Of a stretch of 64,000 bases of DNA, positions 1-64,000 are shown piece by piece (the first letter of the stretch is position 1; the number at the start of each line of letters is the position of its first letter). The DNA comes from a halophilic archaeon SHRA6 (GTDB lineage: Archaea; Halobacteriota; Halobacteria; Halobacteriales; Haloferacaceae), in NCBI GenBank assembly GCA_005239175.1, contig SOPS01000005.1:62001-126000 (forward strand). The letters run 5' to 3'. A program made the translations under genes and the position numbers. The notes below the pieces were generated by a model. The model made no database searches and was not told where the DNA came from. It saw only the letters and a list, made by a program, of their open reading frames with translations.

Positions 1-29
1 ATCGCTATTGGTTTGGTACGTGTCAGTCG

Positions 30-929
30 TTACTCGTTTTGTGCCCGTTCGATCCATGTGCTGACGATCTTCTCGGAGACGTCGATTTTATCCGCGAGCG
101 TTTCGGCGTCTGATGCAGCGAGTTCTGCGACTGTGTGCACGTCGGCGTCTGCGAGCCGATCGGCGTACGCGGGGCCGATTCCCTTGATCGAGTCCACTGG
201 CGACCCGTCGTCTTCATTCTCTTCGGCGGCATCGTCGTCTTCTTCGCCTTCTTCGCCTTCTTCGTCTCCTTCTTCGCCTTCTTCGCCTTCTTCGTCTCCT
301 TCTTCGCCTTCTTCGCCTTCTTCGTCTCCTTCTTCGCCTTCTTCGCCTTCGTCATCGTCATCGTCGGCGATCTCGTCTTCCTCGTCTTCCTCGTCTTCCG
401 CTTCGTGTACCGCTTCAGCGGCATCGTCGTCCGCTTCGTCTTCTGCTTCTTCTATTTCTTCGGCGGCGAACTCCTCTTCTGCTTCCTCTACCACTTTGCC
501 AGCACCTTCGTCTGCTTCATCTTCCGCTTCCTCTCCCTCTTCAGCGGCATCATCGTCCGCTTCGACTTCCGCTTCTTCTCCCGCTTCCGCAGAGTCCGCT
601 CCTTCCTCGTCAGCAGACGCTTCAGACACAGATAGATCGCCGCTCTCCGGACCTGCCGCTTCAGCGGGCTCAGCAGCGTCCTCGGGCTCATCGGGCTCTT
701 CAACCAATGAGCCGGTTGAGGCAGCTGCCTCGGTGTCGGTGGCGATCGGCTCGTCGTCCGTCCCGGACTCGCTGTCGGCCGCCTCAGATTCAGTCGCCGT
801 CGCTGCCGGCTCGTCGGCAGTTTCTGTTGTATCGGCGTCGTGTTCGACGGTGACGGTCGTCTCGTCTCTCTCAGCAGCCTCCCCAGAATCGAGTCCGAGG
901 ATCGATTTTAGCTTCTGCAACAGACTCAT
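30..929 (-). CDS. Acidic helix-hairpin-helix domain protein
   Basis: The protein has 299 residues. A short N-terminal stretch (MSLLQKLKSILGLDSGE) is followed by about 215 residues dominated by Glu, Asp and Ala. The C-terminal 60 residues form a helix-hairpin-helix domain (core SIKGIGPAYADRLADADV), typical of DNA-binding or helicase-associated HhH modules. The acidic part contains a perfect ten-residue repeat of Gly-Glu-Glu/Asp type, encoded by 30-bp DNA repeats at 241-351. The ATG at 929 is preferred over an upstream ATG at 974 because a TATA box on the minus strand lies 28 bases upstream of 929, giving an almost leaderless mRNA. It lies just downstream of aroE on the same strand. DNA binding through the HhH domain is inferred; the role of the acidic region is unknown. 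Confidence 0.8.
   Translation of the reverse strand: MSLLQKLKSILGLDSGEAAERDETTVTVEHDADTTETADEPAATATESEAADSESGTDDEPIATDTEAAASTGSLVEEPDEPEDAAEPAEAAGPESGDLSVSEASADEEGADSAEAGEEAEVEADDDAAEEGEEAEDEADEGAGKVVEEAEEEFAAEEIEEAEDEADDDAAEAVHEAEDEEDEEDEIADDDDDEGEEGEEGDEEGEEGEEGDEEGEEGEEGDEEGEEGEEDDDAAEENEDDGSPVDSIKGIGPAYADRLADADVHTVAELAASDAETLADKIDVSEKIVSTWIERAQNE
241..351. repeat. 30-bp in-frame tandem repeat inside the HhH gene
   Basis: Three perfect 30-bp units (241-270, 271-300, 301-330) and a 21-base partial copy lie in frame within the acidic linker. Each adds ten residues, so copy-number change would alter linker length without a frameshift. Confidence 0.9.
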
Positions 930-952
930 TGAATTTTGATAAGATGGGGCGG

Positions 953-961
953 TATATAAAA
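953..961 (-). promoter_or_regulatory. TATA box for the HhH gene
   Basis: On the minus strand this reads TTTTATATA and is centred about 28 bases upstream of the ATG at 929, the usual spacing for haloarchaeal leaderless transcripts. Confidence 0.6.
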
Positions 962-1034
962 ATGAATCACCCATCGATTGGCCACGGGGGCGGTTCTGCT
1001 CGGCCGCTAGCTAGCTCCAATAGATCGTGTTCGC

Positions 1035-1835
1035 TTAGAGCCGCGAGCGAAGCGCCTCGTTCATCGCCTCAACGGGTCCATCCTCACCGCTCCAGATCTC
1101 GAACGCAGCCACCCCCTGGAACAGGAGCATCCACGCGCCGTCGATCGTCTCCGCACCCACATCCCTCGCCTCACGGAGCAACCTGGTCTCCAGCGGGGCG
1201 TAAACCGCGTCAAGGACGGTCAAATCGCCGTGGAGCAGCCCTGCAGATACCGGTGTCTCGTCACTCTCCATGCCAACACTCGTCGCGTTGACGAGAATAT
1301 CGGCTGTCGGAACGCGCTCAGAAAGGGTCTCCAGCCCACCGGCAGACGCGCCCGGAACCGCCGCTGCGAGGTCGATCGCTCGCGACTCAGTTCGGTTCGC
1401 GATGTGAACGGACGCCCCGGCGTCTGCGAGCGCGAACGCGGCCGCTCGGCCCGCGCCGCCAGCCCCGACGACGACCGCGTCCCGGCTGTCGATCGACACG
1501 CCGTGGTGTTCAAACGACCGTGTGACGCCGATAGCGTCGGTGTTGTATCCCTGCGGGGTCTCGCCGGTGAAGTCGATCGTGTTCACTGCACCGATTCGTT
1601 CGGCAAGCGGCTCGGGTACAACCGCGTCCAGAACGTCCTGTTTGAACGGGACAGTGACGTTCAGTCCCGCGACTCCGAGGGTTTCGGCCGCTGATACCGC
1701 CTCCGGAGCCGAGCCGATCGCCGGCTCGAACGTAACGTAGCGCGCGTCGATCCCACGCGCCTCGTAGGCCGCCTCATGCATCGGCGGCGAGAGCGAGTGG
1801 CCGACTGGGTTGCCGATTAGTCCGTAAACATCCAT
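1035..1835 (-). CDS. aroE: Shikimate dehydrogenase
   Basis: This 266-residue enzyme reduces 3-dehydroshikimate to shikimate with NADPH in the cytosolic shikimate pathway. The N-terminus [17 protein letters not shown] carries the substrate-binding GNPxxHSxSP signature. Also visible are NVTVPFK with the catalytic Lys, a GAGGAGRA nucleotide-binding loop, and the NATSVGM motif near the C-terminal half. The ATG at 1835 is chosen because it places the conserved YGLIGNP motif at the N-terminus; the open frame extends 37 codons further upstream but that part has no family similarity. It sits upstream of, and codirectional with, the HhH gene and is divergent from dtdA. Length matches the family. Confidence 0.95.
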
Positions 1836-1901
1836 ATCGATACGTCCACACAGCGGATCAAAAACGGTGGCTATTCGAGCGTCGATCGCGTCTTTTTGGC
1901 T

Positions 1902-3314
1902 GTGATCGGAATCGTCGTCAGCAACGCAGACCACGCCTCCACGCACATCGGCGAGAAACTACTCGATGTGAGGTCGTGGACCGAACACGAGGACACAGAC
2001 ACCCCCGACGATCGCGGCGGCGGAACGTACTACACCACACCGGGATTCGAGCTGCGAACGTTCGAGGAGCTACACATCTACCTCGGTGACCCCACACCGG
2101 CGTTTGCAGCGCCCAAAGCGCTCGAGTGCATCATTTTCGTCTCGAGACACGCCGGCAACACCGGCAAACTCCTCACCGCACACGTGACGGGCAACTTCGG
2201 TGCTGCCGAGTACGGCGGCACCGACGGTGGACTTGCACGGGCGGCACCGAACACCCAGAAGGCGATCGTGGACACATTCGATCGATTCGCGCCGGAAGAC
2301 TACGATATCGGGATCGAGTGTACCCATCACGGACCTTCGGAGCTGTCAGTCCCGTCGTTGTTCGCAGAGGTGGGCAGCGACGAGCCACAGTGGCGCGACC
2401 CAGACGCCGCCGAGGCCGTCGCTCGAGCAGTGCTGGCTATCGGCGGGACGCCGCCCGATCGCCTCGATGACACCGGCACCCCCAGACACGTCGTCGGCTT
2501 CGGCGGCGGCCACTACGCCCCGCGGTTTACTCGAATCGTGACCGACACCGACTGGGCTGTCGGCCATATCGGTGCCGACTGGCAACTCGAAGCGATGGGG
2601 CCCGCAGAAGAGAACCCCGAAATAATCGAGCGCGCGTTCGAACAGAGCAATGCCGAACACGCCGTCGTCGAAGGGACGAAACCCGACCTGGAGGCGACGA
2701 TTGCAAATCTCGGCTATCGCGTCGTGACCGAAACGTGGATCCGAACGGTCGACGATCGTCCCTTCGGACTCGTTGCGGCACTGGAGTCGAAACTCTCGTC
2801 GATCGACGAGGGTCTGCGGTTCGGCGCGGTCAGCGTCGAGTCTGCAGATGCAGTCGAGATCTGGCCACTGCCAGCCGAGTTGGTTGCGGCTGCCAGCGGG
2901 GTCGATCTCGACACGACATACGCGACCGTTGAAACGCACGCGGTCGCGTTCGAGACCACAGAGGGCGCAACCAAGCCGACAGAGAGGGTTGCGGTCGCGA
3001 CCGACGGCTCTTCCGACATCTCAAATAAGCACTACGATGCGATCGTCGACGGGCTGATTGACGTGCTCGAACCGAAGTACGACTCGATCGAACGCGATAC
3101 CGAGGACGGAGATGACGGCGAGACGGTTATCGCGAGGACCACCGGCTTCGATCCGTCGCTTGCAGCGACCCTCGGCATTCCTGAGGGACCAGCATTTGGC
3201 AAACTCGCCGCCGGAGAACCTGTCGAGGTTGACGGGCGGACGATTGACCCCAAAGCAGTAACGACAGAACAGGTCGATCGCTTCCCGGTCCCGTCGAGGA
3301 GCACCGGCGATTGA
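1902..3314 (+). CDS. dtdA: D-aminoacyl-tRNA deacylase, archaeal GEK1/DtdA type
   Basis: DtdA hydrolyses D-aminoacyl-tRNAs, preventing D-amino acids from entering protein. The 470-residue sequence shows the family features: N-terminal [33 protein letters not shown], a His-rich ECTHHGPSE segment and a [13 protein letters not shown] segment carrying probable zinc ligands. The GTG at 1902 is preferred. A TTG at 1896 would add two residues. Haloarchaeal DtdA proteins are longer than other archaeal ones because of an acidic C-terminal extension, which is also present here. It is divergent from aroE with only 66 bases between the two starts, so the two promoters must overlap. Confidence 0.93.
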
Positions 3315-3379
3315 GTCGGACAAAGTGCTGATGAACGTCCCTGTGCGTGTGTCAGACGGAGGTATGACGAAGGGGAAAG

Positions 3380-3387
3380 GTAAATAG
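3380..3387 (+). promoter_or_regulatory. TATA-like element for ftsZ1
   Basis: The sequence GTAAATAG lies about 30 bases before the ftsZ1 ATG at 3415, a plausible box A for a nearly leaderless transcript. Confidence 0.4.
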
Positions 3388-3414
3388 GCTTGGTCAGTAA
3401 TCCTGTTGCATACT

Positions 3415-4563
3415 ATGGATTCTATCGTCGAGGATGCGATCGAAGAAGCCGAAGAAACACCGGAGGAGTCGGCCGAGGGGTTCGACACCTCCGGTCAAAA
3501 CGCCGCACCCTCCCCGACAGGGACGATGACCGACGACGAACTGCGCGACGTCCTCGCAGACCTGCAGACAGATATTACCGTCGTTGGCTGTGGCGGTGCC
3601 GGTGGAAACACCGTCAACCGGATGTTCGAAGAGGGCATCACCGGCGCGAAGCTCGTCGCTGCGAACACTGACGTCCAACATCTCGTCGAGATCGAAGCCG
3701 ACTCGAAAATCTTGATGGGCCAACAAAAGACCCAGGGTCGCGGCGCAGGGTCGCTCCCGCAGGTCGGCGAAGAGGCGGCGATCGAATCCCAAGAAGAGAT
3801 CTACGATGCGATCGAGGGCTCGGACATGGTGTTCGTCACCGCAGGCCTCGGCGGTGGGACCGGAACCGGCTCTGCGCCTGTCGTCGCAAAAGCCGCCCGC
3901 GAGTCGGGCGCGCTCACGATCGCGATCGTCACGACGCCGTTCACTGCCGAAGGAGAGGTTCGCCGAACGAACGCCGAAGCGGGGCTCGAACGCCTCCGTG
4001 ACGTGAGCGACACCGTGATTGTCGTCCCGAACGATCGCCTCCTCGACGCGGTCGGCAAACTCCCCGTCCGGCAGGCGTTCAAAGTGAGCGACGAGGTCCT
4101 CATGCGATCGGTCAAAGGGATCACCGAACTCATCACCCGCCCGGGCCTCGTCAACCTCGACTTCGCAGACGTTCGGACCGTGATGGAAAAAGGCGGCGTG
4201 GCGATGATCGGCCTCGGAGAGTCTGATACCGACTCGAAGGCCCAAGAGTCGGTCAAGAGCGCGCTCCGATCGCCGCTTTTGGATGTCGACATCTCTGGAG
4301 CAAACTCCGCGCTCGTTAACGTCACCGGTGGCAACGACATGGCGATCGGCGAGGCCGAAGGTGTCGTCGAGGAGATCTACGATCGGATCGACCCCGACGC
4401 CCGGATTATCTGGGGAACGTCGATCGACGAGGAACTCGAAGGCAAGATGCGGACGATGATCGTTGTGACGGGCGTCGAGTCACCGCAGATCTACGGCCGC
4501 AGCGAGGCGATGCAGGCGAAGGCTGCGCAGACCGACGGCGAGGATATCGACTACGTCGAATAA
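3415..4563 (+). CDS. ftsZ1: Cell division GTPase FtsZ1
   Basis: This tubulin-superfamily GTPase polymerises at midcell; in haloarchaea FtsZ1 assembles the division ring together with FtsZ2. The 382 residues contain the nucleotide-binding [11 protein letters not shown] segment, the tubulin signature GGGTGTG near residues 144-151, and the NxDFADV T7-loop region needed for GTP hydrolysis. The N-terminus [14 protein letters not shown] and placement directly before secE-spt5 are typical of FtsZ1 rather than FtsZ2 or CetZ. The ATG at 3415 is chosen over one three codons upstream because it matches this N-terminus and the spacing to the TATA-like element. Confidence 0.97.
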
Positions 4564-4574
4564 TTTTCACGGAT

Positions 4575-4624
4575 CGGTGTGTTGCCGGACCGATCGAATC
4601 GGTGTGTTACCGGACCGATCGAAT
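4575..4624. repeat. 25-bp tandem duplication between ftsZ1 and secE
   Basis: Two adjacent 25-bp copies (4575-4599 and 4600-4624), differing at one base, each contain CCGGACCGATCGAAT. They lie just after the ftsZ1 stop and before the presumed secE promoter (A-rich tract near 4630-4638). Confidence 0.85.
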
Positions 4625-4664
4625 CAACAAGTAAAAAAGCCCAGACGTCAAACGATCGGCCAAT

Positions 4665-4838
4665 ATGGACGTTCCGTACGATCTCAACAGCTACATTCGG
4701 GTTCTTAAACTGGCAAGTACGCCCACCTGGGAGGAGTTCTCGCAGGTATCGAAGATCGCCGCCGCCGGGATCTTCCTCGTCGGCTTCATCGGCTTCGTGA
4801 TCTTCGCGATCATGAGCGTCTTGCCCGGAGGGTTCTGA
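4665..4838 (+). CDS. secE: Protein translocase subunit SecE/Sec61 gamma
   Basis: This 57-residue tail-anchored subunit clamps the SecY pore of the Sec translocon in the cytoplasmic membrane. The N-terminal half ([20 protein letters not shown]) is amphipathic with the conserved [17 protein letters not shown] pattern. A single membrane span of about 22 residues follows ([18 protein letters not shown]). Its stop codon overlaps the start of the downstream spt5 gene by one base (TGATG), so the pair is translationally coupled, the canonical archaeal secE-spt5 arrangement. Confidence 0.95.
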
Positions 4839-5275
4839 TGGGCCTGTTCGCCGTCAAAACCACCGCGAGCCAGGAACAGACGGTCGCGGACATGATCGCG
4901 AGCCGAGAAGAGGACGAGGTACACGCGATCCTCGCACCCGACCAGCTGACGAGCTACGTCATGGTCGAGGCAGACAACACCGCGGTGTTAGAGCGAATCC
5001 TCGAAGAGATTCCCCACGCCCGGACGATCGTCCCCGGGAACTCCTCGCTCACGGAGGTCGAACACTTCCTCTCGCCGACCCCCGACGTCGAAGGGATCGC
5101 CGAGGGCGACATCGTCGAACTCATCGCCGGGCCGTTCCAGGGCGAGAAAGCCCGCGTCCAGCGGATCGACGAAGGCAAAGATCAGGTGACTGTCGAACTC
5201 TACGAGGCAACGGTTCCGATTCCAGTGACCGTTCGGGGCGATCAGATCCGTGTCCTCGACAGCGAAGAACGGTAG
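4838..5275 (+). CDS. spt5: Transcription elongation factor Spt5 (NusG-like)
   Basis: Spt5 binds the RNA polymerase clamp, usually with Spt4, and increases processivity. The 145-residue protein has an N-terminal NGN domain (residues 1-85, beginning [19 protein letters not shown]) and a C-terminal KOW domain with [18 protein letters not shown], whose FxGexA core is diagnostic. The ATG is fused to the secE stop. Length is normal for archaeal Spt5. Confidence 0.96.
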
Positions 5276-5282
5276 TCAGTCC

Positions 5283-5576
5283 CTACGTCTCCTGTAGCGC
5301 ATCGAACACGGATCGGAGATCGACCTCCTGTTCGACGATCTGTTTGATTTTTTCTCGACGCCGGACATCAGCGGAGTCTGCATCGTACGCGCGAACGAAC
5401 TGCGCACGGGTGTGTTCGTCGAACGCGTGTCGAATGGCGACGTAGCCGTCATACGTGAGTGTGTTACACACTTTGCACTCGTGACGATCGTGCTCTGTCG
5501 CCTGGTGGAGGATGAGCGACTCTCCGTCCTCGAAAACTCGTTCACAGTCGCCGATCGCACATTCCCACCCGGGCAT
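5283..5576 (-). CDS. Haloarchaeal small C2H2-type zinc-finger protein
   Basis: The protein has 97 residues and two Cys/His clusters: WECAIGDCERVF followed by a His pair (HQATEHDRH), then ECKVC followed by IRHAFDEH. It resembles a widespread haloarchaeal family of unknown function (probably the DUF7565 group). The C-terminal third is a charged helix. Its gene is convergent with spt5, the two stops lying 7 bases apart. Zinc binding is inferred from the ligands; DNA or RNA targets are unknown. Confidence 0.8.
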   Translation of the reverse strand: MPGWECAIGDCERVFEDGESLILHQATEHDRHECKVCNTLTYDGYVAIRHAFDEHTRAQFVRAYDADSADVRRREKIKQIVEQEVDLRSVFDALQET

Positions 5577-5626
5577 ACTCGTGGGGATGGCCGCCGGTGG
5601 TATAACCGTTTTTGTGTTCGATCCAA

Positions 5627-6256
5627 TCAGTTCGTCGTCGTACCACGATCGCGCTGGCGACCGAGATACCAGCCGACGGCCGCACCGCCGATCGATCCAA
5701 AGACGATTGGGTACACAATCCCTGCGAGCACGATTGCCGCGAGTTGGTCCGGAGCGGCCGAAGCCGACCCAGTAGTCACCTCAAACAAGAACACGCCAGC
5801 TATTGTAAGGAGCAGGTATCCGGGCACCAGCACGACTCCGGCACGGATTCCCGACGTGGCATCGGCCGCGTGGGTGTACGCCGCGGTCGCGGCACCACCG
5901 AGACACAATAGGGCGATCGGGACCGCGTACAACCCCGCCGTGAAGCCGTCCTCGCCACCGACGTAGTTGGCAGTGATACTGCCGACAATCGGGAGGTTAT
6001 TGAAGACAGTATCGACAAAGTGTGCGTTGTAAAACACCCAGCCGACGATCTCGTAGGTCGCAGCGTCACCGGACAGCGCCTCAACGATCCGATTCAGCCC
6101 TGAGTTTCTGATCTCGCCGGCGGCGACCACGTACGTGAATGCGTATCCGCCGAGCCACGCCACAAGTCCGGCTGCAATACCGGCGACGATCGGGATCTCA
6201 CTCTCCTCAGAGACGCGAGGTGAACCGGACGATTCAGACCGCTCGGTCGCACTCAT
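5627..6256 (-). CDS. Haloarchaeal multi-pass membrane protein
   Basis: The protein has 209 residues with an acidic, Ser-rich N-terminus and about five predicted membrane segments, near residues 23-45, 100-125, 137-160 and 168-195. No catalytic motif was found. The Gly/Ala-rich helices and the R/D-rich C-terminal tail are ordinary for small haloarchaeal membrane proteins. Its start overlaps the stop of the upstream membrane gene by four bases (ATGA), indicating an operon and probably a shared function. Function not recognised. Confidence 0.75.
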   Translation of the reverse strand: MSATERSESSGSPRVSEESEIPIVAGIAAGLVAWLGGYAFTYVVAAGEIRNSGLNRIVEALSGDAATYEIVGWVFYNAHFVDTVFNNLPIVGSITANYVGGEDGFTAGLYAVPIALLCLGGAATAAYTHAADATSGIRAGVVLVPGYLLLTIAGVFLFEVTTGSASAAPDQLAAIVLAGIVYPIVFGSIGGAAVGWYLGRQRDRGTTTN

Positions 6257-6831
6257 GCGGTGTCCTCCTTCGAACCGCTCGCGTCGTTTTGCGCGGTCCT
6301 CTGGGATTGTTCACGACCGGTGCGATCGGGCTCGCCGACGACCGACCGCGCGATCAGTTCGGCGCTTGGGTCGATCGCGGCAAACAGCCGCACGGCGACA
6401 GCAACGAGTGCCGGGATCGAGAGGAGTAAGAAGGCGGCGTCGTACGTCCAGTACAGTCCCTCAAGGTATGGAAGTACAATGCCTGAGAGCCCGCGATGCG
6501 CGAGGCCGATCGCTGTCAGAATGACGAGCCAGTACGCCACCGACGCAGCATTCTCACCAACGGCTTGCGGGGAGTCGATAGTGGACTGAACGATTGAGGC
6601 GATCGATGAGGCAGCCATGAGCAACGCACCGACGATGCTGAGCGTGACGATCGCCGTTATTATCGCGGCGAAGGGGACGGGCGTCAGCGGGACCAGTTGC
6701 TCGGTTCCCGGCAGTAGCGTGATCAAGTAGACGACGAACGCGAGTGCGATCGCCGAGAGGAACAGCTTACTCGTCGATTTAATGTCCTCGTATTGGTCGT
6801 CTTTCGGAGGTGGGTTCCAATTGGGCGTCAT
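6253..6831 (-). CDS. Haloarchaeal membrane protein, operon partner
   Basis: This 192-residue protein has a hydrophilic Pro-rich N-terminus (MTPNWNPPPKDDQYEDIKS) and four predicted membrane spans, near residues 24-44, 54-80, 94-115 and 125-150, with a charged C-terminal tail. It is the first gene of a two-gene minus-strand operon with the gene at 5627-6256. No enzyme signature is visible and the function is unknown. Confidence 0.75.
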   Translation of the reverse strand: MTPNWNPPPKDDQYEDIKSTSKLFLSAIALAFVVYLITLLPGTEQLVPLTPVPFAAIITAIVTLSIVGALLMAASSIASIVQSTIDSPQAVGENAASVAYWLVILTAIGLAHRGLSGIVLPYLEGLYWTYDAAFLLLSIPALVAVAVRLFAAIDPSAELIARSVVGEPDRTGREQSQRTAQNDASGSKEDTA

Positions 6832-7022
6832 GCGATCGACCGTTTACTGCCCCGACCCTTAGAGGGTCAACTTCGTTTGCCCGAGTTAGTTGCAATTCAC
6901 GCGAATTTGTGCGCCGTAAAGTCAACTGGTTCGAGATCGGACCAGCCTTCAGCAGAGAAATCGCTCGTTTCTAGCCAGCTTCATAACCCTTTTATTTCAG
7001 AGTTGAGACGTTTTGAGCACAG

Positions 7023-7232
7023 ATGTTCTCCTTGGTAGCCTTGCAGGGCGGTGCGAACGCGATTGCTGGGCTGTTCGGATTATTGATCCTCGTCGCACAG
7101 ATCGCGCTGATCTGGTGGACCTACACTGACGCGCAGAAACGAAGCGACCAGCCGGCGTTCCTGTGGGCAATTGTCGTCTTCCTCGCGCCAATTCTCGGGA
7201 TCGTCCTGTATTTCCTGCTCGGTCGAAACTAG
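7023..7232 (+). CDS. Small PLDc_N-like two-span membrane protein
   Basis: The 69-residue protein has two hydrophobic segments (residues 10-33 and 46-66). They are separated by WWTYTDAQKRSDQPAFLWAI, which matches the phospholipase D N-terminal-type (PLDc_N) membrane module found as a stand-alone protein in many haloarchaea. A T-rich TATA-like stretch (about 6987-6996) lies near 30 bases upstream. No catalytic residues; probably a structural or accessory membrane protein. Confidence 0.75.
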   Translation: MFSLVALQGGANAIAGLFGLLILVAQIALIWWTYTDAQKRSDQPAFLWAIVVFLAPILGIVLYFLLGRN

Positions 7233-7277
7233 CCCGATCGCCGAACCGTTTTGTCTACTCGGTCTAAAACCGAACCG

Positions 7278-7697
7278 ATGACCGACGGGAGCGAAATCAC
7301 ATCAGTTGACGCGGTGCCCGAGGACGGCTCGTATCTCTTTACAGTCCGATCACCCCGCGGCGAGGCCGAAGAGGCGATTCTCGTTCGGTGCGAGGACGGC
7401 GTAGAAGGGTGGCTCAACTTCTGTCAACACGAGACAGACCAGCGCCTCGATCGGGGCCGCGGCGCGGCCATTCGTGACGGCGAAATCATCTGCCCGAAAC
7501 ACGGCTCGATGTTCGATAGCTGTTCGGGCCACTGTGACAACGGAAAAGCAGCGGGGTCGACGCTCGTCGCTGTTGAGGTGACCGTCGAGGATGGAACGGT
7601 GTACCTGACCGATCGTGGCTACACATACGCCCACGATGGGGGGATCGAAGACGACGATGACGACATGCCGGGGTCCTCCTCGCACCTGACGTTCTGA
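7278..7697 (+). CDS. Rieske [2Fe-2S] domain protein
   Basis: This soluble 139-residue Rieske-type ferredoxin-like protein has cluster ligands C49-x-H51 (CQH) and C72-x2-H75 (CPKH), about 20 residues apart as in Rieske domains. A GSMFD motif follows the second pair. A polyacidic tail lies near residues 125-130. The ATG at 7278 is chosen over the upstream in-frame TTG at 7251 because the nine extra residues are basic and not family-like. No oxygenase partner is adjacent, so it may act as a stand-alone electron carrier. Its gene is convergent with the HTH gene at 7746. Confidence 0.85.
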   Translation: MTDGSEITSVDAVPEDGSYLFTVRSPRGEAEEAILVRCEDGVEGWLNFCQHETDQRLDRGRGAAIRDGEIICPKHGSMFDSCSGHCDNGKAAGSTLVAVEVTVEDGTVYLTDRGYTYAHDGGIEDDDDDMPGSSSHLTF

Positions 7698-7745
7698 GAC
7701 GGACTCCGGTACGCGTCTACGCTGACCGACCCAAAGACTGACCGC

Positions 7746-8012
7746 TCAGTTTCGAATTTCGGGTTCACCGTTCGTCGTCGCATCGCTGAACTCCGATCGC
7801 AGCGAGTACACCCGTTTTCGTGCGTCAGGAATGTAGACGTCTTCGGTGACTGCATCGATCGAGGAAAGGTCGTCAAGCGCGCTTCGAACAGTCCGTGGCG
7901 CGAGAAGCGACTCTTCGGCCAGGGCTTTCTGTGTCATCCCACCGTTCCACTCGAGGATCTTGAACACGAGTTTTGCGCTTGGGGGGAGGTCGTGTATCTC
8001 ATCGCGCATCAT
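7746..8012 (-). CDS. Winged-helix transcriptional regulator (MarR/TrmB-like)
   Basis: The 88-residue protein is essentially one winged helix. MRDEIHDLPPSAKLVFKILE forms helix 1. The segments MTQKALAEESLLAPRTVRSALDD form the helix-turn-helix, and a short wing ends near VYSL. It has no ligand-binding domain. A start at 8009 (second Met) is equally possible. Upstream lies an array of four 22-bp repeats (8057-8144), which could be its operators, although it could also serve the divergent helicase operon. Confidence 0.8.
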   Translation of the reverse strand: MMRDEIHDLPPSAKLVFKILEWNGGMTQKALAEESLLAPRTVRSALDDLSSIDAVTEDVYIPDARKRVYSLRSEFSDATTNGEPEIRN

Positions 8013-8056
8013 GTGTGATAGTGGAGTTTGGCTGGAATGATACCATTAACGCGGTT

Positions 8057-8144
8057 GTACGTGGTATTTGCACAACCGGTACGTGGTATTTGCACAACCG
8101 GTACGTGGTATTTGCACAACCGGTACGTGGTATTTGCACAACCG
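8057..8144. repeat. Four perfect 22-bp direct repeats in a divergent promoter region
   Basis: Units at 8057-8078, 8079-8100, 8101-8122 and 8123-8144 are identical, and each contains TATTTGCACAACCGGTACG with the palindrome ACCGGT at the junction. The array lies between the HTH gene (start 8012, minus) and the AddB-like gene (start 8268, plus). There are no spacers, so it is not a CRISPR array. Confidence 0.95.
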
Positions 8145-8267
8145 GGCGGAGCGTCGGGTGTTGTACATGGATACGGCGCACTCTCGGGAGTGAGTCACAA
8201 TTATACGATCCGTTTGCAGCGATTCCCGCGGTCACACCCTTAAGTACGATGCCGCACAACGCTGCCT

Positions 8268-10457
8268 GTGAGCGAACATCACGAGAGAACGCTTGCGGGT
8301 CGACTCCGAATCGATGAGTTCTCCGCAAGATCGCTCGCGGCCCGGGCTGCGAGCGCCTACGAGACACTCCTCGCTGAAGGGCACGATCCAGCCGATATTC
8401 TCGTCCTCAAGCGGTTTCCGAGCGGTACCACGGCGTTTGAGCGCGACCTCGCCGATGAGCTGTCGATCCCAGCCCGGCCGAACGTCGAATCAGTGCTCGA
8501 TCACGCGGCCTCGATCCACGCCTACGCCGCCCCGGATGAACAGGTCCTCTCAGACTACGAGCGCTACGAGCTGCTCCGGACCGTCATCAATGGCTGGAAC
8601 TGGTCAACACCGTATCTGAAGCGAGCCGCTGAGGCGGAGTCGTTCGGTCGCGACGTCGGCCGGGTTCTCCTCGTCGCGAGCTGGGGTGGATTCGGCGATC
8701 GGACCAACGACGATCCGACAATGGCCGCCGCGATCGAAGAACTCGAAGCGGTCCAAACAAGGTTTCGGGAAGCACTGGCAGAGCGATCGTCGCTCGAGCA
8801 GGCGCAACTGGTCGAACGGGCTCGCGACGCGCTGTCGACATCCGATGTCCGTGCGTTCGTGTCGGCGCTGTTCGATGCGGTACTCGTCGTTGATTTCGAA
8901 GAGTTCGGCTCGCTCGAACGATCGTATCTCTCGGCACTGACAACGGACGCGGAGCTGTACTGTCTGGGTGAACGGGACGCGAGTGTCCAGCGAATCTGGA
9001 ACGAAAGCGGCTCGGTCGAGTCGATCGGGACGGCAGCAGGGCTGCAGTGTGTACCAACGGAGTTCGATTCCGAGGCGCTTTCGGACCCGGCGGCGATCGG
9101 CCGCTGGCTCGCATCCGGGTCCCTGCCCGACGACCGCGATCACACCGCCTATCGCGTCGCTTCGGAGACCTTTGCGGCTGAACTCGAGGCGATCGCCGAA
9201 GAGATCGAGGCGCTTCGAGACCGGGCGGGCTATCGCTACGAGGATTTTGCCGTGTTGCTTCGCGACATCAATCAGCCGGTTCACGAGGCTCGGTCGATCC
9301 TCCGCCGTGCCGGCGTCTCGACGGCATCGGCAACTGTCGAGGGACTCTCCGAGGACCCCGCAATTCGTGAGATTCACGCACTGATCCGGGTGTTGGCTGC
9401 CGACGACGCCGAGGCAATGGCGACGCTCGAAGGGCGGACCACAGTCGACGCAGCGTTGCTTGAGACGATCCGCGCGGAGCCGACGATCGCGGGAGCGATC
9501 GATCGCTGGATCGTCGAAACGGACCTCAAAGATCGGATCGCCGACGAACGCGAGGTCGACGCCTACGGCTCGTATCGCAACATCCGAGAGATCCGCGACA
9601 TTGCCGCGTTCTTCGACGGCGCGGACTTCCTGGCCGGCGGCTATCAGTCGTTCTTAGAGACGCTCGAACGGGCGATCCAGTACGTCGCACCCGATCAGTA
9701 CACGACAGAGCTGTCTGTCGAAGAAAACGGCGTCCTTGTCGATCCAATTCGGGTCGCAAAGTACGACTCGCGGCCGATCGTCTTTCTCGTCGATGTCGTC
9801 GAGGGCATCTATCCGCCCGACACACAGACACTTACCCGACTGTTTCCGACCGACTGGGTCAAACGATCGGCGGCGTATCCCGGTGTGACAACGCTCGATC
9901 CCACGACGGTGTCAACGTCGTTTTCGGCGGTCGAGACGCCCGACCGCAACGCCTACGACGCCTACTACACTGCGCTTTCGCGGCGACAGCTCGCTGTTGG
10001 TGCTCGGGTCGGGACCGACCGGCTCTACCTCTGTACGGCCGATCGTGGCACCCGATCGCTCGGTCGACGGCGACATCCCTCGCGGTTTCTTCGCTCGTTG
10101 GAATCACTCCCGCAGATCACGATGGCAGCTGGATACACCGTCGACGCCGCAGGGCGATCCAACGGAACCCGCGGTGGGAGCGATTCACCATCTCATGAAC
10201 AACCAGAGATCACCCGATACACGCCGACCGGTGTCGCTGCTGCGGCGATACAAGAGCCGTGGCGATCGCTTTCGGCGGTCGAACGAGCGGCGAGCCTCGG
10301 CGATCGCGCAGATATGCGTACAATCCGCGAGCGACTAGCGGCGATCGCTGAGCTGTGCGACCGCGAGGACGTCGAGCCGCGGTTCCGCGACGCCGTCTAC
10401 ACGCAGATCGATATGGCGAATGGCGATATTGGAGCTGCGGAGGAACGATCACAATGA
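8268..10457 (+). CDS. AddB/RecC-like inactive helicase subunit
   Basis: This 729-residue protein, read from a GTG, has the architecture of a superfamily 1 helicase that has lost its catalytic motifs. There is no Walker A loop near the N-terminus; the expected place reads LKRFPSGTTAFERDLADEL. A motif II-like strand reads VLVVDFEEFG near residue 205-214 in place of a DExx box. Later segments (EDFAVLLRDINQPVHEARS, VFLVDVVEGIYP near 505 and YTALSRRQLAVGA) correspond to motifs IV-VI in degenerate form. There is no nuclease domain at the C-terminus. It is the first gene of a three-gene operon and overlaps the next gene by four bases. By analogy with AddB and RecC, a structural DNA-scanning role is inferred. 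Confidence 0.7.
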   Translation: MSEHHERTLAGRLRIDEFSARSLAARAASAYETLLAEGHDPADILVLKRFPSGTTAFERDLADELSIPARPNVESVLDHAASIHAYAAPDEQVLSDYERYELLRTVINGWNWSTPYLKRAAEAESFGRDVGRVLLVASWGGFGDRTNDDPTMAAAIEELEAVQTRFREALAERSSLEQAQLVERARDALSTSDVRAFVSALFDAVLVVDFEEFGSLERSYLSALTTDAELYCLGERDASVQRIWNESGSVESIGTAAGLQCVPTEFDSEALSDPAAIGRWLASGSLPDDRDHTAYRVASETFAAELEAIAEEIEALRDRAGYRYEDFAVLLRDINQPVHEARSILRRAGVSTASATVEGLSEDPAIREIHALIRVLAADDAEAMATLEGRTTVDAALLETIRAEPTIAGAIDRWIVETDLKDRIADEREVDAYGSYRNIREIRDIAAFFDGADFLAGGYQSFLETLERAIQYVAPDQYTTELSVEENGVLVDPIRVAKYDSRPIVFLVDVVEGIYPPDTQTLTRLFPTDWVKRSAAYPGVTTLDPTTVSTSFSAVETPDRNAYDAYYTALSRRQLAVGARVGTDRLYLCTADRGTRSLGRRRHPSRFLRSLESLPQITMAAGYTVDAAGRSNGTRGGSDSPSHEQPEITRYTPTGVAAAAIQEPWRSLSAVERAASLGDRADMRTIRERLAAIAELCDREDVEPRFRDAVYTQIDMANGDIGAAEERSQ

Positions 10458-11332
10458 GCGAGCCAATCGCGATCGACGAGCTGACGACGTATCTCGCCTG
10501 TCCGAGGCAGTACGAATACCGCTATCGCCTCGAAATCGCGCGCGACTCTGCCATCCAAGCACGCGAGCGAGCGCTTGGGGCAGTTCGGGACGCGATCACA
10601 GCGGGGTTGGTTCACAGTGGCACCGTCGAGGATCGAATCGACGAGGCACTGAGTCGTCTCGCCGAGGAGGCGATCGATGACAGGGCCGTCAACGTCGACT
10701 GCCGAGAGGCGATTCGATCGTACCTCGGTCGGTTCGCAGATAGCCACGGAACTGAAGTATATGCGAGCGACGAAACCGCCACCCTTGGGATCGGCGGCCG
10801 TGAAATCGACTGTCCGATCGACGCAATCGTCTCGATCGACGACCAACCAGTCGTCCTGCAGTATCAATTTGACGTTGACGACGTGGCGTTCGATGGGGCG
10901 AGAAACACGATTGCCAAACACACCGGAGGCAACATGTACATTCCAGGGCCTGCCGGGAGCGTGCTCAGGGCGGTTGCGACCATGGAGGCGCTCGCGACGG
11001 ACGATCGGTTCACCACTGACGGCACACCTGCGGGAAAATCCCCGGTTGGATTCGCGTACGTCGGACTGACCCAGACGGTCAGGCCAAGCGTCCCCGCAGC
11101 AGGCGACGCGAGTGAAATTGAGATTATTCCCGAAATCCGTCGGCTCGATGCAGCCTACGAGGCCGAACGTGACGCGGCGCTCTCGGTGCTCGACAACCTC
11201 ATCACGTGGCTGTCCGCACAGGCGTACGACCCAGGCGATCGGTTCGACGACATTCGGAAGACGGTGTGTGGGGACTGTTCGTACACCGGCATGTGCTCGC
11301 CGTACATCAACGCGGAGGTGCGATTCGAATGA
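10454..11332 (+). CDS. Cas4/AddB-like Fe-S nuclease-fold protein with lost active site
   Basis: The 292-residue protein has the layout of the AddB C-terminal/Cas4 PD-(D/E)XK nuclease with an Fe-S cluster. Cys16 lies in TYLACPRQYEYRY, and Cys272, Cys275 and Cys281 lie in CGDCSYTGMC, giving the four-Cys Fe-S pattern. The core strand keeps an Asp (D123 in CPIDAIVS), but the expected E-x-K after it reads Q136-Y-Q138 (VVLQYQF). Metal-dependent cleavage is therefore unlikely. The start ATG overlaps the previous stop by four bases, and its own stop overlaps the next start by four. Together with the preceding gene it would make a split, RecC-like or AddB-like subunit. This is inferred from motifs, not from structure. 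Confidence 0.7.
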   Translation: MSEPIAIDELTTYLACPRQYEYRYRLEIARDSAIQARERALGAVRDAITAGLVHSGTVEDRIDEALSRLAEEAIDDRAVNVDCREAIRSYLGRFADSHGTEVYASDETATLGIGGREIDCPIDAIVSIDDQPVVLQYQFDVDDVAFDGARNTIAKHTGGNMYIPGPAGSVLRAVATMEALATDDRFTTDGTPAGKSPVGFAYVGLTQTVRPSVPAAGDASEIEIIPEIRRLDAAYEAERDAALSVLDNLITWLSAQAYDPGDRFDDIRKTVCGDCSYTGMCSPYINAEVRFE

Positions 11333-14300
11333 GCGACGACTCGCCATCGAGCCCACGACTGAAGGGCAATCAGCCGAACGTTGCGTCCGCACAGGCCGAG
11401 CAGATCGTCGTCGACGCCGGCGCAGGAACCGGAAAGACGACGACGATGGTCGCGCGGATCGATCGGCTCATCGACGAACGCGGCGTTGACCCGAACGACG
11501 TCCTCGTGTTGACGTTCGCGAACAAGGCTGCCCACAGTGCGGTCGAGCGACTGACAGATACGATCGAAGACGCGAGCGCGTACAACATTGACGCCTCGAC
11601 GTATCACTCGTTTTGTTATCGGCTGTTGCGCGAGTACGCGTATGCCGTCGGACTCGACCCGGAGTTCGAGCTTCTCACCGATGATCGAAAACGGGCGGTA
11701 ATCGCCGAGATTCACGAGGGACTCACGCTGAGCGATGTCAGCCGTGATCGGGCGACTGCGGACGATCTGTACCAGTTCATCGAATCGTTCAGCCGGGAGG
11801 GAATTAGCCCGGACGATATCGAAACACACCTGCCGGATCGAGCGGTTCTGGTCGCGTGTCGATCGGTCGTCCGCGACCTTCGATCGACCGCGGACGAGCA
11901 GTTTGGCCCTGATAGCGACGGCGCGCTCGCGTTCACGTCCAGTGGGGGCCACGGTCGTCTCGTCGAGCGACTCGAGCGATTCGAACAGGTCCTTCGATAC
12001 CGCAGCACTTCGATCGACGAGGGCGATCCGTTCGGTCAGGAGGTTCGGTCATACCTCGATGATTGTACGGAGATCGTCCGATCGTTGATCGAAACGCTGC
12101 CGCAGAAGGGGAGTGACTGGTCGCGAGTTCCCTCGGGGCTATTCGGAACGTGGGGCGGTGCCCACGGCGGAGCGTTGCGGGACACCGCACAGACGCCGAT
12201 CGTCCGGCTGGGCTCCTACATCGAGCTATTCCTGCGAGCGCACGACTTCCTCGAGGGATACCGTCGGTACGAGTCGCGGTTACAAGAGCGAGGGGCCGTC
12301 GACTACAACGGTCTGATCCGCCGTGCGACGGCACTGCTGGAGAGCGATCTCGGTGCAGACGTGTGCGATCGCTACGGCTACGTCTTCTGTGACGAGTTCC
12401 AGGATACCGACAGTGCACAGTTGGCACTCATTGATCAGTTGGCCACGGACGCAGACCTGTTCGTGATTGGCGACGCCGACCAGGCGATATACGAGTGGCG
12501 CGGCGCCGATCCGACGAACATCACCGACATCGAATCCGCGTTCCCGGGCATCGAGTCGATGGCGCTGGAGTTGAATTTCCGCTCGCGACAGCCGATCTTG
12601 GACCTCTCGAACGAGCTTCCGGGCAGTACGAAAACGCTCACCTCGGATCGAGGCCGCGGCGAGCGATCGATCTGTACTGTCGAGGCCGACGGCGACCTCG
12701 AGACGCAGGCCGCACAGGTCAGCGCGACAGTGTCGGCGCTTTTGACCGACGGGTTCGACGAGATTGACGGCCACGATCTCGAAGAACTCGCGGTACTCGT
12801 GAGAAAGAACCGCGAGGCGGAGGCCGTGTGTGCAGCACTCGCCGAAGAGAGCATTCCGTACGTCAGAGCCGGCGGCTCCTCGTCGTCGCTCCCGCCGGGA
12901 ATACAGACGCTCGTCGCGTACCTCCGGCTCATTGTCGACCCGAGCGACGACCGCCGCGCAATCCGGGTTCTCAAGCTGGTGTATCGGCTTGCAGATGGAG
13001 ACATTCGCGCACTGGCCGACGAGCCGGGGACCATCGTCGACGCTGTCAGATCGATCGAGAAGACCGCCGTCTTGAACCCAGAGGGGCTCACTCGTGCACG
13101 AGCGGATATCCCCGCGCTCATCGACGCTGTACAGACGGACTCAGTCTCGGCCGTCTACGCCGAGCTTCGGGAACGGACCCGGATCGACTGGACGTTCACC
13201 GACCGCGACCGCAGGCTCCTGCCGGCGGTTGAATCCCGAATCGACGCGTTCGAGGATGCGCCGATCGAAACTCGGCTGTCGACGGCGTTCATCGATTACC
13301 TCGCAGATCCAGCCGCACTCACGAACACCGAGCAGGGACGCGATGACGTTGGCGATCGAAGCAAAGATGCGGTTGACGTGATGACGGTCCATCAGGCCAA
13401 AGGGCTCGACTTTCCCGTCGTCTTGGTGCCGTTTCTCGGCCCCTCGTGGGCGCCGCCACCGAGCTTCCGGCTCTGGGGTGAACGCACGGACTGGTCGGTG
13501 TTGCGCCGGCGGATCGAGTCGCCACCTGTTGACCCCCTCACCGAGCCGCTCTCCGCGGCAGCGGTTGCCGAGCAGTGGCGCGTGCTCCACGTCGCAATCA
13601 CCCGCGCTCGCGATCGGCTTGTCCTCTTTGGGAACAACGACGATACCGCGACGGTGCCAGCGGCGGAACTCGACGAGTTGCTCCCACCGTCGATCGGGTG
13701 GCGACACGGCGGGCCAGCGGTTGACACATGGGGCGCGGTTTCCGACGCCGTCGAGACGATTCAGGCGGACGATCCGACGGCAGTGTGTGATCTGACGACG
13801 GCCGTCGAACAGGTTCGAACGACGACCCGCGAACAGATCACCTGGTACGACGGCACGCGAGCGAGTCCCGATCGAGCAATTACAGAGATCCGCCGGCTGA
13901 CCCGACAGCTCAAGCGGGGAACGCTGACAGCAGACGCCCCCGCGGACTCACCGTACCAGGCGACGCCAACCGCCGGCGAGCGCGCTGATCGGCTACCGAG
14001 GGTTCACAGCCACACGTCGCTGGAAGCGTTCGGGGACTGTCCGCGAAAACACTATCTCGACCACGTCGTGTATGGGTTCGAGGACCCGCCGTTGGCGACG
14101 ACAGCCGATCGGGACGGACAGGATGCGGTCTCCCAGCGGGCGATCGGGACGCTGTTTCACGCGGTCAGAGAGGACTGCTACTGGCGAGGATACACGGAAA
14201 AAGCCGAGTGGGACGCCGCCTGTGAACGGATCGCTCGCCAACGGTCGCTGTCGGCAGCAGTGCCTGCCACAAAGGCGTGTATCGATCGCTACTTCGAAAG

Positions 14301-14754
14301 CCCGGTCTCCGAGTGGTCGATCGTGAGTTCGGAACTGCCGTTTTCGCTCGACGCGCTGGCAGAACGAACTAGCGCGGACGGAATCACCGGCTACGTAGAT
14401 GCGGTGTATCGAACTCCGGACGACGACCTTGTCGTGATCGACTACAAAACGACTGATGCGGATCGCTCGATCGAAGACAGCGCCCAGCTCGTGTTATACT
14501 TGCTGGCCTGTGATGCTCGATTCGACGAGCCGATCGAGTCAGTCGGGTACCTCTCGCTTGGCGAGTCGGGCCCGCAGCTCACGCTGTTCGATCGCGCCGA
14601 GGTGTTCGAACAGATTCCGGAGCTAAAATCGACGCTCGAAGCCGCAAACAACTCCGGCTACCAGACGGTGACACCGGGACCGTACTGTCAATACTGCCCA
14701 CACCGATCGCTCGGCTGCGGCGATGCATACCTCGACAACAGCGCTGAACGCTGA
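11329..14754 (+). CDS. UvrD-family helicase with C-terminal Fe-S nuclease (AddA/RecB-like)
   Basis: The 1141-residue protein carries a full set of SF1 helicase motifs: Walker A GAGTGKTTT (about residues 29-38), Ia VLTFANKAA, II CDEFQDTD (about 354), III GDADQAIYEWRG, IV LNFRSRQPI, V TVHQAKGLDFP and VI VAITRARDRL (about 755). The C-terminal nuclease has GTLFH (about 940), GYVDAVY, VVIDYKT (about 1035) and a QLVLYLL motif. Its Fe-S cysteines are in DCPRKHYL (about 903) and CQYCPHRSLGC (about 1120-1130). All catalytic residues expected for both activities are present. It probably unwinds and degrades DNA ends for recombination or for destroying foreign DNA, with the two upstream proteins as partners. 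Confidence 0.85.
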   Translation: MSDDSPSSPRLKGNQPNVASAQAEQIVVDAGAGTGKTTTMVARIDRLIDERGVDPNDVLVLTFANKAAHSAVERLTDTIEDASAYNIDASTYHSFCYRLLREYAYAVGLDPEFELLTDDRKRAVIAEIHEGLTLSDVSRDRATADDLYQFIESFSREGISPDDIETHLPDRAVLVACRSVVRDLRSTADEQFGPDSDGALAFTSSGGHGRLVERLERFEQVLRYRSTSIDEGDPFGQEVRSYLDDCTEIVRSLIETLPQKGSDWSRVPSGLFGTWGGAHGGALRDTAQTPIVRLGSYIELFLRAHDFLEGYRRYESRLQERGAVDYNGLIRRATALLESDLGADVCDRYGYVFCDEFQDTDSAQLALIDQLATDADLFVIGDADQAIYEWRGADPTNITDIESAFPGIESMALELNFRSRQPILDLSNELPGSTKTLTSDRGRGERSICTVEADGDLETQAAQVSATVSALLTDGFDEIDGHDLEELAVLVRKNREAEAVCAALAEESIPYVRAGGSSSSLPPGIQTLVAYLRLIVDPSDDRRAIRVLKLVYRLADGDIRALADEPGTIVDAVRSIEKTAVLNPEGLTRARADIPALIDAVQTDSVSAVYAELRERTRIDWTFTDRDRRLLPAVESRIDAFEDAPIETRLSTAFIDYLADPAALTNTEQGRDDVGDRSKDAVDVMTVHQAKGLDFPVVLVPFLGPSWAPPPSFRLWGERTDWSVLRRRIESPPVDPLTEPLSAAAVAEQWRVLHVAITRARDRLVLFGNNDDTATVPAAELDELLPPSIGWRHGGPAVDTWGAVSDAVETIQADDPTAVCDLTTAVEQVRTTTREQITWYDGTRASPDRAITEIRRLTRQLKRGTLTADAPADSPYQATPTAGERADRLPRVHSHTSLEAFGDCPRKHYLDHVVYGFEDPPLATTADRDGQDAVSQRAIGTLFHAVREDCYWRGYTEKAEWDAACERIARQRSLSAAVPATKACIDRYFESPVSEWSIVSSELPFSLDALAERTSADGITGYVDAVYRTPDDDLVVIDYKTTDADRSIEDSAQLVLYLLACDARFDEPIESVGYLSLGESGPQLTLFDRAEVFEQIPELKSTLEAANNSGYQTVTPGPYCQYCPHRSLGCGDAYLDNSAER

Positions 14755-14821
14755 CCGAAGACCAGCCCGTCGATCGCTCCGAATCCGCGAGTATTTGCCC
14801 GCCGAGGCAAAAGAATCGATC

Positions 14822-15022
14822 ATGACCGAGCTTTCGTTCGACGAGGACGGCGTCGATGTCGTGTATCAGGGCACCGAATTCCGCCTCGAGAAGTCGCTCA
14901 TCGAGGAGGCGACAGAGAAGTCCTATCCAGACGTGACCGATCACGAGGTATTGAAAATTGTCGAGGAGAGCCCTGATCTCACCGGTGAGCCGCGACGGGT
15001 TCAGGACATCCTGCGAGCGTAG
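14822..15022 (+). CDS. Small haloarchaeal protein, probably DUF5800
   Basis: The 66-residue acidic protein begins MTELSFDEDGVDVVYQGTEF and contains VTDHEVLKIVEESPDLTGEP. It resembles a conserved haloarchaeal family of unknown function that I recall as DUF5800. The ATG at 14822 is preferred over an in-frame ATG 33 codons upstream, because that extension overlaps the end of the helicase gene and is basic. No known motif was recognised. It lies between the helicase operon and the YchF gene. Confidence 0.75.
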   Translation: MTELSFDEDGVDVVYQGTEFRLEKSLIEEATEKSYPDVTDHEVLKIVEESPDLTGEPRRVQDILRA

Positions 15023-15099
15023 ACGTTCAGCCAGTTGGTCCCTGACTCACGGCTCGCGGGACCGAAAGGCAGTTTCCCTCCCGCCGTGAACGAGCGGGT

Positions 15100-16278
15100 A
15101 TGCTTTCGATCGCCCTTGCCGGCAAGCCGAACGCCGGGAAGTCAACCTTCTACACTGCGGCGACGCTCGCAGACGTAGACGTCGCAAACTATCCGTTTAC
15201 TACGATCGACCCGAACCGAGGAGTCGCGACCGTCCGGACCGAGTGTCCGTGTCTCGACCTCGAGGAGCGCTGTGGGAACGATCGCTGCCGCGACGGGAAG
15301 CGCTACGTCCCGATCGAACTGATCGACGTCGCTGGACTCGTTCCCGGCGCACACGAAGGGCGAGGCTTGGGGAACCAGTTCCTCGACGAACTCACGAACG
15401 CCGACGCGATCGTCAACGTCTTAGATGCCTCTGGGGCGACGAACGCTGAGGGCGAACCGGTCGAACCCGGCAGCCACGATCCAGTTTCGGATGTCGAGTT
15501 TATCCGCGAAGAGCTCGACCTGTGGCTCGCGGGTATCATCGACAGGAACTGGGAGTCGATCGAACGCAAGTCCCGATCGCCGGATTTCGACATTGACGAA
15601 GCGCTCGCAGAACTGTTGACGGGCTTCGGTGCAACAGAACACGACGTTGCAGCAAGTCTCAGAGCGCTCGAGTACCCCGAGGACCCGATCCAGTGGACCG
15701 ACGACCACCGCGAGGCGCTTGCGACCGACGTCCGCGAGCGGACGAAGCCGATCGTCCTCGTCGCGAACAAAGCAGACATCGCCGAGGAAGAGACGATCGA
15801 TCGGCTCCGAGACGCCGCTGAGTATGTCGTGCCCGCGACCGCAGACGGCGAGTTGGCGCTGCGGCGAGGCGCAGAGGCGGGCGTGATCGAGTACGATCCT
15901 GGCGATCCAGAATTTACGATTGTCGGCGATCTGAGCGACGAGCAGACCGCAGGACTTGAACGGATCCGCGAGGTCATGGACACCTACGGCGGAACGGCGG
16001 TTCAGACCGCTCTCAATACCGCAGTGTACGATCTGCTCGAGCACCTCACTGCGTTTCCGGTACAAAATGAGTCGAAGTGGACCGACGGGACCGGAACCGT
16101 CCTGCCTGATGCCTTCTTGCTCCCGCAGGGGGCGACACCAAAGGATCTCGCGTTCGCGGTCCACACGGATATCGGCGAGGGCTACCTCCACGCGGTCGAC
16201 GCGCGATCGAAGCGAAAAATCTCCGATAGCTACGAGCTCGACGAGGGCGACGTCATCAAGATTGTAAGCACTAATTGA
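15100..16278 (+). CDS. ychF: Archaeal Obg/YchF-type GTPase with TGS domain
   Basis: This 392-residue TRAFAC-class P-loop NTPase is ribosome-associated by family knowledge. Visible motifs are G1 GKPNAGKST (residues 8-16), G3 DVAGLVPGAHEGRGLGNQFLD, G4 NKAD (about 222-225) and a C-terminal TGS domain ending in YELDEGDVIKIVSTN. The insert with CPCLDLEERCGNDRC after G1 is seen in archaeal homologues. Expressed alone; the upstream spacer is short. Adjacent downstream DNA is the IS element, which does not disrupt the gene. Confidence 0.93.
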   Translation: MLSIALAGKPNAGKSTFYTAATLADVDVANYPFTTIDPNRGVATVRTECPCLDLEERCGNDRCRDGKRYVPIELIDVAGLVPGAHEGRGLGNQFLDELTNADAIVNVLDASGATNAEGEPVEPGSHDPVSDVEFIREELDLWLAGIIDRNWESIERKSRSPDFDIDEALAELLTGFGATEHDVAASLRALEYPEDPIQWTDDHREALATDVRERTKPIVLVANKADIAEEETIDRLRDAAEYVVPATADGELALRRGAEAGVIEYDPGDPEFTIVGDLSDEQTAGLERIREVMDTYGGTAVQTALNTAVYDLLEHLTAFPVQNESKWTDGTGTVLPDAFLLPQGATPKDLAFAVHTDIGEGYLHAVDARSKRKISDSYELDEGDVIKIVSTN

Positions 16279-16344
16279 AAGTGGCCTGTTGGGTTTGCCT
16301 GTTTTTACCCGTACCGAGTGTGGCAAATCCGATCGCTCACCTTC

Positions 16345-16560
16345 GTGAACCTGCCCCGAGCTCAAGCCTCGGGGCTTCCTGCTTCAACGACGTTGTCAGA
16401 CTGCGTCTGACAGCCTGTCGAGGTTCCCTCGACAAACGCGCTTTGCATCCACCGCAACCGGGGTGAACACAGGGAGCGCAGTCTGCACAGGCGTTGATTC
16501 GGAGCGTCCCGCCCCTACCTTCTGACAACCGCGAGAAAGAATGTTCTTCGCCGCGTTCAA
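16345..16560 (-). ncRNA. Predicted omegaRNA (reRNA) overlapping the tnpB 3' end
   Basis: TnpB proteins use a right-end RNA transcribed across the end of tnpB and out through the right end of the element. The position is inferred from this general rule and from the terminal hairpin at 16353-16375; the RNA ends have not been determined. Confidence 0.4.
16353..16375 (-). repeat. Right-end hairpin of the IS element
   Basis: The arms GCCCCGAG (16353-16360) and CTCGGGGC (16368-16375) form a perfect 8-bp stem with a 7-base loop. It lies 20 bases past the tnpB stop and may be the 3' part of the guide RNA scaffold. Confidence 0.75.
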
Positions 16561-17643
16561 ATCCCTATCCTCCTTGTGACCGCACGCCGGGCATGAGTGT
16601 TCTCTGACCCATACTGGCTTTGCAGTCCCCACACCACACCGAGAACACTCCTTCGACGTACCTGCCGCGTCAACCTTCACGACATGAGTACCATACAACT
16701 CACCTTTGTACTCTAACATCGTCAGGAACCGCGACCACGCCGCATCTTGCTTGTTCTTTGCAGACTGCAACGTCTCCATCATCGACTTCACGTCCAAATC
16801 CTCAACGGCTACCAAGTCGTACTCCTTGACAAGCCACGTCGATAACTTGTGCTGAAAGTCCTCGACTTTCCGCTTAATAGCCCGCTTCGCCTTCGCAACT
16901 TTTCGGCGCTGGGATTCCCAATTGTTCGACCCGTGTTTCTTCCGATCGAGTTTCCGTTGTTCACGGGCGTATCGCTCGTACTCGCCATCCAAGTTGAGCA
17001 TATCCACGGTACGATTGTCCGACGTGTGGATGTATGAAAGAATGCCAAGGTCAACACCAACACACTCAGCATCGTCAAGCGACTCGGGAGACGGTTTCTC
17101 AGGGAGTTCTTCCTCCGGTATTTCCGTGATGAATGAGACGAACCACTCACCGGTTGTCTCTTTCTTCAAGATGACACGCTTGATGTCGTCTGTCTCCGGA
17201 ATTGGTTGGTGTTCGCGGACAGGGAAGCTACCAATTTTGGAGAGTTCGAGTTGAACGTATCCATCTTGACCCGTGTTGTGATCCACGTCGAAGCCTTCTG
17301 ACTGATACGCTACTGACCGGAACTCTCCGCTTCCTTGCCACTTGAGTTGCCCTGTTTTGTACCCGTTCTTCCGCCGTCCTTTCAACGTCTCTGTATCTTT
17401 GTGGATTTGCGAGACTGTTTGTTGGGCGGCGTGGGCAGACACATCGCCATAAACCGGCCACTGCTTTTTCCACCGTGTGAGTTTCTTGTGTTGCTCGTAT
17501 GCGGCAGGCCGATTGCCTTTCTCGTAGGAGTAGTAGTCTCGAACCGCGTCGTTGCGAATTTGGCGGTGGATTTCGATGTGTCGCCACGCTTCGCTAGCCG
17601 TGTCCGCGTCCGGGTAGGTACGACAGCGAAGCGCAGTGTCCAT
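16396..17643 (-). CDS. tnpB: RNA-guided endonuclease TnpB (IS1341 type)
   Basis: The 415-residue protein is full length. The RuvC-like catalytic triad is intact: D198 in GVDLGI, E281 in LVAVEDLD and D361 in DRDLNAAKN. The zinc finger between the last two sites has CSRCG and CPACGH pairs. The N-terminal WED/REC-like part is basic, with KLTRWKKQW. TnpB is an omegaRNA-guided DNA nuclease that helps retain its element. Upstream by 6 bases on the same strand is a 45-residue AbrB-like gene. The intact active site suggests a functional copy. Confidence 0.93.
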   Translation of the reverse strand: MDTALRCRTYPDADTASEAWRHIEIHRQIRNDAVRDYYSYEKGNRPAAYEQHKKLTRWKKQWPVYGDVSAHAAQQTVSQIHKDTETLKGRRKNGYKTGQLKWQGSGEFRSVAYQSEGFDVDHNTGQDGYVQLELSKIGSFPVREHQPIPETDDIKRVILKKETTGEWFVSFITEIPEEELPEKPSPESLDDAECVGVDLGILSYIHTSDNRTVDMLNLDGEYERYAREQRKLDRKKHGSNNWESQRRKVAKAKRAIKRKVEDFQHKLSTWLVKEYDLVAVEDLDVKSMMETLQSAKNKQDAAWSRFLTMLEYKGELYGTHVVKVDAAGTSKECSRCGVGTAKPVWVREHSCPACGHKEDRDLNAAKNILSRGCQKVGAGRSESTPVQTALPVFTPVAVDAKRVCRGNLDRLSDAV

Positions 17644-17649
17644 TGTGGG

Positions 17650-17787
17650 TTAGTTCTCGGTGGTAGCTTTTTCGACGGTGAGTTTGAGTCGGTCTCCCGG
17701 TTGTAGTCCGAGTAGTTCTCGGGTTTCTTCAGGGATTGTGATTTGCCCACGTTCGCGGAGAGTGGGGTAACACTCAATCTGATTCAT
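17650..17787 (-). CDS. AbrB/SpoVT-type small DNA-binding protein
   Basis: The 45-residue protein contains the swapped-hairpin AbrB core RERGQITIPEETRELLG followed by LQPGDRLKL. This is the standard AbrB/MazE/SpoVT DNA-binding fold, with no additional domain. It ends 6 bases before the tnpB start on the same strand, so the two are probably cotranscribed. Such pairs recur in haloarchaeal IS1341-type elements; a repressor of the element is a reasonable inference. It is not an antitoxin of a recognisable toxin here. Confidence 0.8.
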   Translation of the reverse strand: MNQIECYPTLRERGQITIPEETRELLGLQPGDRLKLTVEKATTEN

Positions 17788-17894
17788 ACTCATCCATTCG
17801 TACTAAGTCGTATTAAAAGTGATGGTGGTTCGTGTTCGGTGAGCCTGTGGGCCGGTTGTCGTAAGAGACAAACGTAGGAAATGTCGGCATTCAC

Positions 17895-17915
17895 CCTCGG
17901 GGTCAAGCCCCGAGG
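17895..17915 (-). repeat. Left-end hairpin of the IS element
   Basis: The arms CCTCGGGG (17895-17902) and CCCCGAGG (17908-17915) form a perfect 8-bp stem with a TCAAG loop. Arms and loop resemble the right-end hairpin, as expected for matched IS605-type ends. Confidence 0.75.
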
Positions 17916-17960
17916 CACTCTGCCTTGCTTATCTGTAGACGATGAGATAGCTAAATTTCA

Positions 17961-18386
17961 CTATTGGGTGACTAGAACGACCCCAATAACGGCGAACGAT
18001 ATCCCAGTAAGCCTCGTTAGTGTAACCTCATCTCCGAGGATAACCATACCAATGATGGCTGCAACGACGAAGTACATTGCCCCAAGCGTGGAGACGATCG
18101 TCGTCGATCCGCCAGAGAGGCCGACGTACATCGAAATAAGGCCGATCCCAGTGAACAATCCAGCCGCGCCAGCGAGCAAGCCACCTCTGACAGTAATTGA
18201 CAGCGATGCGTCCGAAAACAGGATCAATCCAAGTGCAAAGGGCGCCGCGACGAGATAGGAGATCGCAGCGGCCGTCCTCGGGTCAATGGACTCAGAGGCA
18301 GCGTTGCCCAAAACCACCCAAATTCCCCACGTTACCATCGTAATCGATCCAAAGAAAACAGCCGAATTTATTTCCGGAAACCCCAT
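17961..18386 (-). CDS. Half-size EamA-family transporter (DMT superfamily)
   Basis: The 141-residue protein comprises one EamA repeat with five predicted membrane helices, instead of the usual two repeats and ten helices. Conserved features are the N-terminal TWGIWVVLGNAA segment and the terminal GDEVTLTRLTGISFAVIGVVL helices. Single-repeat EamA proteins of this size exist and are thought to dimerise, so it need not be truncated. The substrate is unknown. It lies immediately beyond the left end of the IS element and reads toward it. Confidence 0.8.
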   Translation of the reverse strand: MGFPEINSAVFFGSITMVTWGIWVVLGNAASESIDPRTAAAISYLVAAPFALGLILFSDASLSITVRGGLLAGAAGLFTGIGLISMYVGLSGGSTTIVSTLGAMYFVVAAIIGMVILGDEVTLTRLTGISFAVIGVVLVTQ

Positions 18387-18629
18387 CTGTGTGCATATTG
18401 CGCCTCTATTGACAAACGATACCGGCTTAAGAATATATGATTTTTAAATAGTACTTTCTCAATCCCCGCGCGCACTACTGCTGTTTTGTATTGTATGGGC
18501 GGTGTACGTGCAGTAGTGGTGGGCGACAATCGTGTGCTTCTGTCCGATATATAGTGCTCCCAATGCCCATAGACCCATAAATATAATATATTCGATAATT
18601 TTATTTTTGCCAGCGATGAGAATCAACCG
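18387..18629. other. AT-rich intergenic region
   Basis: No coding sequence was recognised. The DNA is unusually AT-rich near 18420-18450 and 18580-18610, giving several possible TATA boxes. The former could drive the EamA gene on the minus strand and the latter the gene at 18630. Confidence 0.5.
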
Positions 18630-19364
18630 ATGGTTCCCCGCTTGCGATCGGCCTGTGAGATCGTCCGGACCGAACGCCGGCGAATCGACGATGAGGCGGC
18701 GGCATTTCGTTCGTTCATCCGTCGGATCGATCGACTCGATACGCCCGCAGCGTCAAGTCCATGTGCGACTCCTCAGGGGACTGTCATGTGGTCGTCAAAT
18801 CAACAGGACAGCCTGTCAGCGGTTCGATCGGCATACGCAGAAACCGTGATGGCAGTCCCGCATTTTGAGGATGACTACGGCGAGCCGTTTCGAACACATT
18901 TTGCCGCGGAGTTCAGCTCCGAGCTCTTTGCCGCGCTGTCGAGCGCTTCCGTGCTCTCTCCCGAACTAAAGAACATGGTGCTTTCGGGTGCCAGACGGTG
19001 TCGCAAAGAGCGAGTGGAGTTCCGCGATCGCCTGAAGCGTGAGCATCGATCGATCCAACGTGTCGCCCAAGAGATCGAGACGGTCGAAGATCCGCTGGAC
19101 GGTCACGTCTCCGGAGAGTCTTTCGGCGGGTTGGTTGCACTGCACCGATACAGCGTCGATGCGTGTTCGATGCTCGACGAACTTGCCGCAGACCGACAAG
19201 CCGAGATCGAACAGATCAACCACGGGATGATCACTGATATTCCCAGCATACAGGCGTATTTGTACAGCGATCCAACGCATCCGGCGCTGACTGCGATCGC
19301 CGATCGTGCGCGATCGATCACCGACTCAAAACGACAGATCGAGCGCGAGATAACAGCACGATAG
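18630..19364 (+). CDS. Haloarchaeal helical protein, probably DUF7260
   Basis: The 244-residue protein is largely alpha-helical and charged, with heptad-like stretches (RLKREHRSIQRVAQEIETVE) and no membrane segment. The YAETVMAVPHFEDDYGEP block and a C-terminal QAYLYSDPTHPALTAIADRA block match a haloarchaeal family I recall as DUF7260. No catalytic residues can be assigned. The function is unknown; the coiled coils suggest oligomerisation. It precedes the PsiE-like gene by 40 bases in the same direction. Confidence 0.75.
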   Translation: MVPRLRSACEIVRTERRRIDDEAAAFRSFIRRIDRLDTPAASSPCATPQGTVMWSSNQQDSLSAVRSAYAETVMAVPHFEDDYGEPFRTHFAAEFSSELFAALSSASVLSPELKNMVLSGARRCRKERVEFRDRLKREHRSIQRVAQEIETVEDPLDGHVSGESFGGLVALHRYSVDACSMLDELAADRQAEIEQINHGMITDIPSIQAYLYSDPTHPALTAIADRARSITDSKRQIEREITAR

Positions 19365-19404
19365 CGCGCTGATTTCGTTTTTGTCAACGGGAGGGCCTGC
19401 ACAT

Positions 19405-19890
19405 ATGTGTGTCGAGCACATATCACTGATTGTGCCTATCTCCCAGTCGGGTCTCGGACGGTTGTCGTACCGCGTGATGCGGTGGCTCGTTCTCGGGGCA
19501 GCCTACTTCACGATCGTACTGTTTGTGATTGGTCTGTTCGATATGATTCTCGGCCTATACGAACTTCTCACGAGTGGGCTGTTCACTGACCCAAACGCGG
19601 TGATTGAGCTCCTCGATACTGTGTTGTTGCTGTTGATTATTATCGAGGTGCACCGTACCCTGATCGCGTACGCCAATGACGAACCCGTACTCGAGATCGT
19701 CGTCAGCACGGCGATCATCGCCGTCGCGCGGGACGTGATTGGATTCCGCGCTGAGAACTTCGGCACCGGCCAAGAGGCGCTTTCGGTCGCTGCCGCCTCC
19801 GGTGTGTTACTCCTCGCGCTTGTGCTCGTGTACGCCGCGGTCAAACGGATCGAAAGACCGGGCAACCGATCGTCGTCCGGAGAAGTGTAG
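19405..19890 (+). CDS. PsiE-like membrane protein
   Basis: The 161-residue protein has four predicted membrane helices, including a strongly hydrophobic LLDTVLLLLIIIEVHRTLI span and a C-terminal VLLLALVLVYAAV span. The ELLDTVLLLLIIIEVHRTL and EIVVSTAIIAVARDVI segments are typical of the phosphate-starvation-inducible PsiE family. The ATG at 19405 is preferred; an upstream TTG (19381) would add eight residues. The role of PsiE proteins is not established. No Pho-box-like element is identifiable. Confidence 0.7.
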   Translation: MCVEHISLIVPISQSGLGRLSYRVMRWLVLGAAYFTIVLFVIGLFDMILGLYELLTSGLFTDPNAVIELLDTVLLLLIIIEVHRTLIAYANDEPVLEIVVSTAIIAVARDVIGFRAENFGTGQEALSVAAASGVLLLALVLVYAAVKRIERPGNRSSSGEV

Positions 19891-19909
19891 TACTGCTTGG
19901 CTTAGCTAT

Positions 19910-20118
19910 CAACTGTCTGGACACCGGTCTGGCCAACAACTGTCTGAACACCGGCTGTCTGGCCAACAACTGTCTGAACACCGGCTGTCTGAGCCAACAA
20001 CTGTCTGAACACCGGCTGTCTGGCCAGCAACTTTCTAAGCGCCGGCTTTCTGAGCCAACAACTTTCTGAGTACCGGCTGTCTGGCCAACAACTTTCTAAG
20101 CGCCGGCTATCTGAGCAC
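19910..20118. repeat. Array of about seven 27-31 bp degenerate tandem repeats
   Basis: Units start with CAACTGTCTG or CAACTTTCT at 19910, 19937, 19967, 19998, 20028, 20059 and 20089. All share a CCGGCT core followed by TCTGGCCAA or TCTGAGCCAA. The first four resemble one another more closely than the last three, so the array diverges along its length. It occupies most of the intergenic DNA before the S9 peptidase gene. Confidence 0.9.
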
Positions 20119-20172
20119 GTGCTGTCTGCGGTCTCCACCCACGTTTTTGTACGAACCCGACCAATCAGTGGT

Positions 20173-22044
20173 ATGGCAGAATCGGCGGATATCGACGTGC
20201 TCTCTGAACTCGCACAGCTCCCGACCATGGCCCATCCGGTGCTCTCTCCGGGCGGGGATCGAATCGCGCTCTACTACGATATCTCTGGCCGAAACGAGGT
20301 TCACGTCCTCGACACCGAGACCGGAGAACTCACCCAGCGATCGGACGGCGAGGTGCCGCGAAACGCCCGGTGGTATCTCCGCTGGGACGCTGACGGCGAC
20401 CGAATCCTGTTTCACGATGATGACGACGGCAACGAACAAAACGACATCCACGCCCTCGATGCTGACGGCACCGTCGAGCAACTCGTCGAAATGGACGGCC
20501 AGGCGTCGATCCACGACGTCGGCGAATCCCAATTGCTCTTTGGCTCGAGCCGCGACGGCCAGATGAACGTCTATCGGTACAACTTCGACACCGGAGCCGT
20601 CACGAAGCTCACCGAGTACGATCGGGCCGTCTGGACCTCGCACCTCTCCCCAGACGAGGAACGAATTGCGTATGCGACGAACGAAACCGACGACTACGAT
20701 AACCGCGACGTTTACGTCGCTGAGATTGATGGATCGAATCCCCGAAACCTCGAGATCGGGGAGGTCGGTGCGGAAGCAACGCCGATCGAGTGGGACGCGA
20801 GCGGCTCGCGGTTGCTCGTCGGGGACAACTCCGAGGATCTCGGACGGATCGGCGTCTACGATTTTGACGAAGATGCAGTCACGTGGTACGCCGAGACGGA
20901 GTACGACGAATCCCCGGTGGCGTTCCTCCCGGACGGCGACCGCGTCCTCGGGGTTCGAAGCCGCGACGCGATGACGCTGCCAGTCGTGTGGGACCTAAAC
21001 TCGGGGACTGGTCGCGAGCTGGACGTTCCTGATGGCGTCGCCTCGTTCGTAGCCAGCGCGGATGAGCCGCTCACAGCCGATGGCCGGGTCGTGTTCCAGC
21101 ACACAACGCCGACGCGCCGGCCCGAGCTACTGGCATACGACCTCGAAACAGATGAGTACGAGGTGCTGCTCGAGGCGGAGTACGGCCCGTTCGATCCAGA
21201 TGACTTCGCTGACGCGACATACTTCACGGTTGATTCAGATGGCGTCCCGGAGATCCCCGCTGCGGCGATCGACCACGGGCCATCTGAGGAGCTGTCGATC
21301 GGCGCGCTGTTGTACGACTCCGGCGAACGTCCGTCGCCGCTCATCGTCAACCCGCACGGCGGGCCACGGGCACGGAGTTCGAAGGCGTTCAACCTCTACA
21401 CGCAGGTACTCTGTGCGCGTGGATACTCGGTACTGCAGGTGAACTATCGCGGGTCGACTGGACGCGGCCGGGCGTTCGTCGAGGCGCTGATCGACGACTG
21501 GGGTGGGGCCGAACAGGGCGACGTGGTTGTCGCCGCCGAACACGCCCTTGAAACAAACGAGTGGCTCGACGATGACCGCGTCGCCGTCTTTGGTGGTTCC
21601 TACGGCGGCTACTCTGCGTACTGGCAACTGGTGCAGTATCCCTCACTCTACGACGCCGGCGTCGCGTGGATCGGACTCACTGATCTCGAGGAGATGTACG
21701 AGACGACGATGCCGCACTTCCGGACGGAGCTGATGATAAAGTACCTCGGAACGCCCGATGAAAACCCGGCGCTGTATCGCGATCGAAGCCCGATCACGTA
21801 CGCCGAAAACCTCGACGCACCCCTCTTGATGGTTCACGGCGTGAACGATCGCCGCGTGCCGGTGTCGCAAGCACGGCTGTTCCGCGATCGACTCGAGGAG
21901 CTCGACTACGAGTTCGGCCCCGACGGGACTGTCGAGTACGAGGAACTCGGCGAGGAAGGTCACGCTTCGACCGATCAGGATCAGAAGCTCAGAATGTTCC
22001 GACTACTCGATGACTTCCTTTCGAGGCGGCTCCCAGACGAGTAA
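20173..22044 (+). CDS. S9-family serine peptidase (prolyl oligopeptidase/acylaminoacyl peptidase)
   Basis: The 623-residue protein has an N-terminal beta-propeller (residues 10 to about 350, with WD40-like blades such as DEERIAYATNE). An alpha/beta-hydrolase domain follows. The catalytic triad is visible: Ser476 in GGSYGGYS, Asp559 in NDRRVP and His597 in EEGHAST. HGGPRARSS forms the oxyanion region. No signal peptide was seen, so it is probably cytosolic and releases short peptides. The ATG at 20173 is chosen because an upstream in-frame start at 20119 lies inside the repeat array. Confidence 0.92.
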   Translation: MAESADIDVLSELAQLPTMAHPVLSPGGDRIALYYDISGRNEVHVLDTETGELTQRSDGEVPRNARWYLRWDADGDRILFHDDDDGNEQNDIHALDADGTVEQLVEMDGQASIHDVGESQLLFGSSRDGQMNVYRYNFDTGAVTKLTEYDRAVWTSHLSPDEERIAYATNETDDYDNRDVYVAEIDGSNPRNLEIGEVGAEATPIEWDASGSRLLVGDNSEDLGRIGVYDFDEDAVTWYAETEYDESPVAFLPDGDRVLGVRSRDAMTLPVVWDLNSGTGRELDVPDGVASFVASADEPLTADGRVVFQHTTPTRRPELLAYDLETDEYEVLLEAEYGPFDPDDFADATYFTVDSDGVPEIPAAAIDHGPSEELSIGALLYDSGERPSPLIVNPHGGPRARSSKAFNLYTQVLCARGYSVLQVNYRGSTGRGRAFVEALIDDWGGAEQGDVVVAAEHALETNEWLDDDRVAVFGGSYGGYSAYWQLVQYPSLYDAGVAWIGLTDLEEMYETTMPHFRTELMIKYLGTPDENPALYRDRSPITYAENLDAPLLMVHGVNDRRVPVSQARLFRDRLEELDYEFGPDGTVEYEELGEEGHASTDQDQKLRMFRLLDDFLSRRLPDE

Positions 22045-22055
22045 ATCAGGCAGTA

Positions 22056-22820
22056 TTAATAGACCGAAACGTCGTCGAAGCGGCCGTCATAGAGTAGATT
22101 TCGCGGATGCGTGGGTTCGGTCCCCGACAACAGCAGCCGATCGAGCTTCCCCCATGAATTCTCGTAGCCGAGATGCGCGAACTCGATCGCAGCCTGAACA
22201 CGATGAGACGCGCCAGTTCGGTGGATTGCTTGTCGATCGACACCCGATTTGAGGGCATCGACGAGCGCCGCAGACGAGTCGACCTCTGTGTCGAACGCTG
22301 TCCATGCCTCCCCAATAGTTCGCTGGAGGTGTGCGTACGACGACCCATAGCCGGGGTCGTCGAGGTCACTGGCGATCCGCTGGCCACGGCGGTTCTGGTG
22401 TGGAAACAGCTTCGCGTTGTACGTTTCGATCGCGTCGATGCGATCGGCGTGAGCCGTAATTTCAGGCCGGTCCAGGCTGACGTTCATGAACTCCGGATGG
22501 GGAGCGAGGACGGCAGCGCCTTGCCGCTCAAGCTCCGCGAAGGCGCCCTCAAGGGTAATGAAATCCGGGATTGGATCCGAAAGCCCGACCGCCAATATGT
22601 GGTGACGGTTCTGCCAGTCTCCCGTGAATATTTCTCGAGCGGGAACGACGAGCAGTTCGTCATCGCTGTACCGTTCTGCCCGCGATCGGATCTCTGGGAG
22701 CCGAACGAAGTGCGGCGCGTAGACGAGAACGTCGATCCCACGAGCTTTCGCGCGATCGACGACCGCCGCCGAGAGGACCTTCACGTGCATGTCGACGCGG
22801 CTCGTAGTTTGCTCGCTCAC
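22056..22820 (-). CDS. PHP-domain phosphoesterase-like protein
   Basis: The 254-residue protein has PHP-superfamily features. The N-terminal RVDMHVKVLS is in place of the usual DxHxH, and it also has LVYAPHF, PAREIFTGDW, VLAPHPEFM and a GSSYAHL segment. Metal-dependent phosphoesterase activity is possible, but one His of the first motif is replaced by Lys. The same substitution is, as far as I recall, usual in haloarchaeal orthologues. It is convergent with the S9 gene, with stops 11 bases apart. Confidence 0.8.
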   Translation of the reverse strand: MSEQTTSRVDMHVKVLSAAVVDRAKARGIDVLVYAPHFVRLPEIRSRAERYSDDELLVVPAREIFTGDWQNRHHILAVGLSDPIPDFITLEGAFAELERQGAAVLAPHPEFMNVSLDRPEITAHADRIDAIETYNAKLFPHQNRRGQRIASDLDDPGYGSSYAHLQRTIGEAWTAFDTEVDSSAALVDALKSGVDRQAIHRTGASHRVQAAIEFAHLGYENSWGKLDRLLLSGTEPTHPRNLLYDGRFDDVSVY

Positions 22821-23023
22821 ACCGGTGATTCGACGGCGATCGTGTTATGGCCATCGAATTCAGCAAAGGGCACAATCAAGAGTTCGACGAGACAGGCGGC
22901 CTGTGTCGGCGAAGGCCTCTTGAACGGTGCCACGGGCCTTCGATCGACAGTTTTGCCAACCAACGCGTCTCAAAAAACGAGAATCGTCGGAGAAATAATG
23001 CTCTCTTGAGGCAATATATCAGT

Positions 23024-23464
23024 ATGAACAAATATATGAAAACGTTCGTCAGCCTGTTCGTTGGCCTCCTCGGATTCGTGGTAGTCGGGGTCGCTGTGAC
23101 GGAACTGCTCGATCCCTACATCTGGCCATCGCTAATGCTCGGATTGCCCATTGGAGTCGTAGCCGGCATCGCGTTCATGCCACTAACGTATCTGGGCATC
23201 ACCTACTGGGAGGAACGGCGAGACAGTGGAACCGCATCACAGGAGACTGTACGTCGATTATGGACGACGGTGGCGGCACTCTTCGGCTTCCTTGTCGGTG
23301 GTGGAGTCGCTGTCGCCATCCTCTCAGCGCAGGCGATGGGTCTCGCCTCAGCGATACTGTTAGCAGGGTTCCCGGTTGGGATCGTGTCGGGTGCCCTCGT
23401 TGGCTACCTCGTCTACCGGCGAGACTGGACGCGGCAAGACCCACCTGCCGCATCGGTTCAATGA
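23024..23464 (+). CDS. Four-span membrane protein, unknown function
   Basis: The 146-residue protein has four hydrophobic helices (about residues 7-28, 34-58, 76-101 and 107-131) and a short basic/Pro tail. The ATG at 23024 is used because the upstream extension is not protein-like and a TATA-like AGAAATAAT lies about 28 bases before it. A second in-frame ATG lies four codons later. No family was recognised. Confidence 0.65.
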   Translation: MNKYMKTFVSLFVGLLGFVVVGVAVTELLDPYIWPSLMLGLPIGVVAGIAFMPLTYLGITYWEERRDSGTASQETVRRLWTTVAALFGFLVGGGVAVAILSAQAMGLASAILLAGFPVGIVSGALVGYLVYRRDWTRQDPPAASVQ

Positions 23465-23542
23465 GATCCGATGAAACGGCTCCTGGACGATAAGACCGAG
23501 CGCCGCTCGAATTCCCCCTTATGTGGAGTGCTATTTTGTCGG

Positions 23543-23680
23543 GCTCGCAGCTAATGTATCAGTTAGTTCGCGCTCAGTATACCAGTGAGATCGTAATTAG
23601 TGCCACAGTGAGTTCACGCTCAGTGTCACAGTGAATTCGCGCTCAGTGTATCAGTGAGATCGTAATTAGTGTACTAGTGA
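23543..23680. repeat. Six-unit 23-bp tandem repeat with two alternating types
   Basis: Units at 23543-23565, 23566-23588, 23589-23611, 23612-23634, 23635-23657 and 23658-23680 all end in a CAGTGA-like hexamer. Four begin with a TTCGCGCTCAGT-like sequence; two begin GATCGTAATTAGT. The array lies directly upstream of the TATA box (23701-23708) of the DUF4260 gene. Confidence 0.9.
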
Positions 23681-23700
23681 TAACACAGTTCATATATTAT

Positions 23701-23708
23701 TCATATAC
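23701..23708 (+). promoter_or_regulatory. TATA box for the DUF4260 gene
   Basis: The sequence TCATATAC is 25 bases before the ATG at 23729 and follows the 23-bp repeat array, within an AT-rich tract. Confidence 0.55.
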
Positions 23709-23728
23709 GCTGTCAGCATTCTATCCGT

Positions 23729-24136
23729 ATGAATCCAAAAACCATGCTTCGTTTTGAGGGTATTGCGCTGTTCGGTGCGGCGACCGCGGCGTACTTTGCG
23801 ATCGGTGCTCCGCTGTGGCTCTTCGTGGTGCTTGCCCTTGCCCCAGACATCTCCATGCTCGGCTACCTCGCTGGACCGCACGTGGGGAGCCGACTGTACA
23901 ATGCATTCCACACCTACTTTGTGCCGATCGCACTCGGGGCAATTGGTTTCTGGGTGGGGATGGCTCCAATCACCTGGATCGCGCTCGTCTGGATCACCCA
24001 CATTGGGATGGACCGCGCTGTTGGGTACGGATTAAAATACCCAACCGGATTCAAACATACCCATCTCAGTCGTGAAGTCAGCCACAGTGAGACGGTCCAC
24101 ACCCGCGAAGATTCTGTCCCCATAGGAGACGACTAA
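23729..24136 (+). CDS. DUF4260 membrane protein
   Basis: The 135-residue protein has four predicted membrane helices and the motifs of DUF4260: LAPDISMLGYLAGPHVG, YNAFHTYFVPIALG, and the highly conserved IGMDRAVGYGLKYPTGFK before a His-rich tail. The family is conserved in bacteria and archaea; biochemical function unknown. It is preceded by a good TATA box and is monocistronic. Confidence 0.9.
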   Translation: MNPKTMLRFEGIALFGAATAAYFAIGAPLWLFVVLALAPDISMLGYLAGPHVGSRLYNAFHTYFVPIALGAIGFWVGMAPITWIALVWITHIGMDRAVGYGLKYPTGFKHTHLSREVSHSETVHTREDSVPIGDD

Positions 24137-24272
24137 CGAGGTCGATTCCGAGCATCGGTTTTACTCTGGATTGTCTACACCGTGCCACCATCCGCGATTT
24201 CGAACCACGTTCAAAATAAAATTCAGGATACAGGCAGCCAATCACAGTGAGCGTCGCTCCTCTGCCGAAAAG

Positions 24273-24279
24273 ATATAAA
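24273..24279 (+). promoter_or_regulatory. TATA box for the DUF433 gene
   Basis: The sequence ATATAAA is centred about 28 bases before the ATG at 24304, consistent with a leaderless antitoxin transcript. Confidence 0.55.
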
Positions 24280-24303
24280 CAAGCACGCATCGTATCTCAC
24301 TTC

Positions 24304-24579
24304 ATGACGATCTCCCATGACGAGGATGTGCTCGGCGGCGAGCCACGGATTGATGGCACACGTATTGGCGTTCGTCATGTCGCCGCCCGGGTGATCGAAG
24401 GGGGTCAATCCCCCGCAGCTGTGGCGGATCAGTTCGACGTGTCTCTCGCTGCCGTTTACGAGGCCCTTGCGTATTATTATGAGCATGTAGAGGAGATGCG
24501 TGAGTACGAACAGGCGAACGAAGCAGCATTCGACGAAGTTCGCAAAACGTCGCTCAAGCCGAAAGAGACCGTGAAGTGA
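24304..24579 (+). CDS. DUF433 antitoxin-like protein
   Basis: The 91-residue protein matches DUF433: GEPRIDGTRIGVRHVAARVIE followed by an HTH-like SPAAVADQFDVSLAAVYEAL and an acidic/basic C-terminal helix. DUF433 proteins usually neutralise and autoregulate with a neighbouring DUF5615 PIN-like toxin. Its stop overlaps the start of a DUF5615 remnant by one base. The ATG at 24304 fits the TATA box; an upstream in-frame GTG (24247) is not supported. Confidence 0.85.
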   Translation: MTISHDEDVLGGEPRIDGTRIGVRHVAARVIEGGQSPAAVADQFDVSLAAVYEALAYYYEHVEEMREYEQANEAAFDEVRKTSLKPKETVK

Positions 24580-24698
24580 TGGGTGCTCGGATTCTTTTGG
24601 ATGAACACGTAGGACGGGTGTTCGAACGGGTTCTTCAGGAACGTGGCCACAACGTCGAGCAGGCAAAAGATCGGTTCAGAGAGCACACGGTGTCCTGA
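24579..24698 (+). pseudogene. Truncated DUF5615 PIN-like toxin
   Basis: Only 39 residues remain, starting MGARILLDEHVGRVFERVLQ and ending after GHNVEQAKDRF. Full DUF5615 proteins, such as the one at 54169-54510, have about 110-115 residues and carry the downstream acidic active-site residues lost here. The stop at 24696-24698 is directly beside the stop of the convergent MazF-like gene (24700), so the break point of the truncation probably lies there. The antitoxin gene remains intact. Confidence 0.8.
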
Positions 24699-24699
24699 T

Positions 24700-25053
24700 C
24701 TACTCCGTCAGCTTCCAAGACCCGTCAAGAACCGCTTTACTCTGAGTAATTATTTTATCGGTGAACTCCGTCGTGATGCGTCCCTGTGGATTCGCTACGG
24801 CACGGTGTTTGACCGTTCCAATAACCCATGGAGAACAGTATGATTTCTTATCGGGGTTTCGGCCTGTGATCCACGCATTTCCGACTTCGTAGTTTGCAGG
24901 AAGATCGCTCGTCGTGAGTGCAGCACAAACGTACTCTTCGCCGGGATACGGTAGCTGCTCTGCGACCAAAACCAACCAGAGTCGAGGGTTCGAACCCTGT
25001 CTGAAGGGATCGGGAGCCCAGAAGACATCCCCTTTTTGATAGGCATCACTCAC
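24700..25053 (-). CDS. PemK/MazF-like toxin (copy 1)
   Basis: The 117-residue protein shows the PemK/MazF pattern: KGDVFWAPDPF, then PRLWLVLVAE, EEYVCAALTTS and a CSPWVIGT segment, with a final helix. MazF toxins are sequence-specific ribonucleases. The GTG at 25053 overlaps the stop of the upstream winged-helix gene (25046-25408), so the two are translationally coupled. A paralogue is present at 26107-26436. The RNase assignment rests on fold-level similarity only. Confidence 0.65.
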   Translation of the reverse strand: MSDAYQKGDVFWAPDPFRQGSNPRLWLVLVAEQLPYPGEEYVCAALTTSDLPANYEVGNAWITGRNPDKKSYCSPWVIGTVKHRAVANPQGRITTEFTDKIITQSKAVLDGSWKLTE

Positions 25054-25408
25054 GCTGTTCACGCGGGTCGACCGCGTACTCCTGCCACTCGTCGTATTCG
25101 AACGGTGATTCTTCGTGACTATCAGCGACTTCACTAGCGTGGGCCGTTGCAGCGTCGATACTCCGATCGTGATCACTAATTCGCCAGTACCGTCCTCTGT
25201 GGTCTACTTGGCCACGTTCCCGAAGCCGCACCAACGTCGGTCCGACCGAGCCACGCTTGACCTTGGTTGCCTGTGCTATTTCGGTCTGCGTGAACGCCTC
25301 GTTTGCATTCTCCTCGAGAAATTCGAGTATCGTAGCGGCATTCGTCCCAGGCCTCGGTTGTCCCTCACTGTCATCGATCTTTTCGAACCGATCAGCACTA
25401 ATTGGCAT
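25046..25408 (-). CDS. Winged-helix protein, probable antitoxin/regulator (copy 1)
   Basis: The 120-residue protein has a central winged helix (ILEFLEENANEAFTQTEIAQ, VGPTLVRLRERGQVDHRGRYW) and an acidic Tyr/Glu-rich C-terminal tail, which could wrap the toxin. It is homologous to the protein at 25744-26103 over most of its length. Its stop overlaps the start of the MazF-like gene, the usual antitoxin-first order. A minus-strand TATA-like TATTTAGTA lies near 25433-25441. Confidence 0.75.
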   Translation of the reverse strand: MPISADRFEKIDDSEGQPRPGTNAATILEFLEENANEAFTQTEIAQATKVKRGSVGPTLVRLRERGQVDHRGRYWRISDHDRSIDAATAHASEVADSHEESPFEYDEWQEYAVDPREQRE

Positions 25409-25743
25409 ATGTACTGCTTTGTATTAGATGTACTAAATACTTTCCAGGATTCTCTTTTGCGTCCGTCTAGCGGTCCGAAGGACCCGGAAGCTCGCCGGTT
25501 CACTCGCGCGAACGATCGTGAGCGCGAGGCCGACAAGTGACTAAGCGCCGAAGCGAGGAGTGCTCTTGATCGAGCGTTTACCAGCAGGTGAGCGTAGCAA
25601 ACGAGCGCAGTAAAAGATCAATGTACACCCGGAACACTACCGGGCGAGAAACTACTAGTAGGCTTGGTGAAAGTGAACTCGCCTTTGACGGGAGATTTAG
25701 GCACAGCAGTACATTCATTACATCAGCACGCTAAGTACCGTGT
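25409..25743. other. Divergent spacer between two paralogous winged-helix/MazF modules
   Basis: There is no coding sequence. It contains palindromes: GGTCC-GAA-GGACC near 25471-25483, a 7-bp stem CTCGCGC/GCGCGAG near 25503-25530 and CCCGG/CCGGG at 25628-25644. The last element recurs in similar form after copy 2 (26449-26464). The promoters for both modules must lie here. Confidence 0.6.
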
Positions 25744-26103
25744 ATGCCCGTTCGTATCGAAGAGTTCGAAACAGGCGATCTTCCAAATGGTCCGAGCGTT
25801 CCCAAGCAGGTACTCATCTACCTGTATACAAATCGGGACAAAGCGTTCACCCGGTCGGAAATTGCGACCGGAATCGAGGAAGACCCGAACACGGTCGGCA
25901 CTGCCCTTTCCCGCCTGAAACGTCGTGATCTCGTCCGACATAAGGGTGAGTACTGGGCGATCACGAGAGATCTGGAACGCGTACAGGATGCGTACGACCT
26001 CCATACTGTGACGGAGCAGCTCAACGACGAGGAGGGGGGAATCGACCCGGACGAGTGGGATGCGGCCGCTCCGGACGAGCCACATCCCAGCGAGAAGGAC
26101 TGA
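25744..26103 (+). CDS. Winged-helix protein, probable antitoxin/regulator (copy 2)
   Basis: The 119-residue paralogue of the protein at 25046-25408 shares the N-terminal MP-[IV] start, AFTRSEIAT helix-turn-helix, VGTALSRLKRRDLVRHKGEYW recognition helix and wing, and an acidic C-terminus (GGIDPDEWDAAAPDEPHPSE). The downstream MazF-like gene begins 3 bases after the stop. Its predicted role is DNA-binding antitoxin, by position and by analogy only. Confidence 0.75.
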   Translation: MPVRIEEFETGDLPNGPSVPKQVLIYLYTNRDKAFTRSEIATGIEEDPNTVGTALSRLKRRDLVRHKGEYWAITRDLERVQDAYDLHTVTEQLNDEEGGIDPDEWDAAAPDEPHPSEKD

Positions 26104-26106
26104 GAA

Positions 26107-26436
26107 ATGCAACCGGAACGAGGCGATGTCGTCCGCAGTTCCGATCCGTTCAAATCAGGTGAGGACAGCCAGCGACCGTGGCTGATCGTCAACAACAGTT
26201 CGTACCCGTTCGCCGACGAGCAGTTCCTCGCAGTCGCCGTCTCGACCAAGGAGTACGAAGACTCGCTTGCGCTGCGTTCCGAGGTGTGGGAAGTCGGCGG
26301 TGTCCCGCGCGAGTCGTTCGTCTCGCCGTGGGCCGTTCACTCGCCACGGATCGAGGACCTGGTAGCGTGGCAGGGCCGGGTTACTGACGAATTCGTCGGT
26401 ACTGTCGTCGATAAAATAGAGACGTATCTACGATAA
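26107..26436 (+). CDS. PemK/MazF-like toxin (copy 2)
   Basis: The 109-residue protein has the PemK/MazF signature ERGDVVRSSDPF, RPWLIVNN, FLAVAVSTKEYED and FVSPWAVHS, and ends in a helix VGTVVDKIETYL. It is homologous to copy 1 on the opposite strand. It is closely spaced after the winged-helix gene, and is followed by a TATA-like element and the structured region before udk. Confidence 0.7.
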   Translation: MQPERGDVVRSSDPFKSGEDSQRPWLIVNNSSYPFADEQFLAVAVSTKEYEDSLALRSEVWEVGGVPRESFVSPWAVHSPRIEDLVAWQGRVTDEFVGTVVDKIETYLR

Positions 26437-26440
26437 TTCG

Positions 26441-26448
26441 AAATATAC
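26441..26448 (+). promoter_or_regulatory. TATA-like element before the structured region
   Basis: AAATATAC lies 5 bases after the toxin stop and would place a transcript start near 26470, at the beginning of the base-paired region. It could promote a stand-alone RNA or a long udk leader. Confidence 0.4.
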
Positions 26449-26469
26449 GCCCGGAACACTAACGGCCGG

Positions 26470-26700
26470 TATCATCCCGAGGCGGCATGCCGCGTCAACC
26501 GGGAAACCCTCGTGCCGGGGTACCGTATGCGGTACGGCAACCGTTTGTCGCGCGTCCGGGTTCTCCGTGCGATCATCGCTTCCATGTGGAAGTACTCTGC
26601 CGGGGACTAAAGACGCGCACTCGACTTTACTACCCGGAATCACAAACAGTTGTCGTCCGAGATGGCCGATCGACCCGTATGATCGGACCGAAACCCGTAG
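26470..26700 (+). ncRNA. Candidate structured RNA or long udk leader
   Basis: The 295-base gap before udk is rich in pairable segments. There is a 12-base perfect palindrome at 26482-26493 and a GTACCG/CGGTAC hairpin with TATG loop at 26520-26535. A long-range stem joins 26539-26548 with 26642-26651 (nine of ten pairs) and continues as TCCGGGT/ACCCGGA (26555-26561 with 26632-26638). It encloses a CTTCC/GGAAG hairpin (26579-26592). A CCGATC/GATCGG stem lies at 26666-26686. The segment does not match tRNA, SRP RNA or RNase P RNA as I know them. A GC-rich palindromic genome raises the chance background. Confidence 0.4.
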
Positions 26701-26731
26701 GTTCAAACCCGATCGCACAGAACTCAGGCTG

Positions 26732-27418
26732 ATGACCATTCCGTCGTTCGTAATCGGGATCGCCGGCGGCACGGGCGCCGGCAAGACGACGGTCGCCCAA
26801 CTCGTGACTGAAAGCGTGGGGGATTCAGTCACGCGAATTCCAGTCGACAACTACTACAAGGATCTCTCGCACCTGCCGCTTGAGGAACGGTCGGATGTGA
26901 ACTACGACCACCCCTCGGCGTTCGAGTGGAGTCTCCTCCGCGAACAACTCGGCGCGCTGTTGGAGGGCAGATCGATCGAAATGCCCGAATACGACTTCAC
27001 GATCCACAACCGGAAGCCAGAACGGATCACTGTCGAACCGACCGACGTCATCGTGCTTGAAGGCATTTTTGCCCTGTACGACGACGATATTACGGAGATG
27101 CTCGATCTCCGGCTCTACGTCGAGACCGACGCAGACGTCCGAATCCTCCGGCGAATTCAACGAGACGTGATCGATCGAGGCAGAGACCTCGAAGGCGTCA
27201 TCGAACAGTATCTGACGACAGTCAAGCCGATGCACGAGCAGTTTATCGAGCCAACAAAGAGCAATGCAGATATCATCATCCCCGAGGGAGCCAACACCGT
27301 CGCGGTGGATCTCCTAGCAGAGAAGATCCGCGCTGAGGTCGACGGATCAACAACCCGAAACTGGGAGCGCGGGTCGATCGAGGGAGAGCTTGCTGACGAC
27401 CTCGGCGTCGAAAAGTAG
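26732..27418 (+). CDS. udk: Uridine kinase
   Basis: The 228-residue enzyme phosphorylates uridine and cytidine in pyrimidine salvage. The P-loop GGTGAGKTT is at residues 12-20. Downstream are DNYYKDLSHLP, NYDHPSAFEW (nucleoside binding), YDFTIHNR and an RRIQRDVIDRGR lid segment, all classic for the family. The ATG at 26732 is fixed by the N-terminal P-loop distance; the open frame upstream is the structured region, not protein. Confidence 0.95.
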   Translation: MTIPSFVIGIAGGTGAGKTTVAQLVTESVGDSVTRIPVDNYYKDLSHLPLEERSDVNYDHPSAFEWSLLREQLGALLEGRSIEMPEYDFTIHNRKPERITVEPTDVIVLEGIFALYDDDITEMLDLRLYVETDADVRILRRIQRDVIDRGRDLEGVIEQYLTTVKPMHEQFIEPTKSNADIIIPEGANTVAVDLLAEKIRAEVDGSTTRNWERGSIEGELADDLGVEK

Positions 27419-27438
27419 AAATTACGTCCGGGAAGCGA

Positions 27439-27756
27439 TCAGCCGCGGGTTCTGACGAACTCGTCGGCACCTTCGTAGAACCAGTAGCCGGCGTTTCGCA
27501 TCGCTCGTCCGACCGCTTGGTGGAATTCCACGAAATCGGCGAACTCGTCCTCGTCGACGTGCTCGAAGATCTCTCGAACCGAGACGACGGTTTCGTGGTC
27601 GATTCGGATGGGATCGTCTCCGTAGGCCTCGACAAATTCGGCCGCGTCCAGCGGGAAGTCCTCGTCTTCGTCGATCTTCTTTGCGAGGACGGCGTGGCCG
27701 TAGTTGCGGCCGCCTTCGCTGCCCTTCTCGCCGTCGGGATCGTGTGGCCAATCCAT
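27439..27756 (-). CDS. DUF5785 family protein
   Basis: The 105-residue acidic protein starts MDWPHDPDGEKGSEGG. Its conserved NYGHAVLAKKID and RIDHETVVSVREIFEHV segments match a haloarchaeal family known as DUF5785. No motif suggests an enzyme. It is convergent with udk and divergent from priS, with about 150 bases between the two starts. Confidence 0.85.
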   Translation of the reverse strand: MDWPHDPDGEKGSEGGRNYGHAVLAKKIDEDEDFPLDAAEFVEAYGDDPIRIDHETVVSVREIFEHVDEDEFADFVEFHQAVGRAMRNAGYWFYEGADEFVRTRG

Positions 27757-27908
27757 GCGTTATCGTTGCAAATGATCGATGATAGTCGTTACGTTCGACC
27801 GCGATCGGGCTGTCTCATGGCTCGCCACAGGGTTACGTGGTGACGATCGAGGGCTGTGGCTCCACGGAACGACAACGCATTTAGCGTCACGTCCACAACG
27901 CCGTTGCG

Positions 27909-29075
27909 ATGGACGATCGGACCAGACGCTACCTCCGCGGCCGCTTTGGGGACTACTACCGTCGGGCAGACGTGCCGCTCCCACCGGCCGCAAACCTCCG
28001 CGAGTGGGGCCACATTCCGTGGACCGCCGGATCGGGGACGACGATGGTCCGACACCAATCACAGATGGACCTCGGTTCGCTCGATGACTTTCTTGAACGA
28101 ACCGCGCCTCGGCACGCGTACTTCTCGGCCGCGCGGTACCGCGATCCCGGCGCGAGTACGATGAGCGACAAAGGGTGGACCGGTGCAGACCTTGTGTTCG
28201 ATCTCGACGCCGATCATCTCCCGGGTGTTGATCCCGACGCGGCGACATACGCAGAAATGCTCGCGTCGTGCAAAGAGGCGTTGTTCCGCCTGCTGTCGTT
28301 CTTAGAGGAGGATTTCGGCTTCTCTGAGATGGAGGTCGTCTTTTCGGGAGGGCGGGGATACCACGTCCACGTCAGAGACCCATCGGTTCGATCGCTCGAC
28401 AGTGCCGCCCGTGGAGAGATCGTCGACTACGTTCGTGGCCACGGACTCGACGTTGATGACGTCATCACAACCGTTTCACAGGCCGGCACGAACCAGCGGG
28501 TGCTCAAAAACGACGGCGGGTGGGGCCGACGAATCCACAGGGCACTCCTAGAACTCACCGCAGACCTGCAGGCGGCAGATAAGTCCGCGGCGATCGATCG
28601 ATTGCAGTCGTTCGACGGCATCGGTTCAGGGCGGGCTGAAACAATCTACGGGGCGGTGACACGAAATCGTGCGGCGATCAAGGCCGGGAACATGGAGGCC
28701 GGCGGACCAGGCATCCGACTGTTGGTTCGGACGCTCGCCGAGTCGGTCGTCGACGAACAGAACGCGCCGATCGACGAGCCAGTCACGACCGACGTTCGCC
28801 GACTGATCAGACTTCCGGGGACGCTCCACGGCGGCAGCGGACTCGTCGTGACATCGATCGACCGCGACGATCTCGACGCCTTCGAGCCGCTTTCGGACGC
28901 GATTCCCAATCGATTCGTCGGTCAAGAGATCACGATCGAAACCGCCGAGTCTCGGACCGTCGAACTCAACGGCGACAAGACTAAGATACCACAGGGAGTT
29001 AGTACCGTACCGGAATACCTCGGCGTGTTTCTCATGACCCGCGGCGAGGCGACGAAGGCGCCCGAACCAACATGA
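27909..29075 (+). CDS. priS: DNA primase small (catalytic) subunit
   Basis: The 388-residue catalytic subunit of the archaeal/eukaryotic-type primase makes RNA primers with PriL. The N-terminal [20 protein letters not shown] is typical. The metal-binding DLD triad sits in VFDLDADH (about residues 95-102), and SGGRGYHVH (about 147-155) is the conserved nucleotide-binding motif. Its stop overlaps gins51 by four bases, linking priming and replisome assembly in one operon, as in other haloarchaea. Confidence 0.96.
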
Positions 29076-30163
29076 ATCTTGATGAGCTCAGATCGGTCCA
29101 GGAAGCCGAACGCCGCAAGGACAGCCTCCAGCACCTGCGCGACGATTTCTACGAGGCAGTCGCGGCGTACATCTCTGACCTCAAATCGAGCCGCGATCGA
29201 CGCGCCGAGGCGGTCGATCAGCCCTTCTCGGACGAACAGGTGAGACAGCTCTCCGACGAGATCGAAACCGCCGAAGACATCGTCGAGTCGCTGTACGAAC
29301 GGCGAGTCGGCAAGGTTGTCAAGCTTTCGAGCTTCGCGGCCGCCGATATGCCCGTCGAAGAGCAGGGAATGACGAGCCAGGAACACGAACTGTTCTGTGA
29401 CCTCGTCGATCGAATCAAACACAACAAATCGACAGTTCTAGACGTTCTCGCTGGTGAACCGACGGCAAGTGCAAGCGACAGCGAACCATCTTCGCAAGCG
29501 ACACCACCCACCAGCGAGAGCGCGAGCGCGCCATCCGCGGACACAAAAGCATCGGCCGAGAGTGTGCTCGCAGACGCGATGTCTGCTGGGAGAGACACCA
29601 CCGCTACACCCGCTGATGCTGTTGATGGGAGCGAATCCGAGCCAGCAGCAGAGGCTGGTCCGGCCCCATCGTCAGCAGAGGCTGGTCCGGCCCCATCATC
29701 AGCGGAGCCCTCCGCAAGTGCAGACGGAGGTACAGGCGCCGACGCAAACACGGCTGGAGATACTGGTGCAAAGGGAGGTGCAGACGCTTCACCGCCAGCC
29801 TCAGATAACAATGGTTCACCGGGGACGATCGATTCCGCAGATTCCACAAAAACACCCGATACTGCGCACGATGACGTTCCGCCAGATGTCCCGATCGATA
29901 CCGTGGAACGCTCTACTCAATCGGAGACTGACCGCTCCGTAGGGAATCCGGAAGTCGATCCTGCACCTGTGAGCGATGGAGGCAGTACTGAGACTGACGG
30001 CGACGCCGATCGGCGGCGAACGCTCCGGATCACCGAAGATGTCGGTTCAATCCTCGGCGTCGACGAGCGCGAGTACACACTCCGTGCAGACGATGTTGTC
30101 CAACTGCCCGAGCTAAACGCGACGCCGCTGCTTGAGCGCAACGCTGCAGAGCCAATCGACTAA
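29072..30163 (+). CDS. gins51: GINS complex subunit Gins51
   Basis: GINS binds MCM and RecJ/Cdc45-like proteins in the replicative helicase. Residues 1-125 form the helical A domain ([41 protein letters not shown]). The C-terminal 55 residues ([20 protein letters not shown]) are the small B domain; A before B is the Gins51 order. Between them lies a Ser/Ala/Asp-rich linker of about 180 residues with a duplicated SSAEAGPAP unit, much longer than in non-haloarchaeal homologues. Translationally coupled to priS. Confidence 0.93.
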
Positions 30164-30165
30164 AC

Positions 30166-30825
30166 TCAGTAGCCGAGTGACTCGCGGACGAGCACAATCG
30201 TCGTCCGATCTTCTGTCGCTTCGAATCGATAGATTAGCTGTTTTGCGATCACACTCTCGGTGCCGTAGGCTTCTTGAGCGCGTTCGTTCTCAAGGGGGTA
30301 CGCAACTGATTCGACGCGATCGAGTGCGACATCAAGGTCATCGACAATCTTGTTGACACCGCTTACGAGAAGGAGGTTTTTCGCGGCGAACGGATACGCG
30401 CCGATTCTGCTTCCAGAGGCGTCTGCAGCGACGAGTTCGCCGGTCTGCGCAATCGCATTGACACTGCCGAGGAAGTACTCCGCAGTCTGGGCGTTTCGGC
30501 GTGCGTCCGCTCGCTTTTCGTCGTCGTCGATCGACCAAATCTCGTTGGCGAGTACCTCCCAACCGTGGTCTTCTGACTCGAGATACGACATGAATCCGAT
30601 TTCTTCGAGCGTTGTCGAGTGCCCGTTCATCACTGACGCGTCTTCTGGGATCGTGTCGACCAGATACTGAAGCGCGTCCTCTGCAGTGTCGACGACGACA
30701 GGCGCAAATCCTCGCTCGGAAAGCGCGTCGACTGTTGCCGCAATCTGTTCATCGGTTGGGTTGTCGTCGAGTGATTCGTCAATTGCTACGTCGTCGACGT
30801 AGTCGGCTTTTGTCTGTTGAGACAT
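30166..30825 (-). CDS. LUD-domain protein (LutC/YkgG-like)
   Basis: The 219-residue protein matches the LUD domain: VMNGHSTTLEEIGFM, AEYFLGSVNAIAQTGELV, ASGSRIGAYPFAAKNLLLV and a VAYPLENERAQEAYG segment. In bacteria LutC works with LutA and LutB in lactate oxidation, but neither partner is adjacent here, so the substrate is open. The ATG at 30825 gives the acidic MSQQTKADYVDD start; the nine upstream in-frame residues are unlikely. Stops of this gene and gins51 are two bases apart. Confidence 0.85.
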   Translation of the reverse strand: MSQQTKADYVDDVAIDESLDDNPTDEQIAATVDALSERGFAPVVVDTAEDALQYLVDTIPEDASVMNGHSTTLEEIGFMSYLESEDHGWEVLANEIWSIDDDEKRADARRNAQTAEYFLGSVNAIAQTGELVAADASGSRIGAYPFAAKNLLLVSGVNKIVDDLDVALDRVESVAYPLENERAQEAYGTESVIAKQLIYRFEATEDRTTIVLVRESLGY

Positions 30826-31095
30826 GGTGAATAGACAACAATCGAGCCGCATACAGAGACGGATCGACCGGTCTGTCTGTTATTCGTGCGACGGATACAA
30901 AACCACTCGCGGACACCACCGCCACCAGGTGACATCGATACTATCGGAACATGGTATCACTGAGCAAGTGTACTGCGGTGCTGAATTTGGTGTTCAGCCG
31001 TCAGATAGTCATGATTGTTGTAGGTAGATTACGCCGATAGCGGCAAGGAACGTTAGGTTTCGCGGTCAATGAGAGTTTCTTGCCAGCACGGCCGA

Positions 31096-31103
31096 GTATA
31101 TTA
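31096..31103 (+). promoter_or_regulatory. TATA box for the ABC binding-protein gene
   Basis: GTATATTA is centred 26 bases before the ATG at 31126. The preceding 230 bases back to the LUD gene contain no recognised gene. Confidence 0.55.
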
Positions 31104-31125
31104 CATTCCAGCATCTCATGAGAAT

Positions 31126-32775
31126 ATGAGCGAATACCCAACGCCAACACGTCGGCGTGTGCTCCGATCGGTTGGTGCCGGTGCTGTCGGTGTCTCGATC
31201 GCCGGCTGTGTCGGTGGCGGAAACGGTGATAGCGGTAACGGCGATTCAAGCGGAGACAATGAAAACAGCGGGTCAGGTAACGGAGGATCGGGCGGTTCGA
31301 ACCGACTCGTGTACGCCCAGCAGGTCGATCCAATCCAGTTAGATCCGCTTGTCGTTGGCGACATCTACTCCTACCAGGTCATAAATCGCGTCTTCGATCC
31401 ACTCTATGAGTTTGGAGAAGGGACGGAGTTGGTTCCGAAACTCGCAGTCGACGAACCAACCGTCGAACGTGACGGGCAACGATATATTATCGAGATCACG
31501 GACGAGGCGCAGTTCCATGACGGTGAGCCAGTCACTGCCGAAGACGTCGAACATACCTACACTGCGCCGGTTGAAGAGGAGGATCTCGGTGACGACGCAC
31601 TCGAGACAATCGACACGATCGAACTTATCGACGATCGGACCGTCCAGATCGATCTTGAGTTCCCATTCGTGCCGTTCGAAATCGAAGTGCTGACCAACAA
31701 TATCGTCTCGAAGGCGGCCCGAACCGCCGATCGCGAGGCGTACAACACGGAGCCCCCGATCGGCTCAGGCCCCTATCAGCTCACGACCTGGCGACAGGGC
31801 GAGGTTGCAGAGCTGACGCGGTGGGACGACTACTGGGACGAACTCCCGAACGTCGAGACGGTCGAACTCGTCCCCGTGGAAGAGGACACAACCCGCGCGA
31901 CGCGGCTGCAGACCGAAGAGAGTGATGTGATCGACGGGATTCCGCCACAGATCTGGGATACTGTCGAAGGGATCGATGGTGCCGAACTTCGGGACGTCCC
32001 GGGAATCAACTACTACTTTGCTGCGTTCAACTGCAACCAGGGTCCGACTGCGGACCCCATGGTTCGCGAGGCGATCGATTACGCGTTCTCGATGGACCAG
32101 GCTGTCGAGAACTTCGTCGAGCCAGCCGGAACCCGAAACTACGCACCACTGCCGCTCCCGGTCGTCGAGGAATGGGACATGCCGATCGACGAGTGGAGCG
32201 AGATTCCACACGACAAAGACGGCGATCGGGCGCTCGAACTCATGGAGGAGGCAGGTGTCCCGGATGACTACGAGTTCACCATTCTCTCGCCACCAGACGA
32301 TATCCGTGAGCAGATCGCCGTGAGTATCGGCAACGGCCTCGAAGAAATTGGCTACGATACGCAGGTTCAGCGCCTCGAGTGGGGATCGTTCCTCGACAAT
32401 ATCGACACCGGCGACGACGAGGACTACAACATCTACCTGCTTGGCTATCTCAACCCGCCGGACCCGGACCTGTATTTCACTCCGCTGTTCCACGAGAGCA
32501 ACGCGGGGAACGCGCCAAACGGAGTATTCTACGAGAACGACGACGTAATGGAAAAGATCACCACTGCCCGACGTTCGACCGACTTCGAAGAGCGCCGCGA
32601 GCTGTACATCGACGTGGCGACCCAGCTGCTCGAAGACCGCGTTCACCTGGCTGGATACAGTCCAAAAACAACGATCGGTGTGCGAGAGTACGTCGATGAC
32701 TTCGTTGTTCACCCACGCCAGCGACTCAATCCACGGATGGTTGGTCCGACGAACAACGTCTCGATCAACAAATAA
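31126..32775 (+). CDS. Peptide-type ABC importer, lipoprotein substrate-binding protein
   Basis: The 549-residue family 5 extracellular solute-binding protein (oligopeptide/dipeptide/nickel type) begins with a Tat signal and lipobox: TRRRVLRSVGAGAVGVSIAGC, giving a lipid-anchored protein exported folded. A Gly/Ser/Asn/Asp linker follows. The core contains DPLVVGDIYSYQVINRVFDP, EAQFHDGEPVTAEDVEHTY, GSGPYQLTTWRQGE and REAIDYAFSMDQAV motifs of the family. It heads an operon with two permeases. No ATPase gene follows, so it depends on ATPases encoded elsewhere, perhaps at 39733-42083. The ligand is not predictable. Confidence 0.92.
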   Translation: MSEYPTPTRRRVLRSVGAGAVGVSIAGCVGGGNGDSGNGDSSGDNENSGSGNGGSGGSNRLVYAQQVDPIQLDPLVVGDIYSYQVINRVFDPLYEFGEGTELVPKLAVDEPTVERDGQRYIIEITDEAQFHDGEPVTAEDVEHTYTAPVEEEDLGDDALETIDTIELIDDRTVQIDLEFPFVPFEIEVLTNNIVSKAARTADREAYNTEPPIGSGPYQLTTWRQGEVAELTRWDDYWDELPNVETVELVPVEEDTTRATRLQTEESDVIDGIPPQIWDTVEGIDGAELRDVPGINYYFAAFNCNQGPTADPMVREAIDYAFSMDQAVENFVEPAGTRNYAPLPLPVVEEWDMPIDEWSEIPHDKDGDRALELMEEAGVPDDYEFTILSPPDDIREQIAVSIGNGLEEIGYDTQVQRLEWGSFLDNIDTGDDEDYNIYLLGYLNPPDPDLYFTPLFHESNAGNAPNGVFYENDDVMEKITTARRSTDFEERRELYIDVATQLLEDRVHLAGYSPKTTIGVREYVDDFVVHPRQRLNPRMVGPTNNVSINK

Positions 32776-32865
32776 CAGCCAGTACTGGCCAGTCGCGGCG
32801 CCGTCGACTGATCGACAACTAAAACCGGCTGTCGGAGAAGACACTGACAAACTTGACGCGATCAC

Positions 32866-33864
32866 ATGAATCTCGCTAGGTACGTACTGTGGCGAATCGT
32901 CCAGACAATTCCCGTTCTGTTGGGAATCACGACGATTACGTTCCTGTTGACGAATGCGATGCCCGGAAGCCCGGTCGACATCATGGTCGGCCCAGAGATG
33001 GACGAGGCGCTCAAAGAGGCACTGAAAGAGCGATATGGCCTCAATCGTCCGCTTCACGAACGATACCTGATCTACATTTCGAACGTGCTCCAGGGCGATC
33101 TCGGCGTGAGCTTCTACTACGATGAGCCGGTGACCCAGAAGATCCTCGAGCGGTTGCCGGTCACGGCGTTACTTGTCGGATCAGCGTATACGTTTGGTCT
33201 GGGGATTGCGATCCCGCTTGGGGTGTTGTCGGCGGCGTACAGAAACCGCTGGATCGATCACGTCTCACGGGTGATTGCACTGTTTGGGGTCTCGACGCCG
33301 TCGTTTTGGATCGGCCTGGTGTTGATCATCGTCTTCGCGTTCCATCTTGGCTGGTTGCCTTCCTCGGATCTCGTTCGCCCGTGGCGATCGCCCGCACAGG
33401 TGACAAACGCCTCGACGTGGCTTGAGGTGTGGTATCTCTCAGCGCGCAGCCTGGTTCTGCCGACGATCGCGCTCGGAACGCTACAGATGGCCGCCGCGAT
33501 GCGTATCGAGCGGTCCTCGATGACTGAAACGCTCGGCAAAGAGTACATTCGTCTGGCCCGCGGCTACGGCGTCCCAGAGCGGACCGTCTTGCGGCGACAT
33601 GCCTTCCGGGCGGCCCAACTACCGGTGGTGACGATCGTCGGACTCAACGTTTCGACGGCGCTTGGGGGATCCGTACTCATCGAGACGGTGTTCAATATCA
33701 ACGGGATGGGGCGACTCATCATCACGGGCATTCAAACACAGGATTATCCGCTCGTCATGGGAACGACGCTGTTTTTCGGCGTGTTATTCCTCGTTGGCGT
33801 CATTATCACAGACATTTCGTATGCGTACATCGATCCACGGGTGACCTACGGTGATGCTGAATGA
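32866..33864 (+). CDS. Peptide-type ABC importer permease (DppB-like)
   Basis: The 332-residue inner-membrane permease has six predicted helices. The N-terminal LARYVLWRIVQTIPVLLGIT and the LTNAMPGSP segment are typical of DppB/OppB. The cytoplasmic EAA loop is EYIRLARGYGVPERTVLRRH, and the C-terminus reads TDISYAYIDPRV. It is second in the operon, 90 bases after the binding protein. Confidence 0.93.
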   Translation: MNLARYVLWRIVQTIPVLLGITTITFLLTNAMPGSPVDIMVGPEMDEALKEALKERYGLNRPLHERYLIYISNVLQGDLGVSFYYDEPVTQKILERLPVTALLVGSAYTFGLGIAIPLGVLSAAYRNRWIDHVSRVIALFGVSTPSFWIGLVLIIVFAFHLGWLPSSDLVRPWRSPAQVTNASTWLEVWYLSARSLVLPTIALGTLQMAAAMRIERSSMTETLGKEYIRLARGYGVPERTVLRRHAFRAAQLPVVTIVGLNVSTALGGSVLIETVFNINGMGRLIITGIQTQDYPLVMGTTLFFGVLFLVGVIITDISYAYIDPRVTYGDAE

Positions 33865-33929
33865 GCCGCCGGACACGCCGTTCGTTGTGTTACCAGCAGT
33901 TCGTCCGCAATCGACGGAGGTGGTTTTGA

Positions 33930-34874
33930 ATGGCGATCGGTGAGAGACAGGAGGCAGGATCGGACGATGTCGAAACCCGTGCGGTCGGGTGGCGACACAC
34001 AGTGAAGGCTGTTCGTGAAGACACGACCGCCCGGCTCGGGCTGTATCTCATCGGGGCGTTGACGCTTCTGGCGGCGTTCACGTGGTTCGATTATCTCGTT
34101 TTCGACTACGCGATCGCCGAGACAGTGTGGTATCACCCTGAAAACGATCCGGACGTTGTAGACTCACTCTTGCCGCCGGCGTTCGTCGACGGCGGGACGT
34201 GGGCGCATCCGCTTGGAACTGATCATCGCGGCCGAGACCTTCTGGTCAGAGTGATCTACGGAACGCGGATTTCGATCACGGTTGGCTTTCTTTCGACGGC
34301 GATCGGGATGATCGGGGGGACGGCAGTTGGAGCGATCGCGGGCTACTACGGCGGCTTAGTGGACGACATCCTCATGCGACTCGCCGAGACCATCTACGCG
34401 ATTCCGTTCCTGGTGCTCGTGATTGCGTTTATGGCTGCATTCGGCCGCAGCATCACGTATGCGATGGTCGGTGTCGGCGTCGCGGTGATCCCCGTCTTCG
34501 CCCGTCTCATCCGCAGCCGCGTGGTCACCGTCCGAGAGATGACGTACATTTCAGCCGCCCGCGCTGCCGGGGTTAAGAATCGATGGATTATCTTGCGACA
34601 CATCATTCCAAACAGCTTCGCGCCGGTGATCGTCCAGGGTACCCTGCAGATCGGGATTAGTATCCTCATCATCGCCGGGCTGTCGTTTCTCGGCTACGGC
34701 GCGCAGCCGCCGACGCCGGACTGGGGACAGATGCTATCAGAATCGCGTGGGTACATGCTTCCACAGCCGTGGTTCAGCATCTGGCCGGGGCTCGCAATCT
34801 TGTTCACCGTGATGGCGTTCAACCTCTTTGGCGATGGGTTGCAGGATGCCGTCGATCCACAACTCGAGGACTGA
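33930..34874 (+). CDS. Peptide-type ABC importer permease (DppC-like)
   Basis: The 314-residue permease has an N-terminal cytoplasmic segment, a periplasmic loop with HPLGTDHRGRDLLVRVIYG (the diagnostic DppC/OppC motif), and an EAA loop TYISAARAAGVKNRWIILRH. It ends LFGDGLQDAVDPQLED. An alternative start a few codons downstream (34014) would remove part of the cytoplasmic tail. It is the last gene of the first transporter set; the next genes are unrelated and on the opposite strand. Confidence 0.92.
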   Translation: MAIGERQEAGSDDVETRAVGWRHTVKAVREDTTARLGLYLIGALTLLAAFTWFDYLVFDYAIAETVWYHPENDPDVVDSLLPPAFVDGGTWAHPLGTDHRGRDLLVRVIYGTRISITVGFLSTAIGMIGGTAVGAIAGYYGGLVDDILMRLAETIYAIPFLVLVIAFMAAFGRSITYAMVGVGVAVIPVFARLIRSRVVTVREMTYISAARAAGVKNRWIILRHIIPNSFAPVIVQGTLQIGISILIIAGLSFLGYGAQPPTPDWGQMLSESRGYMLPQPWFSIWPGLAILFTVMAFNLFGDGLQDAVDPQLED

Positions 34875-35056
34875 GAGATCGATCGAACCGGCCTTATTGA
34901 AACCCTCAAAGACAGATAATACCTCCGTGGTGAATATAGCGTAGTGTATACAGCACCACTGGTGGCAGGTGCCAAATATACCAAGTCAGTAGTGGGTCCG
35001 GAGTCAACGGCCAGTGGTAGCTCTCACAGTCAGCCAGGCCTACCGATCGTTTCTGA

Positions 35057-35569
35057 CTAGTTGCTCCCAGCCCCGTCACAACACATCTCGAGGTCGGCAA
35101 TCCGATCGATACCGTGATGAGCAAGCTCAAGCGTTTCCATCGCGACGGTTTCTCGGTCTGCAACGAGCGTCGGCCCGACCCACCGCACGGGAATCGCAGC
35201 ATGACAAATCCAACCCGTAACCGGCGTCCCCCGGTTGTTGAGCAGACAAATCCGCACATCTTGCGGGGCGACCTTCCCGGCGAGCCAGTCGTGCAACCAT
35301 GTCCAGAGGGCTTGATCGTCTGTCACACCGCGGCGAAGCTCAAGTTCCGGCGAGCCCGTCTCCCGCTGCTCGGGTGTACTTGCCGCCATCGAGGCGGCCA
35401 CTGGACGGCAGTTATTCGTTGGCTCATCCTGTGCTGATCGCGAGGCGGTCTTGGCAATTGTGACGTCAACCGAGAGCCCACGGACCTCGGTGAATCCCAG
35501 CGCTGGAAGCGATTTGCAGGAGACACAAAACTGATTGGCACGATAGGGATCACTGCCCCGAGCGCTCAC
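35057..35569 (-). CDS. Contractile-tail inner-tube-like protein (second of pair)
   Basis: The 170-residue protein fits the phage tail-tube/contractile injection system tube family (gp19/Afp1/Pvc1-like). It has DPYRANQFCVSC, then GFTEVRGLSVDV, a central PELELRRGVTDDQALWTWLH, IPVRWVGPTLVADRETVAMET and terminal LELAHHGIDR. A variable linker near residues 43-75 is Ser/Ala-rich. It overlaps the upstream tube-like gene by four bases. No sheath, baseplate, spike or ATPase genes are nearby, so the two may work with a system elsewhere or be a relic. Confidence 0.65.
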   Translation of the reverse strand: MSARGSDPYRANQFCVSCKSLPALGFTEVRGLSVDVTIAKTASRSAQDEPTNNCRPVAASMAASTPEQRETGSPELELRRGVTDDQALWTWLHDWLAGKVAPQDVRICLLNNRGTPVTGWICHAAIPVRWVGPTLVADRETVAMETLELAHHGIDRIADLEMCCDGAGSN

Positions 35570-36177
35570 GTCTCCTCTTTCTCCTTGTTACGAACTTTCT
35601 TTTCCTGGTGACTCTTGCCGACCAGCGAGTCGATTCCCTGGGGTACGCCCACTCCGCGTGGAAGTGTCCCGGTTGGAACCTCCTCCACTTCGTCAGTACG
35701 TTCGGAGTCCGCCTCGCTCTCCTCGTCGGATTGCGCAAAGGCGATGCGGCCAAAGCCTTCGTTCACGATGACGAGTCGTTCGATTGCGACCTCGTCCGCC
35801 ACGGCGGACAGTCGAGGCCCTTCGTACTGGGACGGCCACGCCTCTCGAAACGTCCAGCGGGCTGCTGGATAGCCTGTTGCATCTAACAAGACGACGGCGG
35901 CCAGTCGACGAGCCTCATCCATCTTTCCCTGCTCAACGAGCGTCCGCCACTCGAACAGTTCGATCGAACTATCGGTAATCCCAGTTTCCAAAATCAGGGG
36001 CCCGTACTCGTTTAGACCAGGAAGCTTCCGTGGTGTCGGGGGTTCATTCCCCTCTCGGTACGTAATCACACCCGACGAAGCGGTCGGAACCCGACAGTGG
36101 CTGAACCCTGCCTTGACGATGCCGTCAATTTCGAGCATAAAACGCATTTGCCGGTACGGATCAACTCTCCCAGCCAT
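35566..36177 (-). CDS. Contractile-tail inner-tube-like protein (first of pair)
   Basis: The 203-residue protein begins DPYRQMRFMLEIDG after five residues. It contains GFSHCRVPTASSGVITYREG, PRKLPGLNEYGPLILETGI, WRTLVEQGKMDEARRLAAVV, ARWTFREAWPSQYEGPRL and VAIERLVIVNEGF. These are the landmarks of the T4 gp19-like tube family shared by phage tails and extracellular contractile injection systems. The last 55 residues are an acidic tail ending in a Lys/Glu-rich stretch, unusual for the family. The stop overlaps the start of the second tube-like gene. Confidence 0.75.
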   Translation of the reverse strand: MAGRVDPYRQMRFMLEIDGIVKAGFSHCRVPTASSGVITYREGNEPPTPRKLPGLNEYGPLILETGITDSSIELFEWRTLVEQGKMDEARRLAAVVLLDATGYPAARWTFREAWPSQYEGPRLSAVADEVAIERLVIVNEGFGRIAFAQSDEESEADSERTDEVEEVPTGTLPRGVGVPQGIDSLVGKSHQEKKVRNKEKEET

Positions 36178-36530
36178 GGTTAGGCCCCACCTGAGCGGTG
36201 GTTAGCGGCTCTCTTTCCGAGAGTATTACCGATAGTCTGAAAATACATCAGAGGTACACTCGCTGGGGGGTATGATGAATGTTTGCTCTGCGGGAGCGTC
36301 TCACATGCAGGTCAATCCGTGCAAGATACGCGCGCGCGGTATTCAGCACTGCCGTCGGAACCTACTCCGATTCTGGTAGACTCTCCGTGACCGACACAGA
36401 GCGTGTAGTCAGCACACTGAAGAAGTACCTAACAAGATGTTGCCATATGGGACTACTGGCGATAGCTATCCGTCTATGTAATTAATATAAGTTTCAGAAA
36501 ATCCTTAACGCCGCTTAGACGTAACTATAC
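36178..36530. other. Intergenic region upstream of the tail-tube pair
   Basis: No convincing gene was found. AT-rich stretches near 36478-36495 and 36220-36250 could hold the promoters for the zinc-ribbon gene on the plus strand and the tube genes on the minus strand. Confidence 0.5.
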
Positions 36531-36740
36531 ATGATGAACTCAAGCGATAACGACCATAACCGAACCATCCAACAGAAGGGGACTTTCTTTTGTTTCAAAT
36601 GTGAGCACAGCGGGCATTTCTCTCAAGACTGGCTCAAGATCTGTGACGATAGCGGTTGCTCAATCGTTTGCCCTAACTGTGGAGTAAAAATCGATCAGCG
36701 AACGGTTCAAGACCCACTTGCACCTGCAGAGGCAGATTAA
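36531..36740 (+). CDS. Small zinc-ribbon protein
   Basis: The 69-residue protein has four Cys in two CxxC knuckles: FCFKC and VCPNC, about 26 residues apart, as in small haloarchaeal zinc ribbons (similar to DUF8106). A second Met follows immediately (36534), so either start is possible. The intervening segment (SQDWLKICDDSGCS) adds two more Cys. No partner is obvious; the HalOD1 gene follows 33 bases later. Confidence 0.65.
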   Translation: MMNSSDNDHNRTIQQKGTFFCFKCEHSGHFSQDWLKICDDSGCSIVCPNCGVKIDQRTVQDPLAPAEAD

Positions 36741-36773
36741 CGTCTTCGCAAATACAGCACGAAATAATGAGGA

Positions 36774-37076
36774 ATGTATTTGCCCCTCTACGGTCAAGAT
36801 ATGCTATTGGTTGACACACAAGAAATATTCTACGAGCCAGAACAAGGCGAAAAGCTGAGCACAGCTGTCGTCATGGCCGTAGCAGAGGCCCACGGCGAGG
36901 ATGCGGTTGATCAAACGTGGCGAATCAGTGACCACATTGATACAGACGCACTTGATGATCTTTTTGAACAGCCTCATCAGGTCAACGGTATGCAGTTCAG
37001 AGTAGATTCTGTGACGGCAACCATCAGTTCAGATACGAGCGGAAAGCTGGTCATTAAAATCGAACCATATCGCTAA
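36774..37076 (+). CDS. HalOD1 output-domain protein
   Basis: The 100-residue protein consists of the HalOD1 domain: KLSTAVVMAVAEAHGEDAVD, DHIDTDALDDLFE and MQFRVDSVTATISSDTSG. This haloarchaea-specific domain is a putative signalling output module. There is no receiver or sensor domain. The start could also be at 36801 (MLLVDTQEI). It is downstream of the zinc-ribbon gene in the same direction. Confidence 0.8.
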   Translation: MYLPLYGQDMLLVDTQEIFYEPEQGEKLSTAVVMAVAEAHGEDAVDQTWRISDHIDTDALDDLFEQPHQVNGMQFRVDSVTATISSDTSGKLVIKIEPYR

Positions 37077-37391
37077 GAGACACCTCTCAAAGACCAACTG
37101 TTTCTGCCGAGGATAAGATTTCAACACGCCGATTCTAGCAGCTGCTAATTGTTTCAAGACCCACTGTACGCCGTAGACCAGACGTTGCCAGCTCCTCGGC
37201 AGTGGTATTGGCTGTCCCCTCTGCTGTACCAGTCGGAGATTCCCGATCGCTCTCGGCGTTGGTTTGGGAGGCGATGATCGTTCCACCGATCCGCTGATGA
37301 AAAGATCGAGCCACGGGTCATTGATGACTGGATCGAGCCGGGAAGTAACGGACTAGACGAGGAGAGCCACAATGTGAGCCGTGAGAGGATA
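37077..37391. other. Intergenic DNA with possible decayed coding sequence
   Basis: No intact gene was found. On the minus strand an open stretch of about 40 codons (37136-37280) rich in Thr, Ala, Glu and Ser reads like a haloarchaeal protein fragment, but it lacks a start and is not continuous with its upstream frame. Identity unknown. Confidence 0.35.
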
Positions 37392-38336
37392 TCACCGAAC
37401 ACCGGTGTCGACTCGGGGATCAAGGATGGTGTACGAAATATCCTGTAAAATGTTTGCGACGACTCCGGTGGCGACAATAACAAGCATCCCACCGAGTATG
37501 ACCGGGAGGTCGCGTGCGTAGACGGACTCGAAGAGGAGGAAACCGATCCCCTGTATGCCGAACAGAACCTCAATCACGAATACGGCGAGAACAAGCAGCG
37601 AAAGCGCTTCGGTAAAGAGCATCGAGAACAGCGGAATCGCCGCGTTACGAACGACATGAGCGGCTATTTGTTGTTGTGAACCGCCCTTCGCTTTGACAAG
37701 CGAGACCGATTCGGCGTGGACGTGTGCAAGCGAATGCGATCGGGCATAGCTCACGTAGCCACCCAGCAGCGCCGTGCAGGTCAGAGCGATCGGCAGCACG
37801 TGAGCGAAGATGTACTCAGGAAGAGACACAGCACCACCGTAGTCGAGCGAATAGATCATGCCACCGAGCCAGAAGTTCGGAAGCGCAAACAACACGTACG
37901 CCGTGGTCACACCACTACTTGTCAATATACTGTTCGAACGGAGCGCAGCGTACAGCCCGATAAGCGTACCGAGTGCGATCGCAATGACAACGGCGGGTAA
38001 AACGTAGGTTGCGGTTCGAAACACAGCTGCAGTGACGAGTTCGATCGCGGGGTCACCGCTCGCAAACGAGTTGCCCCACTCGAGCGTGAGCATACTCGTG
38101 ATCCAGTCGAAGTACTGTTCTGAGAGCGATCGATCGAGCCCACGCGACGCCACATACTCTTCAACGGCGGCATCAATCTCGGAATCATCCGCTTGTACGA
38201 ATCGAAGGTTGCCAACGATGCCATCGACGACCCAGTCGTTTGTGGCCGTAAAGAGCACGAAAATAGCCGTCAAAAGCCCCCACGCGGCGACAAGACCCAG
38301 CAAGATACGCTGTACAAATAGCCGTAGCAAGCTCAT
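37392..38336 (-). CDS. Second peptide-type ABC permease (DppB-like), divergently oriented
   Basis: The 314-residue permease has the DppB-like N-terminus MSLLRLFVQRILLGLVAAWG and six membrane spans. The EAA loop (ESVSLVKAKGGSQQQIAAHV) is less canonical than in the first set. The C-terminus is ISYTILDPRVD. The ATG at 38336 is used since 15 upstream in-frame residues are not helix-like. It is transcribed away from its presumed partner permease (38512), an unusual arrangement. Confidence 0.88.
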   Translation of the reverse strand: MSLLRLFVQRILLGLVAAWGLLTAIFVLFTATNDWVVDGIVGNLRFVQADDSEIDAAVEEYVASRGLDRSLSEQYFDWITSMLTLEWGNSFASGDPAIELVTAAVFRTATYVLPAVVIAIALGTLIGLYAALRSNSILTSSGVTTAYVLFALPNFWLGGMIYSLDYGGAVSLPEYIFAHVLPIALTCTALLGGYVSYARSHSLAHVHAESVSLVKAKGGSQQQIAAHVVRNAAIPLFSMLFTEALSLLVLAVFVIEVLFGIQGIGFLLFESVYARDLPVILGGMLVIVATGVVANILQDISYTILDPRVDTGVR

Positions 38337-38511
38337 TGTCGAGTCACCGCCGACACGGGGCCCGACCACCGTATCGCGCACGAACGGTTGGAGGGCATGT
38401 TACAGCTATCCACACGGGTGTAAGTAATAATTTTGTATCCGTTGGGAGAACAGAAACCGATTGCGTACATTTTTATAATCTCCACGTGCGTTTCGTGGTA
38501 ATCCGGCCTCC

Positions 38512-39729
38512 ATGGAACGAAAATCCGAAGACCAATCGACAACGTTTGAGGACATCGATTGGAGCCGTGTTGAGCCAACTCCGAAACGATTGACACCGGA
38601 GCGTCTGGTTACTGGAATCGGGTTGGTTCTCCTTGGGGCGCTTTTTATTTATGATCGAGCCGGGAACGGTGTCGGCGTCGTCGAAGCGTGGGATATGGCG
38701 CCGATCGAGTGGGTAATTCTGATCGGTTCGGTATGTATTCTCGGCTACGTCATCGTTCCACTCTGTATCGCTCATGAACAAACGCGCACCGCCCTCGCCG
38801 GCGTCCTTCGACAGCCGGCAGCGCTGGCTGCGGCTGTGTATCTCGGAATATTTGTCTCTGTTGCCGTCTTCGGTCCCCTCGTTACGGGCTATCAAGAGCT
38901 CCGTTTCGAGCACGCATTCCATCCGCCGCTCGGCGCAACAATCTCGGGAGAGCCGAAGCCGATCGACTGCCTCGGGAGAGAAACGGCGCTCGATTTTGGG
39001 ACCGCATGTCATGGATCATGGGAGTATCCACTGGGGACGAACGAGCGTGGCCATCCCATGGGCTACCTGTTAGTTGAAGGTGCACGAGTAGTCCTCTATG
39101 TCATGATATTCACGCTTGCGTTTGTTGTGCCGCTTGCCACAGTTGTTGGCGTTGTTGCGGGGCTTCGAGGCGGCCTCGTTGACAGCGTCCTTATGTCGTA
39201 CGTCGATATGCAGCTGAGTCTTCCTGCGATCATCGTATACATTGTTGGATATATGTACTGGAATCCCTCGCTGCTGTTATTGCTTGTCACGTTTGGGTTA
39301 CTCAGTTGGGGTGGAATCGCCCGGCTTGTTCGAAGCGAAGTACTCCAGCGGCGAGAGGACGGGTACGTTCTGGTTGCGAGAAGCCTCGGCTGTTCGCGGC
39401 GGTACCTTGCAAAGCGCCACATCGTGCCAAATATTACGAATACGCTGCTTCCTGCGGTGTTCCAACTGTTCGCCCTGCTGATTGTTGTCGAGGCAGGAGT
39501 TGCGTTCTTGGGGTATCACCAAGTGGAGTTGTATTCGTGGGGATCAACGATTTCTGAATCGATTAACGCCGCGGTGCCCGCGACGATGCAGGGGCGAACA
39601 ACGCATCCAGCCTACCAGATTTGGTGGGTATCGACGCTGCCCGCGATCGCGCTCACATGCACCGTACTCTCACTGAAAATCCTTGGTGATCGACTTCGAG
39701 ATGCGCTCGATCCGCGAGGGGGATGGTAG
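38512..39729 (+). CDS. Second peptide-type ABC permease (DppC-like)
   Basis: The 405-residue permease is longer than usual. An N-terminal extension with two added hydrophobic segments (about residues 35-50 and 65-85) precedes the standard DppC body. The motif YPLGTNERGHPMGYLLVEGA and the EAA loop GYVLVARSLGCSRRYLAKRH are present, and it ends in LGDRLRDALDPRGGW. It is the first of a three-gene operon with two ATPases. Confidence 0.88.
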   Translation: MERKSEDQSTTFEDIDWSRVEPTPKRLTPERLVTGIGLVLLGALFIYDRAGNGVGVVEAWDMAPIEWVILIGSVCILGYVIVPLCIAHEQTRTALAGVLRQPAALAAAVYLGIFVSVAVFGPLVTGYQELRFEHAFHPPLGATISGEPKPIDCLGRETALDFGTACHGSWEYPLGTNERGHPMGYLLVEGARVVLYVMIFTLAFVVPLATVVGVVAGLRGGLVDSVLMSYVDMQLSLPAIIVYIVGYMYWNPSLLLLLVTFGLLSWGGIARLVRSEVLQRREDGYVLVARSLGCSRRYLAKRHIVPNITNTLLPAVFQLFALLIVVEAGVAFLGYHQVELYSWGSTISESINAAVPATMQGRTTHPAYQIWWVSTLPAIALTCTVLSLKILGDRLRDALDPRGGW

Positions 39730-39732
39730 ACC

Positions 39733-40791
39733 ATGTCAAAACAATCTCCCGTGGACGGACGGGGAAATACGCCGCTGTTGGAGGTCTCGAACTTGCGGAC
39801 GGAGATTACCACCAAAAACGAGCCAGTACGTGCGGTCGATAGCGTGAGTTTCTCTGTCGGTCGGGGTGAAATTGTCTGTATTGTCGGAGAATCCGGAAGC
39901 GGAAAAAGCGTCACCTGTGAGTCGATTACTCGGATTATCCCACAGCCACCGGCGAGTATCCGAAGCGGGACGGTCTCGTTTGACGGCACGCCGTTGTCGA
40001 CGGAGGAAAACGCTCTCCGATCGATCCGTGGCGATCAAATCGCCCATATTTTCCAGAATCCACAACAATCGCTCGATCCGGTTTACACCGTCGGAGAGCA
40101 GATTATAGAGGCGATACAGATGCACAGGGACGTCTCAAGACGAGAGGCCAGAGCGGAATCGGTTACACTGCTCCGGGAGGTCGGGATCGCCAATGCAACA
40201 GCCAGAATCGATGACTACCCGCACCAGTTTTCCGGCGGGATGAAACAGCGGATCGCGATTGCGATCGCACTGGCTTCGGACCCGGCGCTGCTGATCGCCG
40301 ATGAACCGACGACTGCGGTAGATGTGACGGTGCAAGCGCGGCTTTTGGAACTGTTCGATCGACTTTCGAAAGGCGGGATGTCGATACTGTTGGTAACGCA
40401 CAATCTTCGCGTTGTGGCTGCGTTAGCGGATCGAGTGCTCGTTATGTATGGGGGAACGATCGTCGAACGAGGACCGACAGCTGAACTGTTCGATGAGCCG
40501 GCGCATCCGTACACCCAAGATCTGTTTGAAAGCTACGGATCGATCGACGATCGGAGAACAACGCGTGCACGGCGCGAGATTCCGACCGCCGGCTGCCGGT
40601 TCCAAAACGAGTGTCCGTTTGTGGTGCCCGAATGTACCTCGGGAGCACAACCGGCGTTTGTACCGGTAACAACAGACAGCAACCATATGGTGTCATGTGT
40701 TTATTACGGAGGGTCCTACGAGTCGAATCCGATCCGGAACACAGACCGCACGACCGATACACAACAGACGGAACAATCTACAGAGCAATGA
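39733..40791 (+). CDS. Peptide ABC importer ATPase (DppD-like)
   Basis: The 352-residue ATPase has Walker [11 protein letters not shown]-loop [10 protein letters not shown], signature FSGGMKQR, Walker [10 protein letters not shown] and H-loop VTHNL. The C-terminal oligopeptide-type extension includes the Cys-containing [14 protein letters not shown], whose four-Cys pattern in this family binds an Fe-S cluster. It is three bases after the permease and overlaps the next ATPase by four bases. Confidence 0.94.
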
Positions 40792-42083
40792 CGGGCGAAC
40801 AGTCACGGGAGTCGGGGATCGGAGCTGAGGACAAGGAGGATGTCCTTTTGTCTGTGCGTAATCTGCAGACACATTTCCCGGTGACAGAAGGGATACTCCG
40901 GCGAGAGGTCGGGCGCGTTCGGGCTGTTGATGGGGTCAGCTTCGCGCTGCAGCGTGGGGAAATCCTCGGAATTGTTGGTGAATCGGGAAGTGGGAAAACG
41001 ACAGTCGCTCACTCGATACTTCAGCTGCAAGAGCCAACGGCGGGAGAGATCTGGTTCGACGGGAACAATATCACAGCGCTATCTGAGCGTGAACTCCGCA
41101 GCTTCCGTCGACGAGCGCAGCTCATCGTTCAGGATCCGAACGACGCGTTCAATCCGCGGATGAAGGTTAGGGATGCGATCGCAGAGCCGTTGTTGCTGCA
41201 TGGAATACGCGATGCGTCGAAGCGACGGGCTATCGTCGAAGATATTGTCGAACGGGTCGGGCTGTCCGCAGACGACGGAGATCGGTATCCACACGAATTC
41301 TCCGGCGGCGAAAAACAACGGCTTGCGATCGCTCGGTCGCTCGTGGTGAATCCGGATCTAATCATCGCAGACGAGCCAACAAGCGCCCTCGATGATCGCG
41401 TGCAATCGGATATTTTGGCACTGCTCGATCGAATTCGACGCGAACACGACATTGCAGTGGTATTCATTAGCCACAACATCGAGCTCGTACGGCGGTTTTG
41501 TGATCGCGTTGCGGTGATGTATCTCGGCGAAATCGTTGAAAAGGGACGCACAAAACAGGTTATCGAAGATCCGGCACACCCATACACACAGGCGTTAGTC
41601 GGATCTGTCCCGACACTAGAGCCCGGCGTGCAGTCGTTTCCATCGCTGTTGACGGACACGGTTCCGGACCCTAGCGATCCACCGTCGGGCTGTCGGTTCC
41701 ACACGAGGTGTCCTTCGGTTATTGCACCGCCTGAACTCTCGATCGAAGCGGAGACGTGGACTGCGCTTGCAGGGTATCGGTTCACACTGGAGGCGCGAGA
41801 GCTACCGCCCGAAGTTGAGGAGGCGATCGAAGCCGAGCGAACAGAAGCCATCGCGGCCATCCGCGAAGCGTTCGATATTCCGAAAACCACGGGAGACGAT
41901 TCGATCGATGCTGCGATGGCGAGATCGATGGAAGCGCTCGCGTCCGGAGATACTGAAGCGGCTGCGTCGATCGCTTCAGACGCGCTTCCGACGATCTGTG
42001 AAACGACAGTCCCGGATGAGAGACAGGTAGGTGCGCGATCGGTTCGATGCCATTTGTATGACGATTCGGACGGGGCGGAGTAG
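40788..42083 (+). CDS. Peptide ABC importer ATPase (DppF-like) with C-terminal extension
   Basis: The 431-residue ATPase has Walker [10 protein letters not shown], a [15 protein letters not shown] segment, signature [10 protein letters not shown], Walker [10 protein letters not shown] and H-loop FISHNIELV. After the usual CRFHTRCP stretch it carries an added helical segment of about 100 residues rich in Glu/Ala ([20 protein letters not shown]) before a terminal Cys-containing tail. Such insertions occur in haloarchaeal DppF. The ATG overlaps the dppD-like stop. Confidence 0.93.
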
Positions 42084-42157
42084 ATCATGCCGTGGAAGAC
42101 AACGATCACCGAGAGCTAAGGTATCGAGGCAGTTGCGTGGATAAGAGGTCGAATAGA

Positions 42158-42470
42158 CTACTCGGTTACAATGTGTTCGGCCGAATCGGCCGATCGAAGA
42201 GTGCTCGCAGAGTGGTACAGTCCGCACGCCGCTGCACTGTCCGACGGTGCCGGTGACCCGGAATTCCCGCAGTCCAAGCGTCCACTCAATGTGAGGGGTG
42301 TGATCAGACAGACCACACCAGATGTGTCCAATGGTGTAGTCGGCCTCAGTTGGCTCTCGATACGCGTATACGGTGACTTGCCGCCCGGTCTGCAGGCGGG
42401 CCCCACACTGGTGGCAGACAACCACCCCATCTGCAAGCGTGCTGCGACGGAGCTGCGCTCGATCGGACAC
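42158..42470 (-). pseudogene. Haloarchaeal zinc-ribbon protein, possibly frameshifted
   Basis: The N-terminal 65 residues are convincing: MSDRAQLRRSTLADGVVVC, then HQCGARLQTGRQVTVYAYRE and a LGLREFRVTGTVGQC segment, as in small haloarchaeal zinc-ribbon proteins. After GTVGQC (near 42255) the frame becomes atypical and would run on to 41976, overlapping the end of the dppF-like gene by about 100 bases. A one-base shift would instead give a more protein-like end and a stop at 42158. Either a sequencing or real frameshift or a divergent tail explains this. Confidence 0.4.
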
Positions 42471-42579
42471 AACTGCTGAAATGTATCACTAATGGAGAGT
42501 TTCAACAAAGCTACCGCGCCGATTTTTTCGGCCCTCGGAGCACCGAAACCGATTTTTCCGATCGCATCCGAACAACGCT

Positions 42580-43797
42580 ATGACAGACCCGCTCGTGTGT
42601 TATCGGTGCGGAAATCAGTATCCGGCGGCCCGTCAGCGCTGTGATTGTGGAGAGCCACTTTGGTACAGCACCGGCCCTGTTGAGAGCAGTCTGTCTCTTG
42701 ACGGCGTCTCTCGATCGATGTGGGCATACGCGCCGTGGCTGCCTGTCGATCGGCCTGCACATGGGATCGCCGACGACATCGGTGGGACGCCACTCCATCG
42801 GCTCGAAGTAGCTGGAGGGAACTCGACGCTGTATCTCAAAAACGAGGGATTACACCCGACTGGGAGTTTCAAAGATCGCGGCAGCGCTGTCGGAGTGACG
42901 GCGATCGCCGACCGAGGAGTCGAGGCGATCGCGACAGTCTCACACGGAAACATGGCGATGAGCACTGCCGCGTGTGCAGCTGGAACGCTCCTCGACTGTT
43001 ACGTGTTTGTTCCAAGCGATATCCCGGTCGAACGGATCGAACAGATCGGCCAATTCGGGGCGACAATCGTCCGGGTCGAGGGACCGTACGGGGAGTTATA
43101 CGAGCGATCGCTCGAACTCGAATCTGATCGTGACGTCGCGTTCGTCAACTCCGACTCGCCGCTTCGGACCGCTGGGCAGAAAACCACAGGTATGGAAATC
43201 GCGAGCGAGTTTGCGGCCCGCCGTGAGTTGCCACCCGTCCCGGACGCGATCGTGCTACCGGTCAGCTCCGGGGGCCACGCCAGCGCGACGTGGAACGGCC
43301 TCTGTGAGCTTCGTGATGCAGGACTCCTCGATAGGATTCCGCGGTTGTACCTCGTCCAGGCGGCCGCGTGTGCGCCGATCGCTCGCGCGTACGATCGCGG
43401 CGAGCCCACTGTCACGGCGCTCTCGCCCGAGGAGGTCGGGGAGACCATAGCGTACTCGATAGCGAACGCCGATCCGCCGAGTGGGACACGTGCACTCACC
43501 GCCGCGCGTGAAACCGAGGGAGCCGTCCTCGCGGTCGACGACGAAGAGATTCGAGACGCGAAGAATCGACTGGCCCGTGAGTTCGGCATAAGCGTCGAGT
43601 CGTCGTGTGCGACGACGCTCGCCGCGGTCGATCGGCTAACCGAGAGCGGCGAACTCGGGACTGACGAGCATGTCGTGCTCGTCGGAACTGGATCGGGGTT
43701 CAAAGAGCGGACAGCCGGTTCGGGGGGTTCGATCGCCCCGACAGACGTCTCGATCGACGATATTGCGTCGGTATTTGACGATCACGAGCGATCGTGA
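42580..43797 (+). CDS. Threonine synthase-like PLP enzyme
   Basis: The 405-residue enzyme has an N-terminal rubredoxin-like zinc knuckle (CYRCGNQY with CDCG) and the PLP-binding Lys98 in TGSFKDRG. Other motifs are TVSHGNMAMSTA and the phosphate-binding VSSGGH and GTGSGFKE. This is the threonine synthase branch of fold type II PLP enzymes, converting O-phosphohomoserine to threonine. Haloarchaea often carry several copies, so a paralogue with another substrate cannot be excluded. It stands alone. Confidence 0.85.
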   Translation: MTDPLVCYRCGNQYPAARQRCDCGEPLWYSTGPVESSLSLDGVSRSMWAYAPWLPVDRPAHGIADDIGGTPLHRLEVAGGNSTLYLKNEGLHPTGSFKDRGSAVGVTAIADRGVEAIATVSHGNMAMSTAACAAGTLLDCYVFVPSDIPVERIEQIGQFGATIVRVEGPYGELYERSLELESDRDVAFVNSDSPLRTAGQKTTGMEIASEFAARRELPPVPDAIVLPVSSGGHASATWNGLCELRDAGLLDRIPRLYLVQAAACAPIARAYDRGEPTVTALSPEEVGETIAYSIANADPPSGTRALTAARETEGAVLAVDDEEIRDAKNRLAREFGISVESSCATTLAAVDRLTESGELGTDEHVVLVGTGSGFKERTAGSGGSIAPTDVSIDDIASVFDDHERS

Positions 43798-43900
43798 TCG
43801 ATGCTTCAGCGACCTCACTGGGGATTCCGGCGATAAAGCGGCTGACTACCGTGTCTGTGTGTCCGACACATACTAACATACGAAGCCCATACCAGTCCCA

Positions 43901-44191
43901 ATGGTTCTGGAGGTAGCGTTCCGGCTCATCGCGGCTGTGATCCTCATCATCGCGCCAACGCTTCTGTTCCTCGGGCTCTGGCACGGGCTGCAGTACATGC
44001 GTGACGAACAGCTGATTGAACAGATCTACGGGGATACACCGGGCAGTGCCCGGCCACCTCAGTTCGATTTTTCCGTGCTGTTTTCCAACGGCGACCCAGC
44101 TACTGGTGACGACGCCAACCACGCGTGTGTGTACTGTGGAAAACCCGCGAATCGGAAGATGTGTCGACGGTGTCGCGATCAGTACCTCTGA
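43901..44191 (+). CDS. Single-span membrane protein with C-terminal zinc ribbon
   Basis: The 96-residue protein has one N-terminal membrane span (FRLIAAVILIIAPTLLFLGLW), a Pro/Asp-rich linker, and a C-terminal zinc ribbon with CVYCG and CRRC. The domain arrangement suggests a membrane-anchored zinc-binding adaptor facing the cytosol. No family name can be given with confidence. Confidence 0.7.
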   Translation: MVLEVAFRLIAAVILIIAPTLLFLGLWHGLQYMRDEQLIEQIYGDTPGSARPPQFDFSVLFSNGDPATGDDANHACVYCGKPANRKMCRRCRDQYL

Positions 44192-44294
44192 CGGTCGATC
44201 GGTAAGCTGAGAAACAACAGTTCTATCGGCGATTTAATCCCACTCAGTGAAAAGGCCCGCATAACAAAAGTATCATAGCATCGTACTGACGCGT

Positions 44295-44798
44295 ATGCGC
44301 CCGCTTACCGGCCGCGTGACGATCGACGCCCCGATCGAGCGCGTCTTTTTATTCATGAATCGTCCGGAAAACCAGGCACGAATTACACCCGCACTCTCAC
44401 AGGTGGAGTCACTCGAAGTCCTCGACAACGGTGGCAAGCGCGCCTCCTACGTCTACTCGATGGGACCGGTTGGGCTCACCGGAGAGGTACGAGCGACCGA
44501 GTTCGAACCCAACAAACGAATCGTCTTCGAGATGACTGGCGATCTCTCGGGGACGATCGAGTGGACATTCGAACCGGCTGGCCAGACGACTGAAGACGAT
44601 GAGGCGACAGCCAACGGCGAGGACGTCGATCGGACAACCATCACCTACAGCGCCGAGTACGATCTCCCGCGTATCCTGTCGCTGCCCATCGTGTCTGCGG
44701 TCGTTGATCGAGCAGCAACGCCGTACAATCGCCGACAGATAGAGGCAACGCTATCGAATCTCAGACAGCAGATCGAAGCCGACGAAGAAAATCGCTGA
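44295..44798 (+). CDS. SRPBCC-superfamily protein
   Basis: The 167-residue START/Bet v1-like protein begins TGRVTIDAPIERVFLFM, the classic first strand and helix of SRPBCC. A long Gly/Thr/Asp loop separates the later strands, and the C-terminal helix reads NRRQIEATLSNLRQQIE. It probably binds a hydrophobic ligand; the ligand is unknown. It is convergent with sucD, with stops 5 bases apart. Confidence 0.85.
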   Translation: MRPLTGRVTIDAPIERVFLFMNRPENQARITPALSQVESLEVLDNGGKRASYVYSMGPVGLTGEVRATEFEPNKRIVFEMTGDLSGTIEWTFEPAGQTTEDDEATANGEDVDRTTITYSAEYDLPRILSLPIVSAVVDRAATPYNRRQIEATLSNLRQQIEADEENR

Positions 44799-44803
44799 GG
44801 CCG

Positions 44804-45673
44804 CTACAGGAAGTCTTCGATCGCGTCAGCAACCTCTTCGGGGGTGTCCCCAACCGGGACACCAGCATCGTTGAGCGCGTCGATCTTCGAGTCGGCGGTG
44901 CCGGTCCCAGAGCCCGACACGATCGCGCCTGCGTGACCCATCCGCTTGCCCGGCGGCGCTGTTCGCCCGGCGATGAAGCCGGCCACGGGCGTGTCCATGT
45001 ATTCGGCGATGAACTTCGCCGCCTGCTCTTCGTCCTCACCGCCGATCTCGCCGCACATGACGACTGCGTCCGTCTCGGTATCCGCTTCGAACGCCTCCAG
45101 CGCGTCGATGAACGAGGTCCCGATGATCGGATCGCCGCCGATCCCGATCGCAGTCGTCTGGCCGATCCCACGATCGGTGAGATTCGAGACGACCTGGTAA
45201 GTCAGGGTGCCCGATCGCGAGACGAGCCCCACGTTCCCCGATTCAAAGATGTTACCCGGGAGGATTCCGAGTTTCGCCTCCCCGGGCGTGATAATTCCGG
45301 GACAGTTCGGCCCGAGCAACCGGGTGTCGACCTCAGAGAGGCGTTTGTTGACCTTCGCCATGTCCTGGGTCGGGATGCCCTCGGTGATCGCGACGACGAG
45401 GTCCAGATCGGTGTCGAGTGCCTCGAAGATCGCGTCCCCGGCGAACGCCGGCGGCACGAAGACGACAGACGCGGTCGCGTCCTCAGCCTCAACGGCCTCG
45501 TCGACGGTATCGTAGACGGGAACACCATCGACGTTCTGGCCGCCCTTGCCCGGCACTGCACCCGCAACGACGTTCGTGCCGTACTCGAGCATCTGTTGGG
45601 TGTGGAACTTGCCCTCACCGCCGGTGATTCCCTGTACAACCACTCTGGTGTCGTCATCGACAAAGATGCTCAT
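44804..45673 (-). CDS. sucD: Succinate-CoA ligase, alpha subunit
   Basis: The 289-residue alpha subunit of the citric acid cycle enzyme has the CoA-binding Rossmann motif near [14 protein letters not shown]. The phosphorylated His247 is in [23 protein letters not shown] and the conserved [10 protein letters not shown] are present. The start overlaps the sucC stop by four bases. Confidence 0.97.
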
Positions 45674-46815
45674 TGGCTGACCTCCTTCGCATTTTTGACT
45701 GCACGCTGGACGGCTTCCTCAAGTGTCTCTTCGACCTCGACGAGGTCGGTGTTCAGAATCTCCATACCCTCTTTCGCGTTCGTGCCCGCGAGGCGGACGA
45801 CGACCTTCTTTGGGATCTCATCGAAGCTCTCGAGCGCCTCGTTGATACCTTTCGCGACCTCGTCGCCGCGGGTAATGCCGCCGAAGATGTTGAACACGAC
45901 CGCGTCGACATTCTCGTCGGAAAATACCATGTCGAGTGCGTTTGTCACACGTTCGGCCTTCGCACCGCCGCCGATATCGAGGAAGTTTGCGGGTTCTCCA
46001 CCGTAGTAGTCGACGAGATCGAGTGTCGTCATTACGAGTCCTGCCCCGTTGCCGATAATCCCGACGTTGCCCGAAAGTCGGACGTAGTCGAAGCCGTACT
46101 CGCCGGCTTTTCGTTCGAGATCGCTCTGATAGGAGTCCTCCTCCATCTCGGCGAGATCGGGGTGTCGAAACAGCGCGTCTTCGTCGATGTTCATGACCGC
46201 GTCGGCGGCGATCACGTCATCATCAGCGGTGATCATCACCGGATTGATCTCGATGTCTGCGGCGTCGTTGTCGACGTACAGTTCGTACAGCGTCGAGAGA
46301 ATCGACGACACCTCTCGGGCGTATTCGGCCGGAACGCCGGCGTCGTATACCGCCTTCCGTGCCTGGTACGGGTGGAGACCAAACGCGGGATCGATGTGTT
46401 CCTGGGCGATCGCATCTGGATCCTCCGCGGCGACCTCTTCGATGTTTACGCCGCCTTTCGTCGAGACCATAGCGACGGGCTTGCCTTCTCCGCGGTCCAT
46501 CGTGACACCAACATAGTATTCGTCGACGAAATCGACGCCCTGTTCGACGAGTACCTGGTTGACAGTGTAGCCTTTCAGATCCATTCCGAGGATTCGATCG
46601 GCCTCCTCGCGAGCCTCCTCGACGTCTGAGACGATCGCGATCCCGCCGGCCTTGCCCCGGCCGCCGACGTGGACCTGCGCTTTGATCGCCGCCGGAAAGC
46701 CGATCGACTCGACGGCCTCGACGACCTCGTCGACACTTCCAGCCAGCTTCGAGTCTGGAATCGGAATCCCAGCCTCGGCGAAGATGCCTTTCGCCTGATA
46801 TTCGTGTAGCTTCAT
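45670..46815 (-). CDS. sucC: Succinate-CoA ligase, beta subunit
   Basis: The 381-residue ATP-grasp subunit begins [20 protein letters not shown]. It has [14 protein letters not shown] for nucleotide binding, EINPVMIT and [13 protein letters not shown]. It is the first gene of the sucCD operon. The preceding region holds no gene on this strand. Confidence 0.97.
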
Positions 46816-46971
46816 CTACCTACAAGCGGGGCAGTTACGGGCTTAAATCCCAACGATTCGCCGTGCGGAGAGACGGTAACATACCGCAGGAGAGCAGATA
46901 GAGCCGCCCGATAAATTTGCGGATGCGACCGCCACGTCGACCTACGAACCCGATCGACGGTTACCTAGATA

Positions 46972-47043
46972 GACGAACCCGGTCGACGTTTATGAGACGA
47001 ACCCGGTCGACGTTTATGAGACGAACCCGGTCGACGTTTATGT
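46972..47043. repeat. Three 24-bp tandem repeats at the quinone oxidoreductase promoter
   Basis: Units at 46972-46995, 46996-47019 and 47020-47043 are identical except for the last base, with a degenerate copy before them (about 46946-46971). Each contains CGACGTTTATG; the last carries the TTTATGTA box of the downstream gene. Confidence 0.95.
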
Positions 47044-47044
47044 A
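47037..47044 (+). promoter_or_regulatory. TATA-like box within the last 24-bp repeat
   Basis: TTTATGTA is about 26 bases before the ATG at 47067. The same TTTATG lies in each repeat, giving several potential promoter positions. Confidence 0.5.
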
Positions 47045-47066
47045 TTCTGCATGCGTACCGGTACGT

Positions 47067-48029
47067 ATGCGCGCAGTCAGATTCCACGAACATGGCGGGC
47101 CGGATGTATTGACAGTTGACGAGACCGATCGCCCCGACGCGACCGGCCATGATGTCGTGGTTGCGGTCCACGGCGCGGGCGTCAATCCAGTGGATACGTA
47201 CTTCAGAGAGGGTTCCTACGAGCCGTTCACACTGCCGATGATTCCCGGTATCGACGTCGCCGGGGAAGTCGTGGAAGTCAGCGAGTACGTCGACGGCTAC
47301 GAGGTGGGCGATCTCGTCTACGGGACCGGCATCGGGAAGGATCACTACGGCGGGTACGCAGAGTATGCCGCGGTACCGGTCGATCGACTCGCCAAACTCC
47401 CCGACGGTGTCGATTCGGTCGCCGCGGGGGGTGCTGGCGTCGCAGCGGTGACCGCCTGGCGGGCGTTGATCGACCACGCCACACTCCAGGTCGCAGAGAC
47501 GTGTTTGATCCACGGCGGCTCCGGGGGAGTAGGCCACGCGGCGGTACAACTCGCCGCGGCAGCGGGGGCACACGTGATCACAACAGCCCGCCCAGAGTAC
47601 CACGATCGACTCACTGATCTGGGCGCAGATGACGTGTTCGACTACAGGCGTGCGGATCTCGATGACGCGATCGTCGAGGCAAGCGACGGCGGCGTGGACG
47701 TGATTCTCGATCACCGGATGCACGAGTACCTCGGCTTCGACGCGACAGTCGCAGCCACCGGCTGTCGGGTGGTTGGTATCGGCGAGAAGGGCGCGGAAGT
47801 CGGCTTTCCGCAGTCGTCCGCAGCTCGATCGAAAGACCTCAATCTGACAATGATGAGCATGTTCAACACGCCGGATTTCCGCGTGCCGCTCTCACAGTTA
47901 GCGCATCTGATGGGCGAAGGAGACCTGTCGATTGAGGTCGCCCGTACCTACGATCTCGAAGAAGCAGCGGAGGCTCAGCAAGCAGTGCTCGAGGATAGCG
48001 TCCTCGGAAAGCTCGTGATTACGCCCTAA
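47067..48029 (+). CDS. Quinone oxidoreductase-like MDR protein
   Basis: The 320-residue medium-chain dehydrogenase/reductase begins MRAVRFHEHGGPDVLTV and has the NADPH-binding GGSGGVGHAAVQLA loop and the conserved GAGVNPVDTYFREG segment. No catalytic zinc ligands are seen, fitting the zinc-independent quinone oxidoreductase/zeta-crystallin branch. It uses NADPH to reduce quinones or enones. The ATG at 47067 is used because the longer frame upstream encodes translated repeat units. Confidence 0.9.
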   Translation: MRAVRFHEHGGPDVLTVDETDRPDATGHDVVVAVHGAGVNPVDTYFREGSYEPFTLPMIPGIDVAGEVVEVSEYVDGYEVGDLVYGTGIGKDHYGGYAEYAAVPVDRLAKLPDGVDSVAAGGAGVAAVTAWRALIDHATLQVAETCLIHGGSGGVGHAAVQLAAAAGAHVITTARPEYHDRLTDLGADDVFDYRRADLDDAIVEASDGGVDVILDHRMHEYLGFDATVAATGCRVVGIGEKGAEVGFPQSSAARSKDLNLTMMSMFNTPDFRVPLSQLAHLMGEGDLSIEVARTYDLEEAAEAQQAVLEDSVLGKLVITP

Positions 48030-48076
48030 TGGGCGTAACAGTCAAAAAATATCGATCGTTTCCATTGGGGTCGCGT

Positions 48077-48150
48077 GCAGTATAATCGAACGCAAGACGA
48101 TCGCCCGCAGTATAATCGAACGCAAGACGATCGCCCGCAGTATAATCGAT
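48077..48150. repeat. 30-bp tandem repeats between convergent genes
   Basis: Two perfect 30-bp copies (48077-48106 and 48107-48136) and a 14-base partial copy contain CAGTATAATCGA and GACGATCGCCCG. They lie between the stops of the oxidoreductase and the NSS transporter, so a promoter role is less likely; they may act in transcription termination. Confidence 0.9.
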
Positions 48151-48158
48151 CGACGACG

Positions 48159-49487
48159 CTACAGGAACGACTCGCGCAGGAACTCGACGTACTCCACAAC
48201 GCCGAAGTACAGCGTAACCGCGAGCAGAACTGGGACCACGACTGCACTGACGAGCACCCAGATCGGCGCGATCGACGCGCCGAGCGGTGATCCCTCCGAG
48301 AGTTCGGCTTTGGCACCGTCAGCGTACACCAGCCCAACGAAGATCGAGAGCAACATCCCGCCGAGAATGAGAAGGATGTTGTTTGCGAACTTGTCGTACA
48401 GATCGAGGTACGTGAGATCGAGCGCGGTCGGGATGCCGATGACGAAAATAATCGCCGCAAGCCCGATTGTCGCTGGCTTGCGATCGATGTCAGTCGAGTC
48501 GATGACGAACGAGACGACGACTTCGAGGATACTGAACGCGCTCGTCAGCGCGGCAATACCGAGCATGAGGAAGAATATCGCGCCGATAATGTTGCCTGCC
48601 GGCAGTTCAGCAAAAGCCGCGGCGAGACTGATGAACACCGCCCCGGCGCCACCAGCGCCGGGTTCGATACCCTGCGTGAACAGGAACGGGAAGACGACCA
48701 ACCCCGCGAGGAATGCAATCGCGGTGTCGATCACAACGATGTACCCGCCGTCTTTCAAGAGGCTGCGATCCTCGTCGAGGTAGGAGGCGTAGGTGATCAT
48801 GACGCCCATCCCAAGCGAGAGCGTGAAGAACGCCTGCCCAGCCGCGTCTGGGAGGATCGAAAAGAAGTTGCTCGTGAGGTACTCCATGTCCGGCGAGAGG
48901 TAGTACGAATACGCGGCGGATGCGCCGTCAAGCGTCGCCCCATAGGCGGCCAGTACGACAAGGAGCACAATTACACTCGGAACCATCACCTTCGCAGCGC
49001 GCTCAAGCCCGTTTCGGATCCCGAGGGCGACGATGCCAGCGACGATCGCCATGAACAGGAAGTCGAACGCGACCGTCTCCCAACCCATCGCAACGTCGAG
49101 GAAGAACGCCTCCGAGTCAGCGACGTATCCCCCAGTAAGGCTGCCGATGATGTACTGGATCACCCACCCGCCGACAACGCTGTAGTACGAGAGAATGATG
49201 AACCCCGCAAGCGCGCCGATCGCGCCGACAAACGTCCAGGCTGGCTTGCCCAAAGCTCCAAACGCGCCAATTGGGTTGCGGTTCGATCGCCGCCCGATAA
49301 CGAGTTCAGCCAACAGGACCGGCAACCCGACGATCGCGACCAATCCCAGATAGACGACGAGGAACGCTGCCCCCCCGGCCTCGCCCGTCAGGAACGGAAA
49401 CCGCCAGATGTTACCGAGACCGACGGCGCTGCCCACCGCCGCGATAATGAATCCAATTCGTGTCGCCCATGACTCTCGTGATGCCAT
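48159..49487 (-). CDS. Sodium-dependent transporter, NSS/SNF family
   Basis: The 442-residue protein has about eleven membrane helices. The N-terminal WATRIGFIIAAVGSAVGLGN and WRFPFLTGEAGGAAFL carry the conserved sodium and substrate sites of the LeuT fold. SLGMGVMITYASY and later segments agree with the family. It imports amino acids or related solutes with sodium; the solute is unknown. It is divergent from pccB across an AT-rich 250-base region. Confidence 0.93.
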   Translation of the reverse strand: MASRESWATRIGFIIAAVGSAVGLGNIWRFPFLTGEAGGAAFLVVYLGLVAIVGLPVLLAELVIGRRSNRNPIGAFGALGKPAWTFVGAIGALAGFIILSYYSVVGGWVIQYIIGSLTGGYVADSEAFFLDVAMGWETVAFDFLFMAIVAGIVALGIRNGLERAAKVMVPSVIVLLVVLAAYGATLDGASAAYSYYLSPDMEYLTSNFFSILPDAAGQAFFTLSLGMGVMITYASYLDEDRSLLKDGGYIVVIDTAIAFLAGLVVFPFLFTQGIEPGAGGAGAVFISLAAAFAELPAGNIIGAIFFLMLGIAALTSAFSILEVVVSFVIDSTDIDRKPATIGLAAIIFVIGIPTALDLTYLDLYDKFANNILLILGGMLLSIFVGLVYADGAKAELSEGSPLGASIAPIWVLVSAVVVPVLLAVTLYFGVVEYVEFLRESFL

Positions 49488-49740
49488 TGGATCTCACTAC
49501 TTGATCCGTCATTCATAAGCCTAACCACTTGATTCCGAGAAATTTTTGTAACAAATTATCATTCTCTTCAATTAATTTGACAGACAAACGGCACTACGCA
49601 CAGCTGTGGCAATCGACTCTGTACACGAACTGTGGAAGAATATCGACAGCTGTCGAACTACACAACAGCCGATTGCGGAACGCTTTTGCCGCATCTGGTA
49701 CTCGGTTACGGACAATGATATCGGGTGGTTCGCGGTGACG

Positions 49741-51285
49741 ATGGACGATCGGATCGAGGACCTTCGAAACCGACGTCGAGCCGCCGAGAAGGGTGGCGGC
49801 GAGGATCGAATCGAATCCCAGCATGAAAAGGGCAAAATGACCGCCCGCGAGCGGATCGATTACTTTCTCGACGACGGGACGTTTCACGAGTTCGATCAGT
49901 TCCGAACCCACAGGAACCACAAGTTCGGGATGGAAGAAGAACAGCTCCCCGGCGATGGCGTGGTGACCGGCTACGGCGAAGTCAACGGCCGAACCGTGTT
50001 CGTCTTTGCACACGATTTTACTGTCTTCGGCGGTTCGCTGGGTGAGGTGTTTGCTGAGAAGGTGTGTAAGGTGATGGACAAGGCAATGGACGTCGGCGCA
50101 CCAGTTATTGGGCTGAACGACTCCGCGGGCGCACGGATCCAGGAAGGCGTTGCTTCACTCGCCGGCTTCGCGGAGATCTTCCGGCGGAACACCGAGGCCA
50201 GCGGCGTGATTCCACAGATCTCGGCGATCATGGGTCCCTGTGCGGGCGGTGCGGTGTACTCGCCGGCGATTACCGACTTCATTTTCATGGTCGAGGAGAC
50301 GAGCCACATGTTCATCACTGGTCCAGACGTTATTGAGACCGTCACCGGCGAGGAGGTCTCTTTCGAGGAACTCGGCGGTGCAGTCACCCACTCGTCGACT
50401 TCGGGTGTCGCCCACTTCGCTGAACGCTCCGAGGAACAGGCACTCGACGAGATTGCGCTACTTTTGTCGTACCTGCCACAGAACAATGTCGAGGACCCAC
50501 CACGGGTCGAGCCGTGGGACGATCCCGATCGCAAGCCAGATCAACTGACTGAAATCGTCCCCGACGAACCGCAAAAGCCCTACGACATGACCGACGTGAT
50601 CGACGCGGTGTTCGATGAGGGCTCGTTCCTCGAAGTCCACGAGAACTTCGCGAAGAATATCGTGGTCGGATTTGCCCGGCTGGACGGTCGATCGGTCGGG
50701 GTCGTCGCAAATCAACCGCGGGTCAACGCCGGAACCCTCGACATCGAGGCGTCCCAGAAAGGCGCGCGGTTCGTCCGATTTTGTGATGCGTTCAACATCC
50801 CGATCGTCACGTTCGAGGACGTGCCCGGGTTCATGCCGGGGACCGATCAAGAACACGGCGGGATCATCCGTCACGGCGCGAAACTGCTGTACGCGTTCTC
50901 GGAGGCGACTGTACCGCTTTTGACCGTCATCACGCGGAAGGCCTACGGCGGCGCCTACTGCGTTATGTCTTCGAAACACATTGGCGGCGATGTCAACTAC
51001 GCGTGGCCGACTGCCGAGATCGCCGTAATGGGGCCAAAAGGAGCGGTGAACGTGTTGTACCGCCGAGAGTTGGCGGAAGCCGACGACCCAGATGCACGCC
51101 GGCAGGAACTTATCGACGAATACAGATCCGAGTTTGCGAACCCCTACAGCGCCGCGGATCGTGGCTTCGTCGACGACGTGATCGAACCGCCGGAAACGCG
51201 GAAACGGCTGATCGATGATCTCGAGATGCTCATGAGCAAGCGCAAATCGATGCCCGAAAAGAAACACGGGAATATCCCAATCTGA
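49741..51285 (+). CDS. pccB: Propionyl/acetyl-CoA carboxylase, carboxyltransferase subunit
   Basis: The 514-residue biotin-dependent carboxyltransferase has an N-terminal acyl-CoA-binding domain ([38 protein letters not shown]) and a C-terminal carboxybiotin domain ([20 protein letters not shown]). The catalytic oxyanion loops [12 protein letters not shown] and TRKAYGGAY are intact. A GTG two codons upstream is an alternative start. It forms an operon with pccX and pccA, as in the haloarchaeal propionyl-CoA carboxylase used in polyhydroxyalkanoate precursor supply. Confidence 0.95.
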
Positions 51286-51575
51286 TGTCGCACGGAACGA
51301 TCGCACCCGAAGAGATGGATGGCGTCAGCCAGATCAACGGGCTCGATGCGGCCACCGAAGACGAGGCTGCAGCGGTGATGGCAGCGATCGTCGCCCACAT
51401 TCGCGATCTGGAGCTTGCGGCCGCTGCGGCTGACGAGGTGCCAGAATCGTGGGAGGGCAAGCGGTGGAGCTTCGCCGGACGAATTGCGTCGATTGATGGG
51501 GGAACCAATCGCCGCGTCCCGCGAATGGCGCCCACAGATGCCTGGACAGCGAGCGGGCGTCGCGATCGGTTCTAG
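51285..51575 (+). CDS. pccX: Acyl-CoA carboxylase small (epsilon-like) subunit
   Basis: The 96-residue small protein starts on the last base of the pccB stop. It contains [16 protein letters not shown] and the epsilon-type segment with [12 protein letters not shown]. In Haloferax a small PccX protein is essential for carboxylase activity; position and size match. Its N-terminal half is acidic and helical. Confidence 0.85.
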
Positions 51576-51670
51576 ACGTCCGATCGCGGTCTCAAACAGC
51601 GATCTGCTCGATCGGCTCCGGTCATCGTGGATCGATAAAGTCAGGTATCCCGTTCGAGAAACGTTTGATA

Positions 51671-53491
51671 ATGTTCAGTAAGGTTTTGGTGGCGAACCGC
51701 GGAGAGATCGCGGTGCGGGTGTTTCGGGCCTGCGAAGAGCTCGGCATCAGGACCGTCGCCGTCTACAGCGAGGCCGACAAACACAGCGGGCACGTCCGCT
51801 ACGCTGACGAGGCGTACAACGTCGGCCCCGCCCGCGCAGCGGACTCATACCTCGATCAGGAGGCGATTCTCGAGGCCGCCCGGAAGGCCGGCGCGGACGC
51901 GATCCATCCCGGATACGGCTTTCTCGCAGAGAACGCAGCGTTCGCAGCCGCAGTCGAGGAGAGCGAATTCACGTGGGTCGGCCCCTCTGCGGCGGCGATG
52001 GAGGCGCTCGGGGAGAAAACGAAAGCCCGCGCGCTCATGCAGGAGGCGGACGTACCAGTCGTGCCAGGAACGACCGAACCGGTCGAATCCGCCGAAGAGG
52101 TCAAAGCGGTTGCCGAAGAGTACGGCTATCCCGTCGCTATTAAAGCCGAGGGCGGTGGCGGTGGTCGTGGGCTAAAGGTCGTCCACGACGAGTCAGCGGT
52201 CGAAGAGCAACTCGAAACCGCAAAACGCGAGGGCGAAGCGTACTTCGACAACGCCTCAGTCTACGTCGAAAAGTATCTCGAGTCGCCGAGACACATCGAA
52301 GTCCAGATCATCGCCGATCACCACGGAAACGTCAGACATCTCGGCGAGCGTGACTGCTCGCTGCAGCGGCGTCATCAAAAGGTAATCGAGGAGGCACCTT
52401 CGCCCGCGCTCACCGACGACATGCGCGATCGGATCGGCGAGGCCGCAAAGCGCGGCGTCGAGGCTGCGGAGTACACAAATGCCGGAACCGTCGAATTTCT
52501 CGTCGAGGAGGGTGCTGGTGACGACGATGGTAACTTCTATTTCATGGAAGTCAACACCCGGATTCAGGTCGAACACACCGTGACCGAAGAGATCACGGGA
52601 CTCGACATTGTGAAGTGGCAGCTTCGAGTTGCTGCGGGCGAGGAGTTGTCTTTCGCGCAGTCTGACGTCGAGATCGACGGACACGCGATCGAGTTCCGGA
52701 TCAACGCCGAGATGGCCGACAAGCAGTTCGCGCCGGCAACTGGCGGGACCGCAGAGACGTACGACCCGCCGGGCGGAATCGGCGTCCGGATGGACGACGC
52801 GATCAGACAGGGCGAGGATCTCGTCACAGACTACGACTCGATGATCGCCAAGCTGATCGTCAGCGCAGGTGATCGAGACGAGTGTCTGGCCCGCTCGGAG
52901 CGAGCGCTCGCGGAGTTTGATATTTCGGGATTCCCGACGATCATCCCGTTCCATCGGCTCATGCTCACTGACGAGGCATTTATTACCGGCGCGCACACGA
53001 CAAAATACCTCGACGAGGAGCTCGATCGGACCCGGATTGCCGAGGCGGTCGAGCAGTGGGGCGACGGCACGTCAGCGACTGAAGATGACGATGAGGATGA
53101 GCAGGTGACAGAACGCGAGTTCACCGTCGAGGTCAACGGCAAGCGCTTCGATGTCTCCCTCGAAGAGCGTGGTGCGCCGCCGCTACCGTCTGGCGCAGGC
53201 GGGGCGAGTGGTCGACAGACTCGACCGCCGCAGGCACAAACGACCGAAGACGACGACTCTGGTGGCTACGAAGGAGCCGGTGACACAGTGACTGCGGAGA
53301 TGCAGGGGACGATCCTCTCAGTCGAGGTCACAGAAGGAGACGAGATCCAGCCCGGCGACGTCGTCTGTGTGCTCGAGGCAATGAAGATGGAAAACGACAT
53401 CACGACAGAGCGCGGCGGGACCGTGACCGAGGTCACGATCGCTGAAGGAGACAGCGTCGACATGGGCGACGTGTTGGTCGTGATCGAGTAA
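51671..53491 (+). CDS. pccA: Propionyl/acetyl-CoA carboxylase, biotin carboxylase-carrier subunit
   Basis: The 606-residue fusion has an N-terminal biotin carboxylase, ATP-grasp type ([47 protein letters not shown]), and a C-terminal biotinyl domain with biotinylated Lys572 in EAMKMEN. A variable Gly/Ala/Gln linker lies near residues 515-545. The ATG at 51671 puts the [13 protein letters not shown] start in place. It lies about 95 bases after pccX. Confidence 0.96.
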
Positions 53492-53510
53492 CGCGGCTGA
53501 ATACTACACT

Positions 53511-54125
53511 ATGGCACTCAATCGCTTCCGATCGCTTTCGAACCGTGCAATCTCCCCGTTCGTCGCTGCGGCCGATCGGCTCGGCCTCTCGCCGAACGCA
53601 GTCACCGCCGCCTCGATGGTGGTGGCCGTCCTCGCGGCCGTCATCCTCTGGACCGCCCGGAACGACCCGTCGTGGTACCTGCTTGGCGGGGCGTTCGTTC
53701 TGTTGAATGGGTTCCTCGACGTCCTTGACGGCGCGTTGGCGAGACAGACAAACAGCGAGACTGCGGCCGGGGATTACCTCGATCACGTGATCGATCGCTA
53801 CGCCGACGTGGTCATCCTTATCGGGTTGATCGCGAGTGTCGACCAGTATGCGATCGGCATTATTGCGATCGCTGGCGTCCTGTTGAACGCCTACCTCGGG
53901 ACGCAGGCGCAGGCGGTCGGGCTCGGACGAATGTATGGCGGGCTTATCACCCGAATCGAGGTGTTGTTGCTCATCGGCGGAGTGAGCATCGCCGCGACCT
54001 GGGTGACGGCCACGTATGGGGGGCTAACGATCGTCGGGTGGCTGTTAGTCTTCTTTGCGGTTGCGAGCAACGGGACCGCCTTACAGCGCGCTCGCCGATC
54101 GTGGATGCTGCTGCAGAACGACTGA
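53511..54125 (+). CDS. CDP-alcohol phosphatidyltransferase family protein
   Basis: The 204-residue membrane enzyme has about six helices and the full catalytic signature DGx2ARx8Gx3Dx3D (DGALARQTNSETAAGDYLDHVID). The family transfers a CDP-activated polar lipid to an alcohol; in haloarchaea such enzymes make archaeal phospholipid head groups, possibly archaetidylinositol phosphate. Specificity is not determinable. It is about 20 bases after the pccA stop. Confidence 0.88.
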   Translation: MALNRFRSLSNRAISPFVAAADRLGLSPNAVTAASMVVAVLAAVILWTARNDPSWYLLGGAFVLLNGFLDVLDGALARQTNSETAAGDYLDHVIDRYADVVILIGLIASVDQYAIGIIAIAGVLLNAYLGTQAQAVGLGRMYGGLITRIEVLLLIGGVSIAATWVTATYGGLTIVGWLLVFFAVASNGTALQRARRSWMLLQND

Positions 54126-54168
54126 GCAGCTTTTGAGAACGACGAACGCACCGGTAATGGCTGAAGAT

Positions 54169-54510
54169 TCACAGCCAGTTTCGGCTCACGTATTCGAGTT
54201 TTACATCAGATTGCTCGACGTACTGAGAGAGTTCGTGGACGATATCACCAACTTCTCGGGCTGAAAGCGTCTGATCCTTCTGAAAGAGGACTCCAGCAGT
54301 GTCCTCGACATCTATCTGGGTGAAAAAATCATCATCCTGTGTCAGAATAAGACAGTTCGTTTCACGTCCGTACGCAGCGATTGATTTGTCCGCAGCGCCG
54401 AGACCGAGTTCCTTGATGTCGTCAATCCATTCAACATTATGACCGAGTTTGCGCAAATAATTGATCGTCGCCTTCTCGACGTTTTCGTCAGCGAGGATAC
54501 GATAGCCCAT
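54169..54510 (-). CDS. DUF5615 PIN-like toxin
   Basis: The 113-residue protein has the DUF5615 layout: YRILADENVEKATINYLRKL with an early Asp/Glu, and CLILTQDDDFFTQID with the second acidic cluster. These acidic positions form the PIN/Mut7-C-like metal site. It overlaps by one base the stop of the DUF433 gene that precedes it on this strand. It is the intact counterpart of the truncated copy at 24579-24698. Toxic nuclease activity is inferred from the family pair. Confidence 0.85.
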   Translation of the reverse strand: MGYRILADENVEKATINYLRKLGHNVEWIDDIKELGLGAADKSIAAYGRETNCLILTQDDDFFTQIDVEDTAGVLFQKDQTLSAREVGDIVHELSQYVEQSDVKLEYVSRNWL

Positions 54511-54791
54511 TATCCACGCACGTCGTCAGGATCGGTCGTCAGGTGTTCGTGTGCTTCGATCGCGGATTCTCGCTGGCGTTCGATCGTACGCATTTCTTCG
54601 GGATGATCATGGTAGTAGGTGAGTGCCCGGTAGACGTCAGCCACGTCGAGATCGTGGCGATCGGCAACCGTTCTCGGATCGAGGTCTCGCTCTTCGACCT
54701 GTTCTTTGATGAACTGAACTGTAATCCGACGGCCCTCCAGGTGTGGCTCGTCGTGAAGTTCATGGACGATCCGTCTCGTCACCTGACTCAT
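54510..54791 (-). CDS. DUF433 antitoxin-like protein
   Basis: The 93-residue protein contains EPHLEGRRITVQFIKEQVEE and an HTH DPRTVADRHDLDVADVYRAL, then a helical tail ending TTDPDDVRG. It pairs with DUF5615 at 54169-54510. The ATG at 54791 is chosen because a TATA-like TTCAAATATAA on the minus strand (about 54808-54818) is about 22 bases before it. Confidence 0.88.
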   Translation of the reverse strand: MSQVTRRIVHELHDEPHLEGRRITVQFIKEQVEERDLDPRTVADRHDLDVADVYRALTYYHDHPEEMRTIERQRESAIEAHEHLTTDPDDVRG

Positions 54792-54834
54792 ATCGGATGT
54801 TACGTCGCCATTATATTTGAACGTCCGGACTGGA

Positions 54835-55182
54835 CTATTTGGGCTCGAGTTTCCCGGCAAATGTCTGGAACTCGATCGTCTCCTCGGGGATGTGGAACGT
54901 ATCGGTACAGAACTCGTAGTCGTTCTCCGGGGTTTCGCCGTTCCACAGGAGATACGCGAAGTCATCGTGGATGATCGTCTCCTCGACGGTGATTGTCGCT
55001 TCCGGGTGATCGAACTCCTCGAACAACCCCGAAAACAACCCCCTTATTTCTTCGAGACCACTGAACGTCCCCATGTTCGTAATGACCGTTGAGTCTTCAT
55101 CGTAGTCGATCATGACCGCTTCGAGGTCCTGGGTGCCGAACGCGTCGAGGTGATGTTCGAGCACGGATTCAGTATTTGACAT
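54835..55182 (-). CDS. NTF2/SnoaL-like protein
   Basis: The 115-residue small alpha+beta-barrel-like protein begins VLEHHLDAFGTQDLEAVMID, followed by DEDSTVITNMGTFSGLEEI and a beta-rich second half (FAYLLWNGETPENDYEF). This is the SnoaL-like polyketide-cyclase/NTF2 fold; such stand-alone proteins have varied or unknown roles. No catalytic residue is assignable. Confidence 0.85.
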   Translation of the reverse strand: MSNTESVLEHHLDAFGTQDLEAVMIDYDEDSTVITNMGTFSGLEEIRGLFSGLFEEFDHPEATITVEETIIHDDFAYLLWNGETPENDYEFCTDTFHIPEETIEFQTFAGKLEPK

Positions 55183-55251
55183 GATTCATCATACCATGAT
55201 CGCGGGAGGCTCATAATCGTTTCCCGGGCGAGCGAGCGGCCACCTCCAGAA

Positions 55252-56460
55252 TCAGGCTGCCGCAAGTGACTCGAAGCTTTCGGCGGCTGTTCGGGTGCCT
55301 TTTGCGATCAACACGTCGCCGGCCTCGATCGTCTCGTCCGCATCGCCGACCAGAATCCAGCCTGTCTCTGGGCGCCGGATCGCAATTACCGACATCGTCG
55401 AGTCGGTGTCTGGAACGCCTGAGGCCACCGCGGTTCCGTCGAGGCTGCTCGCAGGTTCGACCTCGATGCGGGTGATGATCTCGTCGCTCTCCTCAACAGC
55501 CATCTGGATGACCGGGTGAACGCCGATCTCTCTGATCACGCCCTCACTGATCTCGACCGCTGCGTCGCTGATTACTTCCGTGGAACTACCGAGGTGGATG
55601 AGTCCCCGCAGCGCGACCGGGTCCGGTGCGTCCGCGGCCGCCTGGAGCGTCCACGCCTCGAAGCGCGACTCCATCGCGTCGACCTCGATCTCGATGTTTC
55701 TGACCTCCTCTGCAAGCGCCTCACTGTTGAACAGCACGCTGCTGTAGGCCAGATCGACCGCCAACTCAGAGAGGTTCTTCATGTGAAGAATAGTGTTGAC
55801 CGCCCGTTCGAGATCCTTAATCTCGGGGACATCAACTGCGGGTGGTTCGTACGCGTTGCCGGTCAACGACTCGTATACCTCGGTCATCCCAACTTCGGGG
55901 CCGCGAAGGAACGCCACGTCGTCGGCTTCGATCTGCGTGTCACGCCCTGGGTTCAACAACCACTCGTCGTCGCGACGCAGCGCGATCACCCGAACACCAG
56001 TCTGTGATTCGAGGTCGATGTCGAGGAGCGTCCGGCCGGCGTACGGGGAGTCAGCGTCGACGATCGCCTGGACGAGCGTTTCGGTGGCCTCGGGGAGCGC
56101 TGCGCGCATCGACTCGGGAAGGCCAATGTCGTCGAGGACGATCTTCGCGATGTCGCCGGCGGCGTCACTTATCATATCGGCCGCCGAGACGATGCCCAAC
56201 ACGGGCGCGAGCTTTTCAGTGTCGTCGGGGCTGCGAGCCGCCATCATGAGCGACATCCGCGCGCGCATCTCGAGGACGTCCATCCGCGCTTCGAGCCGTA
56301 ACACCTCCTTTGCGAGGGCCTCGTTGCGGTGTAACACCGCCGAGTACGACAGGTCGATGAGCAGCTCCGCCGTGTCTTTCATCTCGACCAGCACGTCCTT
56401 GACGTTCGTCGGCTTGTATGAGATCGCGGTCGAGGACGGATCCCTGTCGAACAGTTCCAT
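55252..56460 (-). CDS. Duplicated PhoU/TrkA-C regulatory protein
   Basis: The 402-residue soluble protein is a tandem duplication of a helical PhoU-like unit (residues 20-110 and 215-305; VEMKDTAELLIDLSYSAVLH and HMKNLSELAVDLAYSSVLF) each followed by a TrkA-C (RCK C-terminal) domain (residues 115-195 and 310-395; e.g. GRTLLDIDLESQTGVRVIAL). TrkA-C domains sense ligands for potassium channels; no channel gene is adjacent. It may regulate an ion transporter in trans. Confidence 0.85.
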   Translation of the reverse strand: MELFDRDPSSTAISYKPTNVKDVLVEMKDTAELLIDLSYSAVLHRNEALAKEVLRLEARMDVLEMRARMSLMMAARSPDDTEKLAPVLGIVSAADMISDAAGDIAKIVLDDIGLPESMRAALPEATETLVQAIVDADSPYAGRTLLDIDLESQTGVRVIALRRDDEWLLNPGRDTQIEADDVAFLRGPEVGMTEVYESLTGNAYEPPAVDVPEIKDLERAVNTILHMKNLSELAVDLAYSSVLFNSEALAEEVRNIEIEVDAMESRFEAWTLQAAADAPDPVALRGLIHLGSSTEVISDAAVEISEGVIREIGVHPVIQMAVEESDEIITRIEVEPASSLDGTAVASGVPDTDSTMSVIAIRRPETGWILVGDADETIEAGDVLIAKGTRTAAESFESLAAA

Positions 56461-56593
56461 ATCGAATCTCTCACCGGGAAAGAAAAAAAGCCTTCCCGCC
56501 GGTGAGCGCCACTTCTCAGCGCATTGGTTCTGTCCACAGCGATCGCGAGCACAGACCCACGGTCATTTATTCGGGGCGATCGAACCGACGGCA

Positions 56594-57784
56594 ATGGCCG
56601 CAATCAAGGATAGCGTGCACGACTATATCTCGTTGGATCCGCTCGCCGAGGCACTTATCGATACGCCCGCGTTTCAGCGCTTGCGCCACATCAAACAGCT
56701 ATCGACGGTCAGATTGGTGTATCCCTCGGCGAACCACACCCGCTTCGAACACAGCCTCGGCGTCTATCATCTCGCCGATCGCGCCCTCGCGCACCTCGAT
56801 ATCGAAGACGATCGGCGCGAGCACGTCCGGGCGGCCGCGCTGTTGCACGACATCGGTCACGGCCCATATGGTCACCAGACAGAAGATCTCATCTACCGGC
56901 GTACCGGACGCGACCACGACGAAATCACAGACCTACTGGAGCCAGACCGGCCGCAGCCGGCGGGTGAACGAACGGTTGGCGAGGTTCTCGACAGCCACGG
57001 GATCGACCCCGATCGCGTCGCGGCACTCGTTCGCGGAGAGGGAGAGTTGGGGCAGTTAGTCTCGGGTGAACTCGACGTCGATCGAATGGACTACCTCGTT
57101 CGGGACGCTCACCACAGCGGCGTCCCCTACGGCACGATCGATCACGGCCGACTGCTTCGAGCGCTGGGATTCGTCGACGGCGAACTCGTCCTCGAAGCGG
57201 GCAACGTGCAGACCGCAGAGAGCCTCCTTCTGGCGCGTGCGCTCATGAACGGGACCGTCTATCGACACCACGTCTCTCGGATTGCTGGGGCGATGCTTGA
57301 GCGGGCCTGCGAGCAGTTGGTCGACGACGACGCGGGGCCGTCGATCGAGGACTTTCGCCGGCTGTCCGATCACGACCTACTCGTCGCCCTCCGAGAGCAC
57401 GTTCCGGCGCTCGGCCGTCGGATCGAACGCCGGCGGCTCTACAAGCGAGCAGTCTGGATCGGGCTCGAATCCGTGCCCGCGGGGATCATGGCGTTCGACA
57501 GGTCCGAAGAACGCGACGCCGAACGGGCGATCGCCGAACAGGCAGGCGTCCCCGAAACCGAGGTGATCGTCGACATTCCGCCACGACCGCAGATCAAAGA
57601 GTCCGCGACGCGTGTTGTCGTCGACGGTGTCGTGCAACGACTCGAAGACGCCTCGGAACTCGTTGGCGCGCTCCGGGCGGCCGAGCGTGCACAGTGGCGG
57701 CTTGGCGTCTACGCGCCTGAAGCATCCGTTGATTCGGTTCGGGAGTCGGCGATCGATCAGTTCGGGCTCGCGGTCACCAAGTGA
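56594..57784 (+). CDS. HD-domain phosphohydrolase (copy 1)
   Basis: The 396-residue protein has an N-terminal HD-type phosphohydrolase domain. MAAIKDSVHDYISLDPLAEA is followed by the first His in RFEHSLGVYHLADRA, the HD pair in LLHDIGHGPYGH and the later Asp in LDVDRMDYLVRDAHHSGV. SAMHD1/dNTPase-like enzymes share this pattern. The C-terminal 170 residues are unassigned. It is a close tandem paralogue of the next gene. The ATG at 56594 follows a short spacer from the divergent PhoU gene; much longer upstream frames are antisense to that gene. Confidence 0.9.
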   Translation: MAAIKDSVHDYISLDPLAEALIDTPAFQRLRHIKQLSTVRLVYPSANHTRFEHSLGVYHLADRALAHLDIEDDRREHVRAAALLHDIGHGPYGHQTEDLIYRRTGRDHDEITDLLEPDRPQPAGERTVGEVLDSHGIDPDRVAALVRGEGELGQLVSGELDVDRMDYLVRDAHHSGVPYGTIDHGRLLRALGFVDGELVLEAGNVQTAESLLLARALMNGTVYRHHVSRIAGAMLERACEQLVDDDAGPSIEDFRRLSDHDLLVALREHVPALGRRIERRRLYKRAVWIGLESVPAGIMAFDRSEERDAERAIAEQAGVPETEVIVDIPPRPQIKESATRVVVDGVVQRLEDASELVGALRAAERAQWRLGVYAPEASVDSVRESAIDQFGLAVTK

Positions 57785-57833
57785 GTTGAGAACAAATAGT
57801 GAGCTGAGAACAAATAGTGAGCTGAGAACAAAT
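57781..57833. repeat. 18-bp tandem repeats overlapping a stop codon
   Basis: Three copies (57781-57798, 57799-57816, 57817-57833, the last lacking one base) of GTGAG[TC]TGAGAACAAATA. The first copy contains the stop codon TGA (57782-57784) of the HD gene. The array occupies the space between the two HD paralogues. Confidence 0.95.
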
Positions 57834-57880
57834 CCAGCCCGGGCGGATCCTTTTATCCTAAGCCGTCCCAACGAGTGACA

Positions 57881-59110
57881 ATGGCCACGATCAAAGACAG
57901 CGTTCACGACCACATCGACGTGACGGGCGTGGCCGAGGCCCTCCTCGACACCCCAGCGCTGCAGCGCCTGCGCCACATCAAACAGCTCGGGACGGTCCAG
58001 CTCGTCTATCCCTCAGCGAACCACACCCGATTCGAGCACAGCCTCGGCGTCTATCATCTCGCCGATCGCGCACTCGATCACCTCGGCATCGAGGGCAAAC
58101 ACGCCGATCGGCTGACCGCAGCGGCGCTGTTACACGACGTGGGCCACGGGCCGTTCAGCCACAACATCGAATCGTTGACCCACCGCTATACTGGAAAATA
58201 CCACGACGACGTCACCGAACTGCTCAGACAGGGGGAAGTTGGTGACGTCCTCAGAGAGCACGATCTCGATCCAGACTACATCGCAGGGTTGATCGCCGGA
58301 GACGGAACATATGGACAGTTGGTCTCGGGTGAGCTCGACGTCGATCGAATGGACTACCTCGTTCGGGACGCCCACCACACTGGCGTTCCCTACGGGACGA
58401 TCGATAGCGAGCGGCTCATCCGTGAACTCCGGTTCGTCGACGGCGAACTCGTCCTCGACGAAGGGAACGTCCAGACCGCTGAAAGCCTCCTTTTGGCTCG
58501 GGCGCTCATGAACCCGACCGTCTACACCCATCCGGTCGCCCGGATCAGCAAGGCGATGCTTCGACGAGCCAGCGAGCGGCTGCTGGAATCGACCGACATC
58601 ACCGCAGCGCAGCTTCGACGAATGGACGATCACGATCTACTCGTCGCGTTGCGGCACACCCCAGAGACCGAGACGTTTGCTCGGCGGTACGACACCCGCG
58701 ACCTCCTCAAGCGGGCGATATGGGCGGAGATGGACGCGGTTCCAGATTCGATCGTCGACGCCGATCGCGAGCGTCTCGGTGAACTCGAAGAGGCGATCGC
58801 GGATCGGGCCGACGTACCAGAAACCGATATCGTCGTTGACGTGCCTGCCCGGCCATCAATGCGCGAGTCGACCTCACGGGTGATGGTCAACGGCGAGATC
58901 CGATCGCTCGGCGAGCAGTCTCCGCTCGTCCAGACGCTCCGGATCGCACAGGAACGGCAGTGGCGCCTCGGTGTCTACACGACGTCTACGGAGACCGATC
59001 GAGTCGGGCGAATCGCCGCAGCCGAACTCGGCATCGACAGCGGCGAGGGGCTCATTAGCGAGATCACCCATCACGGTGTGCAGGCTCGCGTTGACGAGTT
59101 CAACGGATGA
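57881..59110 (+). CDS. HD-domain phosphohydrolase (copy 2)
   Basis: The 409-residue tandem paralogue starts MATIKDSVHDHIDVTGVAEA. It has RFEHSLGVYHLADRALDHLG, LLHDVGHGPFSH and LDVDRMDYLVRDAHHTGV, so all HD metal ligands are kept. It differs from copy 1 mainly in the C-terminal half and in lacking the Pro/Gly insertion near residue 120. The ATG at 57881 is preferred over a GTG two codons earlier. Confidence 0.9.
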   Translation: MATIKDSVHDHIDVTGVAEALLDTPALQRLRHIKQLGTVQLVYPSANHTRFEHSLGVYHLADRALDHLGIEGKHADRLTAAALLHDVGHGPFSHNIESLTHRYTGKYHDDVTELLRQGEVGDVLREHDLDPDYIAGLIAGDGTYGQLVSGELDVDRMDYLVRDAHHTGVPYGTIDSERLIRELRFVDGELVLDEGNVQTAESLLLARALMNPTVYTHPVARISKAMLRRASERLLESTDITAAQLRRMDDHDLLVALRHTPETETFARRYDTRDLLKRAIWAEMDAVPDSIVDADRERLGELEEAIADRADVPETDIVVDVPARPSMRESTSRVMVNGEIRSLGEQSPLVQTLRIAQERQWRLGVYTTSTETDRVGRIAAAELGIDSGEGLISEITHHGVQARVDEFNG

Positions 59111-59191
59111 CAGCGCGGCGTATGGGTCGCACGCACTGAACGAGGGGACGGCCTCCGTGGGGTTGAAAGCCACAGCCCGTGAGGTCCGCGT

Positions 59192-60205
59192 ATGAACGTG
59201 GAGGGGACGATCCTCGCGGGCCCGGACTTTGAACCGATCGAGGGCCAGGTCGTCGTCGAGGATGGAATCATTACTGCCGTCGAGGAGACCGAAACGGCCG
59301 CAGAGTCGATCGTACTGCCGGCGTTTGTCAACGCCCACACCCACATCGGCGACTCGATCGCCAAAGAGGCCGGCGCAGGGCTGTCGTTGGACGAACTCGT
59401 TGCGCCGCCAGACGGGCTCAAACACCGCCTGCTTCAGGCGGCCGATCGTGAAACCAAAGTCGACGCAATGCGGGGGACTATCCGACTCATGGAGGCGACC
59501 GGAACCGCGGCGTTCATTGAGTTTCGAGAGGGCGGCGTCGAGGGCGTCGAGATGCTTCGCGAGGCAGCCACTCGAAGCGACAGTGAGCCGATCGTGCTCG
59601 GACGCGAAAACGAGGCCGCAATGCGCGCTGGCGATGGCTTTGGGGCATCTGGTGCGCGTGATCGAGACTTCGATCAGCTCCGCAATGCGACACGGCGGGC
59701 CGACAAAATGTTCGCCATCCACGCTGGCGAGCGAGACGCCACGGACATCAATGCGGCGCTCGATCTTCGCCCGGAGTTCGTCGTCCACATGGTTCACGCT
59801 GAGGAGCTTCACCTCGATCGCCTCGAAGACATGGGAACGCCGGTCGTTGTTTGCCCGCGATCGAATCTCGTGACAGACGTTGGATTCCCACCGATCGAGG
59901 CGCTATTCGAGCGGACGACCGTCGCACTTGGTACGGACAACGTCATGACCAACGGTCCGTCGATGTTCCGCGAGATGGAGTTCGTTTCGAAGCTCACCGA
60001 TCTCTCGGACGCCGAGGTGCTCGCAATGGCGACGAAACACGGCGCGCAAGTGGCCGATCGCAACTACGGCGTGATCGAGCCCGGCCGCGAAGCGAAGCTG
60101 CTCGAACTCGACGAAACCTCTGACAACCTCTCGTACGTCAAGGATCCTCGCAGAGCGGTCGTTCGGCGGGCCGGGGCCGCCGACATCAAACGCGTGCATT
60201 TGTGA
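59192..60205 (+). CDS. Amidohydrolase-family protein
   Basis: The 337-residue metal-dependent hydrolase has the beta-barrel HxH in PAFVNAHTHIGDS (residues 49-61), later metal/His positions in FAIHAGERD and VVHMVHAEEL, and the final catalytic Asp in ALGTDNVMTNGPS. It resembles cytosine deaminase/chlorohydrolase-like amidohydrolases, but the substrate is not determined. It follows copy 2 of the HD genes by about 80 bases in the same direction. Confidence 0.88.
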   Translation: MNVEGTILAGPDFEPIEGQVVVEDGIITAVEETETAAESIVLPAFVNAHTHIGDSIAKEAGAGLSLDELVAPPDGLKHRLLQAADRETKVDAMRGTIRLMEATGTAAFIEFREGGVEGVEMLREAATRSDSEPIVLGRENEAAMRAGDGFGASGARDRDFDQLRNATRRADKMFAIHAGERDATDINAALDLRPEFVVHMVHAEELHLDRLEDMGTPVVVCPRSNLVTDVGFPPIEALFERTTVALGTDNVMTNGPSMFREMEFVSKLTDLSDAEVLAMATKHGAQVADRNYGVIEPGREAKLLELDETSDNLSYVKDPRRAVVRRAGAADIKRVHL

Positions 60206-60250
60206 GCGCAGAAGGGAACGATTTAGTCATCGGACTGCCCGGCTTGTAGC

Positions 60251-60838
60251 ATGCATGCGATCACCCGATCCGGGTGGATCGAGGTCATCACCGGATCGAT
60301 GTTCTCTGGGAAAACCGAAGAGCTGATCCGCCGGCTCCGGCGCGCAGAGATCGCCGAGCAGTCTGTCGCGGTGTTCAAACCGTCGATCGATGACCGCTAC
60401 GGCGAGGCGACGATCGGCTCACACGACGGCCGACAGTGGCAGGCGACGATCGTCAAACCAGAACACAACCTCCGCTCGCAGGTCGAGTCCGCGCTCAACG
60501 GCGAGGACGTAGTTGCGATCGACGAAGGAAATTTTTTCGGCACCGAACTGCTCTCTGTGTGTGAATCGCTTGCGGATGACGGTCGGCGGGTGATTGTCTC
60601 GGGACTCGATCGGACCTACCGCGGCGAGCCGTTCGAGCCGATGCCGGAGTTACTTGCGGCCGCCGAGTACGTCGACAAGCTGCACGCGATCTGTACGATC
60701 TGTGGCGAGCCGGCCACGCGAACCCAGCGGTTGATCGAGGGCGAGCCCGCCCACGTCGACGAGCCGACGATCGTCGTCGGTGCCGAGGAAACCTACGAGG
60801 CGCGGTGTCGGCAGTGTCACGCGGTCCGCCGAGACTGA
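60251..60838 (+). CDS. tdk: Thymidine kinase
   Basis: The 195-residue type II thymidine kinase has P-loop TGSMFSGKTEEL (residues 14-25), DEGNFF at the Walker B position, and zinc-binding Cys in CTICGEP and CRQCH. It phosphorylates thymidine in nucleotide salvage. A basic phosphate-binding VFKPSIDDRYG segment is also present. Confidence 0.96.
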   Translation: MHAITRSGWIEVITGSMFSGKTEELIRRLRRAEIAEQSVAVFKPSIDDRYGEATIGSHDGRQWQATIVKPEHNLRSQVESALNGEDVVAIDEGNFFGTELLSVCESLADDGRRVIVSGLDRTYRGEPFEPMPELLAAAEYVDKLHAICTICGEPATRTQRLIEGEPAHVDEPTIVVGAEETYEARCRQCHAVRRD

Positions 60839-60928
60839 CGGGAGTCTGCCCAGGACTATCGATCGAGGTTGGAATCGTCACAGGTCGAGGTCGGAACCGT
60901 CAAACGTCGAGCATCCCTACACGCGAGC

Positions 60929-61549
60929 GTGACAACCTGGGTCGAATCACCACGAGAGGGCCGTGATCGCGGACCGACTGGGCTGGCCCGCGCGTGGGTC
61001 GGCGCAATCGTCGATCCCCGGCAGTTCTTTGCTGAGGCGGTTGCGCCCGGCGATCAAGAGCCTGGGCTAACCTTCGCGGTGACGATCGCCGTGGTCTACA
61101 CGATCGGCACGCTCGCGGTCTCGCCGTTCGAGATCCTCGGCGAGAACGGATGGTTCCCGCTCGTCGCAGACAGCATTGCGCTGTCGGGACTCCTCGTCGT
61201 CCTCGTGACCGCCGTGTTCATCGCTCCACTGGGATTGCATCTCATGGCTGCCCTCCAGACGGTCATTTTGATGCTGACTGTTGACGATCGAGCGGGCGTT
61301 TCCGAGACGGTGCAGGTACTCGCCTATGCGACCGCGCCGTGTGCGATCGCGTGGATACCCGTGGCGCCGCTGCAGTTTCTTGCGGTTGGATACGCCGCGT
61401 CACTGCTCGTCGTCGGCCTCTCGACTGTCCATCGGGTGTCGATCACCACCGCGTCGATCGTTGGGTTCCTCCCGGCAGCGATCGTCTTCGGGTGGGCCTT
61501 TGGCGGGATCGAAGCCGCCGAGGGCTTGCTCGAAATTCGTCAGCTGTAG
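60929..61549 (+). CDS. YIP1-family membrane protein
   Basis: The 206-residue protein has five predicted membrane helices and the YIP1-like N-terminal pattern ARAWVGAIVDPRQFFAEAV before the first span. The GTG at 60929 is chosen because VTTWVESPREGRDRGP is the family-like start; the in-frame ATG at 60869 adds 20 basic residues that look non-native. The function in archaea is unknown. Confidence 0.75.
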   Translation: MTTWVESPREGRDRGPTGLARAWVGAIVDPRQFFAEAVAPGDQEPGLTFAVTIAVVYTIGTLAVSPFEILGENGWFPLVADSIALSGLLVVLVTAVFIAPLGLHLMAALQTVILMLTVDDRAGVSETVQVLAYATAPCAIAWIPVAPLQFLAVGYAASLLVVGLSTVHRVSITTASIVGFLPAAIVFGWAFGGIEAAEGLLEIRQL

Positions 61550-61646
61550 CGGCGATCGGTGCCAGCAGAGCACCCCGGCACTGGACGAACCGAGCGTGAG
61601 CGCGTTTCGACAACAGTTTTAGGGCTGAACTATTGGTTGTTAGCAA

Positions 61647-63887
61647 ATGGGTTCATGTATCATTTGCGGCGCTCCTGTCGACGGTCACATCTGTGACAGC
61701 CATGAGGAAGACGTCGTTTTCGAATTCCGAGGCAATCACGCAAACCAACTCGTCCCCGGCCGATTCTACCGCGGCACGGTCGACGGCTACGCCGACTTTG
61801 GCGTCTTCATCGACATCGCACCCGGTGTTACAGGGCTGTTGCACCGAAGCGAGCTCAATCGCCGCTTGGAAAGCTTAGAGTGGGAACCGGGCGACTCGGT
61901 GTACGTCCAGGTGAAGAACGTTCGCGACAACGGCAACATCGACCTCGGCTGGTCGATTCGGCAAGCCGATCGTGAGTTCCGTGGCTCGCTGATCCAAGAG
62001 GGATCGACCGACATCAAACCTGACGCAGACGAAGAATCAGACCCAGCAGGGAAATCTGACGTAGACGAAGAATCAGACGCAGCAGAGAAACCTGACGTAG
62101 ACAAGAAATCAGGCGAACCAGACGACAGAGACGAGTCAAGCGATGCAAACGCTGCCAGCGACTCGCACGATTCGGACGCTGTCCGCGACTCGCACGATTC
62201 GGACGATACCAGCGAATCGCCAGTACCGGATACTGACGACTCGCCTGTTGTAGACGACCATACCGAGAGATCAGACCGCACTGAAGACGATTCAGACAAC
62301 GAGGCCGCTGAGCGAACGGCCGTTGCCGCGACTGCCGGCGGCGGTGCCGAAACCCAGAGTCACACAGAGACGGCTGAGCCCGAGCCGACAGAGCGCGTCA
62401 AGATCGACTCGCTCGGTGACAGAGTGGGCGAAACAGTGCGAATCGAGGGCGAGGTCGTCGGTGCCAGACAAACCGGTGGCCCGACCGTCTTCGAACTCCG
62501 CGACGAGACCGGTGTCGTCGACTGTGCGGCGTTCGTCGAGGCCGGTGTCCGTGCGTACCCCGAGATCGACGTCGACTCGGTCGTTCGCCTCGACGGCGAG
62601 GTCGAGAAACGCCGTGGCGATCTTCAGGTTGAAACAAGCGCGCTCGTCGAACTCGACGGCGAGGACCGCGATGCGGTCAAAGAACGGCTCTCGGATGCAC
62701 TTTCGGATCGTGCCCGTCCGGAGGCGTTGAAGCCGCTCGCGGACAACGATGCGGTGGTCGACATCGCCGAGGGGCTTCTCGACGCCGCCGAGGCGATCCG
62801 GACTGCGGTCTTCGAGTCCCGACCGATCGTCGTCCGTCACCCCGCAAGCGCGGACGGGTACGTCGCCGGCGCGGCACTTGAACACGCCGTCTTGCCGCTG
62901 ATCCGCGACGAACACGCTCGATCGGACGCCGAATACCACTACTTCACCCGCCGACCGCTCGATGATGCCGTGTACGGCATGAACGCAGCGACGAACGACG
63001 CGACGCGGATGCTGCAGGACCGCGATCGCCACGACGAGAAGATTCCGCTTTTCGTCTTCCTCGGCACTGCCAGTACCGTCGAGTCAGAAGATGGCCTCGG
63101 CCTCTTGGACGTGTACGGAGCCGAACGAATCGTCATTGACGGCGGTGCAGTCGACGAGGGACTTGCAGGCGTCGTTGATCTGCTCGTCACCCCGAGCGAC
63201 GGCACCGGCGAGGCCGATCCGTCGACAGGTTCGCTCGCGGCGAACCTCGCCGCGGCTGTCAACGACTCCGTCCGTGCGGACGTGAGCCACCTCCCCGCGG
63301 TCAGCTACTGGGAGAACGCGCCAGACGCGTACGTCGAACTGGCTGCGGAGGCCGGCTACGACGAAGCCGCCGTTTCTGACCTACGTGCAGCGATCGCACT
63401 CGAAGCGTACTACCAGTCCTACCAGGACAAACGCGAACTCGTCACTGATCTTCTCTTCGAGGACTCAGACGGGCTGGCCGGCCACATTGCCGACCAGTTC
63501 GACGAGAAGCTCCGAGCGGAGTTCGAGACGGCGATCGCTCACCTCGAGACAGAGACCCGCGAAGAGACGACCCTGGCTGTGCTCGACACAGACGCGTACA
63601 CCCACCGCTTCGACTTCCCGCCGACGGGGCTGTTGCTCGATGAGATCCACCGCCGTGAGCGCGACGACGGCGCGTTCGTCACCGTCGGACTCGGGACAGA
63701 CGAACTGTTCATCCGGAGCACCCGTCCGATCGACGTCCGGCAGGTCGCCGCAGCGGCCGCTGAGGCCGTTCCCGACGCGGACGTGACCGCAGTCGGCGTC
63801 CGCGAGGGCCGGATCGAGTTCCTCGCTGGCCGTCGGGAGGCAGTCACTGAGGCCGTCCTCGATGCGGTCACCGCCCAGCTCGAGTGA
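61647..63887 (+). CDS. RecJ/DHH-like multidomain protein with zinc finger, S1 and OB folds
   Basis: The 746-residue protein has in order: a zinc knuckle (CIICG and HICDSH, residues 4-19), an S1 domain (YRGTVDGYADFGVFIDI, residues 41-110), an acidic repeat-rich linker (about 115-245), an OB-fold (KIDSLGDRVGETVRIEGEV, about 250-330) and a C-terminal RecJ-like DHH/DHHA1 region. The first DHH motif keeps ADGYVAGA (about 400-407). The place of the DHH triplet reads VIDGGAVDE (about 496-504), so the catalytic His pair is missing. The C-terminal half is probably structural. DNA/RNA binding through S1 and OB is inferred. Confidence 0.85.
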   Translation: MGSCIICGAPVDGHICDSHEEDVVFEFRGNHANQLVPGRFYRGTVDGYADFGVFIDIAPGVTGLLHRSELNRRLESLEWEPGDSVYVQVKNVRDNGNIDLGWSIRQADREFRGSLIQEGSTDIKPDADEESDPAGKSDVDEESDAAEKPDVDKKSGEPDDRDESSDANAASDSHDSDAVRDSHDSDDTSESPVPDTDDSPVVDDHTERSDRTEDDSDNEAAERTAVAATAGGGAETQSHTETAEPEPTERVKIDSLGDRVGETVRIEGEVVGARQTGGPTVFELRDETGVVDCAAFVEAGVRAYPEIDVDSVVRLDGEVEKRRGDLQVETSALVELDGEDRDAVKERLSDALSDRARPEALKPLADNDAVVDIAEGLLDAAEAIRTAVFESRPIVVRHPASADGYVAGAALEHAVLPLIRDEHARSDAEYHYFTRRPLDDAVYGMNAATNDATRMLQDRDRHDEKIPLFVFLGTASTVESEDGLGLLDVYGAERIVIDGGAVDEGLAGVVDLLVTPSDGTGEADPSTGSLAANLAAAVNDSVRADVSHLPAVSYWENAPDAYVELAAEAGYDEAAVSDLRAAIALEAYYQSYQDKRELVTDLLFEDSDGLAGHIADQFDEKLRAEFETAIAHLETETREETTLAVLDTDAYTHRFDFPPTGLLLDEIHRRERDDGAFVTVGLGTDELFIRSTRPIDVRQVAAAAAEAVPDADVTAVGVREGRIEFLAGRREAVTEAVLDAVTAQLE

Positions 63888-63985
63888 GTTCGATCGCCGG
63901 CAATCGGCGGTAAGACAGCGAAGACGACCATTTGTTCGACCGTCGAGCGACACCCTTATCGGCGAACCGCGGTGATAGACGGACA

Positions 63986-64000
63986 ATGAGTTCGGAGGCC
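63986..64000 (+). CDS. Start of a further gene, cut by the window end
   Basis: An ATG at 63986 begins MSSEA, following a GC-rich intergenic stretch. Only five codons are present, so the product cannot be named. Confidence 0.25.

Follow-up and report, generated by a model that had tools for sequence, protein, structure and literature searches.

The window, a stretch of 64,000 nucleotides from the haloarchaeon SHRA6, carries three genes in a row on the forward strand (hereafter A, B, and C), with an ATGA overlap at both junctions. Among named species, Halalkalirubrum salinum is the closest, with 98% identity in A. An earlier note on this DNA had described three genes joined by such overlaps, the first encoding an inactive SF1 helicase-like protein and the third a full UvrD helicase-nuclease; the coordinates and overlaps, verified in window numbering, agree with it. 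The genes and their sequence features are listed in Table 1.

Table 1. Genes, overlaps, and motifs of the A-B-C locus in window coordinates
Feature	Position	Strand	Description
Gene A	8268..10457	+	729 aa, GTG start; resembles SF1 helicases but has no Walker A; similar to the N-terminal part of AddB
A, degenerate motif II region	8862..8933	+	FDAVLVVDFEEF replaces DEFQD; from alignment
A, motif VI-like region	9945..10046	+	YYTALSRRQLAVGARVGTDRLYL; from alignment
ATGA overlap, A stop / B start	10454..10457	+	
Gene B	10454..11332	+	292 aa; Fe-S PD-(D/E)XK nuclease fold with a degenerate active site in this locus; similar to the C-terminal part of AddB/AdnA
B, first Fe-S-type cysteine C16	10499..10501	+	Kept in 80/80
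B, Q136-Y137-Q138	10859..10867	+	Replaces catalytic D-Y-K
B, remaining Fe-S-type cysteines C272-x2-C275-x5-C281	11267..11296	+	Kept in 80/80
ATGA overlap, B stop / C start	11329..11332	+	
Gene C	11329..14754	+	1141 aa; UvrD-type SF1A helicase fused to Fe-S PD-(D/E)XK nuclease; AddA/RecB position
C, Walker A GAGTGKT	11419..11439	+	
C, motif II DEFQDT	12391..12408	+	75/75
C, first Fe-S-type cysteine C904	14038..14040	+	75/75
C, nuclease active site, D1024 to D1038-Y-K1040	14398..14448	+	75/75
C, remaining Fe-S-type cysteines C1120, C1123, C1130	14686..14718	+	75/75

The motifs of C fit the helicase-nuclease that had been proposed: both the N- and C-terminal UvrD domains were matched, and the PDDEXK_1 nuclease motifs are intact. 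Its score on the AddA model was 156 bits against a cut-off of 708, and in a tree with few bacterial AddA and RecB sequences and long branches, C formed its own clade outside that of AddA/RecB. Because of this position and the Fe-S cysteines of C, we describe the trio as AddAB-like and not as AddAB. C also matched GajB models, but these matches stem from the shared UvrD core, and an assignment to Gabija was not adopted; no OLD-like GajA gene was noticed next to C.

By sequence, A resembles SF1 helicases weakly. The family matches were marginal (UvrD_C, E = 0.006; AddB_Gpos, E = 0.001; PcrA likewise), and a Walker A motif near the N-terminus was absent from every A protein examined, which is consistent with the predicted loss of helicase activity. 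For AlphaFold models of A and B, the window proteins were aligned with those of related loci. The model of A had a pLDDT of 83.6, and its best PDB folds in Foldseek were AddB entries (TMq 0.61–0.64, E about 1e-22), with UvrD/PcrA at 0.45–0.53 and one AdnB entry equal to the AddB range (0.61). The earlier note had named a lack of AddB/RecC-like structure in A as a finding that would speak against it; the modeled fold does resemble AddB. When a profile of A was compared with PDB chains, AddB ranked first (3.3e-9) and UvrD1 next (5.3e-9), and hhalign aligned A with methanogen-type AddB over residues 16–736 with a probability of 98.3. The window's own A gave a tie on the profiles made here (AddB, 15 bits; AddA, 17; C, 15). 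We read A as a motor-dead scaffold and a possible strand scanner.

B matched PDDEXK_1 (E = 6e-8) and contains four Fe-S-type cysteines, with Q-Y-Q where D/E-x-K is expected. Its AlphaFold model had a pLDDT of 89.5, and Foldseek ranked the AddB nuclease best (1.6e-5), followed by AdnA, Exo5, a Cas4-family nuclease, and RecC (2e-3); AdnA was nearly as near as AddB. The B profile gave chance matches only against PDB sequences, and the window's own B had no score on any reference profile. B aligned weakly with methanogen-type AddB at positions 711–742 and 871–1016, that is, C-terminally and collinear with A, and this order of A followed by B on one AddB is as expected of a split AddB.

From the predicted folds and the alignments, our best reading is that A and B together represent an AddB split at a domain boundary, which would form an AddAB-like complex with C. 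The trio shares with AddAB (AddB, 3u4q_B) the closely coupled order of an AddB-like gene followed by an AddA-like gene, the combination of a motor-dead SF1 partner bearing an Fe-S nuclease with an active SF1A helicase-nuclease, and a partner whose SF1-like fold lacks motor motifs, with the folds of A and B nearest to AddB. It differs in that the AddB equivalent occupies two genes, that the partner nuclease is encoded separately and has lost its predicted active site in the window branch, and that C bears Fe-S cysteines and falls outside AddA in the tree; on the equivalog models of AddA and AddB, the trio also stays far short of the cut-offs. Since the split partner, its dead nuclease in the window branch, and the position of C each depart from AddAB, we place the trio beside AddAB, RecBCD, and AdnAB as a variant. 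Two-gene AddAB-like pairs occur in haloarchaea and other archaea (L100, L218, and L206–L209), likewise as adjoining AddB-like and AddA-like genes, but their AddB-like protein is unsplit (868–1062 aa) and they form separate lineages in the C/AddA tree. Their gene order matches A-B-C, which supports the AddAB-like reading.

The earlier note had compared the layout to RecBCD with RecC split in two and no RecD. The split, inactive partner stands, but a split AddB fits better, because the best folds for B are AddB and AdnA, and RecC ranks lower. No RecD-like gene adjoins the trio in the window, which separates it from RecBCD, but absence of RecD is normal for AddAB. What the window copy does share with RecBCD is the state of RecC, in which the partner is predicted to be inactive as both helicase and nuclease and one nuclease is left; it differs in the split of the partner, in the weak fold match of RecC to B, and in the four Fe-S cysteines of B, which RecC lacks. 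In mycobacterial AdnAB, the subunit whose motor is vestigial bears an Fe-S nuclease, and the lead motor is an active UvrD-nuclease. AdnAB resembles the trio in pairing an Fe-S nuclease partner with an active UvrD-nuclease, and its folds are close to A and B. However, it consists of two genes rather than three, with two fused UvrD-nuclease subunits in place of the separate A and B, its AdnA nuclease is active, and A has no Walker A at all.

The closeness of AdnAB bears on the origin of the trio. One AdnB entry is as near to A as AddB is, and AdnA nearly as near to B, so the folds would also fit an origin in parallel, in which a UvrD-Fe-S-nuclease was duplicated, one copy stayed intact as C, and the second, after loss of its motor, came apart into A and B. 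The position of C outside the AddA/RecB clade, its Fe-S cysteines, and the stand-alone UvrD-nucleases (1020 aa) of other members of the phylum would also suit such a duplication. However, the AddB profile gave the top score for 14 of 18 A representatives, and hhalign preferred AddB (1.8e-14) over C (8.6e-11) as the match to A. We regard the duplication as doubtful and retain the split AddB as the best reading.

We found A in 54 of 145 haloarchaeal genomes, and B, at the same threshold, directly after A in 47 of these 54. Among 80 named haloarchaeal loci, B overlapped A in 79/79 that hold B (the contig of the remaining locus, L130, ends before B), and of 74 loci with a C, 73 have it overlapping B, the exception being L162, where C lacks its start. 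In the class sample, B and/or C followed A at 55 of 56 loci, and the last, L099, is a lone A fragment. The overlaps measured −4 or −8 nt at both junctions in 47 of 53 trios and at one junction at least in all 53. The trio is therefore conserved far beyond chance; its failure to be conserved together had been set in advance as the other ground for giving up the idea. Outside Halobacteria, the sample of the phylum Halobacteriota contained distant helicase-nucleases only, with no closer relative of the trio, and no A homologue was confirmed in the viral contigs searched.

The loci fall into two types according to the active site of B. Type 1 comprises 32 loci, all of which have H45, D154, and K156 (L152 numbering). 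None of the 48 type 2 loci, which include the window, has K156, and no more than two loci each have H45 or D154, although the assignment of columns in this degenerate clade is alignment-dependent. All 80 loci, regardless of type, keep D141 and the four cysteines of B. In C, both types have Walker A, motif II, the nuclease D, D, and K, and four cysteines. When a tree was made from A and C only, one branch separated the intact and lost states, and the C tree rooted on Escherichia coli UvrD supported the two halves at 100/98 (lost, containing the window) and 100/99. As judged from these motifs, the B active site was lost a single time, on one branch, in parallel to bacterial RecC. The proposed inactivity of B thus applies to the window branch, and in the sister clade the active site is intact. 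Both states occur in one genome in G029, G136, and H. salinum. If this reading is true, the class offers a natural experiment in which a two-nuclease enzyme became a one-nuclease enzyme and both states are still alive.

In type 2, B lacks the catalytic residues, and it diverges more than A or C; it might be a decaying relic, with A and C alone as the type 2 machine. However, B stays in frame and overlaps its neighbor wherever the contig of a type 2 locus extends to it, and its cysteines are kept in 48/48. Moreover, dN/dS between the window and H. salinum (L101) was 0.055 for A, 0.15 for B, and 0.10 for C, indicating that all three are under purifying selection and that even the degenerate B is still constrained. 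We therefore consider a relic highly improbable and treat B as a working part of the type 2 machine.

Type 1 is patchy and often plasmid-borne, and it looks mobile. Sixteen plasmid records carry A homologues, which are full-length in 15, and damaged type 1 copies occur (the L099 fragment, a short C in L081, and the broken C of L162). In 8 of 32 type 1 loci (L152, L153, L154, L155, L167, L170, L177, and L179), the trio is directly preceded by a pAgo gene of the same orientation, and in seven of these a PLD gene stands in between, ending 6 nt before A, to give the order pAgo-PLD-A-B-C. RefSeq annotates this same order on a Salinigranum marinum plasmid. L162 has a fragment of pAgo (441 aa) 7.5 kb upstream. 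Three further loci (L150, L156, and L157), which were left out of the pAgo count, have an AAA ATPase gene and a 375-aa protein with an N-terminal domain common to this pAgo, and two of the three have a PLD gene downstream. Counted by genome, pAgo was present in 10 of 21 type 1 carriers vs 9 of 124 others (p = 2e-5). Other defence-like neighbors of type 1 are Mrr, PDDEXK_4, and TmtA-like genes, and a BREX-5 PglZ gene near L214.

The pAgo-PLD pair is the APAP system, and pAgo-PLD-A-B-C extends the published APAP defence operon. APAP (pAgo-AgaP) acts against plasmids and a halovirus, and the report on it mentions a helicase-encoding gene adjoining some ago-agaP operons (PMC11442185). Some type 1 trios correspond to this arrangement, sitting 3′ of an ago-agaP pair on the same strand; A, B, and an AddAB-like complex are not described in the passages of that report consulted. 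The window copy, a type 2 locus, differs in having no pAgo in its locus or genome: no pAgo or PLD gene adjoins it, and the genome gave no Piwi match.

The setting of type 2 is different. Type 2 A orthologues (at least 59% identity) were present in 87 of 116 Natrialbaceae genomes, and any A match in 103, which makes type 2 near-core in this family. The window trio is set among genes that look like chromosomal housekeeping genes: named by sequence resemblance, one flank has aroE, ftsZ, nusG, and genes for a Rieske and an HTH protein, and the other flank has genes for a DUF5800-like protein and for a GTPase of the YchF type. In three relatives, the gene order upstream of YchF differs from that of the window. 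A cluster of UvrA-like upstream neighbors, read by eye, is present in 16 loci.

These contexts bear on the idea that the whole family, type 2 included, is a defence system that destroys linear or cut foreign DNA, with type 1 working beside pAgo and PLD and type 2 alone. The Argonaute linkage, the defence-like neighbors, the plasmid copies, and the decay of type 1 all accord with it. However, genes for pAgo, PLD, or AAA were found near 0 of 48 type 2 loci, type 2 is almost universal in Natrialbaceae, and the window copy has the neighbors named above, so we think a family-wide defence role unlikely. The suggestion of an anti-mobile-element machine in the earlier note accordingly finds contextual backing in type 1 and not in the window copy. 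From context, we infer a division of roles, in which type 2 would serve chromosomal end processing and repair and type 1 the destruction of foreign DNA; here the repair role is suggested by gene neighborhood and the inactivity of B by its motifs.

AddAB has one SF1A motor and one nuclease per strand. Scanning for Chi falls to the dead helicase domains of AddB and of RecC, and recognition through AddB involves an ionic latch (PMC4824097). The Fe-S site of AddB acts as a structural staple (PMC3466216). We consider it probable that A, B, and C belong together in a single AddAB-like helicase-nuclease for DNA ends, in which C is the motor and nuclease and A and B stand for AddB. Complex formation, polarity, the assignment of strands, and scanning we infer by analogy. 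C would load on a double-strand end, move 3′–5′ along one strand, and cut with its Fe-S RecB-type nuclease. A would be a motor-dead SF1 core that threads a separated strand and might scan its sequence, and B an Fe-S nuclease module at the fork, which it would stabilize, also cutting the other strand in type 1. Both nucleases of type 1 look active, as in AddAB. In type 2, B would be noncutting and C would do all of the cutting, as RecB does in RecBCD, either serving both strands or leaving one uncut. Type 1 may break down DNA that pAgo or AgaP has opened, and it might supply guide fragments; for pAgos expressed in E. coli, guides from RecBCD processing have been reported (PMC10269773). A link of pAgos with RecBCD/AddAB has been suspected (PMC10269773), and the gene order of type 1, in which an AddAB-like enzyme is connected with an Argonaute operon, makes it directly testable.

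Searches of an open-access library gave no description of the trio in haloarchaea. Tentatively, it may be an undescribed archaeal branch of AddAB/RecBCD that has two proteins in the place of AddB. This branch might have taken the AddB-to-RecC step a second time with the staple kept, and its two-nuclease side might be the DNA-degrading, possibly guide-supplying, arm of Argonaute-PLD immunity. The understanding of AddAB- and RecBCD-type enzymes comes from bacteria, and the trio, if read correctly, extends this kind to haloarchaea, which would then have one more DNA-end machine in addition to NurA and Mre11-Rad50. We also considered whether the trio fills the gap of a missing HerA-NurA, both of which a review gives as absent from Haloferax volcanii; this idea was rejected because the NurA family was detected in 144 of 145 haloarchaeal genomes, H. 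volcanii included.

The 22-bp repeat found upstream of A, the first gene of the trio, is present in about three copies in Halalkalirubrum salinum (L101), and the array in the window is possibly an operator array; a small HTH gene adjoins it.

Features in the window and in related loci (L-numbers).
Feature	Location	Strand	Remarks
Tandem repeat	window 8058-8145		4 copies of 22 bp, TACGTGGTATTTGCACAACC in each; immediately 5' of A
Small HTH gene	window 7746-8012	-	adjoins repeat array
AddAB-like pair	L100 (G000:C2) 3067-8542		two overlapping genes; products of 868 and 958 aa
1536-aa protein	L100:9739-14349		DUF4013 domain fused to helicase IV-like UvrD domain
AddB-AddA-like pair	L218 1772-8591		Natrinema caseinilyticum plasmid; adjoins BrxA and McrC genes
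375-aa protein	L150:15309-16436		convergent with C, the helicase-nuclease gene; matching ORFs in L156 and L157
1644-aa protein	L164:3335-8269		adjoins type 1 trio; PADLOC TmtA match

Next to trios of type 1, whose B has an intact active site, the 375-aa protein matched the type 1 Argonaute (pAgo) profile over roughly the initial 100 profile positions; it and its counterparts are perhaps a detached pAgo N-terminal domain. TmtA-matching proteins were also found beside the type 1 trios of L159, L161, and L169.

The pair in L100 is a second AddAB-like system in the window's own genome, and its AddA-like gene was present in 70 of 145 haloarchaeal genomes. The pair in L218 is a third of this kind in haloarchaea. 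In L206-L209, from a single other family within the phylum, AddB-like and AddA-like genes overlap and the AddB-like gene is unsplit; these loci match AddB models and, weakly, RecC models.

The NurA family (PF09376) was detected in 144 of the 145 sampled haloarchaea and in H. volcanii, the latter at odds with a review stating that H. volcanii lacks NurA (PMC7776575).
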